Source: Bacteroidales bacterium (GTDB taxonomy: Bacteria; Bacteroidota; Bacteroidia; Bacteroidales; UBA10428). From it: a stretch of DNA of 64,000 bases. The notes below the pieces were generated by a model. That model did no database searches. It was not told the DNA's origin and saw only the letters and a program-made list of their open reading frames with translations. This document shows, in pieces, positions 1-64,000 of this stretch. The stretch's first letter is position 1. Every line of letters begins with the position of its first letter. Location of the stretch: the NCBI GenBank assembly GCA_016934395.1, contig JAFGSZ010000061.1:1-64000 (forward strand). Direction: 5' to 3'. A program made the position numbers and the translations under genes.

Positions 1-104
1 AACTTTTAAGCAATTTTAAAATTTAACTTAAAAACTATCCACGAATTTTTATTGTCATTTACCTGACATTTTCACGACATTTTTATCAATCTACTTACAG
101 GCCA

Positions 105-262
105 AAGGGTGTCGTTAAAAATGGCTTGCGTACATTCCTCCCATATAAAAAGTAGCGGTATTCCGGGCTACGTTCTTGTCCACCGTTAGTATTTTTGCCA
201 CCAGATACAAAACTTCGCAAACCACCGACCTGGCTATTTTTTATATGCGCCTTTGTATACCG
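105..262 (-). repeat. Imperfect palindrome (attC-like) after the Abi-like gene
   Basis: This gene-free stretch begins directly after the stop codon of the Abi-like gene. Arms at about 137-156 and 232-251 pair as an imperfect hairpin (one arm reads ccatataaaaagtagc, the other gctattttttatatg), with a roughly 75-base GC-richer spacer. The position after the 3' end of one accessory gene is that of an integron attC site or a similar recombination hairpin. The canonical attC end boxes (RYYYAAC and GTTRRRY) are not present in proper inverted order, so 'attC-like' describes shape and place only. Nothing else is recognised in positions 1-104. Confidence 0.4.
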
Positions 263-976
263 TTAATCTGTGACGAAATGTTCCTTTTTGCCAAAAATCA
301 GTCTGTTTTCTTCTAGATATTTAATACATTTTTTTGAGATCTTCTCATATTTTGGCAATATCACTTTTGAATCATCATGTTTTATTTCATTTAAGAGAAA
401 ATTTTTGATATCGATATAAGTTTCTGTTTTACCATTATTTTCATACTGCCGATACACAGGCCAAAGTATTTTTGAATAATAGTTGAAATATATTCGAGTC
501 AATACCGACTTCTTAATTTTCTTATTTTTATACCTACTATTTTTTGCAATTTGAATCAAATTTTCCATAGAAATCAAATAGGTGTTTAACATATCCAGAA
601 GATGTTGAGGATTTCTAAAAAAGTCCTTGCTCATCAGATAAAAGCACTCAACTCCATTTTTACCTCCAACAGATAGATTATTAATATCGGCATTTAACTC
701 ATTTATAAGCTGATTTATTAATTCTAAATCACTTTTTATTCTCTCGTTTTTTGTCAGCTTGATTTGTGATTGTAAAGTCAGGTATAAGATTAGAATACTA
801 GCTCCAGCTAGAATTGTTCCGAAAAATCCACCCATAAAATCACCATATCGGCTTAATTCTAAGGTAGACAGTTCTATATTGAGAACTGAATATAAATTCC
901 CAATAAAGAATACAAAGCTCAGTAGTATCAATATTATAGAAAAGATAACTAATAGAACTCTAACTGTTTTATTCAT
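263..976 (-). CDS. Abi-like membrane protein, putative phage abortive infection
   Basis: This is a 237-residue protein with two N-terminal membrane helices (about residues 7-27 and 48-67). They are joined by a short loop containing Gly-Asp-Phe-Met-Gly-Gly and followed by a charged, probably cytoplasmic helical domain. A GDF-G-G turn next to a second helix that ends in a polar, coiled-coil-like stretch is typical of the putative phage abortive infection family (putAbiC-like). The 170-residue C-terminal part has no catalytic motif I can name. The gene stands alone, with a repeated leader upstream (997-1268) and an attC-like palindrome downstream, consistent with an acquired cassette. The family call is from pattern memory, and anti-phage function is inference. 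Confidence 0.5.
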   Translation of the reverse strand: MNKTVRVLLVIFSIILILLSFVFFIGNLYSVLNIELSTLELSRYGDFMGGFFGTILAGASILILYLTLQSQIKLTKNERIKSDLELINQLINELNADINNLSVGGKNGVECFYLMSKDFFRNPQHLLDMLNTYLISMENLIQIAKNSRYKNKKIKKSVLTRIYFNYYSKILWPVYRQYENNGKTETYIDIKNFLLNEIKHDDSKVILPKYEKISKKCIKYLEENRLIFGKKEHFVTD

Positions 977-996
977 TGCAGTCTCTTTTTAATATT

Positions 997-1268
997 GCAC
1001 AACATGTTTATATCCAAACATTTTATTGCTATATAAGTCTCCACGGGTATATCATATTTATGTTCCGGCAAATTGAAAACTTTTGTTGTGAAATAGGTTA
1101 ATTTTTAATTCCATTTTAATTTACTCCATTTTCCCTAACAACCTCCTAAATATAAAGATTAAACGCTGAAAAACAAAATGGTGGTATTGCCTGCTTCAAA
1201 ACCAAAAGTTTGGAAAATTATAGATGTTGACACAAGTGGATACTTACTCCATTTGGGGTACTTGCACT
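997..1268 (-). repeat. Intergenic repeat copy A (leader of the Abi-like gene)
   Basis: This is the longest copy of a repeat found four times between 1 and 11.4 kb (also 8776-8868, 9549-9776 and 11196-11312). Its left part matches copy B over about 225 bases, for example the shared blocks ataggttaat, ttccctaacaac and cctaaatataaag. Its right part matches copies C and D (ttggaaaattatagatgttg; ccatttgggg). It lies upstream of the minus-strand Abi-like gene, so it may supply its promoter. A conserved caatttgcc inside A and B resembles a Bacteroidota -7 box on the minus strand only weakly. The rest of the gap, 1269-1420, holds no convincing gene. Confidence 0.7.
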
Positions 1269-1420
1269 AAACAGGAATGCTTATGCCAAATAAGGAATTG
1301 ATGGTTCAACCACCAATTAGCAGGATGAAGAAAGCCTAAACTAAACGACATTAATTAAAAACTCCGGTTTCTATATATTAGAAAACATTAAAAACAATGA
1401 ATATTTTTAATTGCTCATAT

Positions 1421-4015
1421 TTATAAAACAGTAATTCGAATAGTTTGTAAATCTTGTGTATCGGAACTGGTTCCATACAGCAACTCATATTCACCTGCTG
1501 TTACAGCCATATTATCACTATTTCTGTTGTAGAACTCAAATGTTTTATACGGAAGATGAATAATTGCCTCACGTGTATCACCGGAAGCAATATCAACACG
1601 TTGAAAACCTTTTAAGGTTTTTAATGGTCCATCGGTATCGTTCACCTTACGCACATATACCTGAATAATTTCAGTTCCGTTGAGTGTCCCGGTATTTGTT
1701 ACCGGAATCGTCAGTTCCACCTCTTCTCCATTGCCAATTGTTTTTTTGTCGATTTGAACCTCACCTGTCTTAAAAGTAGTATAACTCAGTCCGAAGCCAA
1801 ACGGGAAAAGCGGATCGGACATAAACCGGTACGTGCGGCCGTTCAGGGAATAATCTTCGAAATCGGGTAATTGTCCGGTATTCTTGTAGAAAGTAATTGG
1901 CAGTTTTCCTGAAGGGTTATAATCGCCAAAAAGCACATCTGCAATTGCCTGTCCACCCGATTCCCCTGCATACCATGCCTGAAGAATGGCATCGCAACTT
2001 TCGGTTTCGGGCACCAGGCCAATAGCTGAACCGGAGCAATTTACAAAAATGATTTTCTTCCCGGCTTTTTTTAATGCTTTCAGACAGTTACGCTGCACCA
2101 GCGGAAGTTCGATATCGGTACGGTCGCCACCTTTAAAGCCCGGATACGATACCGGCATTTCTTCGCCTTCGAGCAGGGAAGAAAGTCCACCAACAAATAC
2201 TACCACGTCAATTCCTTCCAGTTTTTTTATCAACCCGTTATAATCAATATCTACTTCTTTACCAAAATCGAATTCCAGGCTTGCCTGCCAGTTGTGCAAT
2301 TGCGCGTAATGTATTTCTATGGTATATTTTTCACCCTTTTTAACCATAACGGGATGCCTGGATGGTAAGGTTCTCCAATTATTGTAGCTGATAATGGTAT
2401 CGGCATTTACAATCAATTCAAAAAATCCGGTAGCGCCGCATTTAAAAACAAGCGCTTCATCCTGTAAAGCGACAAATTCAGTTTCGTATTTGGCCGAAAA
2501 ACCTTCGAGCCGGACACCGGAAGCAAATTCGTGTTGTCCTGCCGTGGTTAGTTTTAAGGGATTCACGATCTGTTGCGTGGCAACAATTTCACCTGTGCGG
2601 TTATTTGTATTCCAATACGTGGCTTTAAGACCTTTTACACCGTTAAACGAACATTGTGAGATATAACTTTCCGTTACTTTATCCTCTACCAAATCGCATC
2701 CTTTGTCGTATAAAATTTTATCTGCTGAAAGTTTGGAAGTAATACCATCCAATACGGTAATGGTTCGAACGGGTGTCCCGTTGTAGTTTCCCCACAGAAC
2801 GGCCTTTTCGTTTGCATTGGGGCCTATCACAGCCAACTTGTTTATATTTTTATGTAAAGGAAGTATGTTATTTTTATTCTGAAACAGGGTCATTGATTCC
2901 AGTGCCATATCTAAAGCCAGTTTCCGGTGTTCTTCGTTATTTATAACCGATGGTGGTATTTTTGTCCAGGGTACCAGCGAATCGTTATCCATTTCGCCCA
3001 GATCGAAACGCCCGACTAAAACACGCATTAAACGAGTGTTTATTTCATCTTCGTTTAGTAAACCATTTTCAACAGCTTCCGGTATTTTTTTGTAGGTATG
3101 ATTGTCCCACTGACACTCCACATCGGTACCGGCCAAAACGCCTTTAGCTGCCGCATGGGTTGCATCGGGAGAAACATGGTGGCTGGTATAAAAATCGCTG
3201 ATGGCACCACAATCGGAAACAACCATATATTGAAATCCCCATTTGTCGCGAAGAATTTCCTGCAGCAATCGGGTATTACCACAACATGGTTCATTATCCA
3301 GGCGCTGATATGCACACATTACCTGGCGAACACCGGCTTCCTGAACAAGAGCTTTGAAAGCAGGCAGGTACGTTTCGTGTAAATCGCGCGGATCGATGCT
3401 GGTTAAATTGAGGGTATGACGGCTCCATTCCGGGCCGGAGTGTACGGCGTAATGTTTCGCGCAAGCCAGCAGTTTTCTGTATCTGGCATCGGCAGGACCT
3501 TGTAAACCTTTAACAACAGAAACACCCATTCGTGATGTGAGGTAAGGATCTTCGCCATATGTTTCCTGCCCTCGACCCCACCGTGGATCGCGGAAAATAT
3601 TCACATTGGGAGTCCAAACGGAAAGGCTTAAGAATCGACGATTTTCTAAACCATTCGCCATTGCTTCATTATATTTCGCCCGGGTTTCATCTGCTGTTGC
3701 ATTGAAAATACGATACACCAATTCATCATTGAATGAGGCAGCCATTCCGATGGGTTCGGGAAAAACCGTAACATTTTCGTTATTGGCAAGGCCATGCAAG
3801 GCTTCACTCCACCAGTTAAATTTTTTAATACCCAGCCTGGGGATTGCCTCCGATACATCGCACATTAATGCCGCTTTTTCTTCCAAGGTTAAGCGACCGA
3901 TTAAATCTTTTGCCCTGGTTTCCGAACTTAAATTTGGATCCTGATAGGGAAGTTTCTGTCCGGACAAATTTAATGACAATATGATGCTTACAATAAATAC
4001 GGTTAATTTTCTCAT
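1421..4015 (-). CDS. GH3 beta-xylosidase/beta-glucosidase with PA14 domain
   Basis: This is a secreted glycoside hydrolase family 3 exo-enzyme of 864 residues. A signal peptide covers residues 1-19, the (beta/alpha)8 domain about 30-340, and the alpha/beta sandwich 370-720. The sandwich is interrupted by a PA14-like insert (about 460-590), and a fibronectin III-like domain follows (about 765-860). The nucleophile is Asp268 in Val-Val-Ser-Asp-Cys-Gly, with Lys187-His188 in the substrate pocket. Glu616-Glu619 (Glu-Gly-Glu-Glu) lies in the usual acid/base region. The Ser-Asp-Cys-Gly signature and the PA14 insert resemble Bacteroidota Xyl3A-type beta-xylosidases, so release of xylose or glucose from non-reducing ends in the periplasm is expected. 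It is the last gene of the GH95-GH97-GH3 run. Exact sugar specificity is not readable. Confidence 0.9.
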   Translation of the reverse strand: MRKLTVFIVSIILSLNLSGQKLPYQDPNLSSETRAKDLIGRLTLEEKAALMCDVSEAIPRLGIKKFNWWSEALHGLANNENVTVFPEPIGMAASFNDELVYRIFNATADETRAKYNEAMANGLENRRFLSLSVWTPNVNIFRDPRWGRGQETYGEDPYLTSRMGVSVVKGLQGPADARYRKLLACAKHYAVHSGPEWSRHTLNLTSIDPRDLHETYLPAFKALVQEAGVRQVMCAYQRLDNEPCCGNTRLLQEILRDKWGFQYMVVSDCGAISDFYTSHHVSPDATHAAAKGVLAGTDVECQWDNHTYKKIPEAVENGLLNEDEINTRLMRVLVGRFDLGEMDNDSLVPWTKIPPSVINNEEHRKLALDMALESMTLFQNKNNILPLHKNINKLAVIGPNANEKAVLWGNYNGTPVRTITVLDGITSKLSADKILYDKGCDLVEDKVTESYISQCSFNGVKGLKATYWNTNNRTGEIVATQQIVNPLKLTTAGQHEFASGVRLEGFSAKYETEFVALQDEALVFKCGATGFFELIVNADTIISYNNWRTLPSRHPVMVKKGEKYTIEIHYAQLHNWQASLEFDFGKEVDIDYNGLIKKLEGIDVVVFVGGLSSLLEGEEMPVSYPGFKGGDRTDIELPLVQRNCLKALKKAGKKIIFVNCSGSAIGLVPETESCDAILQAWYAGESGGQAIADVLFGDYNPSGKLPITFYKNTGQLPDFEDYSLNGRTYRFMSDPLFPFGFGLSYTTFKTGEVQIDKKTIGNGEEVELTIPVTNTGTLNGTEIIQVYVRKVNDTDGPLKTLKGFQRVDIASGDTREAIIHLPYKTFEFYNRNSDNMAVTAGEYELLYGTSSDTQDLQTIRITVL

Positions 4016-4068
4016 TTAATTCCCTTTTTAAAATTGCATTGTCTGAAATACATCAGAACGTACATGTT

Positions 4069-6006
4069 TTATTTCGTTTTTATAACAAAGCCTCCATAAG
4101 GATGCATAGAAATTGTAATCGGAGAAGAAAAATCAGGTTTACTTTCGGTTAAGTCTTCAGCGTTTTCCATATCTGCAATAAGAACTCCTTCTGATTTCTT
4201 ATCTACAAAAGGTAAATGGAGGGTGATAGTCCGTTCCGATTTCTCTCCATTGATACCGGCTATAAACCATGTATCATCTTTTTTCCGTGCCAGCACAACA
4301 TACTTTCCGGGGTAACCGTCGATAAATTTCACATCATCCCAGGTTGTTGGCAGGGTTTGCATGTAATTTATCACAAAATCTTTTTGCAAGGTCATGCCTG
4401 TTGGTGTTTCGGCTAAATGTTGAATGCCGGAAGTAAACAGAACGGACAGGGCAATTTCAAAACCTTTTGTTGTTCTGCGCTCCAGATTGGGTATTCCTGA
4501 AAAATTTACGGGTGTAAAATCCATAGGATCGAACAGGTTCCTGGTAAAGGGAATGACTGTACAATGTGCAGGCTGTTTATCGGCACCCTCTTGTCCAAAA
4601 GTTACAAATTCTTCCCCTCTGATTGCCTCCATGCTTACTAAATTCGGATAAGTGCGGTGCCATCCTCTTGGAAAAGTTGAACCATGAAAATTAACAGCCA
4701 GGTTATATTTGGCTGCATCTGTTAAGATGTTGGCATAATACCTCATCATCGATTGTCCATCGCCACCAAAAAAATCTACCTTAATGCCTGCAATCCCCAT
4801 ATCCTTTAATTTCTGAAACTCTTTGCTTCTTGATTCGTGGGTTAACAATTTATCACGGGGTGTAAGCAGCGTGGTATTCCAGTCGCCGGCAGAATTGTAC
4901 CACAATAAAATTTTTACATCTTTGGTTTTGGCATAGTTAGCCAGTTCCTGAATTTTGTCGTACCCAATTTGCGCATCCCAGAATGCATCAATCAGACAAT
5001 ACTGCCAATTCATGGTCGCAGCAAAATCGATATATCGTTTTTGTGTACTATAGATGGTAGAGTCATCTTTCAAAATCACCCAGCTCCAGGATGCAATTCC
5101 CGGTTCGAGCCACGATGAAACATCGTACCTGGCAGGTATTGCAAGATCGGTCTCTAAGGTTGATTCAACCATATCGGCCAGGTTATCGGTAATGGCAACA
5201 ATGCGCCATGGGGTAATCCATGGAGTTGTGGATGTTGGTAAAACAGGCTCCCCCGATTTTCCTTCCTGAGGCTGTGGAAATTGAACCGTATATTCCCCAT
5301 CGGGAGAAAACTGGCTTAACCTCGATCCGCAATAGTTTGTGTCGACAGCCGTTTCGGTAATACAAACCCAGAATTGACCGTCATGAAAAAGCGCCGGCAT
5401 TACCCATCCGGCCTGATTTGGTGCAACAGTGCCGACAGGTTTGTTTAATTTGTAATACTCCTCGTAAGATGGCGTGGTAAAGTGCCATTCCATTCGTGCA
5501 TCCGGACTGGGTTGTAAAAACGATGTTGCCGTGTTATTAAAGTGATACGAGGTTACTTCTTTGTAAATTTTTATGGCTGTATCCTTTTTTTCAGGAAAAT
5601 AGTATCGGAATGCAATTCCATCGTTGGATGCCTGAAAAATAATATTGATTTTTTCCAAATTACGATTTCGCAAATAAAATACTTTCTTATTAGCCGTGTA
5701 ACTGCAATTTAACCGTTTACCGTGCAGCAACTTATACTTTTCGGAAATCGTTTCCACATCCGATACCGAATCGATTGATAGTTGGGTTGAAAAGTCATTG
5801 TCGCTTCTAACAAGGCCAAGTTTTGACTCTCGTAAAACAATCGTTTCGGAATGCGAGACAGCATATACCGGTTCACCAGTGGTAGTCAGCCAAAATTCAA
5901 CAGCTATTTTTTTATTAGGACTAAGCAGCATATAATGCTCATTGCCAGCAATTTTATTCAGATTAGCCAAGGCCAACAGGAACATCAGAATATTACTAAT
6001 TTTCAT
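4069..6006 (-). CDS. GH97 retaining alpha-galactosidase-like enzyme
   Basis: This 645-residue secreted enzyme has a signal peptide to about residue 21, an N-terminal beta-supersandwich (25-290), a TIM barrel (300-560) and a C-terminal beta domain. GH97 splits into inverting alpha-glucosidases (SusB type, glutamate bases) and retaining alpha-galactosidases with an aspartate nucleophile. Here Gly-Ile-Lys-Val-Asp411-Phe-Phe carries the aspartate. Glu465/Glu466 in Arg-Gly-Glu-Glu-Phe lies at the spacing expected for the acid/base of the retaining type, and the His-Gly-Ser-Thr block at 441-444 is typical of that branch. Alpha-galactosidase, or a related alpha-linked sugar, is therefore preferred over alpha-glucosidase. 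It lies 53 bases from GH3, probably in one transcript. Confidence 0.88.
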   Translation of the reverse strand: MKISNILMFLLALANLNKIAGNEHYMLLSPNKKIAVEFWLTTTGEPVYAVSHSETIVLRESKLGLVRSDNDFSTQLSIDSVSDVETISEKYKLLHGKRLNCSYTANKKVFYLRNRNLEKINIIFQASNDGIAFRYYFPEKKDTAIKIYKEVTSYHFNNTATSFLQPSPDARMEWHFTTPSYEEYYKLNKPVGTVAPNQAGWVMPALFHDGQFWVCITETAVDTNYCGSRLSQFSPDGEYTVQFPQPQEGKSGEPVLPTSTTPWITPWRIVAITDNLADMVESTLETDLAIPARYDVSSWLEPGIASWSWVILKDDSTIYSTQKRYIDFAATMNWQYCLIDAFWDAQIGYDKIQELANYAKTKDVKILLWYNSAGDWNTTLLTPRDKLLTHESRSKEFQKLKDMGIAGIKVDFFGGDGQSMMRYYANILTDAAKYNLAVNFHGSTFPRGWHRTYPNLVSMEAIRGEEFVTFGQEGADKQPAHCTVIPFTRNLFDPMDFTPVNFSGIPNLERRTTKGFEIALSVLFTSGIQHLAETPTGMTLQKDFVINYMQTLPTTWDDVKFIDGYPGKYVVLARKKDDTWFIAGINGEKSERTITLHLPFVDKKSEGVLIADMENAEDLTESKPDFSSPITISMHPYGGFVIKTK

Positions 6007-6062
6007 GTGTTAATTTTTTAAGAGGGTTTTACGATGTGTGCCCAGGGTTTCATATTTGTAAA

Positions 6063-6090
6063 ATACAGTATCGATATTTCAATACTGTAT
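6063..6090. promoter_or_regulatory. Inverted repeat upstream of the GH97 gene
   Basis: Two perfect 9-base arms, atacagtat at 6063-6071 and atactgtat at 6082-6090, are separated by 10 bases. They lie 57-84 bases upstream of the GH97 start codon, in a 226-base gap otherwise without a gene. The two half-sites one helical turn or two apart fit a dimeric regulator's operator. A transcript hairpin is the alternative. No promoter boxes around it are clear. Confidence 0.3.
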
Positions 6091-6232
6091 ATCGGTGCGA
6101 AAAGAATCAAAACCCGGGGGCGAATATTCTGCTACAATCTTCAAATGTCTCATTCAGCTAACCACGGGCAGCAAAATAAACAAAAAAGATGTACTCATTT
6201 ATCATTCGTAAATTTAACAATTATTCCGGTTT

Positions 6233-8722
6233 TCACAATTCATTTGCTGATCTTAACAACAAATACGTTTCGCCGGGTTCTGTTTTTAAATCGTACAAAT
6301 ACGTGCTTTTTAATTGTACTTTTCCCGGTTGTGCCTGTGGAGATATTACCGGGGTCTTTATCTGAGGTACTTCGTAAAACGGATTACTGTTTACTCCTTT
6401 TGCCCGGACAAGTTTTGTATTATCTTCCAGTTGTAACGGGGAATATGATCGGATACGACAATTCCCTCCTATATGCGATTTTATAGCCAACCTGGTAATT
6501 TGTCCGTCTTCCCATTCCAACAGTTCAATTTCAAAACCACCTCTTGCCCGCAGACCTTTCACATTTCCATCTTTCCAAACATCCGGTAATGCAGGAAGCA
6601 CAAAGATGAAACCATCATTGCTTTGCAGGAGCATTTCCGCTATGCCGGCAGTAAAGCCAAAATTACCGTCGATTTGAAACGGAGGATGTGCGTCGAACAT
6701 ATTCGGATATGTGCCCCCTTCTTCAGCATGTTGTTGGTTACCAACCAAATTTATTTGATCGGTAATTAGCTTGTAGGCATGGTTGCCGTCCAGAAAACTT
6801 GCCCATAAATTAATTTTCCAGTTCATCGACCAGCCCGTTGAAGGATCACCGCGAAGTAAAAGCGACGTTCTGGCTGCCTGAAAAAGTTCGGGCGTTCTAT
6901 ACGGTGAAATCTGATTGGAGGGATACGCACCGTACAAGTGAGAAACATGCCTGTGGTGGTCTTCCGGATTATCCCAATCTTCCAGCCACTCCTGCAACTG
7001 ACCGTATTTACCAATCTGCATTGGTGGTATTCGTTTTAAGGTTTCACTCATTTTTAATATAAAAACAGAATCGGTTTTCAGAATTTCCGCGGCTTTTATT
7101 GTTTTTGAAAAAAGATCGAACAGCAACTGATTATCCATGGTTGTACCGGCAGCAATAGAAGATTCGGCATGAATGGATGGTGCATTTTCCGGCGAAACAG
7201 AAGGGCATACTACCAGCCATTTGTGTTCAGGTTCTTCTACCAGAAAACTCAGGTAAAAAGCTACTGCGCTCTTCATTACCGGGTAAACCGTTTTAAGATA
7301 TTCCACATTTCCATTGTATTCGTATTTCTCCCATAAATGCTGACAGAGCCATGCCCCGCCCATGGGCCACATTCCCCAGAACGAACCGTCAACCGGGCCG
7401 GTAATTCGCCAGATATCGGTATTATGATGCAGTACCCATCCGTTTGCACCATACATTGCTTTGGCAGTTTGTTTACCGGTTTCCGACAGCTCTTTAACCA
7501 TCTGAATAAGTGGTTCGTTCATCTCGCTCAGGTTGGTAACTTCAGAAGGCCAATAATTCATTTCTGTATTGATGTTGACCGTATATTTGCTATCCCAGGG
7601 CGGATAAAGCTGGTTGTTCCATAAACCCTGCAATGTTGCAGGTTGTCCACCTGGCCGGGATGAAGAAATAAGCAGGTAGCGGCCAAACTGAAAATAAAGT
7701 GTAACCAATTGAGGGTCGAAACCACTCGAAAAATCGGCGATGCGTTGATCGGTAGGATTTTTTACGGAATCGGTAATACCTAAATTCAAACTTACGCGAT
7801 TAAAATAATGCCGGTATGCTTCTATATGCTCCTGTAACAATTGATTATAGGTTTTATTCAACGCCTGCTTCAGATATGCATTTGCTTTGGCACCCGCATC
7901 GTCGCTAATATCCTTATAGTTTTTAAAGCTTGAAGCTATCGAAATATAAACCGTGGCAGTATCCGCATTTTGTAAAAATATCGCTGTATCGGATGTCTTT
8001 AAGGAACCACCAACTGTAATTATTTTAGCAAGAACCTTAAATTGCACGTTCCCTTTTATGGCATCGTTATCTCCTGTTAAACCAGACATTATGATGGTAT
8101 GACCCTCTGTTGAGATATCTGCTTTGCCCGGACGATCGAGGGAAGCGGTAAAATTAATTTTACCCGGTTCACTTGCTGTTATTCGAACCACAATCACCTG
8201 ATCGGGAATTGATGAAAATACCTGTCGTTTATAGGTAACGCCATCAACATCATACTGTGTGGTGGTAATTGCGGTTTCAATATTTAATTCGCGGTAATAA
8301 TTGGAATAATTTTTATGTTCCGGAAACAAAAGATCTAGGTTACCAACAGTTTGATAGGGCATCCCGTGTGAATTTTGGCTGATAAATTTTTCATTTACCA
8401 GTTCTTGTGCTTCCTTGTATTTACCTTCGAAAATCATTTGCCTTACCATAGGCAATGCCTCCCTGGCACCCGGGTTATCGTTCCGGTGTGGTTGTCCTGC
8501 CCAAACCGTTATTTCGTTTAATTGAATTTCTTCCTTTGCCGGGTTACCAAACACCATGGCACCCAAACGTCCATTTCCAACCGGCAGGGCTTCTACCCAC
8601 TGTTCAGCAGGTTTATTATACCAGAGTTTAAGAAGCGAGTCGGTTTGTGCGCTTATACTTTGGATACATGTAATAAGAAAAATGAGAATAACTATACCTA
8701 CTTTGTGTTTTAGTGTTTCCAT
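6233..8722 (-). CDS. GH95 alpha-L-galactosidase/alpha-L-fucosidase
   Basis: This is an 829-residue secreted family GH95 enzyme. It has a signal peptide (1-25), an N-terminal beta domain with Pro-Val-Gly-Asn-Gly-Arg-Leu-Gly-Ala (47-55), an (alpha/alpha)6 barrel from about 300 to 680, and a C-terminal beta domain. The active-site segment Thr381-Val-Asn383-Ile-Asn385 precedes Met-Asn-Tyr-Trp. Asn383 and Asn385 match the base-activating asparagines of Bifidobacterium AfcA, and Glu512 in Ser-Pro-Glu-Asn is the likely acid. Position 381 is Thr where AfcA-type fucosidases have His; to my memory a Thr here marks the Bacteroides ovatus alpha-L-galactosidase. It is probably the first gene of the GH95-GH97-GH3 run, with repeat copy D upstream. 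Confidence 0.88.
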
Positions 8723-8775
8723 TGAACTATTAAATTGTCATCAAATAAAGTAAAAGTATTTAATTAATCCATAGG

Positions 8776-8868
8776 GGTTTTGCCTGCTTGTGCTTAAAAC
8801 TAAAAGTACGAAAAATTCTAGATTTCGGCACTAGAGAACCCTTGATCCATTTGGGGAAGTTCGTGCAT
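8776..8868 (-). repeat. Intergenic repeat copy D (upstream of GH95)
   Basis: This short copy of the repeat matches the right half of copy A: ttgcctgctt, the actaaaagta/accaaaagtt block, a diverged ttctagatt for ttatagatg, and a well-kept ccatttgggg. The left half present in copies A and B is missing. It lies just upstream of the GH95 start and directly after the methyltransferase gene's stop, so it marks the border between those two genes. Confidence 0.6.
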
Positions 8869-8874
8869 TATTAC

Positions 8875-9492
8875 TCATTTGTCTAATATATCAAATCTGC
8901 TTTCTCCTTTTAATAAAGCTAATTCTCCAAAATGCAAACAGTATAACTCAGGGTTACCATTTAAATACAAAATTTCAAACTCATGCGATGGAAGTTTTTT
9001 AAATTCTGCTCTGTCAATATACGGAGGTTGAATTATTGTTATATTTAATGTCTTTTTAAAAATCGATTCCAATAATTTATCAGAGGGTGGCCTTGTATTT
9101 GAGTTTAAAAATCTGAAAACATGATTATCCCCAGTAGTAGCCCAATCTGGGTCAATAAATGCTGCATCAATATTTGGTATCAGATCCAATATTTTTGTCA
9201 TCGTTACATCTCCATTTAAAAATGTTATTTTATTTTCTAATCTCGCAATTTGTATATTTTTCTTCGCTGTTTCTAAACGAGATTTATCTATTTCAACACT
9301 ATAAACATGTTTAGCATATGTAGCTAGCGATATTGTTGTGAATCCAGCTCCAGAACATGTCTCTAAAACTACCCGACCTATAAACCTCTGAGCTAAATGG
9401 TTTGAAAATCGAATATCAATCCCCATTATGTAAGAATAATCATCAGCAATATAGTTTTTACCAAATTTTTCTATGATTTTTTCTATATCCAT
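8875..9492 (-). CDS. Class I SAM-dependent methyltransferase (Tgs1/RsmD-like)
   Basis: This 205-residue protein has a Rossmann SAM-binding domain. Motif I is Leu-Glu-Thr-Cys-Ser-Gly-Ala-Gly at 43-50, an acidic motif II sits at Val-Glu67-Ile-Asp, and motif IV is Asp-Pro-Asp-Trp at 114-117. An Asp-Pro-Pro-Trp-like motif IV after a Cys-Ser/Gly-Gly motif I is characteristic of the trimethylguanosine synthase-like RNA cap methyltransferase family and related rRNA guanine-N2 enzymes. The substrate in this bacterium is unknown. The gene is alone between repeat copies D and B, so it looks like a mobile single-gene unit. It could be an RNA or small-molecule methylase, possibly part of a stress or defence function. 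Confidence 0.65.
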   Translation of the reverse strand: MDIEKIIEKFGKNYIADDYSYIMGIDIRFSNHLAQRFIGRVVLETCSGAGFTTISLATYAKHVYSVEIDKSRLETAKKNIQIARLENKITFLNGDVTMTKILDLIPNIDAAFIDPDWATTGDNHVFRFLNSNTRPPSDKLLESIFKKTLNITIIQPPYIDRAEFKKLPSHEFEILYLNGNPELYCLHFGELALLKGESRFDILDK

Positions 9493-9548
9493 ATTTCTAA
9501 TCCCATTCCAAACTTTTTTTGTATTACTAGAGGCTTATTTTGCATGAC

Positions 9549-9776
9549 GCACAATGTGTGTATCTACAAATATTCTGTTGTCATTTAAGTCTCTACAGGT
9601 ATATTCTATGTATGTTTTGGCAAATTGTAAAACTCTTGTTTTAATATAGGTTAATGTTTAATTCCATATTTATCCCCCCCATTTCCCTAACAACTTCCTA
9701 AATATAAAGAATGTAGTAATAAAAACAAAAAAGTGGTTTTGCCTGCTTGCCTCTAAATCTCAAATTTGAAAACTTA
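9549..9776 (-). repeat. Intergenic repeat copy B (leader of the methyltransferase)
   Basis: This copy matches repeat A over nearly its whole length: aagtctctacaggtatat against aagtctccacgggtatat, taggttaat, aattccat, ttccctaacaac, cctaaatataaag, and ttgcctgctt. It fills the 301-base gap between the methyltransferase and the esterase genes. Like copy A it sits immediately upstream of a minus-strand accessory gene and ends in a gcacaat/gcacaac block close to that gene's 5' side. Confidence 0.7.
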
Positions 9777-9793
9777 AGGTAGTTTGGGTTTGA

Positions 9794-10975
<1,182 letters not shown>

Positions 10976-11195
10976 CTAACTTATATTAATAAATAAACTT
11001 AAAGATAATTTTTTCAGAATACATTTATTTAAACTAACAAAACAATCAGATGTATCTAAAATGGTTCTTCAGATATAGTTTGGTTAAATAGTTTATAATT
11101 ATGGGATTAAATTCTCAGTATACTCGATAAATTTTGCCTGTCGTTTTTATATACCAATATTTTATTGGTATATAATCCTCTATCATATTCACCTT

Positions 11196-11312
11196 TCCCA
11201 ACTTGCCTATCAACCACCTAAATGTAAAAATTATAGCATTAAAAACAAAATTGAATTTAAGCTGCCCTAAAATCAAGAGTTTGGAAAATTATAGATGTTG
11301 GCACTAGTGGCG
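11196..11312 (-). repeat. Intergenic repeat copy C (upstream of the esterase)
   Basis: This copy matches the right half of repeat A: cacctaaatgtaaa, attaaaaacaaaatt, then the strongest block, gtttggaaaattatagatg. It is followed by a gcactagtgg end shared in form with copy D. The esterase start is about 230 bases away. The remaining parts of the 684-base gap are a possible gene remnant (11270-11512) and about 130 bases in front of the 5'-nucleotidase gene with no clear signal. Confidence 0.65.
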
Positions 11313-11512
11313 GGGCACCTGTGGACACATGCGCCATTTGCTCAGAATAACGGTCAAATACAAAATTAACGTGTTTTTCCGAACCCCGATAATAATATAT
11401 TGGTTTCGGATTCAAATGCCAATGGGGGTGAGGAATCTCCTGATAGTGCTCCTTAATATTGGGATTTCTTGTTGCACTCGAAATAACAGGTAAAATAGAT
11501 AATCATCTCGCC
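11270..11512 (-). pseudogene. Possible gene remnant without start codon
   Basis: One minus-strand frame stays open for about 80 codons between an in-frame stop near 11515 and a stop inside repeat copy C. Its middle reads like real protein (Pro-His-Pro-His-Trp-His-Leu-Asn-Pro-Lys-Pro, then Tyr-Tyr-Tyr-Arg-Gly), rich in aromatic and His residues. No start codon with a plausible upstream region is seen, and I recognise no family. It may be the truncated 3' end of an accessory gene left beside the repeat, or chance open frame. Confidence 0.3.
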
Positions 11513-11647
11513 TTACCATATGTTTACCCGGGAATATTGCTGTATACGAAAGTAGAAAATACTGTTAAAGTCAGATTAACATAAAAATTATCAAATTTTG
11601 CATAAATTAGGCTCAATTTAATTTTGCCTGAATTTAACGATCCCTTT

Positions 11648-13453
11648 ATGAAAAATATCTTTTTGTTTTTGCTTCTTTTTCTTCTGACTGTTACTGTCTA
11701 TTCACAGGAAAAAAAGCTGGTCATTCTGCACACTAACGATATGCACTCCAAGCTTAACGGTTTTGCCCCCGAAGCAGAATATACGCCTTTTACGATTAAT
11801 GATGATAAAACACGTGGTGGGTTTGCACGCATTACCACTGTTATTGAACAGGAAAAAAATGCCCGTCCTGAAGAAGTGCTGGTATTAGACGACGGTGATT
11901 TTTTAATGGGTACCCTGTTTCATGCACTGGAAGAAGAAACCGGGTTTCAACTTCCCCTGATGAAAAAAATGGGATACGATGCAGTAAGCATAGGCAATCA
12001 CGAATTTGATTTTGGTCCGGCCACTCTTGCCAATATTATTAATCAGTCCGCAACCCGCGGTGAAATCCCCTCACTCCTGCTTTCGAATATAGTTTTCAGT
12101 GAAAAATCTCCGGACGATGATAACCTCGAAACTGTTTATAGAAAAGGGATTATTCAGCCCTATACCATAATTGAAAAAAGCGGGATAAAAATCGGTCTCT
12201 TTGGAATACTCGGGTATGATGCCATTGATGTGGCGCCCAATGCAGCGCCGGTAAAATTTTCAGACCCTGTAAAAACAGCAAAAAAAATGGCGCATTTTCT
12301 GAAAGATGAAAAACAGGTGGACCTGGTTATCCTTCTTTCGCATAGCGGTGTAAGCAAAACCAAAGAAAATACATGGCAGGGTGAGGATTATAAAATTGCC
12401 CAAAAGGCAAAAGACATCGATATAATTATTAGCGGACATACCCATTCGTACCTTGATAAACCGGTCTGGGTAGGCAAAATCCCCATTGTCCAGACGGGAT
12501 CGTATGGTGAAAACCTGGGGAGGATTGAGATTACTCTTGAAAATAACACCATAAAAAACCTGCATTACCGTCTCATTCCGATCGATGACAACATACCGGG
12601 GAATATGGCCATTCAGAAAGATATTGATGAGTATAAGAAAATGGTGGAAGAACGTATTTTAAGTCCCATTCACATTAATTATGATGATGTGTTGGTGGAA
12701 ACCTCCTTTGATCTGATATGCGATGAACAGAACAACCTCCCCGGCAGTAACCTGGGGCCGTTTCTTGCCGACGCCCTGTATAATTATGTGAATATGAAAG
12801 ATTCGGCCGGTACAGACATCGCTATGATTGCCGCCGGAATGATCCGCGATAAGCTAAATACAGGCGAAACGGGAAAACAAACCATCGCCGATTTATTCAG
12901 GATCGTATCCCTGGGAAAAGGTCAGGATGCTATACCGGGCTACCCCTTATCCAGGGTATATGTTACCGGAAAAGAACTGAAGAGCATTGTTGAAATTTTA
13001 TTGATTGCCTACAAATCGAGTACCTCAAACTATATCTATTATTCCGGCTTAAAAATCCATTACAATCCAACCAAAGGATTGCTGAAAAAAGTGCAGTCGA
13101 TAGAAATTGGCAATGAGTTATCCGGGTATGAATCTGTGGATTTTTCAAAAAAGAATAAATTCCTATACAGCATTACTGCCGATTCGTACATGTTACAATT
13201 TGTAGGTATGCTGAAAAAAATGAGCTTCGGGTTGATAAAAGTAGTCCCGAAAAAAAATAACGGTGTTGCGCTGAATTCCATGAAAGATGCCGTTATTGAT
13301 TTTAACCCGGAGCAGGAAGGCATACAGGAAGGAAAAGAATGGATTGCATTGCTGGAATTTGTCCGTGGTTTACCGGATACGAATAACAATGGAATCCCCA
13401 ACATCCCCGAAAGGTATAAAGAACAGCGTAACCCGGTGATCGCTGTAAAATAG
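11648..13453 (+). CDS. 5'-nucleotidase/2',3'-cyclic phosphodiesterase family metallophosphatase
   Basis: This is a secreted two-domain nucleotidase of about 601 residues. The ATG at 11648 is preferred over an upstream TTG because it opens a clean signal peptide ending Val-Tyr-Ser-Gln. The N-terminal metallophosphoesterase domain has the metal ligands in His-Thr-Asn-Asp-Met-His, Asp-Asp-Gly-Asp, Gly-Asn-His-Glu-Phe-Asp, Leu-Ser-His-Ser and Ser-Gly-His-Thr-His. The C-terminal 5'-nucleotidase substrate domain follows from about residue 330. It should hydrolyse extracellular nucleotides or UDP-sugars for nucleoside and phosphate salvage. The gene stands alone and is the first plus-strand gene after the accessory region. 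Confidence 0.88.
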   Translation: MKNIFLFLLLFLLTVTVYSQEKKLVILHTNDMHSKLNGFAPEAEYTPFTINDDKTRGGFARITTVIEQEKNARPEEVLVLDDGDFLMGTLFHALEEETGFQLPLMKKMGYDAVSIGNHEFDFGPATLANIINQSATRGEIPSLLLSNIVFSEKSPDDDNLETVYRKGIIQPYTIIEKSGIKIGLFGILGYDAIDVAPNAAPVKFSDPVKTAKKMAHFLKDEKQVDLVILLSHSGVSKTKENTWQGEDYKIAQKAKDIDIIISGHTHSYLDKPVWVGKIPIVQTGSYGENLGRIEITLENNTIKNLHYRLIPIDDNIPGNMAIQKDIDEYKKMVEERILSPIHINYDDVLVETSFDLICDEQNNLPGSNLGPFLADALYNYVNMKDSAGTDIAMIAAGMIRDKLNTGETGKQTIADLFRIVSLGKGQDAIPGYPLSRVYVTGKELKSIVEILLIAYKSSTSNYIYYSGLKIHYNPTKGLLKKVQSIEIGNELSGYESVDFSKKNKFLYSITADSYMLQFVGMLKKMSFGLIKVVPKKNNGVALNSMKDAVIDFNPEQEGIQEGKEWIALLEFVRGLPDTNNNGIPNIPERYKEQRNPVIAVK

Positions 13454-13619
13454 TGTTAGGAATTGTGCCTGAAGGGCCTATATTTTTACCCATGTACAGT
13501 TTTGCTGCATTGCTGTAATAATATCCTGGTTATATCAGAAAAAACGTTAAAAATTAGTTACTTAAACTTTTCTTTTAGTACATTTGAAAAGTTTTTTTAC
13601 CCTAAAAAACCAAGGAGAT

Positions 13620-14144
13620 ATGGCATTGCTGGTATTGGGATATCCCAAAATCGATAAGAAGGATTATAACTGGATTCAAAAGTATAGAAAATCTAATGAC
13701 GGGTTGTATTTTGAGATTGTAGAACCTCATTTTACTATTGTATCGCCGGTGTTCGATTTTGAGGAGCAGGACCTGATCGACGAAATTCAGGAAAAAGCTT
13801 CAGGAACTTCCGTAATTAATTTTGAGTTGCGGTGTGCTATGGTAAATAAAGATGCAGTGCTTGATTATTTTCATGTAAACCTGATTCCCGACCTGGGATT
13901 TTCCAGTTTTATAAAGCTTCATAACAAGTTATATAAAGGAAACCTGGCGGAATATTTACGATTAAATGTTTGTTTTATTCCGCATATCGGCATCGGAAAT
14001 ACAAAAGACCCACTGGAATGTAAAGAACAGGTGGATAAACTAAACGAAAAAGATATTCGTATTCCCGGAATGCTCAATAATCTTGAAGTAGTTAAATTTT
14101 CAAACAGTACATATACCAGTCTGGCTACTATTCCCTTAAGATAA
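13620..14144 (+). CDS. 2H phosphoesterase (2'-5' RNA ligase-like)
   Basis: This is a 174-residue protein of the 2H phosphoesterase fold. The first His motif is His37-Phe-Thr39, and the second is His122-Ile-Gly124 where Thr or Ser is usual, so the second phosphate-binding hydroxyl may be missing. The ATG at 13620 is chosen over a TTG 36 bases upstream; it follows a purine-rich aaggag stretch. Relatives act on 2',3'-cyclic phosphates of RNA or nucleotides, and the substrate here is unknown. It is monocistronic and convergent with the YdeI-like gene. Confidence 0.65.
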   Translation: MALLVLGYPKIDKKDYNWIQKYRKSNDGLYFEIVEPHFTIVSPVFDFEEQDLIDEIQEKASGTSVINFELRCAMVNKDAVLDYFHVNLIPDLGFSSFIKLHNKLYKGNLAEYLRLNVCFIPHIGIGNTKDPLECKEQVDKLNEKDIRIPGMLNNLEVVKFSNSTYTSLATIPLR

Positions 14145-14160
14145 AAATCGCCCGGGTAAA

Positions 14161-14736
14161 TTAAAGCATTCCCGGTTTCTGGTTTATTGCCGAACGTCTT
14201 ACAACCTCGGAAATTCTTTTTTCGCGCGTTTCCTGGCGTTTGGCCGATTCAATCCAGCCAATATACATTTTCCGGTACGATGGGGCAAACTGAAAAAAAT
14301 TTGCATGTGCCGTTTTATCATTTTTTAATGCCTTTTCCAGGTCTTCAGGAAGCGGTAAAAAATCACCGGAACCATAAGAATTTTTCCAGTTTCCTTTTTT
14401 TTTGGCAATGTTAATTATTTCCAGGCCTGCCGGGGTCATTTTTCCTTCTTTAATAAGTTTCGCAACCTTCTTTTTGTTTACGTCAGACCATAAACTTTTA
14501 GGTTTCCGGGGGGTAAATATCTGGCGATAGCGTTCATCATCTATCCGTTGAATTTTGCTGTCGATCCAGCCAAAACATAATGCTTCTTCAAGTGCCTCTG
14601 CATATTTTAATGATGGCTTGCCGGTGTGTTTTTTATAATACACCATCCAGATTTCATTGTATTTATCGTAATTCTGTTCCAGCCAGACTCGCCAGTCTGC
14701 CTGGTTTTTAAAATAAAGTTCAGGAGTATCGGACAT
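14161..14736 (-). CDS. YdeI/OmpD-associated family protein
   Basis: This 191-residue cytoplasmic protein matches the YdeI/OmdA-type family. An N-terminal region with Cys-Phe-Gly-Trp-Ile-Asp-Ser (53-59) and Phe-Thr-Pro-Arg-Lys-Pro-Lys-Ser (74-81) precedes a C-terminal helical OmdA region whose Tyr-Ile-Gly-Trp-Ile-Glu and Lys-Arg-Gln-Glu-Thr-Arg are typical. The family is common in Bacteroidota and Actinobacteria. Its biochemical function is not established, although relatives have been linked to peptide resistance. It converges with the 2H phosphoesterase with only 16 bases between the stops. Confidence 0.8.
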   Translation of the reverse strand: MSDTPELYFKNQADWRVWLEQNYDKYNEIWMVYYKKHTGKPSLKYAEALEEALCFGWIDSKIQRIDDERYRQIFTPRKPKSLWSDVNKKKVAKLIKEGKMTPAGLEIINIAKKKGNWKNSYGSGDFLPLPEDLEKALKNDKTAHANFFQFAPSYRKMYIGWIESAKRQETREKRISEVVRRSAINQKPGML

Positions 14737-14835
14737 AAATTTTAGAACTAATTAATACGTTTAAGATAAAATATTCAACAGCGTTTTCCGGAAATTTTCT
14801 ATTACCGGCGAACAATAAAAGCTTGTTATTTGGAA

Positions 14836-14889
14836 CGCAGAGAGAAATCCCAATGTCTGGAGATTTTAAAATGGAGATTTCTTTCTGCG
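14836..14889. repeat. REP-like palindromic unit
   Basis: Arms of 14 bases at 14836-14849 (cgcagagagaaatc) and 14876-14889 (gatttctttctgcg) are complementary with one mismatch and enclose a 26-base loop. The gagaaatc/gatttct core next to a ttgttatttggaac-like flank resembles extragenic palindromes spread through many Bacteroidota genomes. It is in the 185-base gap between the YdeI-like gene and mazG and may also act as a transcript-end hairpin for mazG. Confidence 0.45.
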
Positions 14890-14921
14890 ATCAAAAAAAT
14901 GTGAAAAAAGATAAAATCTCC

Positions 14922-15692
14922 TTAATCCTCCTTTTTCGCCTCATCCCAGATGGCATTCATCTCATCCAGGGTCATATTTTTTAATTTGCGTCCCTTTTTC
15001 AGCGTATTGTCTTCAAGATAATTAAACCGTTTTATAAACTTTTTGTTGGTCCGTTCGAGTGCTGTTTCCGGGTCTACATTATAAAGCCGCGCAGCATTAA
15101 TTAATGAAAAGAACAAGTCGCCAAATTCATTTTCCATTTTTTCCTTATCCATTTTCCCGATCTCATCTTCCAGTTCACCCAGCTCTTCTTTCACTTTTTC
15201 CCAAATCTGACTTTTTTCATCCCAGTCGAAACCCACAGCTCTTACCTTTTCCTGAATACGATTCGCTTTTATCATAGCAGGCAATGAACCGGGCACACCG
15301 CCGAGCACAGATTTGTTTCCTTCTTTAATTTTTAATTCTTCCCAGTTTTTAACCACCTGCCGGCTATCGCCCTTCACGTCAATATCTCCAAAAACATGGG
15401 GATGCCTGAAAATTAATTTTTTATTAATGGATTCCAGTACATCTTTTATATCAAAGGCTCCAATTTCAGAACCCAGCCTGGCATAAAACACAATATGCAA
15501 AAGAATATCGCCCAGTTCTTTTTTAATATCCTCAAAGTTCCGTTCAAGAATGGCATCGGCCAGCTCGTATGTTTCTTCGATGGTAAGGTTTCGCAAACTC
15601 TCAAAAGTTTGTTCCCGGTCCCAGGGACATTTTTCCCTCAACTCATCCATAATATTCAGGAGCTGCTCAAATGTTGCTAATTTTTCCTTCAT
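14922..15692 (-). CDS. mazG: Nucleoside triphosphate pyrophosphohydrolase MazG
   Basis: This is a 256-residue all-alpha NTP pyrophosphohydrolase, the usual length for a two-domain MazG. It starts with the conserved Cys-Pro-Trp-Asp-Arg-Glu-Gln-Thr (20-27). Each half has an Mg2+-binding Glu-Glu..Glu..Asp pattern: Glu-Glu-Thr-Tyr-Glu-Leu-Ala-Asp with Glu-Leu-Gly-Asp in the first, and Glu-Leu-Gly-Glu-Leu with Glu-Phe-Gly-Asp-Leu-Phe-Phe in the second. It cleaves NTPs or dNTPs to monophosphates, cleaning noncanonical nucleotides or lowering (p)ppGpp-linked signals. It appears to be a single-gene unit on the minus strand beside the SAM hydrolase gene. Confidence 0.93.
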   Translation of the reverse strand: MKEKLATFEQLLNIMDELREKCPWDREQTFESLRNLTIEETYELADAILERNFEDIKKELGDILLHIVFYARLGSEIGAFDIKDVLESINKKLIFRHPHVFGDIDVKGDSRQVVKNWEELKIKEGNKSVLGGVPGSLPAMIKANRIQEKVRAVGFDWDEKSQIWEKVKEELGELEDEIGKMDKEKMENEFGDLFFSLINAARLYNVDPETALERTNKKFIKRFNYLEDNTLKKGRKLKNMTLDEMNAIWDEAKKED

Positions 15693-15765
15693 TTTATCGT
15701 GTTTTTTCTAAGGCCTGTCCAAACATATTCAGATAAGCGCAAAAATATTTATTTCCCAAAAAGAA

Positions 15766-16542
15766 TCAGGCACGGAATTTCACCCTGATCACCGAACCGA
15801 CATTTAAATTCAGCAGGTCGGCAGCATTTCCATTGTTTATGGCAACCTCGAGATAACCGGCCGCATTAAAGAGAGCCAGCAGTTCACCCACCGGGGTTTC
15901 ATTATACTGATTATTTATTTTGGTAATTCTGTAGTGATTGCTTTGCACCAGGATTTCGGCAGGGCGATTTTTTCCAATCTGATCAAACAGTTCTTTGGAA
16001 ATATTGGAAATAACATTCCGGTATGAATCGATATATACCACGCTGCCATTAATTACATTGTCGTCAATAGCCGGAAGCATGGGTACATGCTTTTTAAGTT
16101 TTTCGTAAGGCTTACCCAGATCGGTAATCGGTTTTCCTTTGGTTAGTTCACAAGCCACATCAGCAAATATCTGAAATGCAGGAAAAGTTCCCGGTGTATT
16201 ATCAGAAGGTAACTGTACAATTTTTTCAGGTTCTTTTTCAAACATTAACCCGTAAATGCCGCTGTCTGAAGAAATAAAATACTGGCTTTCTGCCTGCACC
16301 ACAACATGTGGATGATCTTTGCCCTGTTCTGAATTTACAGCAATAATATGTACCGTATTGTCCGGGAAATTTTTATAACAGTTTTGTAATATATAAGCTG
16401 CCTGCAGCAGGCTATAGGATGAAATATTATGACTTATGTCAACAATGGTGGTATCCGGGCATTGGCGTAAAATTCTACCTTTAACTGCTCCAATATAATA
16501 ATCACTGTTATACCAATCGCTTGTAAGGGTAATTATGGGCAT
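15766..16542 (-). CDS. SAM hydroxide adenosyltransferase (DUF62 SAM hydrolase)
   Basis: This 258-residue protein of the SAM chlorinase/fluorinase-fold family begins with Thr-Ser-Asp-Trp around residue 7-10, the conserved SAM-binding start of the family. It then has Asp-Ile-Ser-His-Asn-Ile (35-40) and a C-terminal beta-barrel domain containing Asp-Ser-Tyr-Arg-Asn-Val-Ile-Ser-Asn. Ordinary family members hydrolyse SAM to adenosine and methionine. The halogenase-specific insert is not evident at this length, so hydrolase is the better call. The physiological role is unclear. It is divergent from phoH with a 93-base shared promoter region. Confidence 0.85.
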   Translation of the reverse strand: MPIITLTSDWYNSDYYIGAVKGRILRQCPDTTIVDISHNISSYSLLQAAYILQNCYKNFPDNTVHIIAVNSEQGKDHPHVVVQAESQYFISSDSGIYGLMFEKEPEKIVQLPSDNTPGTFPAFQIFADVACELTKGKPITDLGKPYEKLKKHVPMLPAIDDNVINGSVVYIDSYRNVISNISKELFDQIGKNRPAEILVQSNHYRITKINNQYNETPVGELLALFNAAGYLEVAINNGNAADLLNLNVGSVIRVKFRA

Positions 16543-16635
16543 TAATGCGATAAATTTTGTATATTTCTAACTATTATTGATAAAAAATAAACTTATTTTG
16601 CAGAGGTCAAAAGTAAGCAATATTATGTAAATTTT

Positions 16636-17607
16636 ATGATTGAAAAGACGTTATATTTGGAAGGAATTGATCCGGTGATAATTTATGGCACAAATAACAG
16701 TAACCTGAACAAGATAAAAATCATCTTTCCAAAGCTTAAAATCATTGCACGCGGAGAAGAAGTAAAAGTAATCGGCGATACCAATGAGATCATGCGGTTT
16801 GAAAGAAAACTCGAGCAGTTTATCCTCCGTGGTCACGACCAGAATAACCTTACTGATGATGACATTGACGATATTTTTTTATCAGATGCCTTAATCGATC
16901 CCGAAGTCAGAAAAGTTCCCGATGATGTATTAATTTACGGTAATCATGGTAAAATTGTAAAAGCTAGGACTGTAAACCAGCAAAAGCTGGTGAAAGAATA
17001 TGAACTGAACGATTTGTTGTTTGCCATAGGTCCAGCCGGTACCGGGAAAACCTATACTGCCATTGCCCTTGCGGTAAGGGCGCTGCGAAATAAAGAAATA
17101 CGAAGGATTGTGCTCACCCGGCCGGCTGTGGAAGCCGGAGAAAACCTGGGGTATCTGCCCGGGGATATGAAAGAAAAGCTTGATCCATACCTCAGGCCGT
17201 TGTATGACGCATTACGGGATATGATACCTCCCAAAAAACTGGCATCTTATATCGAAGACGGCACAATAGAGATCGCACCTCTTGCATACATGAGAGGACG
17301 TACGCTTGGCGATGCGTTTGTAATTCTTGACGAAGGACAAAATACCACCGTTAACCAGCTAAAAATGTTCCTTACCCGTATGGGGACCAATGCGCGGTTT
17401 ATTGTAACAGGAGACATCACCCAGATTGACCTTCCTCAAAAACACAATTCAGGGTTGATAAAAGCACTTGACCTGCTTAAAAACATTAAAGGGGTTTCTG
17501 TTGTTTATTTTGATGCACGGGATATTGTGCGTCACCGTTTGGTAAAATTTATTGTACATGCGTACGAACAACAGTTTAAAAATAATAATGCTGAAACTAA
17601 ATCTTAA
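16636..17607 (+). CDS. phoH: PhoH family ATPase
   Basis: This is a 323-residue cytoplasmic P-loop protein with an N-terminal KH-like region (about 5-65) and a RecA-like ATPase core. Walker A is Gly-Pro-Ala-Gly-Thr-Gly-Lys-Thr at 132-139, Walker B is Ile-Leu-Asp-Glu-Gly-Gln-Asn near 235, and Val-Thr-Gly-Asp with the Asp-Leu-Pro sensor region follows. PhoH/YbeZ proteins partner ribosome maturation and RNA metabolism factors. It is followed after 11 bases by purC in the same direction, so the two are probably cotranscribed. Confidence 0.93.
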
Positions 17608-17618
17608 ATTATCGATAT

Positions 17619-18566
17619 ATGACGAAAGCAATTACTGCCACCCATTTTAATTTACCCGGACAAAAAAGCAAATACACAGGCAAGGTCCGAGATGTTTATA
17701 ATATTAATAATGATTACCTGGTAATGATCGTTTCCGACAGAATTTCTGCTTTTGACGTAGTGCTGCCTAAAGGAATTCCATTCAAAGGCCAGGTATTAAA
17801 TCAGATTGCTTCTAAATTTCTTGATGCTACTGCGGATATCGTTCCCAACTGGAAAATTGCCAGTCCCGATCCGATGGTAACTGTCGGGCATTTTGCAAAA
17901 CCTTATAAAGTGGAAATGGTAATACGGGGATATCTTACCGGTCATGCCTGGCGTGAATATCGCGACGGAAAACGGATGTTATGCGGCATTCCGCTACCTG
18001 AGAGTATGGTCGAAAACCAGAAATTTGAAAAACCAATTATTACACCCACCACAAAAGCTGATGAAGGTCACGACCTGGATATTTCCCGTAAGGAAATCCT
18101 GGATTCGGGACTGGTATCGGAAGCCGATTATAATTTGCTGGAAAAATATACCTATGCCCTTTTTGATCGCGGCACCCGCATGGCAGCCGAAAAAGGATTA
18201 ATTCTGGTAGACACTAAATACGAATTTGGTAAAAAAGACGGCAAAATTTACCTTATCGATGAAATCCATACTCCCGATTCATCCCGTTATTTTTATGCCG
18301 AAGGTTATGATGCACGCTTATCCAAAGGAGAACCCCAAAAACAATTATCAAAAGAATTTGTACGCCAGTGGTTAATAAAAAATAATTTCCAGGGACTCGA
18401 AGGACAGGTAGTCCCTGAAATGCCGGATAGTTTTGTTCAGGAAGTTTCCGAAAGGTATATTGAGCTTTATGAAAACATCACCGGAGAAGATTTTAAAAAA
18501 TCTGACAATAAAAATATTCTGGAGCGCATTGAAAAGAACATTACCGGATTTATTCAATCGATTTAA
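17619..18566 (+). CDS. purC: SAICAR synthetase
   Basis: This is a 315-residue phosphoribosylaminoimidazole-succinocarboxamide synthase, which joins aspartate to CAIR in purine synthesis. It belongs to the longer, yeast-like form. The signature Tyr-Thr-Gly-Lys-Val-Arg-Asp-Val-Tyr (19-27), Asp-Arg-Ile-Ser-Ala-Phe-Asp, Arg-Gly-Tyr-Leu-Thr-Gly, Thr-Lys-Ala-Asp and [10 protein letters not shown] are all present. It is preceded closely by phoH, a pairing found in other Bacteroidota. The sequence is full length without oddities. Confidence 0.95.
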
Positions 18567-18632
18567 AACAGATGGAATATTTTTAGTAGGACAATAGCAC
18601 TATTTTATTCATCCATAAATCCATATTTCAAC

Positions 18633-19775
18633 ATGTACAAAAACAAACTCTTACTTATTTTAATAATTGCAGCTTTTGTTGCTGGGTGCAAGACCACAAC
18701 AAAAACAGGTTCCTCAACCTTGGCGCCTCCAACTCCTGCAGATACCAATGCAACAGCAGAAACCAAAGCCCTGTATGCAAATATGGCAAAACTTGCCAAA
18801 CAGGGAATTATGTTTGGCCACGAAGACGATCCTGCCTACGGTCTAGGCTGGTGGGCTGAAGAAGGCCGTTCTGATGTTAAAGAGGTTACCGGTTCGTATC
18901 CTGCCATTTTCGGATGGGACCTAGGTACCGAAGAACGTGAATTTAATATCGATACCGTGCTTTTCTCGGATATGAAACGCTGGATTATTGAAGCATACAA
19001 CAGGGGTGCAATAAATACGATAAGCTGGCATATGTATAATCCGGTTAGCGGAGGAAACACCTGGGATACCACAAATGCTGTAAAACATATATTACCCGGT
19101 GGAGACAAAAATGAATTTTTTAACAACAGACTGGATATTGTCGCCGATTTTCTTCTGAGCCTAAAAACCGATGAAGGTATTTTTGTCCCGATACTTTTCA
19201 GGCCCTGGCACGAACATACCGGAAACTGGTTCTGGTGGGGAAGTGGAAATTGTACTGTGAAAGAATATACCGATCTCTGGAAATATACTGTAACTTACCT
19301 TCGTGATAAAAAGAACATACACCACCTGCTGTATACTTATTCCCCCGACAGGTTCGGAACAAAAGAAAATTATCTGGAACGCTATCCTGGTGATGAGTAC
19401 ATTGACATTCTCGGGTTTGATGATTACTGGGATTTCGGAAACTGTGATTCCGCAGGTATCCAGAGAGGTATCGAACAGCTAAGGATCGTTGTAAACCTGG
19501 CGGAAGAAAAAAATAAAATCCCTGCACTTTCAGAAACCGGCCTTTCTGCCATCCCAAATACAAGATGGTTTACCGATTGTCTGCTTAAACCCATAAAAGA
19601 AGATTCCATCGCCAGCAAAATATCATATCTGCTGGTTTGGCGTAATCGTTTTCCGCATCATGCCTATGTTCCCTATCCCGGGCATCCGGCTGAATCTAAT
19701 TTTGTGGAATTTTATAACGACCCGGTAACAATCTTTGAAAACGATCTTCCTGATATGTATTCTGTGAAGGAATAA
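18633..19775 (+). CDS. GH26 beta-mannanase lipoprotein
   Basis: This is a 380-residue endo-beta-1,4-mannanase-like lipoprotein. A lipobox (Val-Ala-Gly-Cys19) is followed by a Thr/Ser/Pro-rich linker and one GH26 TIM barrel (about 42-375). The acid/base is Glu194 in Trp-His-Glu-His and the nucleophile Glu301 in Leu-Ser-Glu-Thr-Gly; the Phe-Arg-Pro-Trp-His strand before the acid/base is typical. The position of the Cys and the short linker suggest anchoring to the outer membrane. No mannan-specific partner genes lie nearby. GH26 also contains xylanases and glucanases, but the sequence is closest in style to mannanases. A strong terminator hairpin follows. Confidence 0.9.
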   Translation: MYKNKLLLILIIAAFVAGCKTTTKTGSSTLAPPTPADTNATAETKALYANMAKLAKQGIMFGHEDDPAYGLGWWAEEGRSDVKEVTGSYPAIFGWDLGTEEREFNIDTVLFSDMKRWIIEAYNRGAINTISWHMYNPVSGGNTWDTTNAVKHILPGGDKNEFFNNRLDIVADFLLSLKTDEGIFVPILFRPWHEHTGNWFWWGSGNCTVKEYTDLWKYTVTYLRDKKNIHHLLYTYSPDRFGTKENYLERYPGDEYIDILGFDDYWDFGNCDSAGIQRGIEQLRIVVNLAEEKNKIPALSETGLSAIPNTRWFTDCLLKPIKEDSIASKISYLLVWRNRFPHHAYVPYPGHPAESNFVEFYNDPVTIFENDLPDMYSVKE

Positions 19776-19800
19776 ATTTATATTTATTTTATACTTGTTG

Positions 19801-19829
19801 AAGGTTGCTTTACAGCAACCTTTTTTTTG
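19801..19829 (+). terminator. Rho-independent terminator after GH26
   Basis: A perfect 9-base stem (aaggttgct, 19801-19809; agcaacctt, 19814-19822) with a 4-base loop is followed by a T-run. It lies 26 bases past the GH26 stop codon. Confidence 0.85.
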
Positions 19830-19956
19830 TATTCAAAGTAAATACATACGCTGAATAATAATACTGGAGTATCAGAAACAAACTGTTGGGTAACAGCTTT
19901 AAAATAATTTACCCGAATAACGATAAATCAAAATAACAATTGGTTACCAAAAAATA

Positions 19957-21480
19957 TTACATAACAGTAAGTTTTGCTGTACCAAAGATTCTGTTATCAA
20001 GTTTTATCCTGATAACATAGCTGCCGGGTATCAATTGTTCAAGGCCTATCTCAACTTTTTCTTCATTTCCCGATGTATAAAAATCAGACAGGGTACCCGC
20101 AAAAGCTCCGGTAAAATGGAATATATCGAAGGTAACATTTCCTGCAGTACCTGTTGCGAAAGTTAATACTGCGCTTTTTGAGGCCGGATTAGGATAACAA
20201 ATAATCTCAGTCTCTGATCCAGTATTAAACACGGGAAACACAGCCGTGGGACTAAGCTCAAAACAACCAAGATCCGGGGCATCACCATAATACCATAAGC
20301 CAACATCTACTCCGGCATCAACCAGATCACTTCCAGTAACAAGTTTCATGTACTGAATATTGGGCAGATTTCCATCGTTGCTCCTTGGTCCATAAGCATT
20401 ATTATCTAAAATACTGACAAAATCCTCATCATTTACCTCAAAGCTTCCCAGCCAACTATTTGTTGCCTGTATTGCAAAACTTCCGATATCACCAACATCA
20501 CCTAAAGCAACACAATTTTTAATCATAAATACTTTGCCTACTGCCAGGGTCTGGGAAATTTTATAATTCGCCGAAAGATTATTATGCCCGGTGCAGTTAT
20601 ATAAAGTCATCGATCCCTTATTATTATTCTGATCAAAACCTTTTACCTTATTTTTGAATGCCAGACAATTTTTTAAAATCATATTATGCTTCAGCGTTTT
20701 ATCATCACTGCCACCCATTTTGAATCCGTTTCCGTTGGCCTGGGTGCCGGGATCTGTTCCGTCTTCAAGGTATCCGTTTTCAAAAGCCCAGCAATTTTCA
20801 AGAGTTGTAGATATATCATCTGCTCCCCTTAAATAACCATCCCATCCGTCATCACAGTTTAACCAGGCGCGGCATCCGGTAAACGAGTTCCCTTCCCCAA
20901 CATCCAGCTTTACTGCAAAACCGTCTGCATCGCCATAATCCGGCGGATCGGCATTATAATAGGAATCACAATTAATAATCTGATTAAAGGAAGCACCATC
21001 ACCCAGTTGCAAGCCCGAATCACGGTTTCTGTAAAATGCGCAGTTTTCAATAATGTTATAATTTCCCCCTTCTATTTTCATCCCGTTATCACCGGCTCCG
21101 GTTATGTCAAATCCCTCAATATGCCAATAATCTCCGGAGAGAATAATTCCTCGGTTTGAAGATGAGGTAGATTGTTGTGAGAAATCCAGCACCGGCCGCT
21201 CTCCCTGATAAGCAAGCAGATTAAAAGGGTTTCCATCCGTACCGCTCTTGCTTATCAATATGGGTTGACTGAGTAAAAACTGGTCCCCGCGTACGTAAAT
21301 AATATCCCCGGCCGTTGAAACATCTATAGCATGACTAATGGACTTAAAAGGAGAAACTATAGTTCCCGGATTGGTATCCAAACCATTTATTGATACATAG
21401 TATGTTTCGGCATTTATAACTGTGTATATACTAAATATAAACACGATTACTATAGTATAAATCCTTCTTCTTGTTCTCAT
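19957..21480 (-). CDS. PL9 pectate lyase with T9SS C-terminal sorting domain
   Basis: This is a secreted right-handed beta-helix protein of 507 residues, counting from the ATG at 21480. The TTG 42 bases upstream adds a charged stretch before the signal peptide and is disfavoured. Asp186, Asp210, Asp211 and Asp214 (the last three in Asn-Cys-Asp-Asp-Gly-Trp-Asp) match in spacing the calcium-binding aspartates of Dickeya Pel9A, and Lys254 in Asn-Gly-Phe-Lys-Met-Gly-Gly matches its catalytic lysine. The last 80 residues, beginning Cys-Tyr-Pro-Asn-Pro and ending Gly-Ser-Tyr-Val-Ile-Arg-Ile, form a type A T9SS sorting domain. It should cleave polygalacturonate at or beyond the cell surface. Confidence 0.88.
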   Translation of the reverse strand: MRTRRRIYTIVIVFIFSIYTVINAETYYVSINGLDTNPGTIVSPFKSISHAIDVSTAGDIIYVRGDQFLLSQPILISKSGTDGNPFNLLAYQGERPVLDFSQQSTSSSNRGIILSGDYWHIEGFDITGAGDNGMKIEGGNYNIIENCAFYRNRDSGLQLGDGASFNQIINCDSYYNADPPDYGDADGFAVKLDVGEGNSFTGCRAWLNCDDGWDGYLRGADDISTTLENCWAFENGYLEDGTDPGTQANGNGFKMGGSDDKTLKHNMILKNCLAFKNKVKGFDQNNNKGSMTLYNCTGHNNLSANYKISQTLAVGKVFMIKNCVALGDVGDIGSFAIQATNSWLGSFEVNDEDFVSILDNNAYGPRSNDGNLPNIQYMKLVTGSDLVDAGVDVGLWYYGDAPDLGCFELSPTAVFPVFNTGSETEIICYPNPASKSAVLTFATGTAGNVTFDIFHFTGAFAGTLSDFYTSGNEEKVEIGLEQLIPGSYVIRIKLDNRIFGTAKLTVM

Positions 21481-21732
21481 AATTTCCGGAATATTAATTC
21501 TACTGTCTTTTTTCCTAAGCAAATTGTGAACACGTCTTTAGGAATGTTAAAAATATATTTAATTTTATACAATCTGATCCGTCTACGTATAAAATTCAAA
21601 ATTATGTGAAAAAATCATATTCAATAAGATTCAGTAATTTCAGATGAAAATTGTAAATTATTTATACAACCGGATCATACAAAAATTAGAAACCTTATCT
21701 TTCACAAAATTCAAAACAACAAATCAGATACA

Positions 21733-22179
21733 ATGAAAAGAATTACTATCCTGATATTGGCAGTGAGCCTTTCGATAAGTTCATTATTCAGTCAGACTGA
21801 AAATGAATATGAACAAACGCTAAAAAAGATGCTTTCGATCTCCGGAACTGAAGCATCATTTGAAACAGCCATATCTCAAATGTTTCAAATGTACAAACAG
21901 CAACAAACCGATGTGCCCGCCGACATCTGGGATGAGTTTGAACAGGAATTTCTTAGAACTTCTCTGGATGATCTCGTGGAAATGTTTACACCTGTATATA
22001 AAAAGTACCTGACCATAGAAGATTTAAAACAAATTATTAAATTTTACCAAACACCTGCAGGAAAAAAATATGCTGAAAAAACTCCGTTAATCATGCAGGA
22101 ATCCATGGAAGTAGGACAACAATGGGGTATGAAAGTGGGTGAAAAGTTTCAGAAAAAACTTGAAGAAAGAGGATTTTAG
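21733..22179 (+). CDS. Secreted DUF2059 protein
   Basis: This is a 148-residue protein with a signal peptide (1-20, ending Leu-Phe-Ser-Gln) and one helical DUF2059 domain (about 75-140). The Tyr-Leu-Thr-Ile-Glu-Asp-Leu-Lys and Phe-Tyr-Gln-Thr-Pro-Ala-Gly-Lys-Lys blocks are the family hallmark. The function of DUF2059 proteins is unknown; they are periplasmic. It is followed after 34 bases by the CE2-like esterase gene. Confidence 0.85.
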   Translation: MKRITILILAVSLSISSLFSQTENEYEQTLKKMLSISGTEASFETAISQMFQMYKQQQTDVPADIWDEFEQEFLRTSLDDLVEMFTPVYKKYLTIEDLKQIIKFYQTPAGKKYAEKTPLIMQESMEVGQQWGMKVGEKFQKKLEERGF

Positions 22180-22213
22180 AACTTTTTTATAAAACACTTA
22201 ATTTTTTTAAACA

Positions 22214-23311
22214 ATGAAAACCATATTTAAACTTTTGTTTAATATTATTTTTAGTTTGTTTTTCTTAATCGGATGTACTCAAAAAAATAATCCCGGTATT
22301 AGTTTTCAGGATCCGCAAATAAGCTATATGGGCAGAATTGGCACAAACAGCGATTCAACAGCCGCAGCGCTTTACTGGTCGGGCTCATCAATATCGGTGA
22401 ATTTTAGAGGAACAGAAGTATACGCAAAGATGAAGGACGAAAACGGGGATAATTATTATAATATAATAATAGACAGCGACAGTATTTTTGTATTAAGAAC
22501 CGACACAACCTTAAAACTTTATACTCTGGCCAATGGTTTGGAGCGTGGAAATCATACTATCGAAATTTTCAAACGTACAGAATTTGACCGTGGCACAACC
22601 TATTTTTATGGATTTGAGCCGGGCCCGGGAACAAAATTCCTTCCGGCCTCACCGGCAAAAAAACGAGTTATTGAATTTTATGGAAATTCCATAACTGCCG
22701 GATATGCCGTGGAAGATTATTCCGGCAATGATTCTCCCGACAGCACATTTACAAATAATTACCTAAGCTATGCCGCTTTAACCGCCCGGCATTATGATGC
22801 CCGGTATACAGGCATCATAAAAAGCGGTATCGGAATCACAATAAGCTGGTTTAATTATATTATGCCTGAAATTTATGACCGTCTCGATCCAAATGATCCC
22901 AACAGCAATTGGGATTTCACAAAAAATATCCCCGGACTGGTAATTATCAATTTATTGCAGAACGACTCGTGGCTGGTTAATATGCCGGAACACACTTCAT
23001 TTATCGAAACGTTTGGGACACAGCCTCCCAGTGAAGATTTTATAATAAACGCTTATCAGGATTTTGTGATATCCATTCGTACCGTTTACCCGGAAACCTC
23101 AATAATTTGTATGCTCGGAAATATGGATATTACACAAGAGGGTTCTCCGTGGCCGGGTTATGTACAGCAAGCCGTGGAAAATCTGAACGATCCGAAAATT
23201 TACACGTATTTTGTGCCCTATAAAAACACACCCGGCCATCCCGGAATAGAAGAACAGGAAGTAATGGCAAAAAGTCTTATTCAATTCATAGATGAGAATA
23301 TTACGTGGTAA
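22214..23311 (+). CDS. CE2-like SGNH carbohydrate esterase lipoprotein
   Basis: This is a 365-residue lipoprotein (lipobox Leu-Ile-Gly-Cys21). An N-terminal jelly-roll domain (about 30-145) is followed by an SGNH hydrolase. The nucleophile is Ser159 in Tyr-Gly-Asn-Ser-Ile-Thr-Ala-Gly-Tyr and the likely catalytic His is His342 in Gly-His-Pro-Gly. A beta-sandwich before the SGNH core is the arrangement of carbohydrate esterase family 2, which removes acetyl groups from xylan, mannan or glucomannan. That fits the nearby GH26 mannanase and the following acetylesterase-like gene. Confidence 0.83.
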   Translation: MKTIFKLLFNIIFSLFFLIGCTQKNNPGISFQDPQISYMGRIGTNSDSTAAALYWSGSSISVNFRGTEVYAKMKDENGDNYYNIIIDSDSIFVLRTDTTLKLYTLANGLERGNHTIEIFKRTEFDRGTTYFYGFEPGPGTKFLPASPAKKRVIEFYGNSITAGYAVEDYSGNDSPDSTFTNNYLSYAALTARHYDARYTGIIKSGIGITISWFNYIMPEIYDRLDPNDPNSNWDFTKNIPGLVIINLLQNDSWLVNMPEHTSFIETFGTQPPSEDFIINAYQDFVISIRTVYPETSIICMLGNMDITQEGSPWPGYVQQAVENLNDPKIYTYFVPYKNTPGHPGIEEQEVMAKSLIQFIDENITW

Positions 23312-23414
23312 GTTGAATTTTTTATATTAATAACACTCTGAAAATACAAGGTTTTCTTTCTTTCATTTGGAATGAAATTTTTAACCATCAAAATATGTTT
23401 TAATTCTTAATACA

Positions 23415-24815
23415 ATGAAAAAATATAATCTTTTAGGATTACTGATCCTGTCCGCATTCTGGATAAACGTAACAGGTAATATAAATCTGCCTGCAATATT
23501 CTCTAATCATATGGTACTTCAGCAAAATTCCGAAGTAAGTATTTGGGGTTGGGCAAGACCCAACGAACAGGTGTCCGTAACCGGGTCCTGGGACGGAGTA
23601 GAAGTAAAAACCCTGGGGGATAATCATGCCAACTGGAAGGTAATATTAAATACCCCCAAAGCCGGCGGGCCCTATTCAATTACAATTAAAGGGTATAACA
23701 CCGTGGTAATTAATGACGTTTTAATTGGTGAAGTGTGGTTATGCTCCGGACAATCGAATATGGAATGGACTCCGGGAGCAGGCATTGTAAATGGAAATGA
23801 GGAAATTAAAAAAGCAAACTATCCCAATATCCGGTTTTTCAGTGTAGTGAATCGTTCAGCCGATTGTCCCCAGCAGGATGTTTCGGGCAACTGGCAGGGA
23901 TGTAATCCTGAAACCATGGTCAATTTTAGTGCGATAGCCTATTTTTTCGGAAAAAAAATACACGATAGTCTCAATGTACCCATAGGACTCATCAACAGCA
24001 GTTGGGGAGGAACACCCGCGGAAACCTGGGTGAATGCTAATGTTATTTCAAAAGATGCTGAACTTGCCAAAGCAGCCACTGCTCTTTCTGAAGTGCCCTG
24101 GTGCCCGGTAAATCCCGGGGCTGCTTATAATGCCATGATTGCCCCAGTTATTCCTTATAACCTGGCCGGTGTATTATGGTACCAGGGAGAGTCGAATACG
24201 GCAAATCCCGATACATATATAAAATTATTTCCTGCCCTCATTCAAAGCTGGAGACATAAGTGGGGAAAAGATTTCCCGTTTTATTATGTACAAATTGCCC
24301 CTTATGAGTATGGAACACCAAATGCGGGTGTAATGGTAATGGACGCACAACGGTTAAGTATGTCCGTTCCGAATACCGGTATGGTGGTGATAAATGATAT
24401 TGGCAATGTAAAAGATATTCATCCGAGAAATAAAATAGATGTCGGGTACAGATTAGCAAACTGGGCGCTCGCAAAAACATATGGAAAAAAGGATATCGTA
24501 TTTTCCGGTCCTCTTTTTAATGAACAAAAAATTGACGGTAATAAAATTCAGCTGATATTTGATTATGCCCAAAATGGATTAAAAACAGATGGCCAGCCAC
24601 TCAAAGATTTTCAGATTGCCGGTGAAGATCAGGTTTTTTATGAAGCCATTGCAAAAATTAAAGGAAATACTGTAATTGTTCAATCCCCTAAGGTAAAAAA
24701 ACCGGTCGCTGTGCGTTTTGCCTGGTCAAATACTGCTGAACCGAATTTGTTTAATACGGAAGGACTTCCCGCTTCATGTTTCAGAACGGACAACTGGGAA
24801 ATGAAGTACAAATAG
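23415..24815 (+). CDS. Sialate O-acetylesterase-like SGNH esterase
   Basis: This is a 466-residue secreted esterase. A signal peptide leads to the conserved start Phe-Ser-Asn-His-Met-Val-Leu-Gln-Gln (29-37) and an N-terminal beta domain typical of the SIAE/YesY-like family. The catalytic serine is Ser114 in Ser-Gly-Gln-Ser-Asn-Met-Glu-Trp, and the Asp-His pair is in Asp-Ile-His-Pro near residue 337. Bacteroidota members deacetylate either sialic acids or plant polysaccharides. No sialidase is nearby, and the neighbours are CE2, GH26 and PL9, so plant polysaccharide deacetylation is favoured by inference. Confidence 0.85.
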   Translation: MKKYNLLGLLILSAFWINVTGNINLPAIFSNHMVLQQNSEVSIWGWARPNEQVSVTGSWDGVEVKTLGDNHANWKVILNTPKAGGPYSITIKGYNTVVINDVLIGEVWLCSGQSNMEWTPGAGIVNGNEEIKKANYPNIRFFSVVNRSADCPQQDVSGNWQGCNPETMVNFSAIAYFFGKKIHDSLNVPIGLINSSWGGTPAETWVNANVISKDAELAKAATALSEVPWCPVNPGAAYNAMIAPVIPYNLAGVLWYQGESNTANPDTYIKLFPALIQSWRHKWGKDFPFYYVQIAPYEYGTPNAGVMVMDAQRLSMSVPNTGMVVINDIGNVKDIHPRNKIDVGYRLANWALAKTYGKKDIVFSGPLFNEQKIDGNKIQLIFDYAQNGLKTDGQPLKDFQIAGEDQVFYEAIAKIKGNTVIVQSPKVKKPVAVRFAWSNTAEPNLFNTEGLPASCFRTDNWEMKYK

Positions 24816-24884
24816 AAGAGAATTCCGATATTCCATATTTACTTCATAGGGATTTCAAATAAATTTCTATCTTTATGAGCCAGG

Positions 24885-24910
24885 GGGGAAACACAAATTT
24901 CCCCTTTTGT
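24885..24910 (+). terminator. Terminator hairpin after the SIAE-like gene
   Basis: Stem ggggaaa at 24885-24891 and tttcccc at 24898-24904 enclose a 6-base loop and are followed by a T-rich run. It sits between the SIAE-like stop and the start of the beta-CASP gene. Confidence 0.6.
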
Positions 24911-24930
24911 TTTATTTTAAAAACCATTAC

Positions 24931-26331
24931 ATGAATATAAAATTTTTAGGAGCTGCCCGCGAAGTTACCGGAAGCAAACATTTAATTACCACAGCACACG
25001 GAAAAAAAATTCTTCTCGATTGTGGAATGTATCAGGGAAAAGGACAGGAAACAGATTCTATGAACCGCCAGCTTGGATTTGATCCGCGGAAAATCGATCA
25101 TATTATTCTTACACATGCCCATATCGATCATTCAGGACTTATACCTTACATCTACAAATTAGGGTTTGACGGTTCGGTAATTTGCACAAATGCCACGCGC
25201 GATTTGTGTGCTATTATGCTGGCAGATGCCGGCCATATACAGGAACATGATACGTATACCTACAACAAAAAAAGGGCCCGGCAGGGAAAAGAACCTGTGC
25301 AACCTCTTTATACAAAAGCCGATGCCATTGCCTGTATGAAACTTTTTATCGGGGTTCCTTACAACATTAAATTTCGTATTGATGAAAAAATCAGGGTGAA
25401 GTTCACCAATAGTGGCCATATGTTAGGCAGCGGAGTTGCCAATATAGAAATTACAGAGAACGGCAGTAAAGTTCAGCTTGCCTATACAGGAGATATCGGG
25501 AGGCCATCGAACAGGATCCTTAAATCGCCCGAGGCTTTTACCCAGTCTGATATTTTAATTACCGAATCCACATACGGCGACCGTTTGCATGTGGATACCG
25601 GGCAGGCAGAAGAAGAATTGTTACAGATTGTAAATGAAACCTGTGTAGGTAAAGGCGGTAAATTAATTATTCCCTCCTTCAGCGTTGGCCGCACCCAGGA
25701 AATTGTATATTCGCTCAATAACTTTTACAACGATCGCCGGTTGCCCAGGATTGACGTGTATGTGGATAGTCCGCTTTCCGTAAATGCTACAGAAATTTTC
25801 AGGATGCATCCGGAGTGTTTTAACGGAAATGTTATGGAGGTTATGGAAAATGATCCCGATCCGTTTGGATTTAACAGTCTTTATTATATAAAAAGGCACG
25901 AAGACTCCAAAAAATTAAACAGCATAACCAAACCCTGCATTATTATTTCCTCATCGGGTATGATGGAAGCAGGGCGTATAAAACACCATCTAGCCAATAC
26001 TATCTCCAATGCACGAAATACGATTCTGGGAGTTGGTTATTGTGCACCTTCTACACTTGGCGCAAGAATCCTGAGAGGAGATAAAGTGGTATCCATTCAC
26101 GGCAATCAGTATGAAGTTAGAGCAGATATCAAGCGTATTGAATCATACAGTGGACATGGAGATTATAAGGAGATGATTGAATTTCTGAGTTTTCTGGATA
26201 AATCAAAACTTCAGAAAACCTTTATTGTACATGGGGAATATGAAACCCAGCAGCATTACAAAACAAAGCTCGATGCGGAAGGATACCGGCAAATCGAAAT
26301 TCCGGCAATTGGTGATGAATTTAACTTTTAA
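24931..26331 (+). CDS. Metallo-beta-lactamase/beta-CASP RNA-processing nuclease
   Basis: This is a 466-residue cytoplasmic protein from the ATG at 24931; the TTG 24 bases earlier lies in the T-run of the terminator and is rejected. The metallo-beta-lactamase motif is His62-Ala-His64-Ile-Asp66-His67, with further ligands in Ser-Gly-His-Met and Thr-Gly-Asp. The beta-CASP insert includes Ile-Pro-Ser-Phe-Ser-Val-Gly-Arg-Thr-Gln, and Ser-Ser-Ser-Gly-Met-Met-Glu-Ala-Gly-Arg and Ser-Gly-His-Gly-Asp follow, as in CPSF73/YSH1-like nucleases. It probably acts on RNA; the precise target is unknown. Confidence 0.9.
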   Translation: MNIKFLGAAREVTGSKHLITTAHGKKILLDCGMYQGKGQETDSMNRQLGFDPRKIDHIILTHAHIDHSGLIPYIYKLGFDGSVICTNATRDLCAIMLADAGHIQEHDTYTYNKKRARQGKEPVQPLYTKADAIACMKLFIGVPYNIKFRIDEKIRVKFTNSGHMLGSGVANIEITENGSKVQLAYTGDIGRPSNRILKSPEAFTQSDILITESTYGDRLHVDTGQAEEELLQIVNETCVGKGGKLIIPSFSVGRTQEIVYSLNNFYNDRRLPRIDVYVDSPLSVNATEIFRMHPECFNGNVMEVMENDPDPFGFNSLYYIKRHEDSKKLNSITKPCIIISSSGMMEAGRIKHHLANTISNARNTILGVGYCAPSTLGARILRGDKVVSIHGNQYEVRADIKRIESYSGHGDYKEMIEFLSFLDKSKLQKTFIVHGEYETQQHYKTKLDAEGYRQIEIPAIGDEFNF

Positions 26332-26376
26332 TAGAATTGCGGTTTTAAAATACTGAATATATCTATATTAAAATAC

Positions 26377-26409
26377 AAAACATCCCGGATAAATTAACCG
26401 GGATGTTTT
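26377..26409. terminator. Bidirectional terminator between converging genes
   Basis: A perfect 12-base stem (aaaacatcccgg, 26377-26388; ccgggatgtttt, 26398-26409) has a 9-base loop and A/T runs on both outer sides. It ends both the beta-CASP gene (plus) and the GyrI-like gene (minus). Confidence 0.88.
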
Positions 26410-26425
26410 GTGCTGATTTACCTCT

Positions 26426-26965
26426 TTATTTTATTTGATAGTAAATAATGGTTTGATTTTCTTCAGGCCCCACTTCATTCGGATCAGTAAGGTATATTTC
26501 CCAAACAATATTATTCGACTCCAATTTATTTTCTTTCAGGTAGGCTTCCAGATCTTCGTACACCGGCATCATGTTTTCATATGAACCGGTATACAAGGTT
26601 GAAACTACCTTCATTGCCGGAAAATCTTTATATAAAATATCTCCCTCCCCTTCCACAACATCATCCAACGGAACTCCGGCTTCAAAAACCGTATTTCCCT
26701 GAGGATCGAATTCGTAATAAACACTAAACGGAGGGCCGGAAGGTTGCATTTCAAGTTCGGTAAGGTAATTAAACAACATACCATACAACTCGCCCATTTT
26801 AGGGCCGATCTCGGCAGTAGGAACTTCAGCCTTTATTACCAAGGCACTCATCGGCTGAACACTTTTAACTTCAATTTTAGATTGTGAATAAAGGGTAAAA
26901 CCACAACCGAAAAATATAAGTATTATCATAATCGTGAATGGAAGGAATAAAATTTTCTTTTTCAT
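26426..26965 (-). CDS. Secreted GyrI-like effector-binding protein
   Basis: This is a 179-residue protein with a hydrophobic N-terminus (6-20) and Phe-Phe-Gly-Cys at 18-21, a possible lipobox, or a signal peptide cut after Tyr-Ser-Gln. The rest is one GyrI-like/AraC effector-binding domain with Tyr-Tyr-Glu-Phe-Asp, Gly-Val-Pro-Leu, Tyr-Thr-Gly-Ser-Tyr-Glu and Trp-Glu-Ile-Tyr-Leu-Thr-Asp-Pro in the usual order. Most such domains are cytoplasmic and bind hydrophobic cations or regulate transcription, so export is unusual. No DNA-binding part is present. It may bind or hydrolyse small molecules in the periplasm. Confidence 0.78.
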   Translation of the reverse strand: MKKKILFLPFTIMIILIFFGCGFTLYSQSKIEVKSVQPMSALVIKAEVPTAEIGPKMGELYGMLFNYLTELEMQPSGPPFSVYYEFDPQGNTVFEAGVPLDDVVEGEGDILYKDFPAMKVVSTLYTGSYENMMPVYEDLEAYLKENKLESNNIVWEIYLTDPNEVGPEENQTIIYYQIK

Positions 26966-27146
26966 GTTTTTGGATTTAGAAGTTTATTTATTACGAAATT
27001 TAATTGATATTCAAATTAAAAACAAGATAAAAATCATGAATGACAACCCTATGTCAGTAGTAAAATTAACTTGTTAATTCAGCAGATTTTTACCATTATT
27101 GTTGTTCAAAAAGTTATTTATTATATCTCAGATTTAATTTGTTCTT

Positions 27147-28328
27147 ATGCTTCCGGATAAATCGCTAAAAGAAATTACACCCTTACGGGATTCGAATTTA
27201 TACATTATATTCCTTGTCACGCTGCATGCAGTAATGGGCGTTGCCAGTATTACTCCCGCTTTCCCGGCAATGGTCAGGTTTTTTAATATATCCGTGCATG
27301 AAATCGGATTGATGATTGTGATGTTTACCCTGCCCGGTATTATTCTTACTCCGGTTATGGGAGTATTAGCTGATCGTTTTGGGAGAAAAACCATATTAAT
27401 TCCATCCTTATTTTTATTTGGTATTGCAGGTTTTTCATGCACATATTCAAAAAGTTTCGAATTCTTATTGGTCCTTCGTTTTTTACAGGGTATTGGCGCC
27501 GCCTCGCTCGGATCCTTAAACATTACCCTTATCGGTGATTTATTCTCCGGTACGCGACGTGGAGCAGCCATGGGATATAATGCCAGCGTACTAAGTATCG
27601 GAACAGCTTCATATCCTGCCATTGGTGGAATGCTGGCTATGTTTGGATGGAATTATCCTTTTTTACTTCCCTTACTCGCCATCCCAACAGGATTTGTTGT
27701 ACTGTGGGGATTAAAAAATCCTGAACCTCCTCACAATCAAAAGTTGAATGATTATCTCAGAAGCGCCTGGAAAACCATCAACCGAAAAGGCGTCTGGGGA
27801 TTGTTTATAGTAAATATATTAATCTTTGTGATTTTATACGGCTCATATCTCACCTATTTCCCATTGTTTCTTGAATCCAGATTTAATGCAGAATCATTGT
27901 TTATTGGCCTTTCCATGTCGTCTATGTCGATAACTACAGCCATAGTTTCGGCTACCCTGGGCTGGCTTATGGCTCATTTTACAAACAAGAAACTGTTAGT
28001 TTATGGTTTTCTGCTTTATTTTCTGTCCTTATTGCTTATTCCTCATGCCGTGTCGTGGCTATTAGTAATTTTTTCAGTGGTAATTTTTGGCATGGGTCAT
28101 GGTATAATTATTCCTACCATTCAGACCATGTTAGTAAATTATGCACCTATAAAAGAACGCGCAGCGTTTATGTCGGTCAACAGTATGGTATTGCGGTTAG
28201 GACAAACATTTGGCCCGCTTTTTATTGGTCTGTTTTACTCGATCGGGGGATTTAATTTTGCTTTCTATTCAGGATCGGCAATTGCACTGGTGATGATCGT
28301 AATTGTTTTGGTTATGGTTAAAAAGTGA
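27147..28328 (+). CDS. MFS transporter (drug-efflux-like)
   Basis: This is a 393-residue inner-membrane protein with about 12 hydrophobic helices. The loop between helices 2 and 3 carries the MFS motif A, Gly-Val-Leu-Ala-Asp-Arg-Phe-Gly-Arg-Lys (72-81). Motif-C-like glycine-rich sequence follows in helix 5 (Leu-Ser-Ile-Gly-Thr-Ala-Ser-Tyr-Pro-Ala). The size and motifs fit the drug:H+ antiporter 12-TM group. The substrate cannot be read. No regulator is adjacent; the divergent GyrI-like gene is a possible functional neighbour because GyrI domains bind drug-like cations, but that is speculation. Confidence 0.85.
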   Translation: MLPDKSLKEITPLRDSNLYIIFLVTLHAVMGVASITPAFPAMVRFFNISVHEIGLMIVMFTLPGIILTPVMGVLADRFGRKTILIPSLFLFGIAGFSCTYSKSFEFLLVLRFLQGIGAASLGSLNITLIGDLFSGTRRGAAMGYNASVLSIGTASYPAIGGMLAMFGWNYPFLLPLLAIPTGFVVLWGLKNPEPPHNQKLNDYLRSAWKTINRKGVWGLFIVNILIFVILYGSYLTYFPLFLESRFNAESLFIGLSMSSMSITTAIVSATLGWLMAHFTNKKLLVYGFLLYFLSLLLIPHAVSWLLVIFSVVIFGMGHGIIIPTIQTMLVNYAPIKERAAFMSVNSMVLRLGQTFGPLFIGLFYSIGGFNFAFYSGSAIALVMIVIVLVMVKK

Positions 28329-28480
28329 AGAATTTAGTAACTTAAGGATCAATGTAACTCTTTATCTGCTTCTGTGACTTTTATTGGAATCTTCGTCATA
28401 ATTGCAGAGAAATACGTATTTAGCAAAATAATTCATTGTTTCTCATCGTAACGCTCTTGAATACAATTAAAAATCAAGTC

Positions 28481-29356
28481 ATGAAAAATAACGAAGAAAA
28501 ATCATCAAAAACCGGCATCACGGTGCTGGCCATTATTGTTGTGCTGTCCGTATCATTAAATTTTATCCAGTTTTATAATAAGAAGCCGGTATTCACAAAA
28601 AAAAGGGATCTTGTTGAACAAAATGAACGTTTGCAGGGAGCCATTTCCGGTGCACGCAGCGAATTAAACAAATATAAAGGGATTAATGATAAACTGGATA
28701 AGATCATTCAGAATGCAAATAACCGGATCACTGAACAGGAAGCTAAAATTAACAGGCTATTCAGAGATAAGAAAACATTAGCCGCTGAGAATGAAAAACT
28801 GGAACAGGATATCGTTCTGATAAAAGAACAATATCTTGAGCAGATCGATTCACTTCTTGTAGTTAATAAATTAAATGAAGCCTTAAATGAGACTATAGAA
28901 GAACTAAACGAAAAAATTGCAGAACTGAGTGTGAAAGTAGGCGCCGCAGAAATGCTTATCGGGGATAATATGAAAATAACACCCCAAAAAGAGACGTTAA
29001 TTGGAAACAAGGCCGCTCCAACAGCTATGGCCAAAAAAACAAAATCGGTAAAAATATGTTTTGATATTTTGGAAAACAGGATAACCAAAAGGGGCGCTAC
29101 AGATATTTATATGCGAATACTTACCCCGGATGCACAGGTTCTCACAAACAAAAATGCCGGCTCGGGTACATTTACACATCCTATGCTGGAGACCAACGCA
29201 ATATATTCCGAAAAGCAAACTGTAAATTATACCAATGAAAAATTAAACCTGTGTTTCGACTGGGACATTCTTTCGGAACTAAAAACGGGAATTTATCTGG
29301 TGGAAATTTATTCGCCAAAAAACAGGCTGATAACAAGCACATTTACTTTAAAATAA
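28481..29356 (+). CDS. Membrane-anchored coiled-coil protein
   Basis: This is a 291-residue protein from the ATG at 28481; the TTG 45 bases upstream is less likely. A single membrane helix at about 12-30 is followed by a long coiled coil (about 45-160) with heptads rich in Leu, Glu, Lys and Asn, and a C-terminal globular part (185-291) with a predicted beta-rich pattern ending in Ile-Tyr-Leu-Val-Glu-Ile-Tyr. The topology suggests a cytoplasmic N-terminus and a periplasmic coiled coil. The family is common as a hypothetical protein in Bacteroidota, but I know no function. It is monocistronic before the LysM gene. Confidence 0.7.
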   Translation: MKNNEEKSSKTGITVLAIIVVLSVSLNFIQFYNKKPVFTKKRDLVEQNERLQGAISGARSELNKYKGINDKLDKIIQNANNRITEQEAKINRLFRDKKTLAAENEKLEQDIVLIKEQYLEQIDSLLVVNKLNEALNETIEELNEKIAELSVKVGAAEMLIGDNMKITPQKETLIGNKAAPTAMAKKTKSVKICFDILENRITKRGATDIYMRILTPDAQVLTNKNAGSGTFTHPMLETNAIYSEKQTVNYTNEKLNLCFDWDILSELKTGIYLVEIYSPKNRLITSTFTLK

Positions 29357-29586
29357 ATTTACTCCACTCGCAGTGTGAAAGGCTATATTAATATTCAGAT
29401 ACTATAATTCATTTGTTGTCGTTTGTAATTTCAAACTACTTGTACCGTCAGCCATTATCAATTTAGTTTAAACTTTTATATTCAGTTTATTTGCAGTAAA
29501 ATGCAAGAGGGGAAATTCAATAATATGTGTATTGCTTATTCTTATTAATTTTTTTTGTTTAATTTACGTTGGAATACTTAAAAGAT

Positions 29587-29594
29587 TATTTTTG
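29587..29594 (+). promoter_or_regulatory. Candidate -7 box of the LysM gene
   Basis: The sequence tatttttg at 29587-29594 matches the Bacteroidota -7 consensus TAnnTTTG. Transcription would start near 29600, which would make an ATG at 29601 nearly leaderless and so supports the next ATG at 29625 as the real start. A good -33 TTTG at the right distance is not seen. Confidence 0.35.
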
Positions 29595-29624
29595 TAGCGC
29601 ATGGATACGCGAGAATGTAATATT

Positions 29625-31631
29625 ATGGTAAAAAGTTTTTTCTGCAGGTATTTTATATTTTTATTCCTTCTTTTTGTAAGTTTTTTACACGTATTTCCCC
29701 AGGCACATCCCGTTGAAATAAAACGTTCCGAAGAAAAAGTATTGATTGACGGGGAATTGTATTATATCCATACGGTACAGCCCGGACAAACTACCTATTC
29801 AATTAGCCGTGCTTATGGGGTTACCGAGCAGGATATTGCTGCTGCCAACCCGAATGTATTACTTGAAAAAATTAATGTTGGTCAGGCTCTCCGCATACCG
29901 GTTCGATCAAAAGCCCCGGAGCTCAGTGAAAATTATTTTGATCTGAGTAAAAGAGACTTTATATATCACAAAGTAAAACAGGGTCAGACTGTATTTTTCT
30001 TATCGAAAAAATACAATGTTACGCAGGAAATAATATATGAATATAATCCGGAGGCTCAATTCGGGCTGCAAATCGATCAGGTGATTAAAATCCCTAAAAA
30101 AAATGTGCTGCTCAAAAAATACAAAAACCAGTTTGATGAAAATCCGCAATATATTTATTACGAAATTAAGGCTAAAGATACCTTATATTCCCTTGCAAAA
30201 ATATATGGAATAACCGTTGCAGATATTATTAATTTTAATGAAGAATTAAGGTGGGGACCTAAAGTGGGACAGTTAATACGGATTCCCAAGCCCTCATATT
30301 TGCTTGAAATCGCAGAAATCGACACGATTACTACAGATTCAATTAAAATTAAAATGCTGAGTGTTTTGCAATGTGATTCACTTACCGAAGAAAACAAACA
30401 CAAAGTATTTAAAGTAGCGCTTATGCTGCCATTTTACAGCGATTATAATGAAGTTTTACCTGAAACCAGGTTAAATTCAGATCAGAAAACTACCGAAAAC
30501 ACGGAAGTACAGCCGGTTCTGGAGCAAAACATTAACAGAGGCAGAAATTATATTGAATTTTATGAAGGAATGTTGCTTGCCATTGATTCGCTCAAGAAAG
30601 AAGGAATGAATGTAATGCTTTATGTTTATGATACCCGTCGAGATACGCTGCAAATGAAAAAAATACTGGAGAAACTTGAAATCATTCAGCCCGATCTATT
30701 AGTTGGCCCGGTGTACCATCTTAATTTAAAATTGGCAGCAAAATTTGCACTTGAACATAGAATAAACCTGATTTCACCATTATCAGGCTACGAAATTATT
30801 TTAAAAAACAATCCTTATGTTTATAAAATACTGCCATCAATGGAATCGGATTTATTTTACTATGCTGAATTTTTATCGGATTACCATGATAAAAACATCA
30901 TTCTGGTGCATAATGAAGATAGTTCGGGCATGAAAGAAATAGACAAGTTAAAACAATTCTTATTTTTTCATCTTACATCAAATTCCACTTTTGACAGTAG
31001 CGTTTTTAAGGAAGTTCGGTTTAACGATACTTTAACCGGAAATTTACGCCTTGCACTCATTCAGGAGAAAGAAAACCTGGTAATTATAGCTTCAACAAAT
31101 GAAGCTTATGTTAGCGATGTGCTAACTGTATTAAACAACGATTTAAAATATTACAATATTACGGTAACCGGTTTCCCGGCCTGGCAACGGTTTAAAAAGC
31201 TTCAACTTGAGTATTTTCACAACCTTGAATTAAAACTGTATACTCCGTTTTATGTGGATTATACAAATTCATTTACCCGGGCGGTTATTAATAAATTCAG
31301 AAGCTATTATTTTTACGAACCTACCAGGCTAAGCACCAAAGGTTTTTATTACGGATTACTGGGATTTGATGTGTCTTACTATTTTCTGAATGCACTAAGG
31401 CATTATGGAAACCAGTTTCAAAACTGTATATCTTACCAGAATAACGCACTTACATTAGGTTTGTATCAATTTTACCGTGATAATGAATCGGATGGTTTTA
31501 CCAATTCGTCGATAAATATTATTTCCTATTCCAAAGATTTTGGAATTGAAAAATACCCTTTTCATTTTAAGGCTGATCCGAGGAACATTTCAATATCTTC
31601 AGATAAAACCAACCAATCAATAGATTTCTAG
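29625..31631 (+). CDS. Triple-LysM protein with type 1 periplasmic-binding-like domain
   Basis: This is a secreted protein of about 668 residues from the ATG at 29625, which opens directly into the signal peptide; an ATG at 29601 is possible. Three LysM repeats (about 45-92, 106-154 and 170-218 in this numbering) carry the usual Gly-Gln-Thr/Lys-Asp-Thr starts and Ile-Pro ends and should bind peptidoglycan glycans. The remaining ~400 residues resemble a type 1 periplasmic binding fold of the amino-acid receptor/LpoA type (Ala-Leu-Met-Leu-Pro-Phe-Tyr, then Leu-Leu-Val-Gly-Pro-Val-Tyr). The combination is frequent in Bacteroidota and suggests a cell-wall synthesis or sensing cofactor. Its stop overlaps the stop of the converging receiver gene. 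Confidence 0.82.
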   Translation: MVKSFFCRYFIFLFLLFVSFLHVFPQAHPVEIKRSEEKVLIDGELYYIHTVQPGQTTYSISRAYGVTEQDIAAANPNVLLEKINVGQALRIPVRSKAPELSENYFDLSKRDFIYHKVKQGQTVFFLSKKYNVTQEIIYEYNPEAQFGLQIDQVIKIPKKNVLLKKYKNQFDENPQYIYYEIKAKDTLYSLAKIYGITVADIINFNEELRWGPKVGQLIRIPKPSYLLEIAEIDTITTDSIKIKMLSVLQCDSLTEENKHKVFKVALMLPFYSDYNEVLPETRLNSDQKTTENTEVQPVLEQNINRGRNYIEFYEGMLLAIDSLKKEGMNVMLYVYDTRRDTLQMKKILEKLEIIQPDLLVGPVYHLNLKLAAKFALEHRINLISPLSGYEIILKNNPYVYKILPSMESDLFYYAEFLSDYHDKNIILVHNEDSSGMKEIDKLKQFLFFHLTSNSTFDSSVFKEVRFNDTLTGNLRLALIQEKENLVIIASTNEAYVSDVLTVLNNDLKYYNITVTGFPAWQRFKKLQLEYFHNLELKLYTPFYVDYTNSFTRAVINKFRSYYFYEPTRLSTKGFYYGLLGFDVSYYFLNALRHYGNQFQNCISYQNNALTLGLYQFYRDNESDGFTNSSINIISYSKDFGIEKYPFHFKADPRNISISSDKTNQSIDF

Positions 31632-32113
31632 GAAAACTTGGTGTAATACACAATCAGGGACAACATGCTGATGAAAATAAATCCAAGAGAATAGAGCAGG
31701 CTATGCTCAACTTTCACCGATTTATCAAGTTCGCGTTTTGAGGTAATTAACTGATCAATTTTTTGAGCCAGCCTTCCGATGGCATATTTGGTTTTGGCAA
31801 TATAATCTACAGCTCCTGATTTTAAAATACTGGCAACAACATCTGTGTCGCTCTGGGAAGATAAAAAAATGAAATCGGTATGAGGCCGGTTGATCTTCAT
31901 TTTTTTTAATAACTCCAAACCGTTGATATCATCAAGGTTATATTCCTGTATAACAATATCGGGCGCCTGGTACAGATTCTCCAGGCATTGCCGGCCTGTT
32001 GCATATTCCTCAATATTATTATAATCGATGGCCATCAGTGAATTCATTACCAGTCTCCGGTAATTTTTATTGCCATCAACAATAAATATTAATGGGTATT
32101 TTGATTGCTTCAT
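31628..32113 (-). CDS. Degenerate receiver-domain protein with C-terminal membrane helix
   Basis: This is a 161-residue protein; the ATG at 32113 is chosen over a TTG 30 bases earlier. Residues 6-125 form a CheY-like receiver: Phe-Ile-Val-Asp13-Gly where two acidic residues are usual, Ser85-Ser86 at the switch Ser/Thr, and Lys107 in Ile-Ala-Lys. The phosphoacceptor position is Glu57 (Ile-Gln-Glu-Tyr-Asn-Leu) in place of Asp. A single hydrophobic helix at about 138-157 ends the protein, so it should be tail-anchored in the inner membrane. It is probably not phosphorylated in the normal way and may be locked in one state. No histidine kinase is nearby. Confidence 0.8.
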   Translation of the reverse strand: MKQSKYPLIFIVDGNKNYRRLVMNSLMAIDYNNIEEYATGRQCLENLYQAPDIVIQEYNLDDINGLELLKKMKINRPHTDFIFLSSQSDTDVVASILKSGAVDYIAKTKYAIGRLAQKIDQLITSKRELDKSVKVEHSLLYSLGFIFISMLSLIVYYTKFS

Positions 32114-32300
32114 AGGGATAGGGTCAATGAAAAATCTTATCAAATGTATCGATTTAGACCCAAATAAAAGGTCTGAAAACCTCCGTTTTTGACAAATCTT
32201 TAAAAAGCGAATGTTAATGTCAGTATTTTAATTATGATTGTTTTTATGAATCCCCGGTATCTATTTTTGATTTGAATACAACGAATAGCTACAAAAAATT

Positions 32301-33053
32301 TTAGAGTTTTATTAGTTGTGCGGCATTTTTGTCCATGTACCAGTCGAATTTCCCGTGAACAGGCCGGATGTGATAAGCAGGAAACAAGCGTGCTTCAGGT
32401 GTTGCAAAATAAATCGATGCTGCTTTTTCTTTTTTTGTTTCGCCGGTTATTAAATAAGTTAAACGTTTGGCGTGGATTAATGAATTCCCGGTAAGTGTAA
32501 TTCTTTTTTGTTTTGTTTCAGGATGAATTGCAACAGCGCATAATTCAGCCGCATAAAGTAAATTAAGTTGGTCGGGGAAAATAGACGCAGTATGGCCGTC
32601 AGTTCCCAATCCTAAAAATACCCAGTCGAACACAGGATATCCGTTTTGTAAAAAAATATGGGTTTTCATTTCGTCCGCATATCGTTTTACTTCATTATCA
32701 GGATCAGCCTCTCCCAAGATTCTATGAATATTGTTTTCAGGAAGCCGTATATTTCGGAAAAGTGATTTTTTTGCCATTCCAAAATTACTTTCCGCGTGTT
32801 CCGGTGGAACACATCGTTCATCACCCCAATAAAAATGAATTCCATCCCAATGTATTTGATCCTGGCTATATTGATTATAAGTAGCCAGTCGACGAAATAG
32901 CAACTCCGGTGTAGATCCACCCGAAAGTGCAACGGATACTGCCTTTTGTTTTTTTAATAATGCACCGGTATAGTGTTGAAAATCAAGAGCCAGCATTTCT
33001 GCTAATTGTGAGGGGTTGGAATATATTTTTAACTCAGGTTTCATCTCATCCAT
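32301..33053 (-). CDS. pgl: 6-phosphogluconolactonase
   Basis: This is a 250-residue cytosolic lactonase of the NagB/glucosamine-6-phosphate isomerase fold. It hydrolyses 6-phosphogluconolactone, the second step of the oxidative pentose phosphate pathway. It has Ala-Leu-Ser-Gly-Gly-Ser-Thr-Pro-Glu, Tyr-Trp-Gly-Asp-Glu-Arg-Cys-Val-Pro, Glu-Ser-Asn-Phe-Gly and Leu-Gly-Leu-Gly-Thr-Asp-Gly-His-Thr-Ala-Ser in order. The start at 33053 overlaps the zwf stop as TAATG, implying translational coupling; a TTG 12 bases upstream is less likely. A 6-phosphogluconate dehydrogenase (gnd) gene is not in the window. Confidence 0.93.
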   Translation of the reverse strand: MDEMKPELKIYSNPSQLAEMLALDFQHYTGALLKKQKAVSVALSGGSTPELLFRRLATYNQYSQDQIHWDGIHFYWGDERCVPPEHAESNFGMAKKSLFRNIRLPENNIHRILGEADPDNEVKRYADEMKTHIFLQNGYPVFDWVFLGLGTDGHTASIFPDQLNLLYAAELCAVAIHPETKQKRITLTGNSLIHAKRLTYLITGETKKEKAASIYFATPEARLFPAYHIRPVHGKFDWYMDKNAAQLIKL

Positions 33054-34582
33054 TATAATTCGCAATAATTACCATCACTCGTTAAATTTTTACAGGGATA
33101 TCGCCAGGTAAGGTTATCCCCTTCAATCAGGTCATCAGCAATTTTTGGTCCCCAGGTGCCGGCAGGGTAGCCATAAACCTGGATTTCAGGATTTTCTTTC
33201 CACAATTTTAATATCGGGTCTACAAATTTCCATGCTTCTTCCACGGCATCCCCGCGGGCATATAGGGTTGAATCACCCAGCATACAATCGAGCAATAATC
33301 GTTGATAAGCTTCCGGAACATGTACATCAGATAAATCGGAATAATGAAAATCCATACTCACATCCTGCACATGATAGCCCGCACCGGGAACCTTCATACC
33401 GAATTTAAGCAAAATGCCTTCATCGGGCTGGATTCGGATAATCAACTGATTATCTGTGTTAAAGTTTTCTTCGTTAAGATTAAAGAGCTTGTGAGGAGTA
33501 GGCTTAAAGTGAATAACAATTTCCGTTACCCTGGTGGGTAGTCGTTTTCCCGTACGAATATAAAAAGGGACTCCCCCCCATCGCCAGTTATCAATATAAA
33601 GCTTCAATGCTAAATAGGTTTCAGTGCGTGAATTTTGATTTACACCCGGTTCATCACGATAGGCTTTAAGATGCTCACCTCTTACATTGGAAGCAACATA
33701 TTGTCCCCGGATTACATAATCCTCAAGATTATTTGAATTGTATGACCGTAATGACTGAAACACTTTGAGCGTTTCGTTTCTTATGGCTGTTGAATTGATT
33801 TCAGTAGCCGGTTCCATAGCCACAAGGGCCACCAGGTGCAGCAAATGGTTCTGCACCATATCACGTAATGCCCCGGAACCATCATAATATCCACCCCTGC
33901 TTTCAACACCAATACTTTCAGCCGATGTTATTTCAACATGGTGAATATAATTCCTGTTCCACAAGGGTTCAAAAATTCCATTTGAAAAACGCGTAACCAT
34001 TACGTTCTGAACAGTTTCTTTACCCAGGTAATGATCGATACGGTAAAGCTGATTTTCTGAGAAATACGATAACAGGTTTATATTTAATTCACGAGCTGAG
34101 GCCAGGTCGTATCCAAAAGGTTTTTCAACAATAAGCCGTTTCCACGATCCGTTTTCTTCAGAACTTAAACCAAAAAAATGAAGGCTTTGTGCTATACTTT
34201 CATATAAACTTGGAGGTGTGGCAAGGTAAAAAATGTAGTTTGGATTTTTATCCGGATCCTTATGTAATTCCTGTAACTTAGTTTTTAGTTTTTTATATTC
34301 TTCCTTTTTTGAGGTTTCAATAGATATATAAAACAGCTTATCACAAAAATTTTGTAGCAGCTTATCCTCATCCACTTTTTTTTCTTCACATATCGACCCG
34401 GTCATTTTCTGCCTGAACGTACTATCATCCAGTTGTGTTCGGCCAACGCCGAGAATAGCATAATTTTCAGGCAATAAATTTTGCCGGTGCAGCTCATACA
34501 AAGCCGGAATAAGTTTTCGTTTTGTAAGATCGCCTGAGGCGCCAAATATTACCAGGATGTGATTTTCAGGAACTTTTATCAT
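33053..34582 (-). CDS. zwf: Glucose-6-phosphate 1-dehydrogenase
   Basis: This is a 509-residue dehydrogenase that oxidises glucose-6-phosphate with NADP+ and makes the lactone used by Pgl. The N-terminal nucleotide-binding Gly-Ala-Ser-Gly-Asp-Leu-Thr-Lys-Arg-Lys (14-23) and the active-site Arg-Ile-Asp-His-Tyr-Leu-Gly-Lys block (about residue 181-188) are intact. The length is usual for the family. It is the first gene of the zwf-pgl pair. The upstream SLC12-like gene lies in the same direction 65 bases away, so a longer transcript is possible. Confidence 0.95.
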   Translation of the reverse strand: MIKVPENHILVIFGASGDLTKRKLIPALYELHRQNLLPENYAILGVGRTQLDDSTFRQKMTGSICEEKKVDEDKLLQNFCDKLFYISIETSKKEEYKKLKTKLQELHKDPDKNPNYIFYLATPPSLYESIAQSLHFFGLSSEENGSWKRLIVEKPFGYDLASARELNINLLSYFSENQLYRIDHYLGKETVQNVMVTRFSNGIFEPLWNRNYIHHVEITSAESIGVESRGGYYDGSGALRDMVQNHLLHLVALVAMEPATEINSTAIRNETLKVFQSLRSYNSNNLEDYVIRGQYVASNVRGEHLKAYRDEPGVNQNSRTETYLALKLYIDNWRWGGVPFYIRTGKRLPTRVTEIVIHFKPTPHKLFNLNEENFNTDNQLIIRIQPDEGILLKFGMKVPGAGYHVQDVSMDFHYSDLSDVHVPEAYQRLLLDCMLGDSTLYARGDAVEEAWKFVDPILKLWKENPEIQVYGYPAGTWGPKIADDLIEGDNLTWRYPCKNLTSDGNYCEL

Positions 34583-34647
34583 AAAAGGCAGTAATTTAAA
34601 TATATACTCAATTCTCGATGTCGGAGAAGTAAATTCTAAAACTCCGG

Positions 34648-36867
34648 TTATTTAATTTCTTTAATATCTCTTGCATTTACAAACAGCACATCGCCTAATT
34701 CGTGATACCCCAGAAACAATTCCCTGTTATATTTAATCTGGTCTTCATGAAATCCTATTACCGTTAGTCCGGCGCCTTCCGAACGACCGGCAACAAGCGA
34801 TTTGGAATTTACATTTTCATCCTGCTTAATTATTTCTATATTTTTTGAAGATATAGGCAAACGGCCCACTTGTATTAACTTTAATAAATCATTTCGTGTT
34901 TCATCAAATTCAGATTCCTTGCAAATACTGAATATTTTTATTTTGCCCTTTTTCCAGTCTGGATGCCCTAAGATTATATAACTCAGCAAAATCATAAGAT
35001 TTGCATTCTCAAAATCTATAGATTTTATCCACACATGGATACCCTGTTTAAAATTTATACTCTTTTTTGAAGCGCCCAGCACGCATATATCCATATCAGC
35101 TGCACGCGCTAGTGCTATATTATCTGTAATCTGTTTGAGATTATGCGGATTATTTTTATCAAACTCAAAGAGCATCATATTATTTTCCAGTCCGGAAATG
35201 CTTGGAAGTTGAATTACCTGTGCCACGGCTGAAGTATACGAAGGAGATATCAGGGTATCCAGATAAATCTTGCTGTTTTCTTCCGATAATTCAATTAATT
35301 TATTCAGAACTTCTTTGGCATGGGCGCTCGATGCAGTAGAAAAATAGTCTTCGATAAGATGAATATATGTGCCGAATCCGTACCTGAAAGATATCCAGTT
35401 TAATAATTTAATGGCTTTATTGCGTTCGAAAGAAGCGCTGGAAATACATATTACAGCCGGCCGCCACTTTTTTTCCTCAGAAGACTTTTTGGTTTTCTGG
35501 TTAAAAACCTGAATGTTCCTGCTTAGTTGAAATATTGCCGATTGAAATATAGCCTGCATTCCGCCACGGTCTTTATGCGAATAGCTTACAAAGGTATATA
35601 TTAATGATATTACAATGATTGAGGCAAGAGCATAGGTAGTATTCATTTTAAACATTAACCAAAAACACAATACAAATCCAACCAGTGAAACATACCATTT
35701 CGAGCGAAAAGCAGGACGATAAGAAGGATCTGCACCAAAATGGTACAAGAAAGAAATAAGGCAAAGAGATCCGTAGGTTACCATAAAAAACATGGAAATG
35801 ATTTGCGCCACGGCATTCACATCGCCCAAAGCAACAAATACAAGCGCAATAATACAGGTAACCACTGTTGCATTGAATGGCTCATGGGTTTCACCTTTAC
35901 CTTTTGCCAGAACATGGTTAATACCCGGTAAAGGAATGGACCGGTCAATCCCCAATGCCTGAAGCGTGCGCGGCGCCACCATTATCGATCCAATTGCCGA
36001 AGAAATAGTAGAAGCTGCCAATCCCAGTGGAATGATAACGGGGCCGAAAACAGCAATTTTACTCATAATGAGCTGGTTGTTCACCAGTTCATCAGGATGT
36101 GCAGAAACTGCCAGTTTCAGGCTGATAAATACATACATAATCATTCCTGTAATGGTAGCTATAGTTGTTCCCAAAGGAATCGATTTACCCGGATTTTTCA
36201 GATCGCCCGATAAACCTACTCCTGCAGTCATTCCTGTAAAAGCAGGAAAACATATTGCAAATACGATAAAAAAGTTTTTAAAATTCTCACTTTTTATTGT
36301 AAAGAGGTTTACCGTTTCTGTTTGTGAATAATCAGTTTTTCCCAGAAAAAAAAGTAACAATGCCAGAAAAAGTATCGCCACTACAAAATATAAAGCTTTA
36401 ACACCCATATTCGCTCCTCTTTTCAGAATAAGGTATGACAATAAAAGCATTGAAGGTATACTTATGATCTGCCGGGGCAATAAAACACCCCATTTTTCAT
36501 AAACAAAATTAAAAATCGGCTCAAATGCTTCAGTAAAGGCAATAACATAAAACGCCACACTAATTGCCTGGGAGAAAAATAACGCTATTCCAATGGTTGC
36601 TCCGATATTTAAACCGAATGACCGCGAAATTATAAAATACTCCCCTCCTCCTTCCACACGTTGATTTGTTGCTATTTCTGAAATTGACAAAGCAGTAGGA
36701 ATAGTTACCATATGTCCTAAAAAGACAATCAGTAACACGCCAACAAATCCGAGGGTTCCAACTGCATATCCAAATCTCAGAAATAATATGGCACCCAGTA
36801 TGGTTGATATAGCTGTAAAAAAAACCGGTGCGGTCCCAAATGTTTTTTTATGAGTCTGATTTTCCAT
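34648..36867 (-). CDS. SLC12-like cation-chloride/amino acid permease
   Basis: This is a 739-residue inner-membrane transporter of the APC superfamily. About 12 helices lie between residues 13 and 430, starting with the family's Ala-Ile-Ser-Thr-Ile-Leu-Gly-Ala-Ile-Leu-Phe-Leu-Arg-Phe-Gly unwound-helix region. A ~300-residue cytoplasmic C-terminal domain follows, with two alpha/beta (USP-like) units beginning near Lys-Trp-Arg-Pro-Ala-Val-Ile-Cys. The long C-terminal domain separates it from plain amino-acid permeases and matches bacterial relatives of the Na-K-Cl cotransporters. The substrate is uncertain: chloride with cation, or an amino acid. Confidence 0.82.
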   Translation of the reverse strand: MENQTHKKTFGTAPVFFTAISTILGAILFLRFGYAVGTLGFVGVLLIVFLGHMVTIPTALSISEIATNQRVEGGGEYFIISRSFGLNIGATIGIALFFSQAISVAFYVIAFTEAFEPIFNFVYEKWGVLLPRQIISIPSMLLLSYLILKRGANMGVKALYFVVAILFLALLLFFLGKTDYSQTETVNLFTIKSENFKNFFIVFAICFPAFTGMTAGVGLSGDLKNPGKSIPLGTTIATITGMIMYVFISLKLAVSAHPDELVNNQLIMSKIAVFGPVIIPLGLAASTISSAIGSIMVAPRTLQALGIDRSIPLPGINHVLAKGKGETHEPFNATVVTCIIALVFVALGDVNAVAQIISMFFMVTYGSLCLISFLYHFGADPSYRPAFRSKWYVSLVGFVLCFWLMFKMNTTYALASIIVISLIYTFVSYSHKDRGGMQAIFQSAIFQLSRNIQVFNQKTKKSSEEKKWRPAVICISSASFERNKAIKLLNWISFRYGFGTYIHLIEDYFSTASSAHAKEVLNKLIELSEENSKIYLDTLISPSYTSAVAQVIQLPSISGLENNMMLFEFDKNNPHNLKQITDNIALARAADMDICVLGASKKSINFKQGIHVWIKSIDFENANLMILLSYIILGHPDWKKGKIKIFSICKESEFDETRNDLLKLIQVGRLPISSKNIEIIKQDENVNSKSLVAGRSEGAGLTVIGFHEDQIKYNRELFLGYHELGDVLFVNARDIKEIK

Positions 36868-37154
36868 GCAATTCAGGCGTTAATTCCATACTAAATTATA
36901 AAATAGTGCCAAGTATCAATTATAATTATTATAAATATTATGCTGTTTAAACTATTAAGGTTTATTTTATTCGGTTATTTTTATATTTCATCGTACTGAA
37001 CCTGATTTTTTTATTGAATATTTCTATTTTTATGGTACTAAATTAAAAGCAGCTATTTAAAACCAGGTACTATTAGAAGATTTTTTAAAATTTAGTATAA
37101 TTTTTTGCTGAAATATTAATCAACAGCAAAAATAAATCACAGATTTAAAGCCTT

Positions 37155-38591
37155 ATGAAAATTAATTTTCTAATTATTTTATTTTCTTTTAGCTTAAGCA
37201 TATTAAATTATGCCCAAACTCCGGTTTTAGATGATACCACAGCAATTGATACTTCTGAATATATAGCAGGAAACCTTAATTATAATCTTATTATTGCTGC
37301 CGATAAGGGATATGAAGAAGAGGTTTTACGGTTGTTAAACGAGGGTGCAGAAGTAAATTCTGCTACTTGGGAAGGGGTTACACCTCTGATGTATGCCACA
37401 CAAAACGGGCACCTTACGGTATGTCAGATTCTTTTATTAAATGGAGCCGATCCGGACAAAAAGCCTGATAACGGCATCACAGCTCTTATAACGGCTATTA
37501 TGAACAATGATCTGGATATTGCAGAACTTCTGATTCGTAATCAGGCTGATATTAACTTACCTGATTTTGATGGTATAACTCCATTAATGCATGCTATTAT
37601 TGACAGTAACATCATAATGACAGATATGTTGCTTTATTATGAGGCAGATATTTCTGGTAAAGATCAATATAATAACAATGCTGTAATTGTTGCATCTTAC
37701 CTGGGATATACAGATATTGTTAAACTTTTGCTGGAATCCGGTGCCGATCCCAATACTCCAGATTACTTCGGATATACTGCCTTATCATGTGCTATTCAAA
37801 ATAATCATCAGGAAACTGCCCAACTGCTTTTAACATATGGGGCAAAAGCGGATACCCTGATAAATGACCTATTTTCCCCCCTGGCTATTGCAGTAATTCA
37901 GGGTAATCTGAATATAGTAAAAATGTTGAAGGAGCATGGTGCAAATCTGGATAGTTATGTTTCTAAAACCATGAAGGTTTATGATCTGGCCAAAATTAAC
38001 AGGAATGATTCAATTGTAGCTTATCTTAAAATGTTTAAGGTTTCAAAAAGTATCTGGCCAGCCATTGGATCTTACTTTATAGGCGCTACTCTAAACTGGA
38101 ATTTTACTGATTTTCTAACAGGTCCTGAATTTGGATTCCACGAATATAAATACAATGCCGATATCTCGGCAGGATACCTGATAAGGCCATCTGCCATAAG
38201 AATATTATCTGCACCGGATGCAGATACCAGCTATCAATACTGGGAAAGGCGGCATATGATTTATACCGGCCTGAATAAAAATATCACTTTATATTCTTCA
38301 AAATCGGATAATTTCAAAACAGGGATCAGCCTGGGAATAAAAGGAGTTTATACCTGGGGAGGTTACAGGGGGTCGACACAAAAACCGGATAACAAGATTC
38401 TAGCGGTTCCATTGGCCGGCTTATTCCTGACTATGAGTCGTTTCCAGATTCTGGCAAACTACGAATATACTAATCTAGGTGTATACAAAATTGATCCCGG
38501 AAGGATTTTTATTACGTTCCGGTTTCACATTAACAATAAAAAAACAAGCTATAAATACAAAACAATACCATGGTTGCAGGATATAAACTAA
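37155..38591 (+). CDS. Secreted ankyrin-repeat protein with C-terminal beta-barrel-like domain
   Basis: This is a 478-residue protein with a signal peptide (to about residue 20, Tyr-Ala-Gln). Seven or so ankyrin repeats occupy about 45-290 (recurring Gly-Xaa-Thr-Pro-Leu-Met-Tyr-Ala and Leu-Leu-Xaa-Xaa-Gly-Ala-Asp). The last ~180 residues are not ankyrin; they alternate polar and aromatic residues and end in Phe-Ile-Thr-Phe-Arg-Phe-His-Ile-Asn, which looks like outer-membrane beta strands. That would place the repeats in the periplasm as a binding arm. I know no characterised protein with this arrangement. The 22-base overlap with the next lipoprotein gene implies a joint function. Confidence 0.75.
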   Translation: MKINFLIILFSFSLSILNYAQTPVLDDTTAIDTSEYIAGNLNYNLIIAADKGYEEEVLRLLNEGAEVNSATWEGVTPLMYATQNGHLTVCQILLLNGADPDKKPDNGITALITAIMNNDLDIAELLIRNQADINLPDFDGITPLMHAIIDSNIIMTDMLLYYEADISGKDQYNNNAVIVASYLGYTDIVKLLLESGADPNTPDYFGYTALSCAIQNNHQETAQLLLTYGAKADTLINDLFSPLAIAVIQGNLNIVKMLKEHGANLDSYVSKTMKVYDLAKINRNDSIVAYLKMFKVSKSIWPAIGSYFIGATLNWNFTDFLTGPEFGFHEYKYNADISAGYLIRPSAIRILSAPDADTSYQYWERRHMIYTGLNKNITLYSSKSDNFKTGISLGIKGVYTWGGYRGSTQKPDNKILAVPLAGLFLTMSRFQILANYEYTNLGVYKIDPGRIFITFRFHINNKKTSYKYKTIPWLQDIN

Positions 38592-39004
38592 CTTTCATAT
38601 CTTTACTGTTTTCGATAATATTATTCGCCACTGCATGCGATGAAAAAATTTTTACTTCGGATGTAGATTGTGCAGATTGTTATCAGGAAAAGCCAGACAG
38701 TGCAGACATTATCGTATACCTTACATTTAATGACGAGAACGAAAGGATTCCGCTGGTAGTTTATAAAAATGAAGTGGATAACAATACTATTGAATATGTT
38801 GATACTGCAACGGGATCGCCTTATTATTTATATGTTCCGGTAAACGCCGAATATTCTGTTAAAGCAAAATATAAAAAAGGCAGTAAAACCATTTATGCCG
38901 TAGACGGTGATAAATTAAAGATTAAACACGTTTCCGATGTTTGTGATACGGACTGTTGGGTAATAGTTGATGGAATTATTAATGTGGAATTAAAAGATTT
39001 CTAG
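38570..39004 (+). CDS. Small lipoprotein overlapping the ankyrin gene
   Basis: This is a 144-residue lipoprotein with lipobox Phe-Ala-Thr-Ala-Cys23 and an ~120-residue body. The body has two Cys pairs (Asp-Cys-Ala-Asp-Cys near 33-39 and Cys-Asp-Thr-Asp-Cys near 124-128), likely disulfides or a metal site, and a beta-rich PEGA-like pattern. I do not recognise a named family. Translation begins inside the last codons of the ankyrin gene, so coupling is likely and it probably works with that protein at the outer membrane. Confidence 0.7.
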   Translation: MVAGYKLTFISLLFSIILFATACDEKIFTSDVDCADCYQEKPDSADIIVYLTFNDENERIPLVVYKNEVDNNTIEYVDTATGSPYYLYVPVNAEYSVKAKYKKGSKTIYAVDGDKLKIKHVSDVCDTDCWVIVDGIINVELKDF

Positions 39005-39012
39005 GGTATATA

Positions 39013-39615
39013 ATGACTTCCTCAGAACTTATTCTATGGTTTACTTTAATGTCGCCAATTGCTTACAGTGCAGGGCCAAATAATATTATGTGTGCCACCC
39101 TGGGGGGAAGGTATGGATTTAGAAAGGCCATTCCGTTTATACTGGGGATTAATACAGGTATATTAATTTACTCTGTACTGATTGGTTTTGGCGTAGGTAA
39201 ACTTTTTGAGACCCATCCGGAAATATATAAATTTATAAAATATGCCGGTTCAGCATATATTCTTTTTCTGGCGTATACCTTTTATCGATCTTCGGGTGCT
39301 ACCAGCAGTGTTAGTTCAAAAAATACTGTGGCCCCGGGATATTTTAATGGTATAATCTTAAATTTGCTAAATCCTAAAGGAATAACTGCTTTGCTGATCA
39401 TGTATTCTCAATTTTTAACAGGTAACACTGAAATAGCCAGCCGGGTATTTATTCTGAGTATGCTGGTACTACTTATTTCTATAAGTTCCCATATACTTTG
39501 GACTATTGGTGGCAACTGGCTTACAAGCCAATTCAATTCATCCCGCAGTGTGAAGATTCAGGGGATAGTTTTTGGTACTATGTTGGTTATTGTTGCAGTA
39601 TGGATGCTATTTTAA
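39013..39615 (+). CDS. LysE/RhtB family exporter
   Basis: This is a 200-residue membrane protein with six hydrophobic helices. The conserved LysE signature Gly-Pro-Asn-Asn-Ile-Met near residue 21-26 and the Asn-Leu-Leu-Asn-Pro-Lys-Gly block (113-119) are present. The family exports amino acids or related compounds; the substrate cannot be set from sequence. The gene begins 8 bases after the lipoprotein gene, and its stop overlaps the stop of the SiaC-like gene on the other strand. Confidence 0.85.
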   Translation: MTSSELILWFTLMSPIAYSAGPNNIMCATLGGRYGFRKAIPFILGINTGILIYSVLIGFGVGKLFETHPEIYKFIKYAGSAYILFLAYTFYRSSGATSSVSSKNTVAPGYFNGIILNLLNPKGITALLIMYSQFLTGNTEIASRVFILSMLVLLISISSHILWTIGGNWLTSQFNSSRSVKIQGIVFGTMLVIVAVWMLF

Positions 39616-39992
39616 AAAGCATTATCGGCCTCCTGAAAAACAAAATAGCGAAAATTAAAATCCAGCAACTCTTCAAAATACTGACCAATTTCAAAGGTGT
39701 CGTCATCACCTTCCTCATAATACCAGTTTACTGTACAATTTTTGTCTCTATAGTGTTCTATTAGCACCTTTAACAATTCGAATAATTCCTTTGATGAACT
39801 GGAATTAAAATATTCCAACTTAACATTAAAAATAATAGCATCACCATTATATGATTCCAACCAGACTTTTAAGGGTTGGTAAAACCTGGTACTATTTTCA
39901 GGTAACGATTTTCCCGTCAAAGAAAGATGTCCGCTGACATCAAAATTTACTTCCGGGGTCGAAGAAGTCGGTTTACAATATAAACTGTTCAT
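39612..39992 (-). CDS. SiaC-like regulatory phosphoprotein (DUF1987)
   Basis: This is a 126-residue cytoplasmic protein of the SiaC/DUF1987 family. It has Thr-Pro-Glu-Val-Asn-Phe near 12-17, Ser-Gly-His-Leu-Ser-Leu-Thr-Gly-Lys-Ser (20-29) and Glu-Tyr-Phe-Asn-Ser64-Ser-Ser-Ser-Lys (60-68). In Pseudomonas the partner kinase SiaB phosphorylates a Thr in the corresponding Phe-Asn-Thr-Ser-Ser region; here the residue is Ser64. There SiaC controls a diguanylate cyclase. No siaA, siaB or siaD homologue is next to it, so partners must be elsewhere. Confidence 0.78.
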   Translation of the reverse strand: MNSLYCKPTSSTPEVNFDVSGHLSLTGKSLPENSTRFYQPLKVWLESYNGDAIIFNVKLEYFNSSSSKELFELLKVLIEHYRDKNCTVNWYYEEGDDDTFEIGQYFEELLDFNFRYFVFQEADNAF

Positions 39993-40149
39993 TTCATTTG
40001 ATTTTAAGGTTTATAAGATTAAACGCAAAAATCAATGATATGATGTTAATTATTGATTACTATCACAAATTCTTTGACAACCAGAATAATTCTATTGAAA
40101 TAAATACTATTAGAAAATGATAAAAATGCGGATAATGGAAGTATCTTCT

Positions 40150-40551
40150 TTACTGGACTAACATGATATCGATAACTGAATTCCCAAGTTTTTTATTCCG
40201 GAATTTTACAAGCAAATCATAAAAACCGGATTTATTACATTTAAAATTAACTACTGTAAAATATTTATCACTAAAGATATTTGTAAGGACAAGATTATCA
40301 GCATCCAACAACTCAATTACTGCTTCGCCGGCATAATTATCCCGATGATTGGTAATTTTAAAACGGTAAACCGACCCTTTGTTCATGTTTAGGGTCATAA
40401 AATATTCATTCTCATATGAGATATCACTTATATGATCAATTTTAAATTCAACTTGTTTAATAAATACTTCCTTTTGGGCCAATAGTCTGGCACCAGTAAA
40501 ACAAACTGATAATCCAAAAAACAAGATTGCAACTATTACTCTCCTCATCAT
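40150..40551 (-). CDS. Unknown small secreted protein
   Basis: This is a 133-residue protein from the double ATG at 40546-40551; a GTG 24 bases earlier is disfavoured. The first ~28 residues are a signal peptide ending in Leu-Leu-Ala-Gln. The mature part is beta-rich, reads like one immunoglobulin- or C2-type domain, and has a single Cys. I do not recognise a family. The nearest gene, also minus-strand and secreted, starts beyond an 80-base gap, so the two could be cotranscribed. Confidence 0.55.
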   Translation of the reverse strand: MMRRVIVAILFFGLSVCFTGARLLAQKEVFIKQVEFKIDHISDISYENEYFMTLNMNKGSVYRFKITNHRDNYAGEAVIELLDADNLVLTNIFSDKYFTVVNFKCNKSGFYDLLVKFRNKKLGNSVIDIMLVQ

Positions 40552-40630
40552 TAATTTTATTATTTCAACCGACACAAAAATAAATATAGTTTATATTTAT
40601 TAAAAACTGAATTATAAACGCCGCCCCTAA

Positions 40631-41413
40631 TTATTGGGGTTTTATTTTCAACCAGTCAAGTTTATCATCCACTAAAATTAACTTAGCATTTTCCGATACC
40701 CTTTTGATTTCTGAATTGGATAATTTCTGAATCGGATTAGCCAATAGATTTGAATATGATTCCTGATTAAGACCTTGGCATTTTGTTTTCCCGTTTCGCA
40801 AATAAAACAAAGCTTTTACCTGTCGTTTTTCATCATAACTATTTAATGCATCCACCAGGGCATCAAGCCGATTCCAAATCCCTATATTTTCAGCATACCA
40901 AATTTTAGCATTTTGTACACTTAAATTTCGAATAATCTCTCTTAAATTTTCTGTTGAACTATTATTAATTTTTTTCCGGTTTACGGAATTGTTATAATAT
41001 GCCGGAAATGTGATTTTAATATAATCAATCAGTCCGTCTTCCTGAAGATGAATTCCGGTAAAACCGAAATTTTGAAAAGTAAGGTCCTCAAGCAACCAAC
41101 CTGCTCTAACGGAGATATTATCAATATTATAATCTATTATTTGTCCATGTCCGAAAAATTTCTCAGCCCCGGGATAAATTAAATCATCAGTATTTTTAAG
41201 TTTTTTGATGGTGTTTTTATCCAGTAATTTTATTAGATCACTTATAAGCTCTTTATTCAGATTCTCAATATTTTCTTTTGCTTTAATTACCAGCGGCCAG
41301 TTATTCGATTGAAAGTCGGAAAGGTACTCTGCCTTATCGTTTGACTGACCAATATTTTTTGAAAGAAAAAAGACTCCCAGGAGGAGAATTAAAATAATAT
41401 GTTTTTTCATCAT
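40631..41413 (-). CDS. Unknown secreted protein
   Basis: This is a 260-residue protein with a signal peptide (1-22, ending Asn-Ile-Gly-Gln). The mature protein is mixed alpha/beta, with a Leu/Lys-rich helical start (45-75), a central beta-rich segment and a helical end. A single Cys is in Thr-Lys-Cys-Gln. No motif is recognised. It lies 79 bases upstream of the other unknown secreted gene on the same strand. The 282-base gap before it, 41414-41695, shows no gene or clear signal. Confidence 0.55.
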   Translation of the reverse strand: MMKKHIILILLLGVFFLSKNIGQSNDKAEYLSDFQSNNWPLVIKAKENIENLNKELISDLIKLLDKNTIKKLKNTDDLIYPGAEKFFGHGQIIDYNIDNISVRAGWLLEDLTFQNFGFTGIHLQEDGLIDYIKITFPAYYNNSVNRKKINNSSTENLREIIRNLSVQNAKIWYAENIGIWNRLDALVDALNSYDEKRQVKALFYLRNGKTKCQGLNQESYSNLLANPIQKLSNSEIKRVSENAKLILVDDKLDWLKIKPQ

Positions 41414-41695
41414 GAAATAATTAATTTAATGGTATGACGGAACTTCCAATTATTATAAAAATTAATATACTTGTTTATGTTTAAATACATAGAAGTTTCA
41501 TATATTAATTAAAGTTAAGATTAATTCAACTTTTAGCAAATTATTTAGCTCTTACGAATTTATGTATAAAAAAGTTCTGTCCCCAAAATCCATCAAACCA
41601 GACAGAGAATTATAAATAGACCCGAAGAAATGAAGTATTCTTAATATGTATGAATAACCAACTTCCGCAGTTTATAATATAATCTTTCCAAAAAA

Positions 41696-42442
41696 TCAGG
41701 TGTTTCCGAAGGATTGAGGAAGATATTCACTATAAATATTGCCCATAGACCTAAACATATTTTTTTTTGAATTTTTATACAACGATTCCATTTGATGTAT
41801 TAACTCTTTCATTTTTTGCCGCCTGGTAGTGTCTCCGAAAGGACAAACTTTAATTTCAGTCTTATAGTCTTTATATAAGGAATAATGCAATATTTCTTCA
41901 TCAGAAAATTCGAGCAGCGGTCGGATTACTTCTAAACGCTCCTCGAACATTTTTAATTTGAAGGGCAATGAGCTTATGGAACCATGGTATGTCATATTTA
42001 AAAACAGGGTTTCAATGGCATCATCCATATGGTGTCCAAATGCCAGTTTGTTGCATGTAAGCTCCCGTGTAAGATTAAATAATTCCTTGCGTCTGTGCCA
42101 TGAACATACAAAACAGGTATTTTTTTTATGATTTTTTTCGAGATCAATATTTCTTGTAACCAGGTAAAATGGTACATCCCTGTTTTTACAAAAAGTTTCT
42201 AAATATTGAACATCGGTTTTATAACCTATATTCTCAATTAAAATATGTGTGGCGATTATATCAAAATGAAAAGGCAGATATTTACGTCGATAAGCCAACA
42301 AATCGAGCATTACCAGGGAGTCCTTACCGCCTGATAAGGCCACCAGAATCTTATCATTAGCCTCCAGCATATTCTGCTGAAATAATGCTTTTGCAAATCG
42401 CTTTTCAACAGCATTACAAAATCTATCGCTTTCACGTTTCAT
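41696..42442 (-). CDS. TtcA-like tRNA 2-thiolation enzyme
   Basis: This is a 248-residue PP-loop ATPase of the TtcA/TtuA group. The ATP-binding Ser-Gly-Gly-Lys-Asp-Ser is at 37-42. A Cys110-Phe-Val-Cys113 pair before Arg-Arg-Lys and Gly-His-His-Met-Asp-Asp-Ala fits the iron-sulfur/thiolation site of TtcA. It should make 2-thiocytidine at tRNA position 32. It is shorter than Escherichia coli TtcA (about 310 residues), as is common outside Proteobacteria. The possible third Fe-S ligand Cys200 (Val-Cys-Pro-Phe-Gly) is present. The gene is monocistronic. Confidence 0.82.
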   Translation of the reverse strand: MKRESDRFCNAVEKRFAKALFQQNMLEANDKILVALSGGKDSLVMLDLLAYRRKYLPFHFDIIATHILIENIGYKTDVQYLETFCKNRDVPFYLVTRNIDLEKNHKKNTCFVCSWHRRKELFNLTRELTCNKLAFGHHMDDAIETLFLNMTYHGSISSLPFKLKMFEERLEVIRPLLEFSDEEILHYSLYKDYKTEIKVCPFGDTTRRQKMKELIHQMESLYKNSKKNMFRSMGNIYSEYLPQSFGNT

Positions 42443-42542
42443 TTTTCCAAAAATTTCATCAAAATTAAGTAAAACAAACAGATTACTTTTTAAGTAATTA
42501 AAACTCTTGTAAATTTGCAGTATTTAACTCACGATACCTGTT

Positions 42543-42710
42543 ATGAAAATATTCTCAAGATATCTTTTATATATTTTTATTATAACCGGTGTAATGTGCT
42601 CTTCATGCAGTGTTAACAATAAAAGGTATTATAAAAAAAAATATAAAAAAGAACAATGCGATTGTCCAAAAAAGACTAAAATAAAAAAGCAGAAAAATTA
42701 TAAACGATAA
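42543..42710 (+). CDS. Tiny lysine-rich lipoprotein
   Basis: This is a 55-codon gene shorter than usual calling limits. It has a hydrophobic signal (5-19), a lipobox ending in Cys19 or Cys22 (Met-Cys-Ser-Ser-Cys), then a very basic tail with Tyr-Tyr-Lys-Lys-Lys-Tyr and Cys-Asp-Cys. The signal plus Cys pattern makes it more than a chance frame. It lies 13 bases before the HMA-domain lipoprotein gene, so the two probably form one transcript, perhaps for metal handling at the cell envelope. Its function is unknown. Confidence 0.6.
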   Translation: MKIFSRYLLYIFIITGVMCSSCSVNNKRYYKKKYKKEQCDCPKKTKIKKQKNYKR

Positions 42711-42723
42711 AAAAACTAGGAGT

Positions 42724-43083
42724 ATGAGAACAATTATTTTAATCTTCGGAATATCTTTTCTTATTCTGTCATGTCAGCAAACCACAAAAGAACAGGCACC
42801 ATCTGTCGAAGTGAGCGGAATAGAAATTTCTCCTGAAAATCTGGTAAACGTTGAATTTGATGTACATGGTATGACCTGCGATGGCTGCGCAAATACTGTA
42901 AAAACGAGTATGCTTAGTGTAAATGGCACTAAAGATGCTTCAGCCTCATTCACCGATTCGATTGCTGTTGTATCGTTTGATAAAACTAAAGCCTCTGTAG
43001 AACAAATTGCCGAGGCCATTGAAAGTAAGGGATATGAAGTTGTAGATTACACTGTTATAGAAGAAAAAACAAAAGACCAGTAG
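42724..43083 (+). CDS. HMA-domain lipoprotein, likely metal chaperone
   Basis: This is a 119-residue lipoprotein (lipobox Leu-Ile-Leu-Ser-Cys17) whose mature part is one heavy-metal-associated domain (about 42-112). It has the metal-binding Gly-Met-Thr-Cys52-Asp-Gly-Cys55 and the usual beta-alpha-beta-beta-alpha-beta pattern. HMA domains usually sit in the cytoplasm or on CopA/MerP; as a lipoprotein this one should bind Cu(I), Hg(II) or Zn in the periplasm. The preceding 55-codon lipoprotein gene is 13 bases away. No P-type ATPase is adjacent. Confidence 0.85.
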   Translation: MRTIILIFGISFLILSCQQTTKEQAPSVEVSGIEISPENLVNVEFDVHGMTCDGCANTVKTSMLSVNGTKDASASFTDSIAVVSFDKTKASVEQIAEAIESKGYEVVDYTVIEEKTKDQ

Positions 43084-43178
43084 TCTTGTTTTACTTGTTA
43101 TATAATAGCAGTCTAATCAATTTTGATAAGAAAAGGCAATTATTTTTATGCATTTTAAATTATCGGGAATTTATTTTA

Positions 43179-43211
43179 TTGTTAGAAAAATAACAAAGTT
43201 TTCTTATCTTG
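43179..43211 (+). promoter_or_regulatory. Candidate promoter of the V-type ATPase operon
   Basis: A ttg at 43179-43181 and tatcttg at 43205-43211, 23 bases apart, resemble the Bacteroidota -33/-7 pair (TTTG and TAnnTTTG) with one base missing from the -7 box. Transcripts would carry a leader of about 100 bases before subunit E. The 239-base gap has no other visible feature. Confidence 0.3.
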
Positions 43212-43322
43212 CGGGCTCAATTTCTAAATGCGTATCCCAACTAATAATTATTAAATAAATACAAGGTTTTACAATAACTTTGATAGACATTGACTATATA
43301 AAAGACTGAAATATCAGGAAAT

Positions 43323-43940
43323 ATGCAGAATAAATTACAAAAGTTAACTGAGAAGATATACAACGAAGGTATATCAAAGGGAAATGCCGAGGCGGATAAC
43401 ATTATTAAAAATGCTAAAAGCAAAGCTGAAACATTAATCAATGATTCCAAAAAAGAAGCCGAAAAGATATTGGCAGAAGCAAAGAAAAAATCTGCCGAGA
43501 TGCAAAAAAACACAGAATCGGAGCTTAAGTTGGCCTCAAAACAAACCGTAAATGCATTAAAACAACAAATAACAGAGGCTGTAAACGGACAAATAATTGA
43601 TCAGTCGATAGATAAAGCTTTTAATGACAAGGAATTTATAAAAAAAATTATCGAAACAACGGTTAAAAACTGGAGTTCCGGTAAATCCGGATCCTCGATG
43701 GATATTTCTTTACTCTTACCGGCAAAAGAAGAAAAAGAGCTCAAGGATTATTTCACAAAATCAGCAAAAGATCTCCTCGATAAAGGTCTCATCATTAAAT
43801 CAGATGAGTTGCTTGAAAACGGCTTTCAGATTGGACCCAAAGATGGAAGTTACAAAGTTAGCTTTACCGACACCGATTTTAAAAACTTCTTTAAACAATT
43901 CCTGCGCCCCAGACTGATAGAACTTTTATTTGCAGAATAA
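43323..43940 (+). CDS. ntpE: V-type ATP synthase subunit E
   Basis: This is a 205-residue peripheral-stalk subunit. The first ~90 residues are a long, Ala/Lys/Glu-rich amphipathic helix (repeated Lys-Lys-Glu-Ala-Glu-Lys and Ala-Lys-Lys-Lys), followed by a globular C-terminal domain ending in Arg-Leu-Ile-Glu-Leu-Leu-Phe. This is the shape of A/V-type E subunits. It is first in the operon, with 9 bases to the DUF2764 gene. An H/G-type partner of the stator is not seen, so it may pair with the next gene product or with an unlinked protein. Confidence 0.85.
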   Translation: MQNKLQKLTEKIYNEGISKGNAEADNIIKNAKSKAETLINDSKKEAEKILAEAKKKSAEMQKNTESELKLASKQTVNALKQQITEAVNGQIIDQSIDKAFNDKEFIKKIIETTVKNWSSGKSGSSMDISLLLPAKEEKELKDYFTKSAKDLLDKGLIIKSDELLENGFQIGPKDGSYKVSFTDTDFKNFFKQFLRPRLIELLFAE

Positions 43941-43949
43941 ACACGGAAT

Positions 43950-44810
43950 ATGAAAAGAAATTATTACTGTCTGGTTGCTGGGCTTCCGGATATTTTATTT
44001 GAAGATTCAAAAATCTCAGTATCGGTTCAGGAATTTAAAAAACTTCTGAAAGAAGAACTTCACCCGGAGGATTTTTCTCTCATTGCTTCTTTTTTCTGGA
44101 GATACGATAATTATAACATCCTTAAAATACTTCAAAAGGAAACTCCCGGGTATTTTGCTCTCTCCAATCTTACACAGGAACAAGTGGAAGAGCTGTTTCG
44201 TTTAGTGAAGGATGATTCCGTAAACGAATTGCAAGCCCTGGCACCTGAATATTTCAGCAGGTTTATTCAGGCATATAAAGATGAATTACCCGTGGTTTCC
44301 GGAAAATCCTGGGAAAACCAGTGCAATGAATTATATTATTCGTGGCTTCAGGAAATCGATAATGAATTCGTTCGGAACTGGTATAGTTTTGAACGCGACC
44401 TGGAAAATATTCTTACTGCAGTTAATTGCAAAAAATATGAGATGCCGGTTGAACCTGAATTAATCGGAAATAACGAACTAACCGAAAAACTCATTAAAAG
44501 TAGCACCCGGGATTTTGGCATCAGCAATGAATTTCCAAAACTCGAAGAAATAATCAGATCAACCGAGGAAACCAACCTGATTGAAAAGGAAAAAAAGATT
44601 GACTTAATTAAATGGGATTTACTTGATGACTGGTCTTTTTTCCACAATTTTTCTGTAGAAAAGGTATTTTCATTTGTAATTAAGTTAACAATTATTGAGC
44701 GTTGGTTAAAATTAGATAAAAAAACAGGGGAAGAACTGTTTGAAAAATTATTACGCAACCTGGAAACCGGTTATGAGTTTCCTGAAGAATTTATACTAAA
44801 ACAGGTATAG
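43950..44810 (+). CDS. DUF2764 protein of the V-ATPase operon
   Basis: This is a 286-residue soluble protein matching DUF2764, with the family start Tyr-Tyr-Cys-Leu-Val-Ala-Gly-Leu-Pro-Asp (5-14). It has helical regions with Leu-Lys-Glu-Glu-Leu and Trp-Arg-Tyr-Asp-Asn-Tyr-Asn-Ile-Leu. In Bacteroidota, Chlamydiae and spirochaetes it stands where subunit C (the central-stalk funnel) is in other V-ATPases, so it is probably a replacement for subunit C; that role is inference. It sits between subunits E and A with 1 base to the start of A. Confidence 0.82.
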   Translation: MKRNYYCLVAGLPDILFEDSKISVSVQEFKKLLKEELHPEDFSLIASFFWRYDNYNILKILQKETPGYFALSNLTQEQVEELFRLVKDDSVNELQALAPEYFSRFIQAYKDELPVVSGKSWENQCNELYYSWLQEIDNEFVRNWYSFERDLENILTAVNCKKYEMPVEPELIGNNELTEKLIKSSTRDFGISNEFPKLEEIIRSTEETNLIEKEKKIDLIKWDLLDDWSFFHNFSVEKVFSFVIKLTIIERWLKLDKKTGEELFEKLLRNLETGYEFPEEFILKQV

Positions 44811-44811
44811 C

Positions 44812-46596
44812 ATGTCAACAAAAGGAAAAGTAAAAGGAATAGTAGCAAATCTGGTAACAGTTGAAGTTGATGGCCCGGTATCGCAAAGTGAAATTTGCTA
44901 TATCAAAACCGGACAGACCGATTTAATGGCTGAAGTTATAAAGATATATGGAAATAATGCTTTCGTTCAGGTATTTGAAAGTACCCGCGGAATGCTAATA
45001 AATGATGAAGTTCGATTTGACGGACATTTACTTGAAGTAAGCCTTGGACCGGGAATTCTTTCAAAGAATTACGATGGGCTCCAGAACGATCTTGATAAAA
45101 TGGAGGGTGTTTTCCTTAAAAGGGGACAATATACATACGCCCTCGATAAAGATAAGGTTTGGGATTTTAAACCCCTGGCAAAAGTTGGAGATAAAGTTCA
45201 GGCTGGTAGCTGGCTTGGAGAGGTAGATGAAAATTTTATGCCTCATAAAATTATGGTGCCTTTCTCTTTTAAAGGATTTTTTGAAATAAAAAGTATTGCA
45301 AAAGAAGGGCAGTTTAAAATCGATGATACAATTGCAGTATTGATTGACCGCAACAAAAAAGAGGTTAAGGTAACTATGGTACAAAAATGGCCTGTAAAAG
45401 TGCCAATCACTGCCTTTAAAGAAAAACCACGACCATTCAAGTTGCTGGAAACCGGTGTACGTACTATCGACACACTGAATCCCATCGTTGAAGGAGGAAC
45501 GGGATTTATCCCGGGTCCGTTTGGATGTGGCAAAACTGTTCTTCAGCATGCTATATCAAAACAAGCTGAAGCCGATATAGTAATTGTTGCCGCCTGCGGT
45601 GAACGTGCCAACGAGGTAGTTGAAATTTTTACTGAGTTTCCTGAACTCGAAGATGTACGTACCGGACGTAAACTTATGGAACGTACTACAATTATTGCCA
45701 ACACCTCAAATATGCCTGTAGCGTCCCGTGAAGCTTCTGTATATACAGCTATGACCATTGGAGAATATTACCGTTCCATGGGATTACGGGTATTGATGCT
45801 TGCTGATTCTACATCCCGATGGGCACAGGCGCTCAGGGAAATGTCGAACCGCTTGGAAGAACTTCCCGGACAGGATGCTTTCCCAATGGACCTTTCTGCA
45901 ATTATTGCCAACTTCTATGCCCGGGCAGGTTTTGTGAATCTCTATAATGGCGAATCCGGATCTATTACCTTTATTGGTACCGTATCTCCTGCCGGTGGTA
46001 ACTTAAAAGAGCCCGTAACAGAATCTACCAAAAAGGTAGCCCGTTGTTTTTACGCCCTGGCCCAGCAACGTGCCGACAGTAAGCGCTATCCGGCTGTAGA
46101 TCCTATCGATAGCTATTCCAAATATCTCGAATACCCCGAATTTTTAGATTATATTGAGAAAAAAATATCCGATAACTGGATCGATATGGTGAACCAGACA
46201 AAAACCATATTGCAGAGAGGAAAAGAAATTTATGAGCAAATCAATATTCTTGGCGACGATGGAGTTCCCGTGGATTATCATATAAGTTTCTGGAAATCGG
46301 AAGTGATTGATTTTATTATACTGCAGCAGGATGCTTTTGATAAAGTTGACCAGTCAACTCCCATAGAAAGACAACAATATATGCTTGAAAGCGTACTCGA
46401 AATCTGCGAAAGCGATTTTGAATTTGAATCTTTTTCTGAGGTAGATAATTATTTTAAACGGATTATTAACGTTTACAAGCAGATGAATTATTCAGAATTT
46501 AAATCTGAGAAATTCAACAAATTTGAAAAAGAATTAAAATCGATAATAAAAGAAAGAATAGTTGAGGAAAGTATATTAGCTACCGAAACTAATTAG
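44812..46596 (+). CDS. ntpA: V-type ATP synthase catalytic subunit A
   Basis: This is a 594-residue catalytic subunit of the A/V-type rotary ATPase. The N-terminal beta-barrel runs to about 70, the extra non-homologous region about 110-190, and the nucleotide domain is centred on the P-loop Gly-Pro-Phe-Gly-Cys-Gly-Lys-Thr (about 234-241). Ala-Cys-Gly-Glu-Arg-Ala-Asn-Glu and Ala-Asp-Ser-Thr-Ser-Arg-Trp-Ala follow, with Leu-Glu-Glu-Leu-Pro-Gly-Gln-Asp-Ala-Phe-Pro. It is full length with all motifs. It hydrolyses or makes ATP in the V1 head with subunit B. Confidence 0.95.
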   Translation: MSTKGKVKGIVANLVTVEVDGPVSQSEICYIKTGQTDLMAEVIKIYGNNAFVQVFESTRGMLINDEVRFDGHLLEVSLGPGILSKNYDGLQNDLDKMEGVFLKRGQYTYALDKDKVWDFKPLAKVGDKVQAGSWLGEVDENFMPHKIMVPFSFKGFFEIKSIAKEGQFKIDDTIAVLIDRNKKEVKVTMVQKWPVKVPITAFKEKPRPFKLLETGVRTIDTLNPIVEGGTGFIPGPFGCGKTVLQHAISKQAEADIVIVAACGERANEVVEIFTEFPELEDVRTGRKLMERTTIIANTSNMPVASREASVYTAMTIGEYYRSMGLRVLMLADSTSRWAQALREMSNRLEELPGQDAFPMDLSAIIANFYARAGFVNLYNGESGSITFIGTVSPAGGNLKEPVTESTKKVARCFYALAQQRADSKRYPAVDPIDSYSKYLEYPEFLDYIEKKISDNWIDMVNQTKTILQRGKEIYEQINILGDDGVPVDYHISFWKSEVIDFIILQQDAFDKVDQSTPIERQQYMLESVLEICESDFEFESFSEVDNYFKRIINVYKQMNYSEFKSEKFNKFEKELKSIIKERIVEESILATETN

Positions 46597-46633
46597 GAGC
46601 TTTTAAATACAAAACTGATAAAGTAAGCACAGA

Positions 46634-47956
46634 ATGGAAACAAAAGCATTTCAAAAAATATATACTAAAGTAACTCAAATTACAAAAGCTACCTGCTCGC
46701 TAAATGCACAGGGAGTCGGTTACGATGAACTGGCCATGATCCACGGAAAATTGGCCCAGGTAGTGAAAATAATTGGAGACATTGTTACTTTGCAGGTATT
46801 TGGAGGAACTGAAGGGATCCCTACCAATGCCGAAGTTACTTTTCTTGGTAAAGCTCCTTCACTTAAAGTGAGTGATGACCTTGCAGGCCGGTTTTTTAAT
46901 GCCTATGGTGATCCTATTGACGGCGGCCCGGCGATTGAAGGTGAAGAAATTGAAATTGGAGGACCTTCTGTGAATCCTGTTCGAAGAAAACAACCCTCGG
47001 AACTTATTGCAACAGGTATTGCCGGAATCGACCTGAACAATACGCTGGTATCCGGTCAAAAGATCCCGTTTTTTGCTGATCCTGACCAGCCCTATAACCA
47101 GGTTATGGCTATGGTGGCGCTTAGGGCAAAAACCGACAAGATTATTCTTGGCGGAATGGGACTAACCAATGATGATTACCTTTTTTATAAAAATGTATTT
47201 GATAATGCAGGGGCACTCGATCGTATTATCAGTTTTGTAAACACTACCGAAAATCCCCCTGTGGAACGATTACTTGTTCCGGACATGGCCCTTACAGCAG
47301 CAGAATATTTTGCCGTTAAGAAAAACCAGACTGTGTTAGTATTGCTTACCGATATGACACTATATGCCGATGCATTGAGTATCGTTTCGAACCGTATGGA
47401 CCAGATCCCGTCTAAAGACAGTATGCCCGGATCACTATATAGCGATCTGGCTAAAATTTATGAAAAAGCCGTTCAGTTTCCTGCTGGTGGTTCAATTACC
47501 ATTATTGCCGTAACCACATTGTCGGGTGGTGATATTACCCATGCCATTCCGGATAATACCGGTTATATTACTGAAGGACAGCTATTTCTTCGAAAAGATA
47601 CAGATATCGGAAAAGTAATTGTAGATCCGTTCAGAAGCCTTTCAAGATTAAAACAGCTGGTAATTGGTAAAAAAACAAGAGAAGATCATCCTCAGGTGAT
47701 GAATTCATCTATTCGACTGTTTGCAGATGCTGCAAATGCAAAAACCAAACTTGAAAACGGTTTTGACCTCACCGATTATGATGAAAGAAGCTTGAAGTTT
47801 GCAAAAGATTATTCTGCAAAACTTCTTGCAATTGATGTAAACGTGGAAATCGACGAAATGTTAAATACAGGTTGGGAGCTGTTTAACAAGCATTTTAAAC
47901 CTGAAGAAGTGGGCATAAAACAGGAACTGGTGGATAAATTCTGGCCAAAAAATTAA
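46634..47956 (+). CDS. ntpB: V-type ATP synthase subunit B
   Basis: This is a 440-residue non-catalytic head subunit. A beta-barrel start is followed by the degenerate nucleotide-binding domain with Ala-Ile-Ala-Gly-like Gly-Ile-Ala-Gly-Ile-Asp in place of a P-loop. Phe-Asp-Asn-Ala-Gly-Ala, Leu-Thr-Asp-Met-Thr-Leu-Tyr-Ala-Asp-Ala-Leu and Gly-Gly-Asp-Ile-Thr-His-Ala-Ile-Pro follow. It is on the same strand as subunit A with a 37-base gap and completes the A3B3 ring. Confidence 0.95.
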   Translation: METKAFQKIYTKVTQITKATCSLNAQGVGYDELAMIHGKLAQVVKIIGDIVTLQVFGGTEGIPTNAEVTFLGKAPSLKVSDDLAGRFFNAYGDPIDGGPAIEGEEIEIGGPSVNPVRRKQPSELIATGIAGIDLNNTLVSGQKIPFFADPDQPYNQVMAMVALRAKTDKIILGGMGLTNDDYLFYKNVFDNAGALDRIISFVNTTENPPVERLLVPDMALTAAEYFAVKKNQTVLVLLTDMTLYADALSIVSNRMDQIPSKDSMPGSLYSDLAKIYEKAVQFPAGGSITIIAVTTLSGGDITHAIPDNTGYITEGQLFLRKDTDIGKVIVDPFRSLSRLKQLVIGKKTREDHPQVMNSSIRLFADAANAKTKLENGFDLTDYDERSLKFAKDYSAKLLAIDVNVEIDEMLNTGWELFNKHFKPEEVGIKQELVDKFWPKN

Positions 47957-48065
47957 TTTAATCCTTGTATTAATTTTATTCTTTATGAATAATTTACTAC
48001 ATAAAAAGCCCGTAATTAGCCTTAAGGTTTAACAAATAAGGCATTGAATACAGAACGAAAGAAAC

Positions 48066-48662
48066 ATGGCTATAAAATTTCAATACAATAAAACATCGTT
48101 ACAACAACTTGAGAAACAGCTGAAAGTAAGGGTAAAAGCATTGCCCACAATTAAAAATAAAGAATCGGCGTTACGGGTTGAGGTAAAAAAGGCCAAAGAT
48201 GAAATGAACCGGCTTGACAACGAGCTTAATGCAAAAATTAAAGAGTACGATAATATTGTTTCGCTGTGGGGAGAGTTTGATCAAAATCTATTAGGTATTG
48301 ACGATGTGAAATTAAGCATAAAAAAAATTGCAGGGGTTAGAATTCCTATTTTAGACGGGATAGACTTTTATATAAATAAATTCAGCGTTTTTAATAAACC
48401 AAAATGGTATCTGGATGGAGTTGCCATATTAAAAAATTTAGCCGGAATTGCCATTGAACGTGAATTTTTTCTGCGTAAAATGGAATTGCTTGACCATGCC
48501 AGAAAAAAAACCACCCAAAAGGTAAATCTTTTTGAAAAGGTTCAGATTCCCGGATACGAAGATGCCATCCGGAAAATTAAGAGATTTATGGAGGATGAAG
48601 AAAATCTTTCCAAGTCGGCCCAAAAGATAGTGAAAACAAGACAACAGCAAATGGAGGTATAA
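48066..48662 (+). CDS. ntpD: V-type ATP synthase subunit D
   Basis: This is a 198-residue central-stalk subunit. The N- and C-terminal thirds are long antiparallel helices (Gln-Leu-Lys-Val-Arg-Val-Lys at the start and Lys-Lys-Thr-Thr-Gln-Lys-Val-Asn-Leu-Phe-Glu near 155-165). The last of these is the conserved end of the family, where Arg-Arg-Val-Asn-Ala-Leu-Glu is usual. It is 109 bases downstream of B and 2 bases before subunit I. Confidence 0.85.
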   Translation: MAIKFQYNKTSLQQLEKQLKVRVKALPTIKNKESALRVEVKKAKDEMNRLDNELNAKIKEYDNIVSLWGEFDQNLLGIDDVKLSIKKIAGVRIPILDGIDFYINKFSVFNKPKWYLDGVAILKNLAGIAIEREFFLRKMELLDHARKKTTQKVNLFEKVQIPGYEDAIRKIKRFMEDEENLSKSAQKIVKTRQQQMEV

Positions 48663-48664
48663 GC

Positions 48665-50503
48665 ATGATCGTTCCGATGAAAAAATATACATTCCTGATA
48701 TACCATAAAGAATACCAGGAATTCTTACAAAGTTTGCAAGACCTTGGGATGCTTCACGTAATAGAAAAAGGAACCGGGGAACTAACTGATGAAGCACTAC
48801 GGGATCAATATCAATTATTAAGTCAGTTAAATGCTGCTATTAAATTTTTGAGTAAAAGAGAGGTCAGCCATCAGGGAATTGATTCTAAAAATCATCATGA
48901 CGGCAAAGCCGTATTAAACCAATTGCAGAATACACAGCATGAACTGGAACAGAATTTACAAGCGCTTGCCGGAATAAATAAAGAAATCAGCCAACTTGAA
49001 CCCTGGGGCGACTTTTCATTTGATGATATAAATAAACTGAAAGAGGTTGACATTACCGTTCGTTTCTTTGTGTGTCCAATAAAAAAATTTAATCCCGAAT
49101 GGCTGTCGGTATACAATATCGAAGAAATAAACAGGATAGGCCAATCACTGTATTTTGTACTTTTCCAGGAAAATGAGGAAACCATAGAAATTGACGCTGA
49201 AGAAATAAAACTTCCGGTAAAGTCGCTTTCTGCATTAAAAAACCAACAAAAAGATTATGAAAAAATAATTCAAAAAACAGAAGAAGTTTTTGATTTATTT
49301 GCATCGAAATACATTCCTCTACTTGAAGAAACAAAACAACAGGTTACAGAAAAGCTCGACTTTGATAAAGTAGTTTTAAATACTGAAAAGCAGGCCGAAG
49401 ATAAATTAATGATACTTGAAGGCTGGGCTCCAAGAGAAAAGGAAAAGGAAATTAATTCTCACCTTGAAAAGCTTGATGTCTATTTTGAGTCATCATCACC
49501 TGATGTGAACGACAATATTCCAATAAAGTTAAAAAACAATAAATTCAACAAGCTTTTTGAACCTGTAGGTGAGTTATATACCATGCCCGATTACAAGGAA
49601 CTGGACCTGACCCCGTTCTTTGCTCCTTTTTTTATGATGTTTTTCGGTTTTTGTTTAGGCGATGTGGGATATGGCCTGGTCATATTACTGGCTGCGATCT
49701 TCTTAAGATTCAAGGTTAAAGGGGCCATGCGTTCCATACTCGGACTGGGTATATTTCTTGGTGCTGCAACAGTGATTATGGGGTTTATCAGCGGTACATT
49801 TTTCGGGGTAAACCTTATTGAAACCAATATTCCCTGGCTTGAAAGCTCCAAGAAATTTATGCTTAATACCGATCAGCTGATGATGCTTTCTTTTGCAGTG
49901 GGTTTTGTTCAGACGATATTTGGTATGGGTATAAAAGCTGCCAATAAAGCCAAACAATTTGGTTTTGTGCATGCATTATCCACCATAGGCTGGATAATAG
50001 TTATCCTTGGAGGAGCAACATTGTTCGGGCTGTCAAAATTTAATCTGATTACCCCGGAACAGTTTAAATTATATATGATTATAGTTGGTGGTTTTGGAGC
50101 TATTTTTATCTTTTTCTTAAACAGTCCGGGTAAAAATATATTCCTGAATTTCGGACTTGGAATATGGGACACCTATGGCATGGCCTCCGGCTTGCTTGGT
50201 GATTTACTATCGTACGTAAGGCTATTTGCACTGGGTATTTCCAGCGCCGTGCTGGGTAATGTTTTCAATCAGCTTGCTTTTAGTCTTAGCCCCGATATAA
50301 TTATTGTTAAACAAATCGTTACCCTCGCAATTTTATTGTTTGGTCACGGGCTGAATCTTTTTATGTCGGCATTGGGTTCTTTTGTGCATCCGCTGCGTTT
50401 AACATTTGTAGAATTTTATAAGAATGCAGGCTTCATGGGAGGCGGAAAAAAATATGATCCTTTTCGGAAAAAATTTAATATAGAACAGGAATTAACAAAT
50501 TAA
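48665..50503 (+). CDS. ntpI: V-type ATP synthase membrane subunit I
   Basis: This is a 612-residue a/I subunit. A soluble N-terminal half (1-320) with coiled-coil arms binds the stator. About seven or eight membrane helices follow (from about 320), including Met-Phe-Phe-Gly-Phe-Cys-Leu-Gly-Asp-Val-Gly-Tyr-Gly and the helix with Ser-Tyr-Val-Arg-Leu-Phe-Ala-Leu-Gly, whose Arg is the essential half-channel arginine. A further Gly-His-Gly-Leu-Asn-Leu-Phe-Met-Ser-Ala-Leu helix is near the end. It carries the ion path with the K ring. It is 2 bases after D and 19 before K. Confidence 0.92.
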   Translation: MIVPMKKYTFLIYHKEYQEFLQSLQDLGMLHVIEKGTGELTDEALRDQYQLLSQLNAAIKFLSKREVSHQGIDSKNHHDGKAVLNQLQNTQHELEQNLQALAGINKEISQLEPWGDFSFDDINKLKEVDITVRFFVCPIKKFNPEWLSVYNIEEINRIGQSLYFVLFQENEETIEIDAEEIKLPVKSLSALKNQQKDYEKIIQKTEEVFDLFASKYIPLLEETKQQVTEKLDFDKVVLNTEKQAEDKLMILEGWAPREKEKEINSHLEKLDVYFESSSPDVNDNIPIKLKNNKFNKLFEPVGELYTMPDYKELDLTPFFAPFFMMFFGFCLGDVGYGLVILLAAIFLRFKVKGAMRSILGLGIFLGAATVIMGFISGTFFGVNLIETNIPWLESSKKFMLNTDQLMMLSFAVGFVQTIFGMGIKAANKAKQFGFVHALSTIGWIIVILGGATLFGLSKFNLITPEQFKLYMIIVGGFGAIFIFFLNSPGKNIFLNFGLGIWDTYGMASGLLGDLLSYVRLFALGISSAVLGNVFNQLAFSLSPDIIIVKQIVTLAILLFGHGLNLFMSALGSFVHPLRLTFVEFYKNAGFMGGGKKYDPFRKKFNIEQELTN

Positions 50504-50519
50504 TCAAATAAATATTTAA

Positions 50520-50981
<462 letters not shown>

Positions 50982-51004
50982 TCATTATTTTTAAAAATAT
51001 TATT

Positions 51005-51043
51005 AATCCTCCCGATAATTTTATAATTTTTGGGAGGATTTTT
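51005..51043 (+). terminator. Terminator of the V-ATPase operon
   Basis: Stem aatcctccc at 51005-51013 and gggaggatt at 51032-51040 enclose an 18-base AT-rich loop, followed by a short T-run. It lies just after the ntpK stop and before the DUF456 gene. Confidence 0.75.
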
Positions 51044-51054
51044 ATTTAAAGACT

Positions 51055-51570
51055 ATGGACTATCTTCTTCTTGTATTTGCAATAGTGTTTATTCTGCTGG
51101 GACTTGTAGGTTGTATTATTCCCGGATTACCAGGGCCTCCGCTAAGTTTTGTTGGTATTATACTGCTACATTTTACCCGCTTCGCAGAATTTTCTTTTAA
51201 CACCCTTTTTATTCTGGGTGGTATTGCTTTAATCGTCCAGGTACTGGACTATATAGTACCCATATGGGGAACAAAAAAGTTTGGCGGCACAAAAGCAGGA
51301 GTCTGGGGAAGCACAATAGGTCTTATTGCTGGAATAATTGTACTTCCTATGCTTGGAATCGTACTTGGTCCATTTGGGCTTATTGGCATTCTTGCAGGCC
51401 CTTTTTTCGGTGCATTAATAGGCGAGCTCATACATGGTCAGGCATCAGAACGTGCCCTGGTTGCAGCTATAGGATCTTTTATCGGCTTTTTAGCCGGTAC
51501 GTTAATGAAACTTGCTTCATCTGTAATAATAACAGTATATTTTGTTAGAGCAATTATTGAAACTTTGTAA
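51055..51570 (+). CDS. DUF456 membrane protein
   Basis: This is a 171-residue protein with four or five hydrophobic, glycine-rich helices: Ile-Leu-Leu-Gly-Leu-Val-Gly-Cys-Ile-Ile-Pro-Gly-Leu-Pro-Gly-Pro-Pro near 17-33 and Gly-Thr-Lys-Lys-Phe-Gly-Gly-Thr-Lys-Ala-Gly around 74-84. These are the DUF456 signatures. The family is small, of unknown function, and is widespread in bacteria. It follows the V-ATPase operon after the terminator, so it probably has its own transcription. Confidence 0.85.
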   Translation: MDYLLLVFAIVFILLGLVGCIIPGLPGPPLSFVGIILLHFTRFAEFSFNTLFILGGIALIVQVLDYIVPIWGTKKFGGTKAGVWGSTIGLIAGIIVLPMLGIVLGPFGLIGILAGPFFGALIGELIHGQASERALVAAIGSFIGFLAGTLMKLASSVIITVYFVRAIIETL

Positions 51571-51616
51571 CAAAATAATTGTTGTATTTCATTATATTAA
51601 TACAAACAGGTTTCAG

Positions 51617-52303
51617 ATGAAAAAAATAGTCTTGTTAATATTATTTTCACAGGTTGTTGTAACATTTAACCACGCACAGGGTAAGTGGGAGAAAAATTTT
51701 TATTCAAGTGTAAACTCCAAAAATTTTCATCAGTTTAAAATCTTTAATGATACTATCGACTTTAACAATATTGATTTTCCCAGGCTTCAGGCTGCGATAT
51801 TTTATCTTACCAATGAAGAGCGAATTAAAAACAAGCTTCCGGAACTTAACTATTCTGATTTGTTGGAAAAAACAGCTCTTATGCATTCTGAAGATATGGT
51901 GAAGTATGAATTCTTTGGACATGAAAACACTATCGATAAAAACAAAAAGGACCAGAATATGCGGGCCAGAATAACGGGGATTCAAAATCCATATGTAGCT
52001 GAGAATATTGCTGAAACTTTTGGCATTCAATATAAAGCCAATACCAGAGTTTTTACACCGGCAATCGGACAATTTAGCTATTCACAAGACGGAAATCTTA
52101 TTCCTCCCCACACCTATTTATCGCTTGCCGAAGTATTTTTAAATATGTGGATGAATTCACCTGAACATAAAAAAAACATCCTTTCACGCAATGCAATCCA
52201 ACTGGGATGTGGTATTGCATTCTACTATAATGAAAAATTTAATTCTATACCGACTTTTATTGCCACTCAAAATTTTCAGTGGTATGAACCCGTAAATAAA
52301 TAA
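51617..52303 (+). CDS. Secreted CAP-domain (SCP/PR1-like) protein
   Basis: This is a 228-residue secreted protein from the ATG at 51617; the TTG frame 75 bases upstream runs through the DUF456 end and is rejected. A signal peptide ends near His-Ala-Gln. The CAP fold is supported by Leu-Thr-Asn-Glu-Glu-Arg at the domain start, Ala-Leu-Met-His-Ser-Glu-Asp-Met with Phe-Gly-His-Glu, and Trp-Met-Asn-Ser-Pro-Glu-His-Lys-Lys-Asn-Ile with Leu-Gly-Cys-Gly-Ile-Ala. The pair of His residues would bind metal. The substrate is unknown. A terminator hairpin follows. Confidence 0.85.
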   Translation: MKKIVLLILFSQVVVTFNHAQGKWEKNFYSSVNSKNFHQFKIFNDTIDFNNIDFPRLQAAIFYLTNEERIKNKLPELNYSDLLEKTALMHSEDMVKYEFFGHENTIDKNKKDQNMRARITGIQNPYVAENIAETFGIQYKANTRVFTPAIGQFSYSQDGNLIPPHTYLSLAEVFLNMWMNSPEHKKNILSRNAIQLGCGIAFYYNEKFNSIPTFIATQNFQWYEPVNK

Positions 52304-52307
52304 AAAA

Positions 52308-52336
52308 AAGAACAACAAAATTAATTTGCTGTTCTT
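52308..52336. terminator. Terminator hairpin between converging genes
   Basis: Stem aagaacaaca at 52308-52317 and tgctgttctt at 52327-52336 pair with one mismatch around a 9-base loop. Short A/T runs flank it, so it can stop transcription from the CAP gene and perhaps from the RRM gene on the other strand. Confidence 0.6.
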
Positions 52337-52374
52337 CAGAAATCATTCATCCGGAATTTTAAAAATAAAAAATT

Positions 52375-52635
52375 CTAGACTTTAACTTTCTCTTTGGTCG
52401 AATGAGCTTGTAATACCCTTAGGTTTCGTCCTGAAACTGTTTTACCATCCAGAGCTTTGATGGCCTCCATGCCTTCTTTTTTATCTGGCATTTCAATAAA
52501 ACCGAAACCTTTAGATTTACCTGTTTTTTTGTCCCTGATTATTTTAACAGTGTCTACTTTACCCATAACTTCAAAAATTTTCCTTAGCTCATCTTCGCCC
52601 AAGCCATAGAAAATGTTGCCCACATAAATTGTCAT
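52375..52635 (-). CDS. RRM-type RNA-binding protein
   Basis: This is an 86-residue single RNA-recognition-motif protein with RNP2 Ile-Tyr-Val-Gly-Asn-Ile (3-8) and RNP1 Lys-Gly-Phe-Gly-Phe-Ile-Glu-Met (42-49). A short basic tail follows. Bacteroidota lack Hfq in many lineages and carry such Rbp proteins, which bind AU- or G-rich single-stranded RNA and affect gene expression. The gene stands alone. Confidence 0.92.
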   Translation of the reverse strand: MTIYVGNIFYGLGEDELRKIFEVMGKVDTVKIIRDKKTGKSKGFGFIEMPDKKEGMEAIKALDGKTVSGRNLRVLQAHSTKEKVKV

Positions 52636-52731
52636 GATAAGAAATTTTGAAAGTTCTGCATATGTAAGTTACAAATTTATTTTAGCAAATACAATTTTTT
52701 GAACTAAAATGACTTATGCAGAAAAACAATC

Positions 52732-53730
52732 TTAAACAAGGGTTGCAACCATAATTGCTTTTATGGTATGTACCCTGTTTTCGGCCTCATCAAAGACTAT
52801 AGATTGTTCCGATTCAAATACTTCTTCTGTAACTTCAAGGGCTTCAAGTCCAAATTTCTTATAAATATCGTTTCCTACCTTGGTTTCCCTGTTATGAAAT
52901 GCAGGCAAACAATGCAAAAATTTAACATCAGGATTTTGTGTAAGTTTCAGTACATTGTTGTTTACCTGGAAAGGCTTAAGGAGTTTAATTCTGCTTTCCC
53001 AAACCGAATCCGGTTCACCCATAGATACCCAAACATCCGTATATAAAAAATCTACATTACGAACAGCTTCATTAATATCTTCGGAGAGCAAAATTTTGGC
53101 TCCGGTCTGGTTGGCAATTGATTTGCATTCTTCCACAAGTGTTTCATTTGGAAAACATTCCTTTGGTGCAGCAGCCCGAAAATCCATACCCATCTTGGCT
53201 GCTCCTACCATTAGAGAATTCCCCATATTATTTCTTGCATCTCCCAGATAACAAAATGAAACTTCATTAAGAGGTTTATGAATGTGTTCTTTAATAGTTA
53301 GAAAATCTGCAAGAATCTGAGTTGGATGGAATTCATCAGTTAATCCGTTCCACACGGGAACACCGGCGAATGCCGCCAATTCTTCAACAATATTCTGACC
53401 AAATCCCCTGTATTCGATACCATCATACATTCTGCCCAGTACCCTGGCGGTATCCTTCATAGATTCTTTCTGCCCGATTTGCGAGCCTGAAGGTCCCAGG
53501 TAAGTAACATGTGCTCCCTGATCATGCGCAGCCACTTCAAATGCACAGCGCGTTCTGGTTGAACTTTTTTCGAAAATTAACGCAATATTCTTTCTTTTAA
53601 GCAACTGTTGTTCTGTACCGGAATACTTAGCTTTTTTTAAATCTGCAGCCAAATCAATTAAATAATTAATTTCCCGGGGTGAGAAGTCTAATAATTTTAG
53701 AAAACTCCTGTTTTTCAAATTAAAACCCAT
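52732..53730 (-). CDS. argF: Ornithine carbamoyltransferase
   Basis: This is a 332-residue OTCase of arginine synthesis. The carbamoyl phosphate loop is Ser57-Thr-Arg-Thr-Arg61, and the ornithine-binding His-Cys-Leu-Pro-Ala-Phe-His (about 274-280) is present. Asp-Val-Trp-Val-Ser-Met-Gly-Glu and Phe-His-Pro-Thr-Gln are also conserved. His-Cys-Leu-Pro marks it as OTCase rather than the N-acetylornithine (ArgF') type of some Bacteroides, which lacks that pattern to my memory. No other arg gene is adjacent. Confidence 0.93.
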
Positions 53731-53806
53731 ATGTATATTTATTATTTTTTTGTTTATAAATATTTATTTATTATAAATTCTTAGTTTACAGGAAAATAGT
53801 TTACAT

Positions 53807-53880
53807 CAACCATGGTTGTTGTAATTGTTTTGTAAAAATAATTAAAATCAATTATGATATTACATGATTTTGATCATAAT
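53807..53880 (-). promoter_or_regulatory. Palindromes upstream of argF
   Basis: A perfect 12-base palindrome caaccatggttg lies at 53807-53818. A second inverted repeat has arms attatgat (53851-53858) and atcataat (53873-53880). Both are in the 310-base AT-rich gap between argF and the divergent lipoprotein gene, 77-150 bases upstream of the argF start. They could be ArgR-like or other operators; no arginine box is recognised. The rest of the gap holds nothing clear. Confidence 0.3.
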
Positions 53881-54040
53881 AAGTGTATATATATGCAATT
53901 TTGATGTTGATTATTTAGTACGATAAAATTACTGTTTTACGCCTTTTATAACTATCTTCATCAAACATCAAAAATAAAATTGAACCTGAGTGAACAATTA
54001 CCGTACTAAAGTTATTATTAATTTGCATTATAGAACGAGA

Positions 54041-54715
54041 ATGAGATATTTTTATATAGTTACAATTCTAGCGGTTTTGTTATCAGGATGTAGTTCATTC
54101 GATTCTGACGATAAATATGAAAATGGTATTATTGAATATGAAATTACATATCTCGAAAATCAAATTCAGAATTACCCTTCTGCTTTACTCCCTAAAAAAA
54201 TGAAGCTGGCCTTTACAAGGCATCAGTCAATTAACACTATTGAAGGGTTTATGGGATTTTTTAAGCTCGATAATTTAACCAGTTTTAACGGGAAAAAATG
54301 CATAACCCACCTGAAAGTTCTGGATAAAAATTATGTTTATGAGGGCAAACGGAATGAACTGATGTGTTGTTTCGATGCGATGGAAAATATGAAGATTGAA
54401 TTTACTGATGAAACAAAATTAATTGCCGGATTACAATGTAAAAAAGCAATTATTAAGCAGGGAGATGAAACATCATTTGAGGTGTATTATACAAACGAGA
54501 TTAAAATTGAAAATCCGAACATCACCAATCCATATAAAAAAATCGATGGCGTACTCATGGAGTTTGAATTAAAGATGAACAATCTCAGGATGCATTTTAT
54601 CGCCAATAAATTTGAAAACAGCAAACCTGAAAAATCAAAACTCGAAATCCCTGATGAAGCTGAAATAATCACCCGGGATCAAATGAGCTACGTTATGAAT
54701 GAATTACTCAATTAA
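54041..54715 (+). CDS. Lipoprotein of unknown function, GLPGLI/DUF4412-like
   Basis: This is a 224-residue lipoprotein from the ATG at 54041; the GTG 51 bases earlier would precede the signal peptide with a polar stretch. The lipobox is Leu-Leu-Ser-Gly-Cys18. The mature part begins Gly-Ile-Ile-Glu-Tyr-Glu-Ile-Thr-Tyr and has Cys near Leu-Gln-Cys-Lys-Lys-Ala, then Phe-Glu-Val-Tyr-Tyr-Thr, in the order of GLPGLI/DUF4412-like beta-rich envelope proteins. The role is unknown; it is probably anchored in the outer membrane. Confidence 0.72.
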   Translation: MRYFYIVTILAVLLSGCSSFDSDDKYENGIIEYEITYLENQIQNYPSALLPKKMKLAFTRHQSINTIEGFMGFFKLDNLTSFNGKKCITHLKVLDKNYVYEGKRNELMCCFDAMENMKIEFTDETKLIAGLQCKKAIIKQGDETSFEVYYTNEIKIENPNITNPYKKIDGVLMEFELKMNNLRMHFIANKFENSKPEKSKLEIPDEAEIITRDQMSYVMNELLN

Positions 54716-54822
54716 TACTACTAAATTCAGATGTTTTTCTCATTCCGTAATTCATTTCCTGCCTTTTACTGTTGATAATTAAATACTATTATGTTTTATT
54801 TTTAGTTTATTTTAAACACTGT

Positions 54823-54830
54823 TAACTTTG
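54823..54830 (+). promoter_or_regulatory. Candidate -7 box of ftsK
   Basis: The sequence taactttg matches the TAnnTTTG consensus of Bacteroidota promoters, 31 bases before the ftsK ATG at 54861. The upstream -33 box is not a clear match. Confidence 0.35.
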
Positions 54831-54860
54831 CAGGTTTAAAAGCATAATGGATATTGTACA

Positions 54861-57236
54861 ATGGCAGGAAAGAAAAACAATAAAAGCAGTAATAAGAGTG
54901 GTTTAGTGCGTTTTTTTCGAGACGAAAGGTTTAAAATTATTTTCGGATTGCTCGTCCTTGGATTTAGTTTTCTACTTCTGCTTGCTTTCGTATCTTATCT
55001 GTTTACATGGAAAGAAGATCAGAGTTTTGCCTGGGAAAAAGTGTTTTCAAATCCGGATATTAAGGTTGAAAACTGGTCGGGTAAGGTAGGTGCGTACTTT
55101 GCCAATCTGTTTATAAACAGATGGTTTGGACTTACATCATTTACAGTTCCCTTTTTATTAATATTAATAGGGTTTCGTCTGCTAAAAATAAAACTTTTAC
55201 CTCTTGGCAAAACATTAAGAATTACGATTGTAGGTACCATATTAATATCCATTTTACTCGGATTCTTATTTAAGCTACAAAACGGTTTATTAGGAAGTGG
55301 ATTAGGAGGCAGGCACGGATACTACATCAGCCAGTGGCTTACTGCCCTTCTTGGTAAAACGGGCACCTTTTTATTATTGGTCATTTGCATTTTTGCCCTT
55401 TTTATTTTTTCATTTGATAATGCAGTATCGTGGTTTAAGCGTATTATCCATATCAGCTCGTTGAAAAATCTGCTGTTTTCATTTTCTTTTAAAAACCCCG
55501 ATGCAGCATTCAATCAGACTTTTGATGCCGATAGTGCCGATGAATCAGATGATCTGGTATTTGAAACTGAATTTCCCCAGCAGGAATCAACCGGCAGATC
55601 TAATGAAACAGTGCTTCCAAAAAATGAAGCAGAGGAGGAAAATGATGACGATGAGGAAGAAATTGAACTTATGATTGAAACCAACCGTTCGCAGGATGAT
55701 GAAAATTTTGAACCTGGAGCCCTGGTGCACGAAGACTTTGATCCGACTTTGGAATTATCCTCATTCCAGCTTCCCACTTTAGACCTTCTTGAGCGTCACG
55801 AAGCAGAAAATGCTTCTGTTACCAATGAAGAACTTATAAGCAATAAAAATAAAATTGTCGAAACGCTGGCAAATTATAAAATCCAGATCGATAAAATTAA
55901 GGCTACAATTGGCCCTACAGTTACACTGTATGAAATTGTGCCCGCTCCGGGAGTAAGGATATCAAAAATAAAAAACCTCGAAGACGATATTGCCTTAAGC
56001 CTTTCAGCCCTTGGTATTCGAATTATTGCTCCAATTCCCGGTAAAGGGACTATCGGTATTGAAGTTCCAAATCAGAAACCTGAAATTGTATCTATGCGGT
56101 CCATCCTGGCATCCCGGAAGTTCCAGGAATCGGATTTTGATCTCACAATTGCTCTTGGCAAAACCATTTCTAACGAAACCTATATTTTCGACCTGGCAAA
56201 AATGCCTCACCTGCTGGTAGCAGGAGCAACAGGACAAGGTAAGTCTGTAGGGTTAAATGCTATAATCACCTCGTTACTTTATAAAAAACACCCCTCCCAG
56301 TTAAAATTTGTACTTGTTGATCCTAAAAAAGTGGAGCTTACGTTATATGCAAAAATTGAAAACCATTACCTGGCGAAAATCCCGGATGCTGAGGAACCAA
56401 TAATCACCGATACCCAAAAGGTAATATATACCTTAAATTCGCTGACTATTGAAATGGATAAAAGATATGAGTTGCTTAAAAAGGCACATGTCAGAAATAT
56501 AAAAGAATACAACCACAAATTTGTAAAACGGCGGTTAAATCCTGAAAACGGACATCGATACCTGCCCTATATCGTGGTAATAATAGATGAGTTTGCTGAT
56601 CTGATAATGACTGCCGGCCGTGAGGTGGAAACTCCCCTGGCCAGGCTTGCACAACTGGCACGGGCAATAGGTATCCATTTGGTTATTGCAACGCAACGAC
56701 CCACAACCAACATTATTACAGGTGTAATAAAAGCAAATTTCCCGGCTCGTATTGCATTCCGGGTAACCTCCATGATCGATTCAAGAACCATTTTAGACAG
56801 CCCGGGAGCCAATCAGCTTATTGGCCGGGGAGATTTACTTTTTGCCCCTGGCAGCGATATGATACGACTACAGTGTGCCTTTATTGATATTCCGGAAATA
56901 GAAAAAATAACAGAATTTATAGGCTCACAACGTGGATATCCGATTCCCCTGGAATTGCCGGAATATGTAGACCAAAGTAGAGAAGATATAGGAGTTGTGG
57001 ATTTATCGAAAAAAGACAGCCTGTTTAATGATGCAGCCCGACTGGTGGTAGCTCATCAACAGGGTTCTACTTCCTTAATACAACGAAAGTTTTCCATAGG
57101 CTATAACAGGGCAGGCAGAATTATTGATCAGCTGGAAGCGGCTGGTATTGTTGGACCTTTTGAAGGCAGTAAGGCCAGACAGGTATTATTTCCGGATGAT
57201 TATACTCTGGAACAATTTTTGAATTCCCTGGAATAA
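54861..57236 (+). CDS. ftsK: DNA translocase FtsK
   Basis: This is a 791-residue septal DNA pump. Four N-terminal membrane helices (about 30-190) lead to an acidic linker (about 215-300, rich in Glu/Asp) and the alpha and beta motor domains. The P-loop Gly-Ala-Thr-Gly-Gln-Gly-Lys-Ser is at about 455-462, and Val-Val-Ile-Ile-Asp-Glu-Phe-Ala-Asp-Leu is Walker B. A C-terminal gamma winged-helix domain has Gln-Arg-Lys-Phe-Ser-Ile-Gly-Tyr-Asn-Arg-Ala. It segregates the chromosome terminus at division, with XerCD. It precedes the LolA-like gene by 20 bases, a pairing kept in Bacteroidota. Confidence 0.95.
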   Translation: MAGKKNNKSSNKSGLVRFFRDERFKIIFGLLVLGFSFLLLLAFVSYLFTWKEDQSFAWEKVFSNPDIKVENWSGKVGAYFANLFINRWFGLTSFTVPFLLILIGFRLLKIKLLPLGKTLRITIVGTILISILLGFLFKLQNGLLGSGLGGRHGYYISQWLTALLGKTGTFLLLVICIFALFIFSFDNAVSWFKRIIHISSLKNLLFSFSFKNPDAAFNQTFDADSADESDDLVFETEFPQQESTGRSNETVLPKNEAEEENDDDEEEIELMIETNRSQDDENFEPGALVHEDFDPTLELSSFQLPTLDLLERHEAENASVTNEELISNKNKIVETLANYKIQIDKIKATIGPTVTLYEIVPAPGVRISKIKNLEDDIALSLSALGIRIIAPIPGKGTIGIEVPNQKPEIVSMRSILASRKFQESDFDLTIALGKTISNETYIFDLAKMPHLLVAGATGQGKSVGLNAIITSLLYKKHPSQLKFVLVDPKKVELTLYAKIENHYLAKIPDAEEPIITDTQKVIYTLNSLTIEMDKRYELLKKAHVRNIKEYNHKFVKRRLNPENGHRYLPYIVVIIDEFADLIMTAGREVETPLARLAQLARAIGIHLVIATQRPTTNIITGVIKANFPARIAFRVTSMIDSRTILDSPGANQLIGRGDLLFAPGSDMIRLQCAFIDIPEIEKITEFIGSQRGYPIPLELPEYVDQSREDIGVVDLSKKDSLFNDAARLVVAHQQGSTSLIQRKFSIGYNRAGRIIDQLEAAGIVGPFEGSKARQVLFPDDYTLEQFLNSLE

Positions 57237-57255
57237 ATATTCTAATTTTATTGTT

Positions 57256-57906
57256 ATGAATAAATACTGTTTTATTATCCTGCTTGTATTTATTTGCACG
57301 GTTTCACATTCTCAACAAGATCCGGTTGCAAAAAAAATACTTGATGAGTCTGCAGAAAAAACCAAATCGTATAAAACCATACAAGCTGATTTTACATTGG
57401 TTATCACCAACCGGATTGAAAATGCCGTTTCAGAAAGTACCGGTAAAATTAAAATTAAAGGTCCCAAATATTATATCGACATGGTGGGTTCACAGGTGTT
57501 TTTTGATGGCAAAACTATGTGGAATTATGTGCAGGAAATTGAAGAAGTCACCATAACAGAGCCCGATACTGAAGATGAAGATTTTCTTGATAACCCGGCG
57601 AAAATATTTACCTGGTACAATCGTGATTTTAAATATGCCTATATTCAGGAAATAGTTATCGATGGTGAAAAAATGCATGAGATTGATCTGTTCCCGAAAA
57701 ATCTTAATCAACCCTATTCGAGAATAAAAGTTTTTATAAGGGTTTCTGATCTTAATATCGTAAAAATAACCTCATTTGGAAAAGAAGGAACCGATTATTC
57801 TATAAATCTTTTTAACATCAGCGTGGATAAAGACCTGGGTGATGCATGGTTTACATTTGATGTGTCTAAGCATAAAAAAACCGAAATTATAGATATGCGT
57901 TTTTAA
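57256..57906 (+). CDS. lolA: LolA-like lipoprotein carrier
   Basis: This is a 216-residue periplasmic protein with a signal peptide (1-19, ending His-Ser-Gln) and the LolA/LolB fold. The half-barrel start is Ile-Gln-Ala-Asp-Phe-Thr-Leu (36-42), followed by Gly-Lys-Ile-Lys-Ile-Lys-Gly-Pro-Lys-Tyr-Tyr and Gly-Lys-Thr-Met-Trp-Asn-Tyr. It should carry lipoproteins across the periplasm. It is probably cotranscribed with ftsK. The 2-base gap to the converging gene on the other strand shows no terminator. Confidence 0.88.
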   Translation: MNKYCFIILLVFICTVSHSQQDPVAKKILDESAEKTKSYKTIQADFTLVITNRIENAVSESTGKIKIKGPKYYIDMVGSQVFFDGKTMWNYVQEIEEVTITEPDTEDEDFLDNPAKIFTWYNRDFKYAYIQEIVIDGEKMHEIDLFPKNLNQPYSRIKVFIRVSDLNIVKITSFGKEGTDYSINLFNISVDKDLGDAWFTFDVSKHKKTEIIDMRF

Positions 57907-57908
57907 TA

Positions 57909-60053
57909 TCATTTAGGATATGAAATCCTTACATGATATATGTTTCTTAACCTTTTCTTAAACACCTCTTTTATTGTTGTTATTTCTTTAAATGTAATAT
58001 TGGCATTATTAAACTGTTCTTCTTTTTGTTGTTTATCAATAATTGAGTCGATAAGTTCCTCCAACACAACATCATTAATATGCGTAAGACTTCTGGAAGC
58101 CGCTTCTACTGCATCTGCCATCATCAGAATAGCCATTTCCTTAGTTATTGGTGTGGGACCGGGATATGAAAATCTATTTACATCTACATCTTCCTCAGGA
58201 TACTTTTTAATATACGATTTATAAAAATATTGTACCGTGGTGGTACCGTGATGTGTTTTTATAAAATCGATAATTTGTTCAGGTAAATTATGTTTTTTCG
58301 CCATTTCAACTCCTTTGCTTACATGACTGATTATTTTATCTGCGCTTTCTTCAAATTCAAGATTATCATGTGGATTCACACCCGACGTTTGATTTTCAAT
58401 AAAATAAATCGGATCTACCATTTTACCAATATCATGATATAATGCACCTGCCCTGATTAATAAGGCATTTCCTCCTAACCTGTAGGCGGCATCTTCTGCC
58501 AGATTAGCCACCTGCATAGAATGCTGGAAGGTTCCCGGGGCAATTTCAGATAATTTCCTTAATAGCAGTTGATTAGTATCCGAAAGCTCCATTAATGTTG
58601 CATCGCTTAAAAAGCCAAAACTTTTTTCAAAAACATAAATTAACGGATAAGATATAAGTATTAATATTCCATTAATACCAAACCATGCAAAATTTTGCAA
58701 TTCAATGCCAGACACTTTTCCTTCCTGAACGATCGCCATTCCAAAGTACACTACCGAATAACTTAATACAATTAAAAAAGCTGAAATAATTAACCTTGAT
58801 CTTCGGTATAAACTGGTAAGACTGAATATTGCCACCATACCGGCCAGAATATTCAGCAAGACAAATTCAAAACTGTTGGGCACAAAAAAACTTACAAGAA
58901 GCATGGTAATTACATGAATAAACAGGGCAATCCTCTCGTCGTAAAAAGTCCTCAATATAATGGGAAGTATCGCAAACGGAATTACATAAAAACTTATAAG
59001 GCTTAGTTTTTTTGTGATACTGGCTACAAAAATAATCAAGACAACCATTAACAATATAAAAAGGATTTTTAATTTGTCTTTTAATATCTCCGGGCGGAAA
59101 TTGCTAAAAAATAAATATATAAGCAACAGCGCCACAAGGGTTATAACCAGATTTCCAACATTTAGTGAAAATGTATTTATATAGCCTAGTTTAAGCTCAT
59201 ATTCTGTTTTTAGCGACTCCAGTATTCTGAATTTCTCAGGTGTAATAATATCTCCTTTTGAAACGATAAGCTGTCCTTCCTGCATCATTCCCTGGTATAG
59301 CGAAATTTCTTCCATAAGGTTTGTCTTTACCTTATTGGAAGTTTCCTCGTCGTAAACAATATTTACCACCAGAAATTTATTAATATCAAAAGCATCAATA
59401 AAATCTTTATACCGTCGCAACAACCGTGAATTTTTTGACTTTAATAGTTGGGCTATCTGCAGATTAATCGTTTCATAGGCGCTTTTAGGTGTATACAGAT
59501 CATCAATATTATATTCCTCCGCAATATTACCTTTAACAATAATTATTGACGTTAATTCTTTACCTGTATTATCATAATAGGTATTCAGGTCGATAATTCC
59601 TTTTAAATAAACCTTTTCCAGAAGGGAGTCAATTGCGTTTTGCAGATCGGCCTGAAGCTTCCGTAAATTTTCATATTGGGCGTTTTCGAAGTATAACGTA
59701 TCATTTGCTATATTAAATTTTCGCAGCGAATAATCAAGCCATTGCTGGTTGAACTGCGCATTTAAAGCCACCCGTTGTTCGGGTATCTGATAAGCATCGA
59801 AAGAAAAGTAGGGCAAAAAGTTATTTAAAATAGAATCCCGCTCGAATTGAAGTACAGCATCTGATTTATATATAGGAAAATCGAATGGAGCCTGTATATC
59901 ATCATGCATCCAGGGGCTGTTCTTTTTGAATTCGTATCGGAATTTTCCTTCATGAGGAAAAAGATACATAATAATTATGGCGCTTATTATAAAAAAGGAC
60001 CATACAGTAATATTCGGTAAATTCGCACGAATTTTTTCAAAAAATTTACTCAT
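57909..60053 (-). CDS. 7TM-HD c-di-AMP phosphodiesterase, PgpH-like
   Basis: This is a 714-residue inner-membrane protein. An N-terminal helix, a ~240-residue extracellular 7TMR-HDED domain (about 40-285), seven membrane helices (about 295-490) and a C-terminal HD domain (about 505-714) are in the PgpH order. The HD motif is Leu-Tyr-His-Asp-Ile-Gly-Lys-Met, with His-Gly-Thr-Thr and Ala-Asp-Ala-Val-Glu-Ala downstream. It should degrade cyclic di-AMP to pApA and help control potassium and cell-wall state. The symbol pgpH would be by homology only. The gene is convergent with lolA. Confidence 0.9.
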   Translation of the reverse strand: MSKFFEKIRANLPNITVWSFFIISAIIIMYLFPHEGKFRYEFKKNSPWMHDDIQAPFDFPIYKSDAVLQFERDSILNNFLPYFSFDAYQIPEQRVALNAQFNQQWLDYSLRKFNIANDTLYFENAQYENLRKLQADLQNAIDSLLEKVYLKGIIDLNTYYDNTGKELTSIIIVKGNIAEEYNIDDLYTPKSAYETINLQIAQLLKSKNSRLLRRYKDFIDAFDINKFLVVNIVYDEETSNKVKTNLMEEISLYQGMMQEGQLIVSKGDIITPEKFRILESLKTEYELKLGYINTFSLNVGNLVITLVALLLIYLFFSNFRPEILKDKLKILFILLMVVLIIFVASITKKLSLISFYVIPFAILPIILRTFYDERIALFIHVITMLLVSFFVPNSFEFVLLNILAGMVAIFSLTSLYRRSRLIISAFLIVLSYSVVYFGMAIVQEGKVSGIELQNFAWFGINGILILISYPLIYVFEKSFGFLSDATLMELSDTNQLLLRKLSEIAPGTFQHSMQVANLAEDAAYRLGGNALLIRAGALYHDIGKMVDPIYFIENQTSGVNPHDNLEFEESADKIISHVSKGVEMAKKHNLPEQIIDFIKTHHGTTTVQYFYKSYIKKYPEEDVDVNRFSYPGPTPITKEMAILMMADAVEAASRSLTHINDVVLEELIDSIIDKQQKEEQFNNANITFKEITTIKEVFKKRLRNIYHVRISYPK

Positions 60054-60184
60054 ATTGAAGTGTAATTAATAAAAAGATAAATTTATTAATTTTATCTTTC
60101 TCTACTTTTAAAACCTTTTCGATATTTTTGTTTTATCACGTAAGTTAACAACACGAACTATCACTTGTTCAAATTTCAGCAGCT

Positions 60185-60967
60185 ATGAATTATGGCATAT
60201 CAATGCTGGCCCTCATTCCCCTTCGGGCACAACCCGATGAGACATCTGAAATGACCAGCCAGATTCTCTTTGGAGAACCCTTTGAAATACTTAAAGAAAC
60301 TGAAAACTGGGTTCATGTAAAATTAAAATTTGATCAATATACAGGCTGGATCGATAAAAAAATGTGTGCCTATATTCAACCAGCTACTTATTTAGCTATG
60401 GTACTAAAAAGTTCTTTTGTAATGAATACAAAATTCAATACAGCACATAACAAAGTAGATGGCAGCATACATTTAAGTATCGGTAGCATCCTGCCTTTTT
60501 ACAATAATAAAAATCATTCGTTTTGCATTGAAGATAAGGATTTTATTTTAGAAAATCCGATTATGGAACAAAACAAGCCATTTACAGAATCGGTAATTCA
60601 GACCGCCAGAATTTTTCTTAACTCACCCTATCTTTGGGGCGGCAAATCACCAATGGGAATTGACTGCTCAGGACTTACTCAAATTGTTTACCTTCTGCAT
60701 AATATAATTTTACCGCGAGATGCTAAAGACCAGGTAAACAAGGGAATTGAAATACGCGAATTAAGTGAAGTGAAACCCGGAGATCTTGCATTTTTTGAAA
60801 ATTCCGGTGGCGAAATTATTCATGTTGGAATTTTAATTAATGCTTCTCAAATTATCCATGCATCGGGTAAAGTTAAGATTGAAAACTTTGACAGTAGCGG
60901 AATAGTAAATCAACTTACAGGGAAATATTCCCATAAATTAAGTGCCATTAAACGAATTTATTATTGA
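60185..60967 (+). CDS. C40 (NlpC/P60) peptidase with SH3 domains
   Basis: This is a 260-residue protein with two bacterial SH3-like domains (about 5-60 and 70-115) and a C-terminal NlpC/P60 domain. The catalytic Cys161 lies in Ile-Asp-Cys-Ser-Gly-Leu, with His213 (Ile-His-Val-Gly) and His225 as the other polar residues. It should cleave cell-wall peptides. No signal peptide is seen, so it may act on recycled muropeptides in the cytoplasm like YkfC relatives of Bacteroidota. It converges with cysN across 10 bases. Confidence 0.9.
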   Translation: MNYGISMLALIPLRAQPDETSEMTSQILFGEPFEILKETENWVHVKLKFDQYTGWIDKKMCAYIQPATYLAMVLKSSFVMNTKFNTAHNKVDGSIHLSIGSILPFYNNKNHSFCIEDKDFILENPIMEQNKPFTESVIQTARIFLNSPYLWGGKSPMGIDCSGLTQIVYLLHNIILPRDAKDQVNKGIEIRELSEVKPGDLAFFENSGGEIIHVGILINASQIIHASGKVKIENFDSSGIVNQLTGKYSHKLSAIKRIYY

Positions 60968-60977
60968 ATAGCAGATA

Positions 60978-62258
60978 TTACAGAATCATACCTGCACACA
61001 CGGTTTCATTGGTTGCTTCGTCAATTAAAATCACGCTGCCGGTTATCCTATTCCGCTGATATGAATCGAAAAACAGGGGTTGGGTAGTTTTCAGGCTAAC
61101 CTGACCAATCTCGTTAAGTCCCATATTTTTATCATCAGTAATTTTATCAAGGGTATTGATATTAACCTTATAATCCAATGATTTAATTATGCACCGCAGA
61201 TCTTTGGTTGTGTGTTTTATACCGTATTTACCTCCCACAATCATTGGCTTTTCATTCAGCCAGCAAGCCATTATCCGGATATCCTGACTTATGGTGGGTT
61301 CATTATCAACCGCAACAATCATATCGCCCCTGCTGATATCAATATCGTCTTCAAGGGTAATTGTCACTGATTGTGGAGCAAATGCCCTGTCGAATTGTTT
61401 CTTCATGGATTCAATAGATTTAATCCTGGATTGCAACCCTGAGGGCAATATTTTAATTGCATTACCGGGTTTAATCACACCTCCGGCTACCCTTCCGGCA
61501 TACCCCCTGAAATCATGATATTCATCGGATTGGGGACGGATAACATACTGAACCGGGAAACGCAGATCGGTTGTATTACGATCGTTTGTAATTTCAATGG
61601 TTTCAAGAACATTCAGCAATGGCTTTCCCTGGTACCAGTTCATATTCTTAGATTCGTCAACAACGTTATCCCCTTTAAGGGCGCTTATAGGAATGAACCT
61701 GACATCCTTGATTGTTAACTTATTCGAAATCTTCAGAAAATCCGATTTTATTTTATCAAAAACCTCCTGTTTAAAATCCACCAGGTCCATTTTGTTTACA
61801 CAAACTAAAATATGGGGAATCTGAAGAAGGTGGGCAATAAAAGCATGACGTATAGTTTGTTCAAGTACGCCGTTTCTCGCATCGATAAGAATTATTGCAG
61901 CATTTGCCGTTGAAGCTCCGGTAACCATATTGCGTGTATACTGAATATGTCCCGGTGTATCGGCAATAATAAATTTGCGTTTGGGAGTGGCAAAATACCG
62001 GTATGCCACATCAATGGTAATCCCTTGTTCCCGTTCAGCCCGCAAACCGTCAGTTAATAAAGCCAGGTTAACATATTCATCACCCTTATTGATACTGGCA
62101 CGTTCGATAGCCTCCATCTGGTCCTCAAAAATAGCCTTACTATCATAAAGCAACCGGCCTATAAGCGTGCTTTTGCCATCATCAACACTACCTGCAGTAG
62201 TAAAACGCAGAAGCTGCATATCTAAGTAACCGGATTGTTTATCTTTAAAATCTGACAT
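60978..62258 (-). CDS. cysN: Sulfate adenylyltransferase GTPase subunit
   Basis: This is a 426-residue EF-Tu-like GTPase. It has the P-loop Gly-Ser-Val-Asp-Asp-Gly-Lys-Ser (23-30), Asp-Thr-Pro-Gly-His and Asn-Lys-Met-Asp. GTP hydrolysis drives APS formation by CysD. The protein ends after the beta-barrels and is not fused to CysC. It is the third gene of cysC-cysD-cysN, 27 bases after cysD. It is somewhat shorter than the 475-residue Escherichia coli protein but keeps all G motifs. Confidence 0.93.
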   Translation of the reverse strand: MSDFKDKQSGYLDMQLLRFTTAGSVDDGKSTLIGRLLYDSKAIFEDQMEAIERASINKGDEYVNLALLTDGLRAEREQGITIDVAYRYFATPKRKFIIADTPGHIQYTRNMVTGASTANAAIILIDARNGVLEQTIRHAFIAHLLQIPHILVCVNKMDLVDFKQEVFDKIKSDFLKISNKLTIKDVRFIPISALKGDNVVDESKNMNWYQGKPLLNVLETIEITNDRNTTDLRFPVQYVIRPQSDEYHDFRGYAGRVAGGVIKPGNAIKILPSGLQSRIKSIESMKKQFDRAFAPQSVTITLEDDIDISRGDMIVAVDNEPTISQDIRIMACWLNEKPMIVGGKYGIKHTTKDLRCIIKSLDYKVNINTLDKITDDKNMGLNEIGQVSLKTTQPLFFDSYQRNRITGSVILIDEATNETVCAGMIL

Positions 62259-62285
62259 GAATGTAATACGATTTAATGTTAACTA

Positions 62286-63191
62286 TTAGAAGTATCCTTC
62301 TTTTTTCCTGTCTTCCATGGCTGCTTCGCTTCTTTTATCATCAGCCCTACCACCCCTTTCGGTAGTTCTGGTGGCAGCCACTTCCAAAATAATATCCTCG
62401 AGTGAATTGGCTGTGGAAAGGGTTAGTCCCGTGCATGTAATATCACCAATTGTGCGGCATCTTACATCTTTTATTTCAGGTTTTTCACTATCCCGAAGGC
62501 TCATAAACGGAGCGGTGGCAAGCCAAACTCCATTTCGGTTAAAAACCTCCCGCTTGTGTGTGAAATACAGATCGGGAATCTCAACATCTTCCATATAAAT
62601 ATATTGCCAAACATCCATTTCGGTCCAGTTACTTATTGGAAAAACCCTGAAATGCTCACCCATCCGCTTTTTCCCGTTAAAGATATTCCAAAGTTCAGGT
62701 CGTTGATTTTTAGGATCCCATTGTCCAAACTCATCCCTGTGTGAGAAAAAACGTTCTTTCGCTCTGGCTTTCTCTTCGTCTCTCCTGCCCCCGCCCATGG
62801 CGGCATCAAATTTAAACTCTTCGATAGCATCAAGCAGGGTAACCGTTTGCAATAAATTTCTGCTGGCATCATATCCGGTTTCTTCTGCGCTTTTACCCTG
62901 ATCAATAGAATCCTGAACAAATCTTACAATACACCTTCCACCGGTTTTTTCCATCAGGTTATCCCTGAAATCAAGTGTTTCCTGAAAATTATGCCCTGTA
63001 TCGATATGTAACAACGGAAAAGGAACCTTGGCAGGCCAGAATGCTTTGCGGGCAAGATAATACATGATAATCGAATCTTTTCCTCCTGAGAACAACATAG
63101 TGGGACGCTCAAATTGCGCTGCAACCTCACGAATAACATAAATAGATTCAGCTTCCAGTTCCCTCAAATGATTGATATAATATTTATCCAT
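62286..63191 (-). CDS. cysD: Sulfate adenylyltransferase catalytic subunit
   Basis: This is a 301-residue PP-loop ATP sulfurylase that makes adenosine 5'-phosphosulfate from sulfate and ATP. Ser-Gly-Gly-Lys-Asp-Ser is at 35-40, and His-Ile-Asp-Thr-Gly-His-Asn-Phe, Gly-Gly-Gly-Arg-Arg-Asp-Glu-Glu and Arg-Gly-Gly-Arg-Ala-Asp-Asp are conserved. It overlaps no gene and begins 3 bases after cysC, so the operon is tight. Confidence 0.95.
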   Translation of the reverse strand: MDKYYINHLRELEAESIYVIREVAAQFERPTMLFSGGKDSIIMYYLARKAFWPAKVPFPLLHIDTGHNFQETLDFRDNLMEKTGGRCIVRFVQDSIDQGKSAEETGYDASRNLLQTVTLLDAIEEFKFDAAMGGGRRDEEKARAKERFFSHRDEFGQWDPKNQRPELWNIFNGKKRMGEHFRVFPISNWTEMDVWQYIYMEDVEIPDLYFTHKREVFNRNGVWLATAPFMSLRDSEKPEIKDVRCRTIGDITCTGLTLSTANSLEDIILEVAATRTTERGGRADDKRSEAAMEDRKKEGYF

Positions 63192-63194
63192 ATT

Positions 63195-63806
63195 TTATTG
63201 TTTGTATTCTATCCGTGGTAACACGAATTTAAATAATTGTTCTACACATTCATCAATTCCGTATTGATCGGTATTTAGCTCAATATCCGGATGTTCGGGA
63301 GGTTCAAAAGGTGAATCGATTCCTGTAAAATCTTTAATTATACCCTGTCTTGCCTTTCGATATAATCCTTTAACATCCCGTGCTTCACATACTTCAATCG
63401 GGGCATTTACATAAACCTCTATAAAATCTTCCTCACCAACAATACGCTTTACTCTTTCCCTGATGGCGCTTGTGGGGCTGATAAACGAATTAATAACTAT
63501 TATTCCGCAATTAAGAAATAGTTTTGATACCTCTGCTATTCTTCGCAGGTTTTCCAACCTGTCTGCTTCACTAAATCCAAGGTTAAAATTAAGCCCTGTT
63601 CGTATATTATCACCATCAATAACCTGGGTTAAATATCCGTTATCAAAAAGAATCTTTTCCAGTCCGGCTGCAAGAGTGGATTTTCCGGCACCCGAAAGCC
63701 CCGACATCCATAAAACCTTAGCCTTTTGTTTTAATAATTTTTCTTTATTGTCCCGAAGCAAAATCCAGTTAAAAACCGGGTAAATATTCTTGTTATTCCC
63801 CTTCAT
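63195..63806 (-). CDS. cysC: Adenylylsulfate kinase
   Basis: This is a 203-residue APS kinase. Walker A is Gly-Leu-Ser-Gly-Ala-Gly-Lys-Ser (36-43), with Asp-Gly-Asp-Asn-Ile-Arg near 64-69 and Phe-Ile-Ser-Pro near 107-110. It phosphorylates APS to PAPS. It is the first gene of the sulfate-activation operon. Sulfated polysaccharide or sulfatase-linked metabolism is possible, but the cysH/cysJI genes that would tell assimilation from sulfation are outside the window. Confidence 0.95.
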   Translation of the reverse strand: MKGNNKNIYPVFNWILLRDNKEKLLKQKAKVLWMSGLSGAGKSTLAAGLEKILFDNGYLTQVIDGDNIRTGLNFNLGFSEADRLENLRRIAEVSKLFLNCGIIVINSFISPTSAIRERVKRIVGEEDFIEVYVNAPIEVCEARDVKGLYRKARQGIIKDFTGIDSPFEPPEHPDIELNTDQYGIDECVEQLFKFVLPRIEYKQ

Positions 63807-63914
63807 CAGGATTTATTTGAAAATTGCAAAGATAATAAATAACTACAATTAACCTTAACAGAAAATTACTACAATACAATGTGTGTTAACAGTCTGTGAG
63901 TTACGTAATATTTA

Positions 63915-64000
63915 TCAGCGTTTTACCAGCTTTTCAGAATAAGAATTTTTATCAGTGTAAATCTTAAGTATATAATCACCTTTAGGTAAATTTTCAATTT
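63915..64000 (-). CDS. 3' end of a T9SS-secreted protein (cut by window edge)
   Basis: The last 86 bases encode, on the minus strand, the final 28 residues of a protein cut at its 5' side by the window edge. The residues Asn-Leu-Pro-Lys-Gly-Asp-Tyr-Ile-Leu-Lys-Ile then Glu-Lys-Leu-Val-Lys-Arg before a TGA stop match the end of a type A T9SS sorting domain. The secreted enzyme or adhesin itself lies outside. It is 108 bases before cysC on the same strand. Confidence 0.7.
   Translation of the reverse strand, partial: IENLPKGDYILKIYTDKNSYSEKLVKR

Follow-up and report, generated by a model that had tools for sequence, protein, structure and literature searches.

A putative tail-anchored pseudo-receiver with Glu at the phosphosite, and its lineage in a family of Bacteroidales

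The window, a stretch of 64,000 nucleotides of contig JAFGSZ010000061.1 (assembly GCA_016934395.1) from a Bacteroidales bacterium of the family UBA10428, contains a gene for a receiver protein of 161 residues, which the initial annotation had described as tethered to the membrane by a C-terminal helix (Table 1). A longer alternative reading frame exists, its mechanical start being a TTG at 32143, 10 codons upstream of the ATG. The only Pfam family found above its cut-off in the protein is Response_reg (PF00072), which matches residues 9-117 with 62 bits against a gathering score of 30.2 (7.4e-17); this score and the predicted (beta-alpha)5 fold make it a receiver. In NCBIfam, the best 25 of 30 matches all fall far under their cut-offs, and among the matches listed no model is named for a tailed receiver. 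The host draft genome (4.5 Mb, 155 contigs) has 89-90 receiver matches.

Table 1. Features of the receiver gene and its neighbours, in coordinates of the window
Feature	Positions	Strand	Basis or remark
Whole gene, 161-aa tail-anchored pseudo-receiver (predicted)	31628..32113	-	Stop included; ATG at 32113
Receiver domain, about residues 9-117	31763..32089	-	PF00072; AlphaFold (beta-alpha)5 fold
D13, retained first acid of the metal site, and G14, in place of the second acid	32072..32077	-	Alignments
Glu57 codon, phosphoacceptor column	31943..31945	-	Sequence and alignments
Ser85, conserved Thr/Ser position	31859..31861	-	Alignment
Lys107, conserved Lys	31793..31795	-	Lys present in 82/82 tailed receivers
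Continuous helix, alpha5 into tail, residues 111-160	31634..31783	-	AlphaFold/DSSP
Predicted transmembrane helix, residues 138-157	31643..31702	-	Hydropathy and moment; tail in 12/14 orthologs
Convergent LysM-domain protein gene	29601..31631	+	Stop overlaps receiver stop by 4 bases
pgl and zwf (G6PD), between transporter and receiver	32301..34582	-	Pfam
SLC12-like/amino-acid-permease transporter, recurrent 5'-side neighbour	34648..36867	-	AA_permease above, SLC12 domain below cut-off (Pfam)

The pocket of this receiver is degenerate. As first proposed, Glu57 stands in the phosphoacceptor position, a column occupied by Asp in the canonical relatives, and a nearby Asp as the true acceptor could be ruled out, because the segment PDIVIQEYNL (51-60) aligns without gaps in a 13-row alignment. 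The single N-terminal acidic residue and the conserved Lys107 were likewise confirmed, D13 being kept with G14 in place of the second acid; Tyr104 was assigned by alignment, alongside S85 and K107. Of the 90 receiver matches in the genome, 85 could be aligned over every pocket position; three of these have Glu at the phosphosite, and the window protein alone combines Glu with a lost second acid and kept Ser and Lys. In L323_0, from the same genome, Glu is likewise present and the acid pair absent, but the Lys is missing too. With a receiver profile and with G14 and E57 in place of key residues, the window protein fits a pseudo-receiver (PsR) in sequence, and E57 makes it an aspartate-less receiver (ALR) as well, as are 9 of the 14 orthologs of its clade. 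It lacks the acid pair and the acceptor Asp of a phosphorelay single-domain response regulator.

The presence of a hydrophobic C-terminal helix was also upheld. Residues 138-157 include no D, E, K or R, their best 19-residue Kyte-Doolittle mean is 2.0 and their hydrophobic moment is 0.22. Given this moment and the lack of charge, the tail is not amphipathic. A single C-terminal helix at 138-157 of 161, with few residues after it, corresponds by hydropathy to a tail anchor; here and below, tails were called by hydropathy alone. The basic residues that precede the helix agree with a putative cytoplasmic N-terminal domain, and the tail would be inserted in the membrane with the receiver on the cytoplasmic side.

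AlphaFold2, supplied with 73 sequences, predicts a standard receiver (mean pLDDT 96.2) with alpha5 unbroken to residue 160, so that alpha5 and tail form one helix of 50 residues. The best Foldseek matches are structures of CheY, which has the same fold (top 2che, TM-score 0.67 on the query), and NtrC1 (4l4u) is matched over 142 columns. CheY itself is soluble, binds metal and is phosphorylated. By profile, the best solved relatives are of the NtrC/NtrC1 type (1zy2, E 4.4e-27, then 4l4u and 1ny5); their match to the window protein extends across the alpha5 linker as far as profile position 139, and NtrC-like proteins of about 450 residues are among the next-best matches in the same genomes. Unlike the NtrC family, the window protein has no sigma54 AAA+ or DNA-binding domain, and its linker helix leads into a hydrophobic tail. 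We infer that tailed receivers are NtrC-type receivers whose linker helix enters the membrane instead of an AAA+ domain.

Tail-tethered receivers had been presumed rare, a view that did not survive the genome searches, which covered 60 relatives and were extended by profile to the family (23 genomes), the order (393), the class (395) and the phylum (296). We found 82 of them in 62 genomes of the order and class. Eighty regions were fetched from family, order and class hits, giving 81 with the window; the 82, all of them single receivers whose C-terminal helix is hydrophobic, occur in 72 of these 81, the other nine having none, and since the regions were chosen from search hits, 82 is no true frequency. 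Outside the class, two profile matches, in G916 and G955, extend over the tail portion. The alignment of tailed receivers holds 73 of the 82: seven were omitted for long N-termini (L176, L181, the second of L183, L200, L202, L204 and L208), and L218 and L221 were omitted as well.

The 70 tailed receivers outside the window lineage share its architecture, extended alpha5 and sequence family. They differ from it in the pocket: all 70 have both acids and the Lys, and 67 have Asp in the acceptor column, the others having Asn (two) or Gly (one). They also differ in their surroundings. A kinase-like ORF lies no more than three genes away in 40 of the 70, and a member of one Hpt cluster in 17 of the 70 (three of three cluster members tested match Pfam Hpt). 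By the same short motifs and within the same three genes, no kinase-like ORF was seen beside any of the 12 tailed orthologs of the window lineage, nor was a gene of that Hpt cluster; the regions of the two tailless orthologs also showed no kinase-like ORF. However, kinase genes need not adjoin their receivers, so that a missing neighbour says little, and Fisher values for kinase proximity overstate independence, because the orthologs share ancestry.

Several of these other tailed receivers deserve mention on their own account. Two from another family (L170:6730-7224 and L171:6663-7160, both on the minus strand) carry Asn as the phosphosite residue while keeping the two acids of the metal site; they have three neighbouring gene families in common and represent a separate pocket change. 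The receiver at L202:5152-5811 (+) has Gly in the acceptor column with its acids intact, maybe through misalignment. At L137:10737-17522 and L139:2616-8657, proteins of 2261 and 2013 residues with a kinase ATPase motif directly follow the tailed receiver. In L189, L195, L206 and L207, the receiver adjoins members of a Poly_export cluster and of a second cluster, presumably Wzc-like, and genes of kinase-like or NtrC type are found close by (the Pfam matches are those of the L189 copies). Polysaccharide-export loci are thus a candidate setting for the role of canonical tailed receivers.

The window protein belongs to a distinct clade. Of the 23 family genomes searched by profile, 14, spread over five genera, contain an ortholog; none was found in the other nine, some of which are incomplete. 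In a tree of 40 chosen rows, built without columns 14 and 57 and rooted by midpoint only, the 14 orthologs are grouped (95/95) apart from the other 26 rows, several inner forks being weak. The second metal-site position is non-acidic in 13 of the 14, the exception being G007 with Glu. The acceptor column is Glu in nine and Asp in five, with at least four changes on the tree; since the two alternate among orthologs, Glu is tolerated, not required. Judged from these columns, loss of the second metal-site acid is a more consistent trait of the clade than Glu. N15, Y18, F83, S/T108, L115 and Y157 are near-invariant in the clade and more variable outside. In three pairs dN/dS is about 0.20, 0.14 and 0.29, with dS above 1 and near saturation. 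At the level of sequence we regard the clade as confirmed beyond chance, with orthologs in 14 of 23 genomes, mostly conserved neighbours and dN well below dS.

Divergence within the clade is fast. The median pairwise identity of tailed orthologs is 34%, against 74% and 71% for neighbours that we take to be PurC-like and PhoH-like, 67% for the transporter and 63% for zwf; other neighbours also diverge fast (pgl 47%, ankyrin 41%, LysM 36%). The tail is absent in G008 and G015. The G015 ortholog (L132:4452-4838) stops at the expected tail start and hydrophobic sequence follows after stops, by decay or assembly error; the G001 ortholog (L007 / L121) has a stop near its expected start beside a run of A, possibly a sequencing error, the draft consisting of one contig. 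A further useful relative is JABMPI010000122 (L001), although the contig end cuts off its tail region; three more, L002-L004, were set aside as unrelated or ordinary.

The origin of the degenerate pocket can be approached through G409 (L222), a genome of another family of the same order. It carries the same block, with the PurC-like gene, the LysM gene, a convergent tailed receiver and a photolyase-like gene 57% identical to the neighbour of the receiver in G022 (a photolyase by Pfam on the G022 copy). Its receiver has an intact pocket, with Glu-Asp, Asp, Ser and Lys, from which the degenerate pocket is most simply derived. Only its position marks this receiver as a putative ortholog, as the tree does not join it to the clade.

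We consider it reasonably probable that the window protein is a phosphorylation-independent pseudo-receiver, derived from phosphorylatable tailed receivers, whose C-terminal helix tethers it to the inner membrane. The ancestor would have been such a receiver, of the type that recurs in the class. In the lineage the metal site now lacks its second beta1 acid and the acceptor is Glu or Asp, and phosphotransfer has probably ceased to be the switch. According to a review of pseudo-receivers, the second acid of receivers contacts the metal directly (PMC12632262), and its loss, together with the interchange of Asp and Glu, argues for such a change of switch. Retained are the receiver fold, the relay of Ser, Tyr and Lys (S85, Y104, K107) and the clade-specific beta5-alpha5 segment, and the conservation of these residues and of this segment argues that the binding face is still in use. 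The predicted membrane helix is kept in 12 of 14 orthologs, and alpha5 would run directly into the membrane. Pocket loss and a retained binding face together favour a protein-binding module at the membrane, and this is how the protein would most likely act. The window protein would then be incapable of being phosphorylated and would bind constitutively; the orthologs with Asp might still be phosphorylated. The initial suggestion of a constitutive membrane scaffold is compatible with these data. Against the preferred reading, the sequences offer the Glu of G007 at the second acid, the two tailless orthologs, the fast divergence and the nine family genomes, some incomplete, that yielded no ortholog.

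Alternatively, Glu57 may be a true phosphomimetic. The protein would be locked in the active state and would constitutively engage a partner whose binding by canonical tailed receivers requires phosphorylation. Ser85, Y104 and K107 are indeed retained, the nearest solved relatives by sequence are NtrC-type receivers, and Klose, in 1993, is said to have found that Glu at the phosphosite activates NtrC. Glu is also the commonest residue at this site in Asp-less receivers, according to PMC12632262, in which, however, the Glu hypothesis is stated to be disproved in some cases. Moreover, in five of the 14 orthologs the second acid is missing and the acceptor column is Asp, which, as far as sequences tell, weakens the case for Glu as a specific phosphomimetic. 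Mimicry of the active state is possible for the members with Glu and, on this pattern, cannot be the rule of the lineage; overall we find this explanation rather unlikely.

We also considered that the protein could act as a membrane-bound decoy for a kinase or an Hpt protein and thereby dampen another phosphorelay. The proximity of other tailed receivers to Hpt-cluster members (17/70) or kinase-like ORFs (40/70) speaks for it; the count of such genes within three genes is, however, 0/12 in the window lineage, and we judge the decoy improbable.

A further possibility is that the protein is an accessory regulator of the co-directional SLC12-like transporter, acting in the membrane. In 12 of 14 loci the receiver and LysM genes converge (G001 is an exception, and in G015 the contig ends 0.5 kb on). 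The transporter gene lies next to the receiver gene or nearby, in the same direction, in 9 of the 11 loci with enough contig on the 5' side (G000, G004, G005, G007, G008, G010, G015, G017 and G019; not G001 or G022). This includes G015, where the pair sits on a short contig and the transporter is only 48% identical to that of the window. However, transporter orthologs occur without the receiver in five genomes (G002, G003, G014, G018 and G020), so that an obligate partnership is unsupported; G016 has the receiver and no transporter match, and pgl and zwf intervene in some genomes. In 15 regions around transporter orthologs or paralogs away from the receiver, viewed up to 6 kb per side, no tailed receiver was seen and three carry receivers of other build; some of these regions end at contig ends, and one partly masked receiver near the G001 transporter was unreadable. 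As far as these loci show, the two genes are therefore paired at a single syntenic locus, and as the whole block is syntenic, the linkage may be plain shared ancestry. Two paralogs of the window transporter, 64% and 54% identical, lie elsewhere in the same genome. We hold a regulator of this kind to be quite improbable, and retain the transporter gene as a lead that may point to a partner. The LysM gene is weakened as a functional partner, being present in 213 of 393 order genomes (E up to 1e-40) and adjoining the receiver in only three of 30 LysM loci examined (the window, G005 and G409), some of which reach contig ends.

Finally, a functionless, decaying relic of a former phosphorelay receiver would account for the degraded pocket, the fast divergence, the tail missing in 2/14 and the family genomes in which no ortholog was found (9/23, some incomplete), but it is very doubtful in view of dN/dS well under 1 in three pairs, of clade-specific conserved positions, one within the tail, and of persistence in five genera.

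The preferred reading, a phosphorylation-independent module at the membrane, can be placed among known systems. The window protein resembles the pseudo-receivers and aspartate-less receivers described in PMC12632262 and PMC4395418 in its receiver fold, lost metal-site acid and Glu for Asp, and differs from them in that its only extra element is a predicted membrane-spanning tail. The main text of PMC12632262 contains neither 'transmembrane' nor 'anchor', and 'membrane' has a single occurrence, within the title of a reference. Response regulators of archaea that carry a MetOD3 domain are likewise membrane-anchored but have a separate output domain and are reported from methanogens (PMC5847659). 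In the literature on membrane- or tail-anchored response regulators outside subscription journals, the present architecture was not found, which leaves its absence unproven. More speculatively, and as an idea to which we give limited credit, tailed receivers may be an unnamed kind of membrane output, widespread in this class of bacteria, in which alpha5 continues into a transmembrane helix and a phosphorylation-driven change of the alpha4-beta5-alpha5 face is passed directly to a membrane partner; the window lineage would then be a permanently set version, possibly a subunit of the SLC12-like transporter.

A 2025 review describes the on-off switching of bacterial pseudo-receivers as a mystery (Bourret 2025, PMC12632262). 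The present family offers a natural series, from an intact pocket in the same gene neighbourhood (G409) through a lost second acid with Asp to a lost second acid with Glu, whose members mostly carry the same kind of membrane helix, so that exchanging natural orthologs can test the role of Glu. The wider group of tailed receivers, which includes a few in loci for polysaccharide export, suggests DNA-independent signalling to membrane machines. As far as their sequences indicate, the tailed architecture is common in related bacteria, and the branch of the window seems to have abandoned phosphorylation.
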